IMG/VR virus record: IMGVR_UViG_3300021963_005926
Span: 1-25,036 of that record
Origin: a virus
Length of the DNA: 25,036 nucleotides
Direction: 5' to 3' (one strand)
Of the stretch, positions 1 through 25,036 are shown in pieces. A program made the translations under genes and the position numbers. Each line of letters begins with the position of its first letter. Position 1 is the first letter of the stretch. The notes below the pieces were generated by a model. It did not search any database. It had not been told where the DNA came from and worked only from the letters and a program-made list of their open reading frames with translations.

Positions 1-8
1 GGTTATAA

Positions 9-1514
9 ATGAAGACGTATAAAGATGGCGCGGAAGAAATCAAACAGAAACTGGATGAAGTAAGTCCCACTTTCTGTTTGGCGAAATGGAATATGGTGAG
101 TATGCATCTTACTAATGGTAAGACGCATAGTTGCTACCATCCGCCAACACATGACATTCCTCTAGAGGGATTATCTGAGAATCCAGGATTACTTCACAAT
201 ACTCCGCAGAAAATCGAAGAACGTGCTATGATGCGCAGAGGCGAGCGACCAAAAGGTTGTTCGTACTGTTGGCGTATTGAAGATGCAGGTCATACTAGCG
301 ATCGACACTATCGTAGCAGCGAATGGTGGAACTCTCCAGACTTCGAGAAAATTGCCTTTAATACAGAAATGGATACTACAATCACTCCTGCATATGTTGA
401 GGTAAATTTCAATCAGGCATGTAACTTCAAATGTATCTACTGCAGTCCGCACTTGAGCACAACGTGGCAAGAAGAAGCGGAAAAATATGGTGCATATATT
501 CTAAAAGATGCAGCACATAATCATCTCGGCGCATTGACTGAGTATGGATTGATGCCAAAGAAAGTATCACAGAAAGAAAATCCTTACCTCGAGGCATTCT
601 GGAAATGGTGGCCAGTTCTTTATAAAGAACTGAAGGTTTTTCGCATGACTGGTGGAGAACCTCTTATGGACAATAATACATTTAAAGTTCTAGATTATGT
701 TTATGCAAATCCTAATGCAGATTTACTATTGAGTGTGACTAGTAATCTTTGTCCACCAAAGCAAGAATTGTTTGAAAAGTTTGTTTCTTGTGTAAAAAAA
801 CTAGAAGAAATCCAGATCTGGAAAGATCCGAATAAGTTTAATATTAACAGTGGTAACAATTCTTATGTTAGTCCTGCAATTAAACACTTCTCTCTATTTG
901 TAAGTTGCGATAGCGTAGGAGAACAGGCAGAATATATTAGAACAGGAATGGATTTTAAACTTCTTGATAAAAATATCCGTACATTTCTTCGAGAAACCCA
1001 TGGAACAAATATTACTGTTATTAATACATTTAATATTTTAAGTGTCTCCAAGTTAAAAGAATTTTTACAGTGGATTTTTGATCTACGAGAAGAATTCAGT
1101 TATGACAATCAGCAAGAATTGGTAGTTGATGTTCCAGGGCATCCACCGTTTATTCATCAACGCAAAGAACGAATTACGTTTGATATTCCGATCCTCCATA
1201 CGCCATCTTGGTTGAGTATTAAAAATGCTGATTCCGATATGATTGCAATTATGGAGGAATGCGTTGAATTTATGCGTAATAATGTGCCAGAGAATTTTTC
1301 GCAAAGTTTTCGTGGATTCAGACCGCATGAAGTTGACAAGGTTCAGCGCGATCTAGATATTATGAGGCAAGGCAAAGACGAAAGTGAATTGATTATAGAT
1401 ATGATTAGATTCGCACAATATGTTGACGAACTTGATCGTCGGAGGGGCACAAATTTCGTGGATACATTCCCTGAAATGAAGTCATTTTATGAGAGATGTA
1501 AATGTTTGAGTTAG
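9..1514 (+). CDS. Radical SAM protein 1, N-terminal twitch-like cluster domain
   Basis: A 501-residue radical SAM enzyme. The SAM-binding [4Fe-4S] motif CNFKCIYC lies mid-protein (C138, C142, C145) and is followed by a GGEP motif near residue 215, typical of the SAM-binding barrel. Upstream, C23, C42, C84 and C87 (contexts FCLAKW, SCYHP, CSYCW) form a four-cysteine set that I read as an auxiliary iron-sulfur cluster placed N-terminally, as in the twitch-domain radical SAM proteins found in marine phages. Substrate and reaction are unknown. It is the first of six overlapping same-strand genes and a clear paralogue of the third (shared LHNT and CxYCWxxED stretches). It overlaps the next gene by 13 bases, so translation is probably coupled. 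Only eight bases precede the ATG, so its promoter and any earlier operon genes are outside the window. Confidence 0.88.
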   Translation: MKTYKDGAEEIKQKLDEVSPTFCLAKWNMVSMHLTNGKTHSCYHPPTHDIPLEGLSENPGLLHNTPQKIEERAMMRRGERPKGCSYCWRIEDAGHTSDRHYRSSEWWNSPDFEKIAFNTEMDTTITPAYVEVNFNQACNFKCIYCSPHLSTTWQEEAEKYGAYILKDAAHNHLGALTEYGLMPKKVSQKENPYLEAFWKWWPVLYKELKVFRMTGGEPLMDNNTFKVLDYVYANPNADLLLSVTSNLCPPKQELFEKFVSCVKKLEEIQIWKDPNKFNINSGNNSYVSPAIKHFSLFVSCDSVGEQAEYIRTGMDFKLLDKNIRTFLRETHGTNITVINTFNILSVSKLKEFLQWIFDLREEFSYDNQQELVVDVPGHPPFIHQRKERITFDIPILHTPSWLSIKNADSDMIAIMEECVEFMRNNVPENFSQSFRGFRPHEVDKVQRDLDIMRQGKDESELIIDMIRFAQYVDELDRRRGTNFVDTFPEMKSFYERCKCLS

Positions 1515-2656
1515 ATAAAATCCGTCATATTCATTTTGAATTGACTAATAAATGCAATGCTGCTTGTCCATGTTGCGCAAGGCAACATTTCGGTAAGCAA
1601 AATCCATGGTTGGTTCCTCGTGAATTATATCTGGACGATATTAAACGTATTATGCATGATAGTCGTTTGTTGGAGCAAAGCAATATTTTGTATTGCGGAA
1701 ATTATGGCGATCCTTGTATCTCGCGGGATATTATCGAAATTGTTAAATGGTTTAAAGAACAAAAATTTATTCCAGGTGTGACGAGGCAGCAAGTAATCAA
1801 TACAAATGGAGGAATGAAAACTCCAAAGTTTTGGGCAGAACTTGGTGAACAGTTACATAAGAAAGATGAGTGCGGCCGTGTAACATTTAGTATTGACGGA
1901 TTAGAAGATACAAATCACTTTTATCGTCGTCAAGTAAAATGGGATAAACTCTGGGCAAACTTAAATGCATTTCTTGATGCAGGTGGTAGTGCTTGGTGGG
2001 AATTTTTAGTATTCGGGCACAATAAACATCAGGTAGAAGAAGCAAGAGAAATTGCGACTTCTTTAGGAATGACATTTGTTGCAAAAAGACCATTTGGGTT
2101 TGATTCGAGTGGAGGGCAATTAGGATCAAAACCAACAATTCCTGTATATGATATTCATGGTAGATATGAATTTAGTTTGACATCAGAAGAATCTGAAACT
2201 CCTGGTCCAATTGTAGAAGAGCAGTTAAAAGGAAAAACATTCAGACAATATAAATTGGGCGAAATTTCCCATGAATGGAAACCTCTTCCGGCAGAAAAAA
2301 CATTTATGGAAAAAAGTTGCATTAAATGTAAAGCACTTGGTGACTCGGAGTGGTTTAGATCAGATAATTTTTATGTTACTTCATCAGGTCATGTTCTTCC
2401 ATGTTGTTTTATGCACGGACCATTAGAAACTAATCCATATAATTATGCGTCATACCAATTAAAAAATGCTGTTAACATGGATGAATTTGATTTATCTAAC
2501 AAATCACTAGATGAAATTGTTATCAGCGATGAGATGAATAAGACATTTTTTCAAAATATGCATAAACAATCTATTGACGAGGGATCTTTGTTGTTCTGCG
2601 GTGATCATTGTGGAGAATCTGCGCCAATGGATTTACTATATAAGAAAGAAGTATGA
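1502..2656 (+). CDS. Radical SAM protein 2, SPASM-like C-terminus
   Basis: A 384-residue radical SAM protein with the opposite architecture to its neighbour. The CxxxCxxC motif is at the N-terminus (C18, C22, C25; CNAACPCC), and a cysteine-rich C-terminal region holds CIKC, GHVLPCCF and CGDHCG, the pattern of a SPASM auxiliary-cluster domain. SPASM enzymes usually modify peptides or proteins, but some act on sugars or other small molecules, so the substrate cannot be assigned. FSIDG near the middle is a typical barrel strand motif. The ATG sits inside the end of gene 1 and the stop overlaps the start of gene 3 (ATGA), indicating a tightly coupled operon. It is closely related to gene 4 (shared GN[YF]GDP, DTNH.YRR and HQV[ED]EAR stretches). 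Confidence 0.87.
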   Translation: MFELDKIRHIHFELTNKCNAACPCCARQHFGKQNPWLVPRELYLDDIKRIMHDSRLLEQSNILYCGNYGDPCISRDIIEIVKWFKEQKFIPGVTRQQVINTNGGMKTPKFWAELGEQLHKKDECGRVTFSIDGLEDTNHFYRRQVKWDKLWANLNAFLDAGGSAWWEFLVFGHNKHQVEEAREIATSLGMTFVAKRPFGFDSSGGQLGSKPTIPVYDIHGRYEFSLTSEESETPGPIVEEQLKGKTFRQYKLGEISHEWKPLPAEKTFMEKSCIKCKALGDSEWFRSDNFYVTSSGHVLPCCFMHGPLETNPYNYASYQLKNAVNMDEFDLSNKSLDEIVISDEMNKTFFQNMHKQSIDEGSLLFCGDHCGESAPMDLLYKKEV

Positions 2657-4053
2657 TGAGCAGGGAATTAGATTATATTAGAGTTGTCAGAGATGACTTG
2701 AACGCAGTAGGTCACGGTTTCTGTTTACAGAAATGGCGTCATGAAACACTATACCTGCACATGGGAGACAATCATAGTTGTTATCACCCAAGACCTCAAA
2801 AAATTGGATTGGACGAGATTAAAACTAATCCATCTGCATTGCACAATACTAAATGGAAAAAACATCAGAGAAAAACAATGCTCGAGGGCGGAAGACCCGA
2901 TGAGTGTTATTACTGCTGGAATGTAGAAGACCTTCCTGGAGAACATTTCAGCGATCGTATGTTTCACAATTCCAGTCATTGGCTTAGAAATCCCAAAAAA
3001 GAAATTGAAACCATTAAAAATCTTGCATGGGATGCAGATGTAAATCCATATTTTCTTGAAGTAAGTTTTGGCGCAGGTTGCAACTTCAAATGTGGATACT
3101 GTTGTCCACAGGCATCATCTTTATGGGAAGATGAAATCAAACAGCACGGTAACTATGATATTAGTTACAATCAATACGGCATCGATTATCTACAAAATAC
3201 TAAAGTTTATCGAGATGATGAACCGAATCCGTATATTGATGCGTTTTGGGAATGGTGGCCAGAATTAAAGAAGGAACTACGAGTACTCCGTCTGACAGGA
3301 GGAGAGGCACTGATCAATTCAAATACAATGAAATTATTTAAGTTGATTGAAGAAGGCGACGACACTTCGCACTTAGAATTGAATTTAAATTCAAATCTAG
3401 GAGTTTCTAATGCTCGTGTTATTCGTTTTGCTAATTCTGTAAAGAGTATGTTAGAAAATAAAAAGATTCAAGCATTTAAATTATATACCAGTCTAGAGGC
3501 ATGGGGTGCTCGGGCAGAATATATGCGCAGAGGGTTGAAGCAGGATTTATGGTTGCAGAATGTGGAGACATATTTAGAAACTGTTCCTGATGTTCAAATT
3601 TCTGTTATGTGCACATATAATATTCTTTGCGTCGCTTCTTTCCGACCATTCCTCGAAAAGATTTTAGAATTACGGGATAAGTGGGGTAAAGATAGAATTG
3701 GGTTTGATACGCCATATCTTAAAGAACCACCACATTGGATGATTAATCTTCTTCCCCCTGAGTGGGTTTCCTATTTTGATTCTGATATGGAATTTATTCG
3801 TGATAATATTACTCCATATGGTTCTCGGGGAGGATTCAACGAACACGAATGGGAAAAGATGAAACGTGTTCGTAACTACTTTGTAGAAGGCGGTCCAATG
3901 ATCACAGAAGATTTGATTCTACGTGGAAGAAAAGACTTTTATAAGTTCTTTTCTGAATATGATAGGCGTTCTCCTGGTCTTAATCTTTTGGAAACCTTTC
4001 CGGAATACAAAGATTTTTACTATATGTGCAAGGAACTAAACGATGCAGGTTGA
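2653..4053 (+). CDS. Radical SAM protein 3, N-terminal twitch-like cluster domain
   Basis: A 466-residue paralogue of protein 1. The radical SAM motif CNFKCGYC is at C143, C147 and C150, followed by LTGGEAL (a variant of the GGEP motif). The N-terminal cysteine set is C24, C43, C85 and C88 (FCLQKW, SCYHP, CYYCW), with the same spacing as protein 1. The start overlaps the previous stop as ATGA; a second in-frame ATG directly follows at 2656, and either could be used. The resemblance of genes 1 to 3 and 2 to 4 shows that a two-gene unit was duplicated. The function is a radical-based modification of unknown target. Confidence 0.87.
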   Translation: MMSRELDYIRVVRDDLNAVGHGFCLQKWRHETLYLHMGDNHSCYHPRPQKIGLDEIKTNPSALHNTKWKKHQRKTMLEGGRPDECYYCWNVEDLPGEHFSDRMFHNSSHWLRNPKKEIETIKNLAWDADVNPYFLEVSFGAGCNFKCGYCCPQASSLWEDEIKQHGNYDISYNQYGIDYLQNTKVYRDDEPNPYIDAFWEWWPELKKELRVLRLTGGEALINSNTMKLFKLIEEGDDTSHLELNLNSNLGVSNARVIRFANSVKSMLENKKIQAFKLYTSLEAWGARAEYMRRGLKQDLWLQNVETYLETVPDVQISVMCTYNILCVASFRPFLEKILELRDKWGKDRIGFDTPYLKEPPHWMINLLPPEWVSYFDSDMEFIRDNITPYGSRGGFNEHEWEKMKRVRNYFVEGGPMITEDLILRGRKDFYKFFSEYDRRSPGLNLLETFPEYKDFYYMCKELNDAG

Positions 4054-5296
4054 ACCATTATATAATTCATGGCGCGATATTACTGCCATGCACATAGAAC
4101 TCACAAACAGATGCAATGCTGCATGTTCTATGTGCCCGAGATATATTGACAATGGAGCAAAAATAAATCCCAATCTTACTTTGACTGAGGTAACATTAGA
4201 ACATTTTAAAGAATGGTTCCCTCCTGATTTTGTAAAGCAATTGCGAAGAGTTTATGCTTGTGGTAATTTCGGGGATCCTATTGCTGCTAAAGATACGCTT
4301 GAAATATTTAAATACATGCGAGAATGTAATGATCGACTTGCATTAGTCTTGCACACCAATGGCAGTGCAAGATCTGCGAGTTGGTGGCAGGAATTAGGGT
4401 CTATCATGCAGGGTAAAAATCATGCAGATGATAGTGTTGTATTTTCTGTTGATGGTCTGTGGGATACAAATCATCTTTACAGAAGAAACACCAACTTTGA
4501 TAAAATTTATGAGAATATGAAGGCATATACTGGTGCTGGTGGTAGAGCAAAATGGGATTTTATTGCCTTTGACTACAACGAACACCAAGTAGATGAGGCT
4601 CGTCAACTTGCCCAAGATATGGGATTTGCTTATTTTAATGTAAAACGCACTACAAGATGGGAAGGATCTGATAGTGATGGCAGGGGATATTATAAGGTAA
4701 AAAATCCAGATGGATCTTCATATTTTATTCGCCAACCATTAAATCCAGATTTACAGCATGATAACGAAACAGCGTTTAAAAAGATACTCCCTCCGCAATG
4801 GATTTCAAACGAAGAGTTTTCTCGATTGATGCCAGAAGGCACTGAGGAATACTATTCAATGTATGATAGTATTACCAGAGAAAATATGAAGATCAAGCAT
4901 AATAGTATGGGCATTACATGCCGAGCAAAACTTGGACCATATCAATCGAATAATGAAATTTTCTTGTCAGCAACAGGCCATGTATTTCCGTGTTGTTTTC
5001 TTGGCGGTGAACCGTGGAGATACGGAACAGACACCTGGAATCCAAATGATACGTCATTGAAAATGATTGAGTTGAATGGCGGTATGGATTCAATAGACTT
5101 ACACCATAATACACTAGAAGAAATTGTCAACAGTCCATATATTCAGCGGTATCTTCCTCTAAGTTTTGAGCGTGGTAGTAATATGAGAAGTTACCAATGC
5201 AGTTCTTGCTGCGGGAGCGAATATAATAAACTTGATCAAGGAGAACTTGGTATGAATAACCGTTCTGCTGCTAAAGCATCTGCGCAAAATGTCTGA
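4043..5296 (+). CDS. Radical SAM protein 4, SPASM-like C-terminus
   Basis: A 417-residue paralogue of protein 2. The radical SAM motif CNAACSMC is at C24, C28 and C31; FSVDG marks the barrel. The C-terminal region carries a cysteine in GITCRAK, then GHVFPCCF, then CSSCC, consistent with a SPASM domain binding one or two extra iron-sulfur clusters. It overlaps gene 3 by 11 bases and gene 5 by 8 bases. It is the second SPASM member of the duplicated twitch + SPASM pair. Divergence from protein 2 is considerable outside the motifs, so the two copies may act on different substrates or different positions of one substrate (inference). Confidence 0.87.
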   Translation: MQVEPLYNSWRDITAMHIELTNRCNAACSMCPRYIDNGAKINPNLTLTEVTLEHFKEWFPPDFVKQLRRVYACGNFGDPIAAKDTLEIFKYMRECNDRLALVLHTNGSARSASWWQELGSIMQGKNHADDSVVFSVDGLWDTNHLYRRNTNFDKIYENMKAYTGAGGRAKWDFIAFDYNEHQVDEARQLAQDMGFAYFNVKRTTRWEGSDSDGRGYYKVKNPDGSSYFIRQPLNPDLQHDNETAFKKILPPQWISNEEFSRLMPEGTEEYYSMYDSITRENMKIKHNSMGITCRAKLGPYQSNNEIFLSATGHVFPCCFLGGEPWRYGTDTWNPNDTSLKMIELNGGMDSIDLHHNTLEEIVNSPYIQRYLPLSFERGSNMRSYQCSSCCGSEYNKLDQGELGMNNRSAAKASAQNV

Positions 5297-6491
5297 TACC
5301 ATCTGCGTATATCCTTGGATGTTACTTAGCGTTGGCGCTAGTGGGACATTACGACCATGTTGTAATGCCACAAATGAGATAATTTGGGAAGATGAACACG
5401 AACCGAGTCGTATTACTGACGATAAACCATCTGAGGATATTTTAAACACTAAAACGCATCGCGAATTGCGCGAACAGATGCTTGCTGGTATTAAACCTTC
5501 TGCATGCAAGAGATGTTGGACAATGGAAGCGGAAGGCGCAGAGAGTTTTCGTAATGCGGCAAATTCTAGATGGCAAGGTGAATACACTAGAATAATTCAG
5601 AAAAAATCCACCTTACCCTCGGGAGTCAGAAGAATTGAACTTGACCTTGGAACAAAATGTAATCTAAAGTGCAGAATGTGTGGTCCATATAGCAGTTCTC
5701 TCATTCAGAAAGAAATGCTGTCTAATGACTCCCCAGAAGTATTAGAGTATTATGGTTTCTCGGACACAAACTTCCCATCTGATTGGGTAGAAGTTAAAGA
5801 CATACGAGAACTTCTTTCTGTGCATGCACATACGATAGAAGAAATGTATTTAATTGGCGGAGAACCTCTGATTATTCCTGCCCACACAGAATTGTTAGAG
5901 TGGTTAGTCGAATCTGGGCACTCAAAGCACATAAAAATCGTTTATAATACGAACGGTATTACTATTGGTAACAAATTTATTGAGTTATGGAAACAGTTTA
6001 GGCATGTTCATTTATCAGTAAGTATTGATGGTATCTATGAACAATATGAGTATATTAGATTTCCTGCCAAATGGGATACTATAGAAAATAATCTTAATAA
6101 AATTATTTCTATTCAAAATGTATCTGTTGGAATTAGTACTACAATTCAAAATTTAACATTATCAACAATGGCAAATTTTGTTCAATGGGCTGAAAATTTA
6201 AAAATTGATGTTAATTTTATTCCCGTTCATCATCCATCGTTTCTTTCTCCGCATATAATGCCCAAAGTATGGTATTTGAAATTTATTGAAGAAATCGAGA
6301 AGATAGAAGTTACACAAACAAATTTAAAATATTCTGTTCTGTCAATGCTTTCGCAATTAAAATCTAACGTAGAAAATTGTGATACTACAATAGATAAGCA
6401 AAAACTATTCATCAAAAGAATGGAAACACTAGACAAAATCCGTAAACAAAATTTGTTTGATGTTCATCCGTGGGCAAAAGACATTGTCTAA
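5289..6491 (+). CDS. Radical SAM protein 5, short N-terminal twitch-like type
   Basis: A 400-residue radical SAM protein. The catalytic motif CNLKCRMC is at C124, C128 and C131, preceded by the IELDLGTK strand and followed by YLIGGEPL. The N-terminal set C6, C24 (in RPCC), C73 and C76 (CKRCW) matches the spacing of proteins 1 and 3 but in a shorter form. SVSIDG marks a later barrel strand. The ATG lies inside the end of gene 4 (8-base overlap). It belongs to the same broad family as protein 6, with which it shares the RPCC/NPCC and CGP[YD][SN]SS contexts. Target unknown. Confidence 0.86.
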   Translation: MSDTICVYPWMLLSVGASGTLRPCCNATNEIIWEDEHEPSRITDDKPSEDILNTKTHRELREQMLAGIKPSACKRCWTMEAEGAESFRNAANSRWQGEYTRIIQKKSTLPSGVRRIELDLGTKCNLKCRMCGPYSSSLIQKEMLSNDSPEVLEYYGFSDTNFPSDWVEVKDIRELLSVHAHTIEEMYLIGGEPLIIPAHTELLEWLVESGHSKHIKIVYNTNGITIGNKFIELWKQFRHVHLSVSIDGIYEQYEYIRFPAKWDTIENNLNKIISIQNVSVGISTTIQNLTLSTMANFVQWAENLKIDVNFIPVHHPSFLSPHIMPKVWYLKFIEEIEKIEVTQTNLKYSVLSMLSQLKSNVENCDTTIDKQKLFIKRMETLDKIRKQNLFDVHPWAKDIV

Positions 6492-7617
6492 TCTGACATG
6501 TAAAGTTGCAAAGTATGGGATAGAATTAGATGCACAGGGAAATATTAATCCCTGCTGTTATGCAAAACCTCTTGTTTCATTAAATGATATGACTTTAGAT
6601 CAAGCATGGAATTCTAAAGAAAGATTGCAACTTCTATCAAATTTAGAAAATGGAATCCAAGATCCGCATTGTTTGAGTTGTTGGGACGAAGAGAAGGCAG
6701 GCAGACAAAGTAAGAGAATGCGAGAAAATGAAAGACTCGTAAATTATACTGGCGATGCAGAAAGTCCGTATTTGGTTGATATTAAACCATGGAATACTTG
6801 TAATCTTAGATGTAGAATTTGCGGACCTGATAATAGTAGTTCTTGGGTTAATGAATTTTCTATTGTAGAAAATAAGAAATACGATGGTTTTGATCAAAAA
6901 TATTATTTAGCAGAAAATAGCAATTTCTGGGATACGATGGAAAACTGGTTAGTACATGCAGAATATATTGACTTCTATGGAGGAGAACCACTTCTAATTA
7001 AAAAACCATGGAAGTTGTTGGAGAAAAATGCAGTAAGCGGTCGTAGTAAAGAACAAGAATTACAATTTAATACCAATACCACAATACCACTTTCAGAAAC
7101 TCAGTTACAAACTTTACTGCAGTTTAAGAAGATCAATATTGCATTAAGTATAGATGGTATAGAAGAACAGTTTGAATACTTAAGATATCCTGGAAAATGG
7201 GATACAACTCTGAAAAATATTGATGATTATATCGAATATGGAATTAAATACGAAAATATAAATGTCAGTTTTTGTTGCACTGTGAGTATTCACAATCTTT
7301 GGTATGTGGTAGAATTTGATCAATATATCAAAGGTCGGTATGGTAATGATACTAAAATCTGGTATAATATATTGTTTGGACCTGATTGTATGCGAATAAC
7401 AAATATTCCAGAGAATGTCAAACTGCTAGTAAAGAATAAAATAAATTCGTCATCATCAGATTTTCTTGTGAATAGTATAATTGACTTTATGGAAATGGAA
7501 CCGTATAAACAAGGAAGTCTTGAGATATTTAAACAAACAACATTAAAATATGATGATCATAGAAACCAAAATTTCACACAGACATTTCCTGAATGGTCAT
7601 CTATTTTGGGGATTTAA
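6460..7617 (+). CDS. Radical SAM protein 6, short N-terminal twitch-like type
   Basis: A roughly 385-residue radical SAM protein with CNLRCRIC at C114, C118 and C121 and YGGEPL downstream; LSIDG marks a later strand. The N-terminal auxiliary set is C14, C32 (NPCC), C71 and C74 (CLSCW). The start is uncertain. The first ATG (6460) has no Shine-Dalgarno sequence, and alignment with protein 5 suggests that a TTG at 6484 could be the true start, giving an 8-base overlap like that between genes 4 and 5. It is the last gene of the cassette; a late-promoter-like box sits on its stop codon. Substrate unknown. Confidence 0.85.
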   Translation: MFIRGQKTLSNLTCKVAKYGIELDAQGNINPCCYAKPLVSLNDMTLDQAWNSKERLQLLSNLENGIQDPHCLSCWDEEKAGRQSKRMRENERLVNYTGDAESPYLVDIKPWNTCNLRCRICGPDNSSSWVNEFSIVENKKYDGFDQKYYLAENSNFWDTMENWLVHAEYIDFYGGEPLLIKKPWKLLEKNAVSGRSKEQELQFNTNTTIPLSETQLQTLLQFKKINIALSIDGIEEQFEYLRYPGKWDTTLKNIDDYIEYGIKYENINVSFCCTVSIHNLWYVVEFDQYIKGRYGNDTKIWYNILFGPDCMRITNIPENVKLLVKNKINSSSSDFLVNSIIDFMEMEPYKQGSLEIFKQTTLKYDDHRNQNFTQTFPEWSSILGI

Positions 7618-7623
7618 TAAATA
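7614..7623 (+). promoter_or_regulatory. T4-late-type promoter box (candidate)
   Basis: TTAATAAATA contains AATAAATA, a 7-of-8 match to the T4 late promoter box TATAAATA. It overlaps the stop codon of the sixth radical SAM gene and lies just before the next ATG. Predicted initiation about 7 bases downstream would give an almost leaderless message. Short AT-rich motifs arise by chance, so this rests mainly on its repeated placement at gene junctions in the window. Confidence 0.4.
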
Positions 7624-7628
7624 GATAC

Positions 7629-7907
7629 ATGGCAGAGATACTGAAATTTCCAGATCGGTTTTTTCCACATAGACGGTATCGTATATCTCTTTATACGGAC
7701 TTTGACGTAGAACTTGTGCTTACTGCATTGAATACTTATCCGGAATGCGATAAGAGATATACTCCAGAAATGTTGAATACATTAGATCCAATTTTTGTCA
7801 GAAAAGCACTTGACTTTTGTATGGATAACAGTATAATAAGTGATGTCGCCAAGGTTGCGATACAACATATAATTGATAATATGGAAGAGATTCCTTTTGA
7901 CGAGTAA
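7629..7907 (+). CDS. Small hypothetical protein (92 aa)
   Basis: I do not recognise this protein. It starts MAEILKFPDRFFPHRRYRISLYTDF and ends with an acidic tail (EEIPFDE). It looks soluble and mostly helical, with two cysteines and no membrane segment. The ATG at 7629 was chosen because an upstream in-frame start would run back through the promoter-like box and into the preceding gene. It lies between the radical SAM cassette and a conserved phage gene. The ISLYTDFDVELVL stretch suggests an alternating strand/helix fold, but no function can be assigned. Confidence 0.7.
   Translation: MAEILKFPDRFFPHRRYRISLYTDFDVELVLTALNTYPECDKRYTPEMLNTLDPIFVRKALDFCMDNSIISDVAKVAIQHIIDNMEEIPFDE
7810..7837 (+). 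promoter_or_regulatory. Sigma70-type promoter candidate inside a gene
   Basis: TTGACT (7810-7815) and a perfect TATAAT (7832-7837) are separated by 16 bases. The predicted start is about 70 bases upstream of the ATG at 7914. It lies inside the preceding coding sequence, so it could give separate expression of the 7914 gene by host RNA polymerase. The same TTGACTT element begins the promoters at 9638 and 10343. Confidence 0.45.
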
Positions 7908-7913
7908 TATATT

Positions 7914-8453
7914 ATGAATATTTTTTATCTTGACAGTAATGTTACCAAATGCGCAGAATACCATAACGACAAACATGTCGTTAAAATGATCCTCGAGTAT
8001 GCTCAGTTACTTTCGACTGCGCATCGTGTATTAGACGGTAAGGAATATGTCGATGCCTCCTCTGGAAGAAAAATCAAGCGGTGGCGACTTGAGGATACGG
8101 CATTTGAGGCAGAACTATACAAAGCAACGCACATCAATCATCCGAGTGCTGTTTGGGTTCGCCAGTCTAACAATAATTATAACTGGCTTGTATGTCTATT
8201 CCAATCCCTCTTGTTGGAATATACTCATCGATATGGTAAACACCATGCATGCGAGCGACTAGTTTACTGGTTGCGCAAACCACCTGCTAATATTCCAGTA
8301 GGGTATCTGACGCAACCAACTCCTGCTATGCCAGATGAATACAAAGTTCCCGATTCGGTTCAGTCCTACCGCAACTATTATATCGGTGCTAAAAAAAGTA
8401 TGGCAAACTGGAAAAAACGTCCCGTTCCAGACTGGTGGGAGGTCGCAACTTAA
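7914..8453 (+). CDS. Conserved phage protein of unknown function (179 aa)
   Basis: It starts MNIFYLDSNVTKCAEYHNDKHVVKMILE and has further striking blocks: AQLLSTAHRVLDG, INHPSAVWVRQS and a C-terminal SYRNYYIGAKK with WKKRPVPDWW. I recall this general pattern from uncharacterised proteins of marine T4-like phages, but I cannot name a family with certainty. It is rich in His, Trp and Tyr, with the HNDKH cluster near residues 17-21 as a possible metal or active site (inference). It has no signal peptide or membrane segment. The Shine-Dalgarno sequence is weak, and the start is set by the conserved-looking N-terminus. The stop codon overlaps a second late-promoter-like box. Confidence 0.8.
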   Translation: MNIFYLDSNVTKCAEYHNDKHVVKMILEYAQLLSTAHRVLDGKEYVDASSGRKIKRWRLEDTAFEAELYKATHINHPSAVWVRQSNNNYNWLVCLFQSLLLEYTHRYGKHHACERLVYWLRKPPANIPVGYLTQPTPAMPDEYKVPDSVQSYRNYYIGAKKSMANWKKRPVPDWWEVAT

Positions 8454-8459
8454 TAAATA
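8450..8459 (+). promoter_or_regulatory. T4-late-type promoter box (candidate)
   Basis: The same TTAATAAATA decamer as at 7614, again overlapping the stop codon of the upstream gene. Transcription from it would start near 8465, at the ATG of a 20-codon ORF, and stop at the hairpin terminator ending near 8560, so it could drive a transcript of about 95 bases. Confidence 0.4.
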
Positions 8460-8464
8460 CTTAC

Positions 8465-8527
8465 ATGAGAGAAAAAAGAACAATTCCTCCGATTCCAATT
8501 TCAGATACCGATGTCCTCGGTAATTAA
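8465..8527 (+). CDS. Possible 20-residue peptide MREKRTIPPIPISDTDVLGN
   Basis: A short ORF between a late-promoter-like box and a strong terminator. Its stop codon forms the first bases of the terminator stem. It has no ribosome binding site, so it may instead be the body of a small RNA or chance. The peptide is proline- and isoleucine-rich and matches nothing I know. Listed because it fills the only transcribed space between the 179-aa gene and phoH. Confidence 0.25.
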   Translation: MREKRTIPPIPISDTDVLGN

Positions 8528-8560
8528 AGGCGACCCCACCTTGCGTGGCGTCGCCTTTTT
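8526..8560 (+). terminator. Rho-independent terminator
   Basis: A strong hairpin: AAAGGCGAC (8526-8534) pairs perfectly with GTCGCCTTT (8550-8558), with an inner CCAC/GTGG pairing, followed by a T run. The A run on the other side makes it potentially bidirectional. It separates the radical SAM/unknown-gene block from the phoH block. Confidence 0.88.
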
Positions 8561-8590
8561 CGTATCAACTCTAGATAAAAAAGGACTGTT

Positions 8591-9349
8591 ATGTCGAGAA
8601 GAAAACAAAATAATTTACAAATTGTCTCGAACTCTGAACAAAAGGTAACAATCGAAAAAAGCAAACTATGTAAAGTTAAGTACGACGATCTAACAACTAT
8701 CCAACCAAAAACACAAAATCAAAGAGTATTTTTCGACCTTTATGATCAACAGTCCACTGCGATGCTTCTACATGGTGTAGCAGGCACAGGTAAAACTTTT
8801 ATTTCAATGTATAAAGCACTAGAAGAAGTTCTAGATCCCGAAACAGATTTCGAGCGTTTGGTTGTGGTTCGCTCGGCAGTACCATCACGAGATATCGGAC
8901 ACCTTCCAGGAGATGAGAAAGAAAAGACAGAAGTTTACACTTTACCATATGTTGAGATTTGTGAAGATCTATTCAATCACATCCAACCTTTCGTGCGTCT
9001 ACAGGAACAAAAATCTATTCATTTCTTGATCACGTCATTTGTTCGTGGTATAACTCTAGATAATTCTATTATCATTGTTGATGAATGTCAGAATATGACT
9101 GACATGGAACTAAACTCTATCATGACGAGAATCGGTAAAAACTCTAAGATTATTTTCTGCGGTGACTTCCGTCAAACTGACCTATATAAAAAGAACGATA
9201 TGTCTGGTCTGCAAAAATTCATTGCGATCGCTGACATGATGCCATCTTTTAAGACGGTGGAGTTTTCTGTTAATGACATCGTTCGTTCAAAACTCGTGAA
9301 AGAATATATAATCGCGAGAATGGAATACGAATCACGTTATACAACATAA
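8591..9349 (+). CDS. phoH: PhoH-like ATPase
   Basis: A 252-residue PhoH-family P-loop NTPase. Walker A GVAGTGKT is at residues 62-69 and Walker B IIIVDECQN has its acidic pair at D164-E165; FCGDFRQTD matches the sensor region of PhoH proteins. An N-terminal extension of about 40 residues precedes the ATPase core. phoH is a frequent gene in marine phages; it is named for the phosphate regulon of its bacterial relatives, and its phage role (RNA metabolism or phosphate stress) is unsettled. AAGGA 7 bases before the ATG supports the start. It is the first gene after the terminator at 8526-8560. Confidence 0.93.
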   Translation: MSRRKQNNLQIVSNSEQKVTIEKSKLCKVKYDDLTTIQPKTQNQRVFFDLYDQQSTAMLLHGVAGTGKTFISMYKALEEVLDPETDFERLVVVRSAVPSRDIGHLPGDEKEKTEVYTLPYVEICEDLFNHIQPFVRLQEQKSIHFLITSFVRGITLDNSIIIVDECQNMTDMELNSIMTRIGKNSKIIFCGDFRQTDLYKKNDMSGLQKFIAIADMMPSFKTVEFSVNDIVRSKLVKEYIIARMEYESRYTT

Positions 9350-9359
9350 GGAAAAACAA

Positions 9360-9629
9360 ATGACTATCGAAGAACAATATCAAGCAACACTGTCCGGATT
9401 TACTGGCGTACCGCTGATGCCAAAAACTGTAGCAGAAAACAGATTAGTAGCATTACAGGAACAACTGGATTCCGAAGAGTCTGCTGAAGTGCAGGCAATT
9501 CTTACCCGCGAAATCCAAGAAACCCAGACTGCTTTATCCACTGGTGCGGTAACAGAGAACGAACAAGAAATCCAGGCGTATCTTGATTACCAAGCAGGAT
9601 TACATCAATTTATTTTAGCATCTCAATAA
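9360..9629 (+). CDS. Small hypothetical protein (89 aa)
   Basis: Not recognised. It is acidic, glutamine- and glutamate-rich, lacks cysteine and is predicted to be almost wholly helical (LVALQEQLDSEESAEVQAIL and ETQTALSTGAVTENEQEIQ suggest a helical hairpin). A good Shine-Dalgarno sequence (AAGGA, about 7 bases upstream) and an 11-base gap from phoH show it is cotranscribed with that gene. No membrane segment or enzyme motif is visible. Confidence 0.72.
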   Translation: MTIEEQYQATLSGFTGVPLMPKTVAENRLVALQEQLDSEESAEVQAILTREIQETQTALSTGAVTENEQEIQAYLDYQAGLHQFILASQ

Positions 9630-9637
9630 AAAAGAGC

Positions 9638-9666
9638 TTGACTTTTTTGTAATTTTATAGTATATT
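9638..9666 (+). promoter_or_regulatory. Sigma70-type promoter before the nuclease gene
   Basis: TTGACT (9638-9643), a 17-base spacer and TATATT (9661-9666). Predicted initiation near 9673 falls on the ATG at 9672, so this message may be leaderless or start at a slightly different base. It shares TTGACTT and ATAGTATA at identical spacing with the promoter at 10343. Confidence 0.7.
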
Positions 9667-9671
9667 GGAAT

Positions 9672-10346
9672 ATGATGTTTAAAACGATATATGAATATGA
9701 AGATTTCGCTCAATCGACCACGAACGAAGATGGTAGCAGAGTTTACGTAAATGCCTCTGGTGGTGCGTATCCTTCTGCTACCACTGTTCTGTCAGTTCTT
9801 TCTAAAGAAGGAATTGCTGCTTGGCGAAAGCGTGTTGGTGACGAGGAAGCAGATAAGATTTCCAAGCAAGCATCGACTCGTGGAACCAAACTTCACAACG
9901 TAACTGAAGCGTTCCTGAAGAACGAAGAACTCGATTTTCAGGCACAGAAGTTTAGTCTTCTGGATCTCGAACTTTTCAATAAGTTTATGCCGATCTTGAT
10001 GCCGATCGATAATATTCACTGCCAAGAACTTGCACTCTACAGTGACCATCTGCGAATGGCAGGTCGCGTAGACTGTATCGCTGAATATAACGGCGCTCTT
10101 GCAGTAATCGACTTCAAGACTTCTGGGAAACCAAAGAAAAAAGAACATATCAAATCTTACTTCATGCAGGCAACCGCATATGCGATTATGTATGAAGAAC
10201 GAACTGGTATTCCTGTTCCCAATATTGTGATTCTAGTTGCAGTAGAGGGAGATGAACCTCAGGTGTTCGTCGAGAAGCGAGATAACTGGGCAAAAGAATT
10301 GCTGAGAACTCGTGATTATTTTGAAAATGGATATTATTTGACTTGA
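9672..10346 (+). CDS. PD-(D/E)XK exonuclease-like protein
   Basis: A 224-residue protein of the PD-(D/E)XK nuclease superfamily (RecB/Cas4-like exonuclease group). The core is visible as GRVDCIAEYNGALAVIDFKTSG: D134 and D147-F-K149 supply the metal-binding and catalytic residues, and QATAYA downstream is the conserved glutamine motif. RGTKLHNVTEAF near residue 75 is the usual upstream helix. Similar phage proteins process DNA ends in replication or recombination. Two ATGs are adjacent (9672, 9675); there is no Shine-Dalgarno sequence and the promoter ends only 6 bases before, so leaderless translation is possible. The tmRNA promoter starts within its last codons. Confidence 0.85.
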   Translation: MMFKTIYEYEDFAQSTTNEDGSRVYVNASGGAYPSATTVLSVLSKEGIAAWRKRVGDEEADKISKQASTRGTKLHNVTEAFLKNEELDFQAQKFSLLDLELFNKFMPILMPIDNIHCQELALYSDHLRMAGRVDCIAEYNGALAVIDFKTSGKPKKKEHIKSYFMQATAYAIMYEERTGIPVPNIVILVAVEGDEPQVFVEKRDNWAKELLRTRDYFENGYYLT

Positions 10347-10373
10347 CTTCTAAAGAAATCTATAGTATAAATA
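10343..10373 (+). promoter_or_regulatory. tmRNA promoter: sigma70 -35 with TATAAATA box
   Basis: TTGACT (10343-10348), a 17-base spacer, then TATAAA within TATAAATA (10366-10373), which is also an exact T4 late promoter box. It could therefore serve host-type RNA polymerase early and the phage late polymerase later. Predicted start is near 10378-10380, a few dozen bases before the T-arm of the tmRNA acceptor piece. Confidence 0.72.
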
Positions 10374-10375
10374 AT

Positions 10376-10441
10376 ATATCAGTTGTTGATACAAACTGAA
10401 TGCTTCGTAGGACAGGGGTGCAACTCCCCTCGCCTCCACCA
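10376..10441 (+). ncRNA. tmRNA acceptor piece (T-arm and CCA end)
   Basis: Contains the 3' strand of helix 2, the T-arm, the 3' acceptor strand, discriminator A (10438) and an encoded CCA (10439-10441). The T-loop is TGCAACT rather than the usual TTCAACT. The 5' end is inferred from the promoter position. Confidence 0.85.
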
Positions 10442-10592
10442 TAGATAAAGCAACAGGGACTATACAGCGTACGTAATATAGGAACTGGCTGACCGCATGG
10501 CTTGCCCCAAGGGAGATAATGTTTGGGGGCGTTGTAACTGGATAGGAGTCATGACCTTGGACGTTACTTCAAGTTGGTGCTTTATCTATGAT
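10442..10592 (+). other. tmRNA intervening segment, removed on maturation
   Basis: Links the CCA end to the 5' end of the coding piece. ATAGATAAAGCA (10441-10452) is perfectly complementary to TGCTTTATCTAT (10578-10589). This 12-bp helix extends the acceptor stem almost continuously and would hold the two pieces together before processing. The inner part holds nothing else I recognise. Confidence 0.85.
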
Positions 10593-10806
10593 GGGGGCGT
10601 ACTTAGGATTCGACTGCGAGTTGAAGGCGAGAGTAGACTGATTGCTTGGGTAAAGTGCCCACAAAACGTAAATGCAGCAAACGATAATGTTGCCTTTGAG
10701 ATGCGCCTAGCAGCGTGATCTCCTTGGGTTTTGGCGGTTTTCCTAGAAACAGAATAAACCGTCGACCGTTCTATTACAGCGGTAGAAGGAGTCCTCAAAA
10801 AGACTC
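10593..10806 (+). ncRNA. tmRNA coding piece
   Basis: Begins with the 5' acceptor strand GGGGGCG and the D-arm-like GGATTCGAC, followed by helix 2, a region for the first pseudoknot, the tag frame and the helix 5 hairpin. The 3' end is not defined by the sequence; the last clear hairpin is GAGTC/GACTC at 10789-10806. Confidence 0.8.
10677..10718 (+). other. tmRNA tag reading frame, ANDNVAFEMRLAA-stop
   Basis: Resume codon GCA at 10677, stop TGA at 10716-10718. ANDN at the start and LAA at the end match the proteolysis tags of alphaproteobacterial tmRNAs; the terminal LAA is the part recognised by ClpXP in studied bacteria. A preceding GCA at 10674-10676 is in frame and could add one alanine. 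Confidence 0.88.
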
Positions 10807-10901
10807 AAACCCCTAAATATTAATGCCCCTTGAAAAAGGTGCCCAGTGTAGGGAGTCACTGGTTAATCCTCTCTCCAGTTCAACAATCCAAGGAATAGTA
10901 A
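10807..10901 (+). other. Structured spacer between tmRNA and hydrolase gene
   Basis: No gene is visible. It contains small hairpins (CCTT/AAGG at about 10827-10839, and CCAGTG/CACTGG at about 10841-10860) and ends with an AAGGA ribosome binding site. No T-run terminator is seen, so the tmRNA precursor may be cut from a longer transcript that continues into the hydrolase gene. Confidence 0.5.
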
Positions 10902-11501
10902 ATGCCTTCCTTTAACAAGAAGACATTGAAAATTCTTTCTATTATACTAGCACTGACACTGGGTTATAATTTCGCTTTAACTTTTGCTAAAGAAAGAATT
11001 GAAGATACTGCACTAGATTTCTCTGCAGCGTCTTACAATAAACTCGAAACTGTGAATAAAAATATTGAAGATGTAAAAAAAGAAGTTAGAAAAGAAGAAA
11101 AGAAAAAATACATTTCCGCAAATCGTAGAGAAATTAAATGTCTCGCGGATAACATTTATTACGAAGCAGGTCATGAACCGACCGCTGGTAAGATCGCAGT
11201 CGCAGGTGTGACTGTTAACAGAGTAAAAAGTCCTAAATTTCCAAAATCAGTTTGTTCAGTTGTCTATCAGCGAACAGCAAGAACATGTCAATTTTCTTGG
11301 ACGTGTATGAGGAAGTATTCTCCTAATCCTGCTGCTTATGCTGAAGCAAAAAAAATTGCTGAAAAAGTATTGACTTCGGAGATAAAAACGACTAAAGTGG
11401 TATCAAGAGACGTGCTTTTCTATCATGCGGATTATGTTAATCCAGGATGGAGATTAGAACGTGTCACTAAAATTGGTAGACATATTTTTTATGCAGGATA
11501 A
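10902..11501 (+). CDS. SleB/CwlJ-type cell wall hydrolase, membrane-anchored
   Basis: A 199-residue protein. Residues 8-29 (LKILSIILALTLGYNFALTFA) form a membrane segment or signal anchor, then comes a charged coiled-coil stretch to about residue 70. The C-terminal domain matches the Hydrolase_2 (SleB/CwlJ) family: LADNIYYEAGHEP with the conserved glutamate E88, VAGVTVNRV, FPKSVCSVVYQ and CQFSW. Members are peptidoglycan hydrolases. With an N-terminal anchor this could be a lysis enzyme held at the inner membrane like SAR endolysins, although the anchor is fairly hydrophobic (inference). AAGGA precedes the ATG. It lies between the tmRNA and gp33. Confidence 0.88.
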   Translation: MPSFNKKTLKILSIILALTLGYNFALTFAKERIEDTALDFSAASYNKLETVNKNIEDVKKEVRKEEKKKYISANRREIKCLADNIYYEAGHEPTAGKIAVAGVTVNRVKSPKFPKSVCSVVYQRTARTCQFSWTCMRKYSPNPAAYAEAKKIAEKVLTSEIKTTKVVSRDVLFYHADYVNPGWRLERVTKIGRHIFYAG

Positions 11502-11509
11502 ATTTAATT

Positions 11510-11776
11510 ATGGTACTGGAAGAAATTCCTACAACTGACGAATTCTTGATTACCAAGCAATTCAAATCGGCGGCAGAGTTCTCGATTCATATTGAAAAAA
11601 TCGCGAGAGAATCAAGTATACCATGTATGGATGTTTTGATTGACTATTGCGAAAAACGTCAAATTGAAGTAGACTCTGTCGCCTCTTTGATCAGTTCCTC
11701 ATTGAAGGAAAAGATTCGTGTTGAGGCACAAAATCTTAATATGTTAAAATGTGATACAGGGAGGTTGCCTATCTAA
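11510..11776 (+). CDS. 33: gp33-like late transcription coactivator
   Basis: 88 residues, somewhat shorter than T4 gp33 (112). In T4, gp33 bridges RNA polymerase to the sliding clamp so that late promoters (TATAAATA) are activated. The assignment rests on position immediately before gp59 and gp32, as in T4, on size, and on a C-terminal core (EKIRVEAQNLNMLK) resembling marine gp33 proteins. It is helical and acidic. The stop overlaps the next start (TAATG). It fits the several TATAAATA-like boxes in the window. Sequence alone gives moderate support. Confidence 0.72.
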   Translation: MVLEEIPTTDEFLITKQFKSAAEFSIHIEKIARESSIPCMDVLIDYCEKRQIEVDSVASLISSSLKEKIRVEAQNLNMLKCDTGRLPI

Positions 11777-12360
11777 TGGACCCGTATCAGGTTTATCGCC
11801 TATACTTGGCACTAAGATTGCACTTTACCAATGAAAATTATGACATTACTAAAACCAAAGGTGGGGTTCGCCCCTCGAAACAAGCATTTCTGAAGAGAAA
11901 AGATTTGTTTGCTATTCGTAAACTGGCAGAGACAAAAAGTCGACAGGAAATTATAGATTTTCTTGTATCTAATTTTGTATCTGGCAACCGCTGGGGTGGA
12001 GTGTTTGACTCTGAATCCGTTGAGGTATATACTCAATGGACGTATAAGATGCAGAAACTCACCTATCAATTCACACAAGACTTATATGCCATGCACGCTG
12101 ACGGCGATCCGTTGCAATCAGTAGATGGTCAACACCCAAGCATCTTTAAGTTGTATATGGGTGGAAAAATTTCTCTAGAATCTATTGCTATTTTGGATAA
12201 AATCATTAAATTTACTTCTAGAGATTATGGTTCTCTATCAGATGACTTTATGTGGAAAGACTTTGTTCATTTGGTAAAGAAATATCGTCCGTTTGTAAAA
12301 ATAGACAAAGAAAAATTTACTCACCTATATCAAAAGGAGATCGGAGTGGTGGTAAAATAA
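11776..12360 (+). CDS. 59: gp59-like loader of the replicative helicase
   Basis: 194 residues, close to T4 gp59 (217). The N-terminal DPYQVYRLYLALRLHFT followed by YDITK and a basic RPSKQAFLKRKD block is characteristic of gp59, which loads the gp41 helicase onto gp32-coated DNA at forks. It is a basic, helical protein. GGAGG about 11 bases upstream supports the ATG, which shares one base with the gp33 stop. Location next to gp32 matches T4 gene order and its partner interaction. Confidence 0.9.
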   Translation: MDPYQVYRLYLALRLHFTNENYDITKTKGGVRPSKQAFLKRKDLFAIRKLAETKSRQEIIDFLVSNFVSGNRWGGVFDSESVEVYTQWTYKMQKLTYQFTQDLYAMHADGDPLQSVDGQHPSIFKLYMGGKISLESIAILDKIIKFTSRDYGSLSDDFMWKDFVHLVKKYRPFVKIDKEKFTHLYQKEIGVVVK

Positions 12361-12361
12361 T

Positions 12362-12526
12362 ATGAGTAAGTCTCGTCGTCGGGATTATTATGACGATAAT
12401 TTAAAAATTCGTCATAATGAAAAAGATGTTAACAAGTCGCGTAAGCATCGGAATAACATGTATAAATACTCCAGTAGTCATGATGATGATGACTACGATG
12501 ATTATGATACAGCGCAAAAACACTAA
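12362..12526 (+). CDS. Small charged protein (54 aa) before gp32
   Basis: A short ORF starting MSKSRRRDYYDDNLK, with a basic middle and an Asp/Tyr-rich end (SSSHDDDDYDDYDTAQKH). It is not a family I recognise and is probably disordered. It fills the gap between gp59 and gp32, with the ATG one base after the gp59 stop. Its second half overlaps a TATAAATA box and a hairpin that may control gp32, so some of its codon sequence may serve the RNA rather than the peptide. Confidence 0.55.
   Translation: MSKSRRRDYYDDNLKIRHNEKDVNKSRKHRNNMYKYSSSHDDDDYDDYDTAQKH
12461..12468 (+). promoter_or_regulatory. Late promoter box upstream of gp32
   Basis: An exact TATAAATA on the coding strand, about 88 bases before the gp32 start. 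Initiation about 7 bases downstream would place a perfect hairpin (12474-12496) at the extreme 5' end of the gp32 message. Confidence 0.5.
12474..12496 (+). promoter_or_regulatory. Hairpin in the gp32 leader, possible autoregulatory operator
   Basis: GTAGTCAT and ATGACTAC form a perfect 8-bp stem with a 7-base loop (GATGATG), 59 bases before the gp32 ATG. T4 gp32 represses its own translation by nucleating on a structured element upstream of its start followed by unstructured A/U-rich RNA; the A-rich region 12510-12550 here would suit that. Function inferred. Confidence 0.45.
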
Positions 12527-12555
12527 ACATACAACGCAATATAAGGACAATACAT

Positions 12556-13479
12556 ATGTCAAGTAATTTTTCAGACCTCCGCAAGAATCGCGGAAATTTC
12601 GACTCACTCATGAAGGCAGTTGAGTCAATCGCAAACCCATCAAACGAAAAGAAGGGCGACGACGATCGCTTCTGGAAACCGACTGTCGATAAGGCAGGTA
12701 ACGGTCAAGCAGTGCTTCGTTTCCTCCCTGCTCCTGCAGGTGAAGAACTTCCATGGGTTCGCGTATTCGATCACGGTTTCCAGGGTCCAACTGGTAAGTG
12801 GTATATCGAAAACTCTCTGACGACAATCAACAAGAACGACCCTGTCGGCGAACTTAATTCCGAACTCTGGAATTCAGGTATTGAAGCGAACAAGGAAATT
12901 GCTCGTAAGCAGAAGCGTCGTCTCTCGTATATCTCCAATGTTCTTGTCGTTCGCGATCCCGCGAATCCCGAGAATGAAGGTAAGGTTTTCCTCTACAAGT
13001 ATGGTAAGAAGATCTTTGACAAGATCAAGGATGTGATGCAACCTACCTTCGAAGATGAAGAACCAATCAATCCGTTCGACTTCTGGCAGGGTGCCAACTT
13101 TAAGTTGCGTATTCGTCAGGTTGAAGGTTATCGTAACTACGATAAGTCGGAATTCGATTCGGTTTCTGTTTTGTCTGATAACGACGATGAGATTGAATCT
13201 CTGTGGAAGAAGCAGCATTCGCTCGCATCGTTCCTCGATCCTGCTAACTTCAAGTCGTATGACGAACTGAAGGCAAAGTTGAATGCAGTTCTTTCAGGCG
13301 GTGCTCGTGTCGCTACTGCTGAGAAGGTTTCGCCTCTTGATGCAGAAGACGAACTGTTCGTTGAAACAAAGATGAAGTCACCAGTTGCTGCTCGTAAGAC
13401 TGAGGATGATGTTCCTTGGGATACTGGCGAAAGTGAAGATGAAACTATGAGTTATTTCTCAAGTCTCGCTGACGACTAA
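12556..13479 (+). CDS. 32: gp32-like single-stranded DNA-binding protein
   Basis: 307 residues, like T4 gp32 (301). It shows the N-terminal basic region, the OB-fold core with QAVLRFLPAP, HGFQGPTGKWYIE, VLVVRDPANPENEGKVFLYKYGKKIFDKI, and an acidic C-terminal tail (DVPWDTGESEDE to SLADD) used for protein partners. It coats ssDNA in replication, recombination and repair. The cysteines that bind zinc in T4 gp32 are absent; the loop reads TTINKNDPVGELNSELW. Codons are richer in C and G at third positions than in neighbouring genes (AAG, TTC, AAC, CGT), as expected for high expression. AAGGA about 10 bases upstream sets the start. Confidence 0.96.
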   Translation: MSSNFSDLRKNRGNFDSLMKAVESIANPSNEKKGDDDRFWKPTVDKAGNGQAVLRFLPAPAGEELPWVRVFDHGFQGPTGKWYIENSLTTINKNDPVGELNSELWNSGIEANKEIARKQKRRLSYISNVLVVRDPANPENEGKVFLYKYGKKIFDKIKDVMQPTFEDEEPINPFDFWQGANFKLRIRQVEGYRNYDKSEFDSVSVLSDNDDEIESLWKKQHSLASFLDPANFKSYDELKAKLNAVLSGGARVATAEKVSPLDAEDELFVETKMKSPVAARKTEDDVPWDTGESEDETMSYFSSLADD

Positions 13480-13484
13480 AAATG

Positions 13485-13512
13485 AAAAGAGGGGATTTCG
13501 GTCCCCTCTTTT
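13485..13512. terminator. Bidirectional terminator between convergent genes
   Basis: AAAAGAGGGGA (13485-13495) pairs with TCCCCTCTTTT (13502-13512) around a TTTCGG loop, with T runs in both orientations. It ends gp32 on the + strand and the tape-measure operon on the - strand, whose stop codon is at 13514. Confidence 0.92.
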
Positions 13513-13513
13513 T

Positions 13514-16006
13514 TTATCCAAACGCTCTTCTATTTTGGAACCTCTGCCAACTACTATCTTCTGTTCTAACAGTATCTGCATGTAGAGAAGAAGCAATATT
13601 TCCGCCTCCACCCGCAGGAATTGGTTGTGGAATAATAGTTGGTGGCGGAACATTAATAATTGGAGCAGTATTTTCTTTTGATTCGTTTGTAATTTGATCA
13701 ATCGAACTGGAAATATTATTCTGTCCTGTTTCAACCAAACTCTTGGTGTTCATATTATTTGTTATCGATCCTGCAGTATTTGGTGTGAATATTTCTGGTC
13801 CTTTTTCGCCAACAATATATGAACCCTTTGCGGATACTGGACCACCAGATTCACGCATTCCAGCAAGATCAGTTGCCTTATCTGCAATGGCACCACCACC
13901 CAAACCTCCAACTACTCCACCGATTAATGCTCCAAGAATCGGAATGGGAATCAGTGCTTGCCCGACAACTGCTCCTGCTGCAGCACCAGCAAGTCCACCG
14001 CCAGTGCCAATTGCTGCCTTTGCAGTTCCTTGACCTGCTGCCTTACGAGAACCAAAGTCTAATGCTGCTCCAAGAGGACCGAGGAATTTTCCACCGACTC
14101 TTCCCAGTTTTGATACTGTTCCTGCCTTTGGTGCGACTTTTGGAGAACTTGTTGATGGTGCTGTAGATTTTCCGATACCAAAGAAATCCTTGACTTTTGT
14201 CATCATACCAGGATTTGTTGCTGGCGTTGCCGATTTTGGTGATTGCGCACCGACTGCACGTGCCAATTGTTCTTGTGATTGATTCGCTTTGATGCGATTA
14301 AAATATTCAGACTTAGGAATATTACTAGACCATCTGCCAGTTGGAGATGCTCTTCCTTGAGTAGTGTTGTTGGTGGTATTCGTTAGATTTGTTGCATTAG
14401 TATTATTCGTTAGATTTCTTGCATTAGTATTATTTGTTACATTTGTTCTATTTTGTGTGCGCATCTGTTGCGCTGCTTCGCGAGCAGTAATTTCATTATT
14501 ATAGAAACGCTGCGAAATAGTTTTTTCTGCAGGAGAATTTGGTGTTGCTCTACTAACTGGAACTTTTTCTCTGGTTGCAGTTTTCATACCAAGTTCTTCT
14601 AGTGTAACACCTGATCTATTTCCCATACTCGGAGCAGGTAGAGCAAGTCGCTCACCATTCGCTGCCATTCTAGCAGGAGCAGGTAGAGCAAGAGGTTTTG
14701 GTGCTGCTCTTGTTACGCCACGTTTTCCGATAGTTGAGAATAATTTACCAACTCTTGCTGCAAGTTGTGGTTTTCTTGTTAGAAGAGCAGTTGCACCAGC
14801 AGCGGCAGCGCCTAGTGCGACCTTGACGCCTGTTCCAATCCCAGTACCAGTAGATTCTGGTGTAGTTGTAGGCACAGAAGTTGGTTCTGTGTTTGTTACT
14901 CTCGGTGTTGTTGGAGAAGGTGTCGGAGTCGGAGATGGTTGCGCATCTGGTCCGCACTGACACTCGCATACGCAATCTCTAATTTGCTTGATTAGATCTA
15001 TCAGTTCATCCCAACGATCTTGTTCTTTGGTGGAATTTTGTGTGCTAGATCTGGAATAACTTGCGTCTGCGTCAGTAATTCCTGCCTTTTGTTCTTGCGA
15101 GGCACTCTTTGTTGCACCTTCAATGTTCTGCGCAGATTCATTTGCATTTTCGCTTATAGTTTTTCCGTCAACTACCTTTGTTGTATTTTCAATGTCAGGT
15201 GCGTTTGATGCTGCTTGTGTGCCATCTGTTTGTTCTTCGTTAGGTTTCGCTGCATCTTCTTTCTTGCCGCGAATTACTTCCTTTACCTTTTCAAGAATAT
15301 TAGAGACTTCACTATTATATGCGTTTGCTCTATTGGTTTCGTTGCGAATATTTTCTCTTCGCGATTCTTGCGTAGAAGTTAAACGATCTACGAACCCACC
15401 CCTTGGCATCAAGGATTGCTTGAATCCTCCCATAAATTCACTTCCGAAGTTCTTAAAACCTTCTTTGAAACCTCTGGTTGGTGTGCCTTCTCTTCCAGGT
15501 TCTTTTGAGTTCCCGAAAAATTCTTGCTTCAGTCGATTGACGAATGTGTCGTCTTTACCTTCTAGAGTTAGACCCTCTGCTTTAAATCTTTCTTGCAGCG
15601 TGGATTCTTTGAGTTTCTCGCCGAGATCTTTCAACTGCTGCGATGATGTGTTCTCTCCTCTTCTCGAGAGTTCTTCTGCAAGTTTATTGATAGATGCTAA
15701 GGATTTTTTGAATTCATCAAGTGTTTTATTTTGTAATTTAGAAATCTCATCGATTGTTTGTTCTAGTAGTTTCTTGTCGGAATCAGCAAGATCGACTAGA
15801 AGATCGCTATTGTTTTTCTGTAGAGATTCAATAAATGTGTCAAGCATTCTTGTTGCTGCTTGCTTATCTGCTGGTCTGTTCTTATCAAGGCGCAGTGACT
15901 GTCTAATTTCATCAAACAGCGAATCTTTGTTGCGCTGTTCTTCTTGCCCAACACCTTCTTTTTTGTTGAACACCGTTTCGAAATTACTCTTAGACTCATC
16001 TGCCAT
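13514..16006 (-). CDS. Tape-measure-like tail protein (gp29 role)
   Basis: An 830-residue protein; T4 gp29 has 590. The N-terminal 260 residues are charged and helical. Residues 345-351 hold CVCECQC, followed by a Pro/Thr/Ser linker. A hydrophobic Ala/Gly segment lies near residue 395, an Asn/Thr repeat near 525-550, and a long Gly/Ala hydrophobic region (about 690-760) leads into GGPVSAKGSYIVGEKGPEIFTP, the C-terminal signature of many phage tape-measure proteins. It would set tail length and sit inside the tube. It is last in the - strand block, directly after gp26 and its frameshift extension, the usual position for a tape measure after its chaperones. Start ATG overlaps the previous stop (TAATG). 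Confidence 0.82.
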   Translation of the reverse strand: MADESKSNFETVFNKKEGVGQEEQRNKDSLFDEIRQSLRLDKNRPADKQAATRMLDTFIESLQKNNSDLLVDLADSDKKLLEQTIDEISKLQNKTLDEFKKSLASINKLAEELSRRGENTSSQQLKDLGEKLKESTLQERFKAEGLTLEGKDDTFVNRLKQEFFGNSKEPGREGTPTRGFKEGFKNFGSEFMGGFKQSLMPRGGFVDRLTSTQESRRENIRNETNRANAYNSEVSNILEKVKEVIRGKKEDAAKPNEEQTDGTQAASNAPDIENTTKVVDGKTISENANESAQNIEGATKSASQEQKAGITDADASYSRSSTQNSTKEQDRWDELIDLIKQIRDCVCECQCGPDAQPSPTPTPSPTTPRVTNTEPTSVPTTTPESTGTGIGTGVKVALGAAAAGATALLTRKPQLAARVGKLFSTIGKRGVTRAAPKPLALPAPARMAANGERLALPAPSMGNRSGVTLEELGMKTATREKVPVSRATPNSPAEKTISQRFYNNEITAREAAQQMRTQNRTNVTNNTNARNLTNNTNATNLTNTTNNTTQGRASPTGRWSSNIPKSEYFNRIKANQSQEQLARAVGAQSPKSATPATNPGMMTKVKDFFGIGKSTAPSTSSPKVAPKAGTVSKLGRVGGKFLGPLGAALDFGSRKAAGQGTAKAAIGTGGGLAGAAAGAVVGQALIPIPILGALIGGVVGGLGGGAIADKATDLAGMRESGGPVSAKGSYIVGEKGPEIFTPNTAGSITNNMNTKSLVETGQNNISSSIDQITNESKENTAPIINVPPPTIIPQPIPAGGGGNIASSLHADTVRTEDSSWQRFQNRRAFG
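14378..14431 (-). repeat. Two tandem 27-bp repeats encoding Asn/Thr-rich units
   Basis: 14378-14404 and 14405-14431 differ at a single base, and a degraded third copy follows. Each unit encodes nine residues of the type NNTNARNLT / NNTNATNLT in the tape-measure-like protein. This is consistent with recent slippage or unequal recombination inside a linker. Confidence 0.85.
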
Positions 16007-16188
16007 TATGGTTCTTGCCTTTGTTTATCTGCTTTTTCTTTCAAATGCATAACCAAAAGACCAACGTAAACTTCTCTTTCCCAAGGAATCATTGTTTCAA
16101 GTTCACTCAAAGAATATTTATGTTCTTGCATGAGTAAGAAGTTGGTCTTATAATGATTCCTCAAATTATCGTGAGAAAGAGTTATTCG
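16006..16188 (-). CDS. Frameshift extension of gp26 (60 codons, -1 frame)
   Basis: An open stretch in the -1 frame from the gp26 slippery site to a stop overlapping the tape-measure ATG (TAATG). It encodes RITLSHDNLRNHYKTNFLLM and then QEHKYSLSELETMIPWEREV, ending in a charged tail. An internal ATG at 16131 could give a 41-residue protein, but no convincing Shine-Dalgarno sequence precedes it, whereas the frame is open right up to a T TTT TTC heptamer. I read it as the second half of a gp26-extension fusion of about 285 residues, the counterpart of the lambda gpG/gpGT pair. The MIPWEREVYV core looks like small tail assembly proteins of other T4-like phages. Confidence 0.75.
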   Translation of the reverse strand, partial: RITLSHDNLRNHYKTNFLLMQEHKYSLSELETMIPWEREVYVGLLVMHLKEKADKQRQEP

Positions 16189-16862
16189 AAAAAACTTTCT
16201 ACGCCATCAAGAACAACAATATTATGAACGCTGCAACTTGGGCAGTCATATTCAATCTTATGTTCAATCTTTGGCATTGTAACGAAAAAGTCAGTAATAT
16301 TTTTAAACTGTTCTGATGTCAACTGATCAACAAACGTTTCAACTTCCTTGCGTTGTAGATCGCTCGTTTGATATAATTCTTCGTCAGTAAATACTGTTTC
16401 GATACAATCAACAACAAGATCGAACGTTGTCTTATCGTCAGTTAAATCGTTCGCAGTTGGATATTTCATAATAACACCAAGATCGTTTGATAAATTGATC
16501 TTGTTTGTGTGGCGTTCGTTAACAGTTGCTTTGATTGTTTCAAGATCTAATGCAGAAGGAGTTCTATGTCCGCACTCTCCGCAAATCAAATTGAATTCTG
16601 AAATCTGACCAATAGACTGCGAGCGCAACTTGATGAAGATATTTTGCAATTCAAAAAATGGAAGAGTATGTCCATCCAATTTTCCAAAACTACAAACACC
16701 AACAATCTCTTGCATGGCATTCATCATTTCATTTCTATCCTCCGACTCGGAGGCAAGGATTAGTAACTTCTCTTCCTTGACTAGAAATGGTCTAAACTTT
16801 ACTTTTTCTTTTGAACCAATCATTTCAATATAAAATGTTGGAGTATTCAACGTAGGTAACAT
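16182..16862 (-). CDS. 26: gp26-like baseplate/tail assembly protein
   Basis: 226 residues, close to T4 gp26 (208). The N-terminus, PTFYIEMIGSKEKVKFRPFLVKEEKLLILA, is the hallmark of the T4 baseplate (gp26) family. Cysteine pairs CGECG near residue 95 and CPSC near 212 suggest a bound zinc. In T4 it is a hub assembly factor. Here it lies immediately before the tape-measure gene and ends in a slippery heptamer, so like lambda gpG it may act as a tail assembly chaperone made in short and extended forms. GGAG about 10 bases upstream supports the start. Confidence 0.88.
   Translation of the reverse strand: MLPTLNTPTFYIEMIGSKEKVKFRPFLVKEEKLLILASESEDRNEMMNAMQEIVGVCSFGKLDGHTLPFFELQNIFIKLRSQSIGQISEFNLICGECGHRTPSALDLETIKATVNERHTNKINLSNDLGVIMKYPTANDLTDDKTTFDLVVDCIETVFTDEELYQTSDLQRKEVETFVDQLTSEQFKNITDFFVTMPKIEHKIEYDCPSCSVHNIVVLDGVESFFE
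16188..16194 (-). promoter_or_regulatory. -1 ribosomal frameshift site T TTT TTC
   Basis: A canonical X XXY YYZ heptamer in the gp26 frame (codons AGT TTT TTC GAA TAA), two codons before the stop. Slipping back one base continues with CGA ATA ACT into the extension frame. A weak 6-bp hairpin (TTCTCA, 8-base loop, TGAGGA) begins about 10 bases downstream and might stimulate the shift. Confidence 0.75.
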
Positions 16863-16880
16863 GTTATATTCTCCGTATAA

Positions 16881-17456
16881 TTATGCAGTTACTGTTCCCA
16901 CCTCACCAGCGGAATTATATGTTTTAATTACTTCCCAATCTTTGTATGCAAACGAGACAGGTAGACGCATTACTTCTGGGTTTTGCCACGATGCACTTAT
17001 TGGAGCAATCGATCTTGGGAATGCATCGTTGATTCTCCAGTGGGCAGTCTTCTCATCTTTTCTATTCAACGCATGAATATCAATCGTGGCATAGTATTGA
17101 TCAGGGAATTCTACAATTCTTTTGTTTTCAGGATTGACGATTTTGCGCATCCAGTCTCCAATAAAATCTTTTGCTGTCCAAGATCCATCGATTAAGAATG
17201 TGAAATTGATAGAATCGCCACCAAAATCAATCACATGTGCTCGTTGTTCATTTAGGTTGTTTATTCGGATTGGTCTTGTTCCTAAAATCATTCCAGGAAT
17301 AAGAACATCTTCTGCCATCATAGAGACAACTCTAGATTGATCGCCTCTGTTTTGCATGACTTTCGGCAAACCAAAAAACACTTCGTATCTATTTGATCTT
17401 GCGAAGTCGTGTTGCCAACCATGTTGCCAAAAATTTTCGAGCGAGAACGCACCCAT
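16881..17456 (-). CDS. Tail-tube-family protein, probably tube initiator
   Basis: 191 residues. MGAFSLENFWQHGWQHDFARSNRYEVFFG followed by VEDVLIPG-like and FGGDSINFTFLIDG stretches resembles the T4 gp19 tail-tube fold, which is shared by gp48 and gp54. Its place in a baseplate/tape-measure operon, away from sheath and terminase genes, favours a tube initiator (gp54 role) or a tube paralogue over the main tube protein gp19. T4 gp54 is longer (320), so this is not certain. AGGAG upstream and a TAATG overlap with the preceding gene set the start. Confidence 0.68.
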   Translation of the reverse strand: MGAFSLENFWQHGWQHDFARSNRYEVFFGLPKVMQNRGDQSRVVSMMAEDVLIPGMILGTRPIRINNLNEQRAHVIDFGGDSINFTFLIDGSWTAKDFIGDWMRKIVNPENKRIVEFPDQYYATIDIHALNRKDEKTAHWRINDAFPRSIAPISASWQNPEVMRLPVSFAYKDWEVIKTYNSAGEVGTVTA

Positions 17457-18031
17457 TAGTATTTACTCCTAGAGTCTCTGAAGACCTCGTCTTTTGTTTT
17501 CTTTTGAAACTGTTCAAGCGGTAAGAATATAACAGTTTTCCAGTCGATCGGATTAATTTTAAGAAATCTCGATCTGACATGAGGAGTCAAGTAATGCTTG
17601 ATGCATGGTTTAACTTCATTCGCAGTACTCAATCCCTTGAGCAACTGGTATGACATTTTAATCTTTGTTGTTGTGCTATATGTCTTAGATGACGCATAAT
17701 CTAACAGTTCACCAAGAATTTTTGCTCGTACCAAGTAGGGAGCATAGTGGAGATTGATACCGTAAAACCCTCCTGGTGCTGGACCAAATGGCAGCACTAA
17801 CGGGAAGGTGTCATAGAAAGGTAATTGTTGCTTCCACTTTGGATCATAGTAATACAGATACATGGAACCAATTTCGACGTTACTTTTCATTTCGCCTAAA
17901 TCAGATTGCATTGTTGCATTCGGTGTAGCACTAGTCGCACCGACTATTTTTTGAACATTGCGCATATACCACCAGACTGACTTTTGACCATCACCTGCTT
18001 TTGCGCGAAGAGTTTCGAACGGATTTGCCAT
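17456..18031 (-). CDS. Conserved phage structural protein, unknown role (191 aa)
   Basis: I do not recognise a T4 counterpart with confidence. The core reads MYLYYYDPKWKQQLPFYDTF, then LVLPF, GGFYGINLHYAPYLVRAKIL, and later KPCIKHYLTPHVRSRFLKI and WKTVIFLPLEQFQK. The aromatic, well-defined pattern looks like a folded virion or tail-completion protein. It is cotranscribed between gp4 and the tail-tube-family gene. An AATAAATA box lies just upstream, over the gp4 stop codon. Confidence 0.75.
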   Translation of the reverse strand: MANPFETLRAKAGDGQKSVWWYMRNVQKIVGATSATPNATMQSDLGEMKSNVEIGSMYLYYYDPKWKQQLPFYDTFPLVLPFGPAPGGFYGINLHYAPYLVRAKILGELLDYASSKTYSTTTKIKMSYQLLKGLSTANEVKPCIKHYLTPHVRSRFLKINPIDWKTVIFLPLEQFQKKTKDEVFRDSRSKY

Positions 18032-18036
18032 AATAA

Positions 18037-18480
18037 CTATTTATTCGAGATTCCCAGTTCTTTCTCAGTTAATATCATGAATTTCCAGTTTCTATCTAGG
18101 CAGAATTCTTCTGCTGCTTTCCATTTTGCTTGATTCACACCCCATGTCATCACTTCGTTTAAAAATTGTTTAGTTTTTCTTTTTGGAATCTTGGGTTCTC
18201 TGGTAAATTTTTCAGGTTTTATTTCTATAAGATACTTGTTGCCATTGACTTTTATGTAGAAGTCAACAAAATATCTGTGTATTCTACCGTCGACGGGAGA
18301 TCTATATGGGATTACTAGTTCTTCAGAACCCCATTCAACGACTTTATCGTTTGAGTCGCACCATTTCATAAACTTCAGTTCGTAACTGGAGCGAAAGATG
18401 ATGTTGCTCGGATCCCCAATATACTTATTGGGTTTCTGTATATTATATCTGCCTTTGAGTGAATCTTTTGAATAAACCAT
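18037..18480 (-). CDS. 4: gp4-like head completion protein (TnsA-like nuclease fold)
   Basis: 147 residues from the ATG at 18480, close to T4 gp4 (150). MVYSKDSLKGRYNIQKPNKY, then FRSSYELKFMKWCD and the FYIKVNGNKYLIEIKPEK stretch match the gp4 family, which shares the TnsA N-terminal endonuclease fold. The E-x-K of LIEIKPE and the upstream VDFYI aspartate fit a PD-(D/E)XK active site. gp4 helps finish filled heads before tail joining. A longer start is open but would cross the divergent promoter region, so 18480 is preferred. Confidence 0.88.
   Translation of the reverse strand: MVYSKDSLKGRYNIQKPNKYIGDPSNIIFRSSYELKFMKWCDSNDKVVEWGSEELVIPYRSPVDGRIHRYFVDFYIKVNGNKYLIEIKPEKFTREPKIPKRKTKQFLNEVMTWGVNQAKWKAAEEFCLDRNWKFMILTEKELGISNK
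18038..18045 (-). promoter_or_regulatory. T4-late-type promoter box (candidate, - strand)
   Basis: AATAAATA on the - strand, 7 of 8 to TATAAATA, made of the last codons and stop of gp4 (AAT AAA TAG), 7 bases before the next ATG. The same stop-codon placement is seen at 7614 and 8450. Confidence 0.35.
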
Positions 18481-18487
18481 ATAAATA
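18480..18487 (+). promoter_or_regulatory. Late promoter box for the gp48 operon
   Basis: Exact TATAAATA. Predicted initiation near 18494 leaves a 28-base leader with AAGGA (18509-18513) before the GTG at 18522. It pairs with an opposite-strand box at 18513-18520. Confidence 0.65.
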
Positions 18488-18512
18488 TACAGAAAGTAAT
18501 ACCAATCAAGGA

Positions 18513-18520
18513 TATTTATT
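18513..18520 (-). promoter_or_regulatory. Late promoter box for the gp4 operon
   Basis: AATAAATA on the - strand (7 of 8), with predicted initiation near 18506 and gp4 starting at 18480. With the + strand box it forms a divergent late promoter in which the two start sites face away across about 25 shared bases. Confidence 0.55.
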
Positions 18521-18521
18521 C

Positions 18522-19604
18522 GTGGATTCAAAAGAATTTACTGGCGTCGACAAAGCTCGCCAAAGTTTTATTAACAGAAACGATATTGACGGGAAAAATC
18601 TGAGATATCCTGCAGACTTAGAAGAGCAGTCACCACACTACATTATTTTTTATCCACTCGTTCGTTCTGAATCAAGAATTGGTAAGAGTCTTACTAAGAG
18701 AAACGGCGGAAAACCTCCTGTCGTTGATCAATCCCAACAAAACAGAGTAAATCCAGACAAAGGTGGTGCTGCGGCAACTGCTGCAGGCGCTGGCGCAGGC
18801 GCAGCATTAGGTATCGCAGACGCTCTGGCAAAAACTGGTGGTAAAAATGCAGGTGGAGTTACATTAGCAGGAACTCTGGGATCAATCACTGGAGGAATTT
18901 TTGCTGGTGGATTGGGTGGTGCAGTTTCTAGTCAAATCGCAGGAGAACAGGAAGTACTCGAAGGAGCAGGTGGTATTGCTCTGCAAATCGGAGAAAGATT
19001 ATCTACCTCGTATCGCGCTAACTGGCAAGCAGACGAACTTGGAACTCTAGTTGGTTCTATTGCTGCTGGTAATCAATCATTACTTGGCGCATTAAATCCT
19101 CTGAATGGAGAAAACATTAAACTTGCTGCCAGATCGGGCGGACTTCTTGCAAAAGCGCTCGGCGCAGATGCTCTAGAAAACGTTATTGCTGCTACTTCCA
19201 AGACTGTCAAGAATCCATACAAAGAGCAATTCTTCAAGTCCATGGATAATAGAAAATTCAGTTTCGATTATGTGTTCGCTCCGAAAACTCAACAAGAAGC
19301 AGAGACAGTATTTGGAAGTTCCGGTATTATTCAAAAGTTTGCATACCATATGCATCCTGAATTATCAAAGAGCGGTTATTTCTTCAACTATCCATCAGAA
19401 TTTTCTATCGTATATTACTTCGATGGAGCGGAAAATAAATACGTGAGAAAGGTTTCTAGTTGTATCCTTGAAAGCATGAGTGTGGATTATGGAGCAGAGG
19501 GATTTACAACCTTTGCGAATGGTATGCCGACCCAAGCAACAGTTCGCCTCACCTTCCTAGAACTAGAACTTCTAACAACACAAAGAGTATACCAGGGATT
19601 CTAA
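18522..19604 (+). CDS. 48: gp48-like baseplate tail-tube cap
   Basis: 360 residues from GTG at 18522, almost exactly T4 gp48 (364). The C-terminal portion, FAYHMHPELSKSGYFFNYPS, then FSIVYYFDGAENKY and MPTQATVRLTFLELELLT, is characteristic of gp48, which caps the baseplate and nucleates the tail tube. The N-terminal half carries a Gly/Ala-rich hydrophobic region (about 75-140) that could contact the tape measure or membrane. GTG is preferred over the upstream ATG because that ATG lies before the late promoter, inside gp4, while AAGGA sits 8 bases before the GTG. Confidence 0.9.
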   Translation: MDSKEFTGVDKARQSFINRNDIDGKNLRYPADLEEQSPHYIIFYPLVRSESRIGKSLTKRNGGKPPVVDQSQQNRVNPDKGGAAATAAGAGAGAALGIADALAKTGGKNAGGVTLAGTLGSITGGIFAGGLGGAVSSQIAGEQEVLEGAGGIALQIGERLSTSYRANWQADELGTLVGSIAAGNQSLLGALNPLNGENIKLAARSGGLLAKALGADALENVIAATSKTVKNPYKEQFFKSMDNRKFSFDYVFAPKTQQEAETVFGSSGIIQKFAYHMHPELSKSGYFFNYPSEFSIVYYFDGAENKYVRKVSSCILESMSVDYGAEGFTTFANGMPTQATVRLTFLELELLTTQRVYQGF

Positions 19605-19605
19605 T

Positions 19606-20133
19606 ATGTATTTTAATCAATTCCCCCTTCTACAAGGAAGATTCCTAGGTAATTATACTGTCGTAACAGATATCTTTCGCAGAGTTGCTTCAATTTTTGC
19701 TGCTAAAAACCTATACAATCTAGAAACAACAGCAATCGAACAAGATGAAACTCCAGAATTACTTGCGTATAAAATTTACGGAAGAGAAGATTATCACTGG
19801 GTTTTGTTGATTGTAAATAATATTATTGATGTTCGCGAAGAATGGCCAAGAAATGAGACAGATTTATACAAATACTGCCTCGATAAGTATGGCGAGGATA
19901 ATGTTTATACTGCAATCCATCATTATAGAACAACTGATGTGCAAGTAGAACAAGGAATCTCTGCTGGATTGATTGTTGATTATGATGGCGTTGAGTTGGC
20001 AAATGGAAATATAGAAGCAATTACTAACTGGGATTATGAAGTAGAACTAAATGACAAGAAACGTGAGATAAAATATGTTCCTCCAAAATATCTTAGCAAA
20101 TTTGTCAACGAGTTTAAGAAATTGATTAGTTGA
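19606..20133 (+). CDS. 53: gp53-like baseplate wedge protein
   Basis: 175 residues; T4 gp53 has 196. MYFNQFPLLQGRFLGNY, then DETPELLAYKIYGREDYHWV and LLIVNNIIDVREEWP is the signature of the gp53 family, including the LysM-like segment around YKIYGRED. It joins wedges to one another and to the hub. It starts one base after the gp48 stop and is followed 6 bases later by gp27. It ends in a basic helix (KYLSKFVNEFKKLIS). Confidence 0.92.
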   Translation: MYFNQFPLLQGRFLGNYTVVTDIFRRVASIFAAKNLYNLETTAIEQDETPELLAYKIYGREDYHWVLLIVNNIIDVREEWPRNETDLYKYCLDKYGEDNVYTAIHHYRTTDVQVEQGISAGLIVDYDGVELANGNIEAITNWDYEVELNDKKREIKYVPPKYLSKFVNEFKKLIS

Positions 20134-20139
20134 TAACAC

Positions 20140-22095
20140 ATGGCAGATGAAACACCTGTAAATACAAAACCAACAAAGGAACTCGTAACTCCAGGGGATA
20201 TTTCTCTGGAGGTTGTCGAATTACAGAGTGTAAATGGTGATATTCTTGACATTAAGAATTTCGTCAGCGAATTAAATATCTACGAAGATATTTTCTCGAA
20301 CTCATTAAATGGTGCCTTGATTGTTGTTGACTCTGCCGATCTTCTCGCAGGGTTGCCTCTGGTTGGCGACGAACTGATTAATATTTGGGTAAGAACACCA
20401 TCCTTTGATGATTCATACGGCGAATCTATCAAGAAGTCATTTTCTATTTACTCGATCAAAAACAGAGCACTCACTAGTGACAGAGAACAAGTATATGTAT
20501 TATATTTCTGCTCACTGGAAGGACTTGGAGATAACGTAACACAAGTAAGCGCAAAGTTCGAGGGAACTACCGACGAAATTGCAGATAAGATCTATACTGA
20601 GTATGTTAAACAACAACGTTGTTATGGAACTCTTGAGTCTGAGGACATAACTCCGATGATAATTGCTGACGCTCCGCATGATTCCAAGACTGCATTTGTC
20701 TCCAATATGTGGTCGCCATTTCGTTGTCTGAATTATGTTGCAAAAAGATCGATTGGTAACAAACAAAAATCGCCAAGTTTTCTTTTCTATGAAACAACAA
20801 AGCAGTTTTATTTTACGTCAATTGATAACTTGATCAAATCTCAATTAGACCAAAGCATGGTTTTCGCAGAGTATATGTATCTGCAGAAACCATTTGATGA
20901 ATCTAGAGAAAATGAAGAATCAGGATTCTCAGTTCCGAGATCGGATTTAGTTCGTCAATTTAATATTGTTCAAGAAATTAGATTCCCAGAACAGATCGAT
21001 CTTCTTAAGAGTCAGGATAATGGAAGATTCGCCAGCACAACTACAGTGTTGGATCTTTCCCTGAAAGAGTTTACCAACTGGTCTTGGGATTATGGATATT
21101 CCTATCCAGATTATATCCATATGGAAAATTACAAGATTGAGAACGGTGAAGCAAAATTTGATGCTGAACAGAACGACAATATGACATATCCCGCGAACGT
21201 TACTCGTTCTGCGTTGTCGAAAAGTTTTTATAGAACAGTTCATCAAAAAGTTCTTTCTGATGATGCGGAATTGATTGAATACGATCCTTCGAAATTCTTG
21301 CCAGCAAGACAAAGCGTCCTTGAAGATATTTCTGGATTGAGAATGCATATTACTGTTCCTGGAAGAACAGATGCCGAAGTTGGTAAGTTGATCAACTTTA
21401 GATATCCCAAGGTTGGCGATGGCGCTGATAAAACAGATGAAACTCTGTGGGATCCATTCTTATCTGGTGTTTGGATGATCACTGCGATTCACCATAAAAT
21501 TACACCAATGGCGCATAAGATGATTCTTGAGATTGCCAAGGATTCGTTCCATACTGCATTCCAGTTTATTGAACGTGCTCCTGATCCAAATATGGCACAG
21601 GACGATCCAGATAATCCAAATAATCCAGAGAATCAAGCAGATCCTTCTCAATCGTCAGAACCTGTTGCTGTTAATAAAGAGGGATGGACTTCTCCGATGG
21701 CAGGGGGTAAAGTAATTTCTCCGTTTGGTAATAGAATCCATCCAGTTAAGAAAGTTAAATCTTTCCACACAGGTGTTGATCTTGTAAAGGGCGGCGACCT
21801 TGGTAGACCAATTCTTGCCGCGAAGGGCGGTAAGGTTATTTTTGCTGGAGACAAAGGTGCCAATGGTAATTTGATAAAAATTGATCATGGTGGCGGATAT
21901 GTTACAGCGTATGGGCACGGTCAAAATGGATCGTTTAAAGTTAAAACTGGTGACACAGTTAAGGCTGGTCAGCATATTATGAATTGTGGATCGACAGGTA
22001 GAAGTACTGGACCGCACCTTCACTTTGAAGTGCAGTTAAATGGAAAACCGATAGATCCGCAACCAATTTTTGGGTGGAGTAGGTATGGCAAATAA
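20140..22095 (+). CDS. 27: gp27-like baseplate hub fused to an M23 peptidase
   Basis: 651 residues against 391 for T4 gp27. Residues 1 to about 480 match the gp27 hub, which forms the ring carrying gp5 (VVELQSVNGDILDIKNFVSE; SFSIYSIKN; LSGVWMITAIHHKITP). A Pro/Asn/Asp/Gln linker (about 485-510) leads to a C-terminal M23 (LytM-type) zinc endopeptidase with ISPFGNRIHPV, H543 and D547 (FHTGVD) and H626-L-H628 (GPHLHFE), so the catalytic set is intact. It would cut peptidoglycan cross-links at the tail tip during entry. The stop overlaps the next gene by 11 bases. Confidence 0.93.
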   Translation: MADETPVNTKPTKELVTPGDISLEVVELQSVNGDILDIKNFVSELNIYEDIFSNSLNGALIVVDSADLLAGLPLVGDELINIWVRTPSFDDSYGESIKKSFSIYSIKNRALTSDREQVYVLYFCSLEGLGDNVTQVSAKFEGTTDEIADKIYTEYVKQQRCYGTLESEDITPMIIADAPHDSKTAFVSNMWSPFRCLNYVAKRSIGNKQKSPSFLFYETTKQFYFTSIDNLIKSQLDQSMVFAEYMYLQKPFDESRENEESGFSVPRSDLVRQFNIVQEIRFPEQIDLLKSQDNGRFASTTTVLDLSLKEFTNWSWDYGYSYPDYIHMENYKIENGEAKFDAEQNDNMTYPANVTRSALSKSFYRTVHQKVLSDDAELIEYDPSKFLPARQSVLEDISGLRMHITVPGRTDAEVGKLINFRYPKVGDGADKTDETLWDPFLSGVWMITAIHHKITPMAHKMILEIAKDSFHTAFQFIERAPDPNMAQDDPDNPNNPENQADPSQSSEPVAVNKEGWTSPMAGGKVISPFGNRIHPVKKVKSFHTGVDLVKGGDLGRPILAAKGGKVIFAGDKGANGNLIKIDHGGGYVTAYGHGQNGSFKVKTGDTVKAGQHIMNCGSTGRSTGPHLHFEVQLNGKPIDPQPIFGWSRYGK

Positions 22096-23182
22096 TTTCT
22101 TTACCAATAATGATGCAAATTTTTATTGGTTTTTTGGTGTAGTTGAAGATCGCGACGATCCTCTTCGTTTGGGTAGATTGCGTCTGCGTATTCTAGGATA
22201 CCATACTGACGATAAGGAAAAACTTCCTACTGAAGATCTTCCATGGGCATTGCCAATTCAACCTGCAATTTCGGCAGGAACTTCTGGTATTGGTTGGTCG
22301 CCAACTGGTCCAGTGGAAGGCACTTGGTGTTGGGGATTTTTCATTGATGGAGACGAGGGTCAGTTACCTGCATATGTAGGAACTATTGCTGCTGTTCCTG
22401 GATCTGGTGGTAGTGGATCTAGCGGAGACGGCACTGGTAATTCTCCTGGATCTGGAGGATCTGGTGGCGCTGGTGGCGGTAAGGTAGATCCTGCAACATT
22501 AGAAGCACTAAAGAATTGTAACTGTAGTGATGCCGCAAAACGAACAATTGCTTCGGGTAGTAAATCTAATATTCAAGCAATTATTAATGGAGCAGCTGCT
22601 CTTGGATGGACCCAGTCTGCATATCCTAATGCTGTTGCAGCATTACTGGCGATTGCTGGGGGTGAATCCACCTGGAAACCAATTGAAGAAAATTTAAATT
22701 ACAGTGCAAATACACTATTGAAACTCTTCAGTCGCGTCAAGGCGAAGGGCGACGGTTTTGCTCGACAACTTGCTGGTGCAGGTAAAGTTGCTGTTGGTAA
22801 CTTCCTTTATGGGCAAGCTACACTAGGTAATAAACCCTTTGATGGTATTAGTACTGATACGAATATGGATGGTTGGAAATATCGTGGGCGTGGATTTATT
22901 CAGATAACTGGTAAAGCTAATTATAATATTATCGGAAATAAAATTGGATTAAATCTTGTTGCTAATCCCGACCTAATGATACAAAATGTTGAAGTTTGCA
23001 CAAAAGCAACAATTGCTTATTTTACTGTTTGCCGTAAAATAAGTCTTTCTAGTCTAAAGGGCGATAATGCAATGCCAACATTATTGAAGGCAGTTGGTGG
23101 CGTTAAGACAGGTTGGCCGAAGAAGCAAGAAATGTATAAGTGTTTTATGGATAATCTAAATAAGAATGGGAAGTTTATTTGA
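22085..23182 (+). CDS. gp5-type OB domain fused to a GH19 glycosidase
   Basis: 365 residues from ATG 22085, chosen because GGAG lies 5 bases upstream. Residues 1 to about 95 are a gp5-type OB fold (FYWFFGVVEDRDDPLRLGRL; LPWALPIQP; PAYVGTI), which seats gp5 on gp27. A Gly/Ser linker follows, then CNC and a GH19 chitinase-like/lysozyme domain with LLAIAGGESTW (E194 the likely catalytic acid), IEENLNYSANTLLK and YRGRGFIQITG. In T4 gp5 the middle domain is a T4-type lysozyme and a beta-helix follows in the same chain; here a different glycosidase fold is used and the chain ends. Confidence 0.92.
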   Translation: MANNFFTNNDANFYWFFGVVEDRDDPLRLGRLRLRILGYHTDDKEKLPTEDLPWALPIQPAISAGTSGIGWSPTGPVEGTWCWGFFIDGDEGQLPAYVGTIAAVPGSGGSGSSGDGTGNSPGSGGSGGAGGGKVDPATLEALKNCNCSDAAKRTIASGSKSNIQAIINGAAALGWTQSAYPNAVAALLAIAGGESTWKPIEENLNYSANTLLKLFSRVKAKGDGFARQLAGAGKVAVGNFLYGQATLGNKPFDGISTDTNMDGWKYRGRGFIQITGKANYNIIGNKIGLNLVANPDLMIQNVEVCTKATIAYFTVCRKISLSSLKGDNAMPTLLKAVGGVKTGWPKKQEMYKCFMDNLNKNGKFI

Positions 23183-25036
23183 TGCAAAAAGATTTGCTCA
23201 ATCATGACATCACAACGTTTATCTCAGGAACTAAACTTGGAGTAACATTTACTGATACTGACATCAAGAAATTGATGATGTCTATTGCCACAGATGTTTC
23301 AGATGGAGATTCTGCGTCAGTTGGTAAGACAGGAAAAATGGGTGCGTATGGTTTTAATCTAGAAGCATTACAAACTGTTGGTGCAGTAGTTCCTGGTGCG
23401 ATCGATAAAACTCTTGATAATATTAAAAAGAAAATCGGTAATCCGTTAGACTCTCTTACCAAAAAAACTTGGTTGCGCAGTTCTGCGGCAGATCCTTTGG
23501 GTAAACTTGGTCTGTCTGGGTTGACTGGTAAAAATCTTGGTAAGAATTTTGCTCTCGATGTTCTGAACAAATTTAAGATTGGCGTTCCCACTGGAATTCC
23601 TCTTGCAGCAGCAAATAATTTAAATTTTGCTGCTATGGCAGATCCGAAAATTTGGGTTGCGAAGGCAGGTAGCGCCGCAGAAATTGCAAATAAAACTATT
23701 GCTGGCGCAGTCGGAAAGGCAGAATCATTACTCTCAAAATCGACGACGCAGATAAACTCTTCTGTCAATTCTATCAACAACAAGATTAACAATTCGGGCG
23801 ATCAAACTACTACACTTACTGCCTCCCTTCAATCAGTTGATAAGTTATCTAAAAGTATTCAGTCTTCAGTAACATCAACTGTTACTGATATTTCTTCTGC
23901 ACTTTCCGGTGCTAGATTACCAGCACCATCTTCTGTTGCATTTAAGAGCGTTGGATCTCAGATAACACAGAGCGCATCTGCTTTGAATCGTGCTATTGAT
24001 GTTTCTTTTGATGAATTTAGAGTAACAGGAACACCGGAAACTCTACAAAATAGTGCCACAACTGTTCTTGGTTTGATAACTGACTTTAGAGATGAGACTG
24101 ATGATCTTCTTACGAATGTTCTTGGGGAACAGTCACTAAATCTCGGCGGTGGTTCTTCTGGTTTCTTGAACGATCCGATTGCACAAAACAATGCAATGAT
24201 GTCTCTTCTAGACAGAAACATTAAATCCTTATTTTCTTCTAAGGTTATTGATTCAAATAGTCCAAAGGAAGTTATTACTGGATTGCTGTCGGTTGCAAAC
24301 GGACAGGGAATTGATACTGCAATTAAATTTGCAAGGGGAATGGTCAAGACAAGTTCCGACGGTAAGACTTCACTGGACTTCTTTAATGTCGGTAGTCTTG
24401 CTCTGTCTGCTCTCGACGATGGATTAAAATCCACCTCTGGTGTTGCGAAAACACCAAAGGCAACACCAGCGCAAGTAGCAGCAGCGAAACCAACAATTGC
24501 CAATCAACCAACAAACGAAGGATTGGTAAATACTGATCCAAGAGTTGGGTTCAAAGATCCGAACAATGTATATCCTAAGAAAGATTATCTGCAAGCAGGA
24601 GCAGGAGATGTTAATTCTCTTGCAGTTGGCACTAACTCTGGTGCAAAGACTCTACCAAAAGAAGAAACAATTCATGGTCAGCATGATGCAGAGAGAACTC
24701 GCTCTAAAACAATCGCAGGTAGAACAGGTGAAACTGTTTCGCAACCGCCATCAGCCGCCGCTTCAAAATATCCACACAACCACACATACCAGTCTGAGTC
24801 TGGGCACACGTTAGAATTTGATGATACTCCACATGCAGAACGTGTTTCTCTAAATCATAGATCTGGCACGTTCCAAGAAATGCGTCCAGACGGTTCGCAG
24901 GTAAATAAGATCGTCGGCGACGGTTATACAGTTATTGATCGTAATGGAACTATCACAATTGAAGGTAAAGCGAACGTTCACGTTGGTGGTAGTTGCAACA
25001 TCTATGTAGCAAATAATTGCAATCTTACAGTCGGCG
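23182..25036 (+). CDS. gp5-type beta-helix needle protein, incomplete at window end
   Basis: Open from the ATG at 23182 (TGATG overlap with the previous stop) to the last base, at least 618 residues. The first 430 or so residues are Ser/Thr/Ala/Lys-rich and not recognised. Near residue 530, KYPHNHTYQSESGHTLEFDD and TPHAERVSLNHRSGT match the beginning of the gp5 C-terminal beta-helix and VgrG-like spikes; the last visible residues (ITIEGKANVHVGGSCNIYVA) show the alternating valine/isoleucine and glycine pattern of the needle. The frame is open throughout, with no stop seen. The remaining needle lies beyond the window. It supplies the membrane-piercing tip as a gene separate from the OB-glycosidase chain. 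Confidence 0.85.
   Translation, partial: MQKDLLNHDITTFISGTKLGVTFTDTDIKKLMMSIATDVSDGDSASVGKTGKMGAYGFNLEALQTVGAVVPGAIDKTLDNIKKKIGNPLDSLTKKTWLRSSAADPLGKLGLSGLTGKNLGKNFALDVLNKFKIGVPTGIPLAAANNLNFAAMADPKIWVAKAGSAAEIANKTIAGAVGKAESLLSKSTTQINSSVNSINNKINNSGDQTTTLTASLQSVDKLSKSIQSSVTSTVTDISSALSGARLPAPSSVAFKSVGSQITQSASALNRAIDVSFDEFRVTGTPETLQNSATTVLGLITDFRDETDDLLTNVLGEQSLNLGGGSSGFLNDPIAQNNAMMSLLDRNIKSLFSSKVIDSNSPKEVITGLLSVANGQGIDTAIKFARGMVKTSSDGKTSLDFFNVGSLALSALDDGLKSTSGVAKTPKATPAQVAAAKPTIANQPTNEGLVNTDPRVGFKDPNNVYPKKDYLQAGAGDVNSLAVGTNSGAKTLPKEETIHGQHDAERTRSKTIAGRTGETVSQPPSAAASKYPHNHTYQSESGHTLEFDDTPHAERVSLNHRSGTFQEMRPDGSQVNKIVGDGYTVIDRNGTITIEGKANVHVGGSCNIYVANNCNLTVG

Follow-up and report, generated by a model that had tools for sequence, protein, structure and literature searches.

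A circularly permuted tmRNA gene in a T4-like phage and the apparent exchange of its spacer among related phages

The DNA analysed here, referred to as the window, is a stretch of 25,036 nucleotides that represents a 25-kb virus record (G000), itself a fragment. Positions 10378–10718 of the window are a complete circularly permuted tmRNA gene. We put at about 87% the probability that this gene yields a functional permuted tmRNA of a T4-like, Melnitz-related phage, acting in host-dependent ribosome rescue and carrying a spacer that is removed from the RNA and replaceable in the gene. The gene, its structure, its conservation and the turnover of its spacer are apparent from the sequences compared. 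The content of the spacer behaves as an exchangeable cassette, which appears to have been exchanged or lost repeatedly between phages with nearly identical tmRNA, independently of their kinship. The parts of the gene and its neighbours are as follows.

9672–10346, plus strand: PD-(D/E)XK exonuclease, the upstream neighbour
10343–10373, plus strand: promoter (consensus match), with TTGACT at 10343–10348, a 17-nt spacer and TATAAATA at 10366–10373
10378–10441, plus strand: acceptor piece, with one strand of the inter-piece helix, the T arm, the 3′ acceptor strand CGCCTCC, A73 and CCA
10442–10592, plus strand: spacer (intervening sequence, IVS) of 151 nt, presumably cut out by processing
10593–10718, plus strand: coding piece as far as the stop codon of the tag, with the 5′ acceptor strand GGGGGCG, the D-like region GGATTCGAC and the resume region
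10674–10718, plus strand: tag reading frame, AANDNVAFEMRLAA and its stop codon (ARAGORN)
10733–10763, plus strand: conserved hairpin downstream of the tag, GGCGGTTT / AAACCGTC, in which pairs covary; the coding piece extends at least this far
10902–11501, plus strand: cell-wall hydrolase or endolysin-like gene, the downstream neighbour
11510–13479, plus strand: syntenic block of gp33 (late-transcription coactivator), gp59 (helicase loader) and gp32 (ssDNA-binding)

A first-pass annotation of the window had proposed a phage-encoded, circularly permuted two-piece tmRNA at this site, and the proposal is now backed by the agreement of two programs, by covarying pairs and by conservation of the gene across many phages. 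ARAGORN makes a single tmRNA call in the window, at 10349–10809 on the plus strand with the tag given above, and labels it 'Permuted'. When the whole window was compared with Rfam, RF04321 (tmRNA_permuted) matched 10378–10718 with 75.6 bits (gathering threshold 47, E = 4.3e-13). Both describe a gene in which the 3′ tRNA-like part stands before the 5′ part, with the intervening sequence between them. The annotation had suggested ARAGORN and the older alphaproteobacterial model as checks; the former agrees, as does RF04321, but the alphaproteobacterial RF01849 remains below its gathering threshold in the window (44.5 against 50 bits). RF01849 is nevertheless the best of the older clan models there, with a match that runs to 10763, and several relatives score above its threshold, with up to 122.9 bits. 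The acceptor piece, with CGCCTCC-A-CCA at its end, stops at 10441 and GGGGGCG opens the coding piece at 10593, as the annotation had it, and the two strands form the seven-pair acceptor stem it had described (G-C, G-C, G-U, G-C, G-C, C-G and G-C), including G3-U70. The Rfam score, the covariation and the conservation rule out a chance match or a decayed relic. A nucleotide search of named phages with the window tmRNA gave no match.

Conservation of the RNA was assessed among distinct genes of related loci. A G-U at pair 3 is found in 50 of 50 distinct genes, the window included, and ACCA is likewise encoded in all 50. No aligned relative has an unpaired position in the acceptor or T stem, and two-sided changes occur at acceptor pairs 4–6 and at two T-stem pairs. 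Beyond the acceptor stem, the two pieces can pair in an inter-piece helix of 10379–10384 with 10636–10641 (alignment columns 2–7 with 119–124), in which most pairs are invariant, one position shows three pair types and no non-standard pair occurs. The resume consensus is present in the window, followed by the tag frame, which ends hydrophobic. The tags of the relatives (ANDNVAFALAA, ANDNVAFAGYALAA, ANDNNVAFALAA and others) keep the frame and all end in LAA, and the differences among them are mainly of whole codons.

The relatives comprise 70 loci found through an exonuclease search of IMG/VR and 101 stretches found through a tag-DNA search, two sets that partly overlap. A permuted tmRNA was present in 142 of 170 viral loci (Melnitz and other reference regions included), a proportion that is not a natural frequency, as the tag query selects for tmRNA. 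ARAGORN called 136 of these genes and our own pattern the other 6, and together they represent 52 distinct genes; all loci were found via exonuclease or tag matches, and distant and tmRNA-less relatives are under-sampled. Most loci share the gene order phoH, exonuclease, tmRNA, cell-wall hydrolase, gp33, gp59, gp32. In the window, too, PhoH lies near the tmRNA, and the immediate neighbours are those the annotation had named, a PD-(D/E)XK exonuclease upstream and a cell-wall hydrolase downstream. The best named-phage match of the window's gp32 is Melnitz, with 57.5% identity. The annotation had also called a permuted tmRNA unusual in a T4-like genome. This does not hold, as Melnitz-type phages carry one in the same gene order and 53 two-piece tmRNA structures have been counted in phages, 50 of them in marine or aquatic samples (PMC9004378). 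As a tmRNA, the window gene is thus a further member of the already known phage permuted tmRNAs, which are known in related marine phages.

Several other features of these regions were noted. Extra variable genes lie between exonuclease and tmRNA in ten loci (L014, L020, L024, L044, L052, L196, L203, L221, L236 and L272), and some of the genes inserted upstream of the tmRNA resemble, by eye, iron-sulfur carriers or 2OG-type oxygenases. The first part of the window (9–7617) holds six tandem radical SAM-type ORFs, of which five match PF04055 (one of these just under the curated cut-off), several carry SPASM domains and the first is without a Pfam match; a pyrimidine-dimer glycosylase-like gene (PF03013) follows at 7914–8453. 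On the 3′ side of the window tmRNA, GTGTAGGGAGTCACT (10848–10862) recurs as GTGTGGGGAGTCACT 3′ of the tmRNA of L047 (7333–7347); on the minus strand, the window copy of GTGTAGGGAGTCACT forms part of a terminator-like hairpin.

The predicted promoter lies directly upstream of the acceptor piece and has hexamers of the sigma-70 type, with the −10 element overlapping a T4-type late box, TATAAATA. Among the 49 relatives with full upstream sequence, the −35/−10 pair is retained in 47 and the exact TATAAATA in 40. A mechanical promoter scan pairs a neighbouring TTGACT at 10338 with TATAGT instead, and its 2 sites against 1.2 in shuffles are no clear excess. Because a T4 late promoter does not require a conserved −35 element, our reading is that the gene is expressed early by a host-type polymerase, and possibly late as well.

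The spacer of the window closes with a perfect helix of 11 pairs (10442–10452 with 10578–10588) that adjoins the acceptor stem; TGAT then leads up to the coding piece. Eleven pairs were reached in 11 of 20,000 mononucleotide shuffles. A closing helix of at least 8 pairs occurs in 46 of 49 spacers (those of at least 29 nt) compared with 1% of mononucleotide shuffles. Changes between homologous spacers are compensatory, with five double changes in the helix between L011 and L047, two between L014 and L022 and one between L003 and L198, and no broken pair in any of these comparisons. This helix of about 11 pairs beside the acceptor stem appears to be the only general constraint detectable in the spacer. 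An independently structured spacer RNA was considered and rejected: folding of the inner parts does not exceed that of dinucleotide shuffles (mean z −0.36). The window spacer is also not an element found elsewhere, as no second copy exists in its own record or in 11 related records.

The content of the spacer, as judged by blastn (global identity being too lenient for unequal lengths), falls into 29 families among the 52 distinct genes, 26 of at least 25 nt and three of 3–5 nt. The latter are near-empty genes (L203, L250 and L264) with 3–5 nt between CCA and GGGGG, and count as separate families only since they match nothing. Similar spacers occur on dissimilar genes: L030 and L238 have 99% of the spacer in common and 71% of the mature RNA, and L031 and L269 have 96% and 74%, respectively. 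Conversely, a single mature allele carries five kinds of spacer (L194, L198, L206, L211, L251 and L274). The family of the window spacer consists of the window and L196 alone, with 97% identity and a different tag in L196. Assembly error is unlikely to be a general cause of this diversity, because single spacers recur in independent contigs and the closing helices are intact.

One spacer family differs in that it seems to encode a protein. In the 134-nt family (L004, L005, L024, L206, L236, L241, L246 and L272), an ORF of 57–58 codons with the pattern CxC...CCGTC extends from the spacer into the coding piece. The changes at codon positions 1, 2 and 3 number 2, 1 and 11 between L004 and L206, and 2, 2 and 8 between L004 and L024. 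Because the differences fall mostly at third codon positions, they support a small protein under codon-level constraint. We take CxC...CCGTC to be the pattern of Bfd ferredoxins, but the protein has no significant Pfam match and the identification was dropped. The ORF of the window at 10497–10718, which runs through the spacer in the tag frame, shows no coding sign, and the L196 spacer has a two-base deletion.

The turnover was compared with that of the non-coding spacer between gp59 and gp32, which is about 200 nt long and lies about 1.7 kb downstream. The gp59–gp32 spacer was homologous in all pairs compared, at every level of four-fold-site identity, compared with 5 of 13 pairs for the tmRNA spacer at identities of at least 0.95, 1 of 13 at 0.90–0.95 and a few per cent below that; it is one control spacer and not a genome-wide background, and sequence upstream of gp32 may be regulatory and unusually conserved. 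Bacterial genes provide a second comparison. Among pairs with a mature identity of at least 98.5%, spacers were homologous in 95% for 39 bacterial permuted tmRNAs, largely of one genus, Bradyrhizobium, and in 31% for the phages. The gp59–gp32 control weighs more, because the same mature identity may correspond to different times in phages and bacteria.

There are two candidate explanations for the turnover. The spacer could be neutral filler, with a high rate of replacement through the usual recombination of phages and no selection for diversity, and we give this explanation about an even chance of being right. It agrees with the unstructured inner sequence and with the existence of near-empty alleles, as well as with the places where spacer sequence is found: for two spacer cores, all 10 IMG/VR sites of each lie inside tmRNA genes, and the 21-nt core of the window spacer is found in IMG/VR only in L196. 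However, the homology of the gp59–gp32 spacer at all divergences means that a general high rate does not explain the turnover of the tmRNA spacer, the source of 26 unrelated spacers is left unexplained, and in one family, which encodes a protein, most changes are at third positions.

It is also possible, if rather doubtful, that the spacer is under diversifying selection, either as something recognised by a factor of the host or of a rival phage or as a means to deliver variable small RNAs or proteins. Phage kinship says almost nothing about which kind of spacer a gene carries, different tmRNA classes can bear the same spacer, one mature allele has five kinds, and one family has a coding ORF. 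Against this, the spacers of 20 loci matched no Rfam family except the tmRNA models, the riboswitch of Melnitz lies downstream of the gene, and among the extra ORFs between exonuclease and tmRNA no homing endonuclease is evident by eye. We would only tentatively describe the spacer as a cassette slot, a site inside a conserved RNA gene that can hold foreign sequence because it is cut out during RNA processing, and whose content is exchanged under diversifying selection. Selective grounds for such a slot may include evasion of a factor by which the spacer is recognised, the release of small RNAs, or cargo such as the CxC...CCGTC protein.

Whichever explanation of the spacer applies, a functional tmRNA remains the preferred reading of the gene, and its likely course can be outlined. 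We infer the steps of transcription, processing, charging and tagging, as well as an advantage for the phage and an exchange of spacers through recombination. From the promoter, whose −10 element would double as a late box, one precursor RNA would be made. The halves of the acceptor stem would pair across the spacer, assisted by the closing helix, which lengthens the stem. Excision of the spacer would then fall to host RNase P, cutting before G10593, and to a host 3′ tRNA-processing nuclease, cutting after A10441, as has been suggested for spacer removal in bacterial permuted tmRNA (PMC3985003). The products would be an acceptor RNA of about 64 nt and a coding RNA of about 180–210 nt, joined by the acceptor stem and the inter-piece helix. 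Host alanyl-tRNA synthetase (AlaRS) would charge the RNA through G3-U70, host SmpB and EF-Tu would carry it to ribosomes that have stalled on broken mRNA, and the LAA-ended tag would mark the nascent chain for host proteases. During infection, ribosomes could thereby be kept available while mRNAs are degraded. The spacer would have no role in the mature RNA. Since it would be absent from that RNA and only the closing helix seems constrained, what lies at the site could be replaced often, and in one family it includes a small protein gene. Recombination between co-infecting phages would be the simplest route for such replacement.

Rescue of stalled ribosomes with host SmpB is the most likely function. 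No SmpB was found in 10 related records and no SspB in 9, in searches whose positive controls worked and whose targets are mostly fragments, and host factors are therefore probably used in place of phage ones. The host itself was sought through the tag: in bacterial genomes, tags starting with ANDNVA belong mostly to Bradyrhizobium, other Alphaproteobacteria and Firmicutes, and none equals the window tag.

A different role, which we regard as improbable, is that of a competitor: by sequestering SmpB or AlaRS, the RNA would shut down trans-translation in the host, a role that has been proposed for the tRNA-like-only tmRNA of mycobacteriophage DS6A. Strong inhibition of tmRNA by a DS6A-like tRNA-like-only molecule, perhaps through titration of SmpB, is described in PMC4131195, and the lack of SmpB in the related records would suit such a competitor. 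However, a pure competitor needs no tag, and here the full tag frame, the stop codon and the LAA end are kept across distinct genes, with length differences that stay in frame. It is very improbable that the gene is a non-functional host relic of integration or imprecise excision (an att-site remnant), even though ssrA is a common integration site and prophages carry fragments of it (PMC9004378), as many viral contigs carry the gene complete, with a promoter, covarying pairs and conserved gene order, and in some pairs the mature region has diverged far less than the genes beside it (99.5% identity between the window and L007, against 62–74% in the flanking genes).

A tmRNA borne by a phage raises the question whether it provides rescue beyond the host supply or redirects tagging. 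The related phages also offer a natural series of many near-identical tmRNA genes, near-empty ones included, whose main difference is the spacer presumed to be removed. Such a series could reveal what part the spacer and closing helix play when the precursor is processed, and whether an RNA-processing site can serve as a carrier of exchangeable sequence. Selection for spacer diversity would imply that the spacer is read by some component of the host or of rival phages.

Among known systems, Melnitz, a phage of Methylophilales (MZ577097) with a two-piece permuted ssrA as gene 86 (PMC9004378), is similar in many respects. It is T4-like and carries its permuted tmRNA at the same site, between the PD-(D/E)XK nuclease and gp33, with the same promoter type and the same kind of closing helix in the spacer. 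The order in the Melnitz record is PhoH, PD-(D/E)XK nuclease, two small ORFs, tmRNA, gp33, gp59, three small or accessory genes, and gp32. Melnitz differs in its tag, ANDNYVPVDYALAA, in a spacer unrelated to that of the window, and in a hydrolase gene located elsewhere. A glutamine riboswitch (RF01739) lies directly 3′ of the Melnitz tmRNA (L072, 6082–6130), as published; such a downstream riboswitch is reported to be common in, and not defining for, Melnitz-type tmRNA, and Rfam finds none in the window. The roles proposed for Melnitz ssrA, ribosome upkeep or breakdown of host proteins (PMC9004378), resemble those suggested in the first-pass annotation, which were rescue on degraded mRNA and a redirected host degradation machinery.

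The tmRNA genes of mycobacteriophages Bxz1 and Wildcat and of Bacillus phage G are of the standard form and are not known to be permuted. They share with the window gene that they are phage-encoded and have a tag (PMC4131195). The intervening sequences of permuted tmRNAs are described as absent from mature tmRNA and may contain a tRNA gene or a repetitive element (PMC11915505). As far as the accessible part of that source goes, exchange between near-identical genes, independence of kinship and near-empty alleles are not described there. As far as the literature that could be searched goes, we found such occasional inserts and no description of spacer exchange in permuted tmRNA genes. The Caulobacter-type RNA (RF01849) resembles the window gene in its permuted form, two-piece tRNA-like domain, resume region and tag. 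The window gene differs in being phage-encoded and in a spacer turnover that seems much faster than in the bacterial set used. The Caulobacter-type RNA is also the model for the course we consider likeliest, from one precursor through spacer removal to a two-piece RNA that would be alanylated, enter the ribosome in an SmpB-dependent manner and tag the nascent chain.
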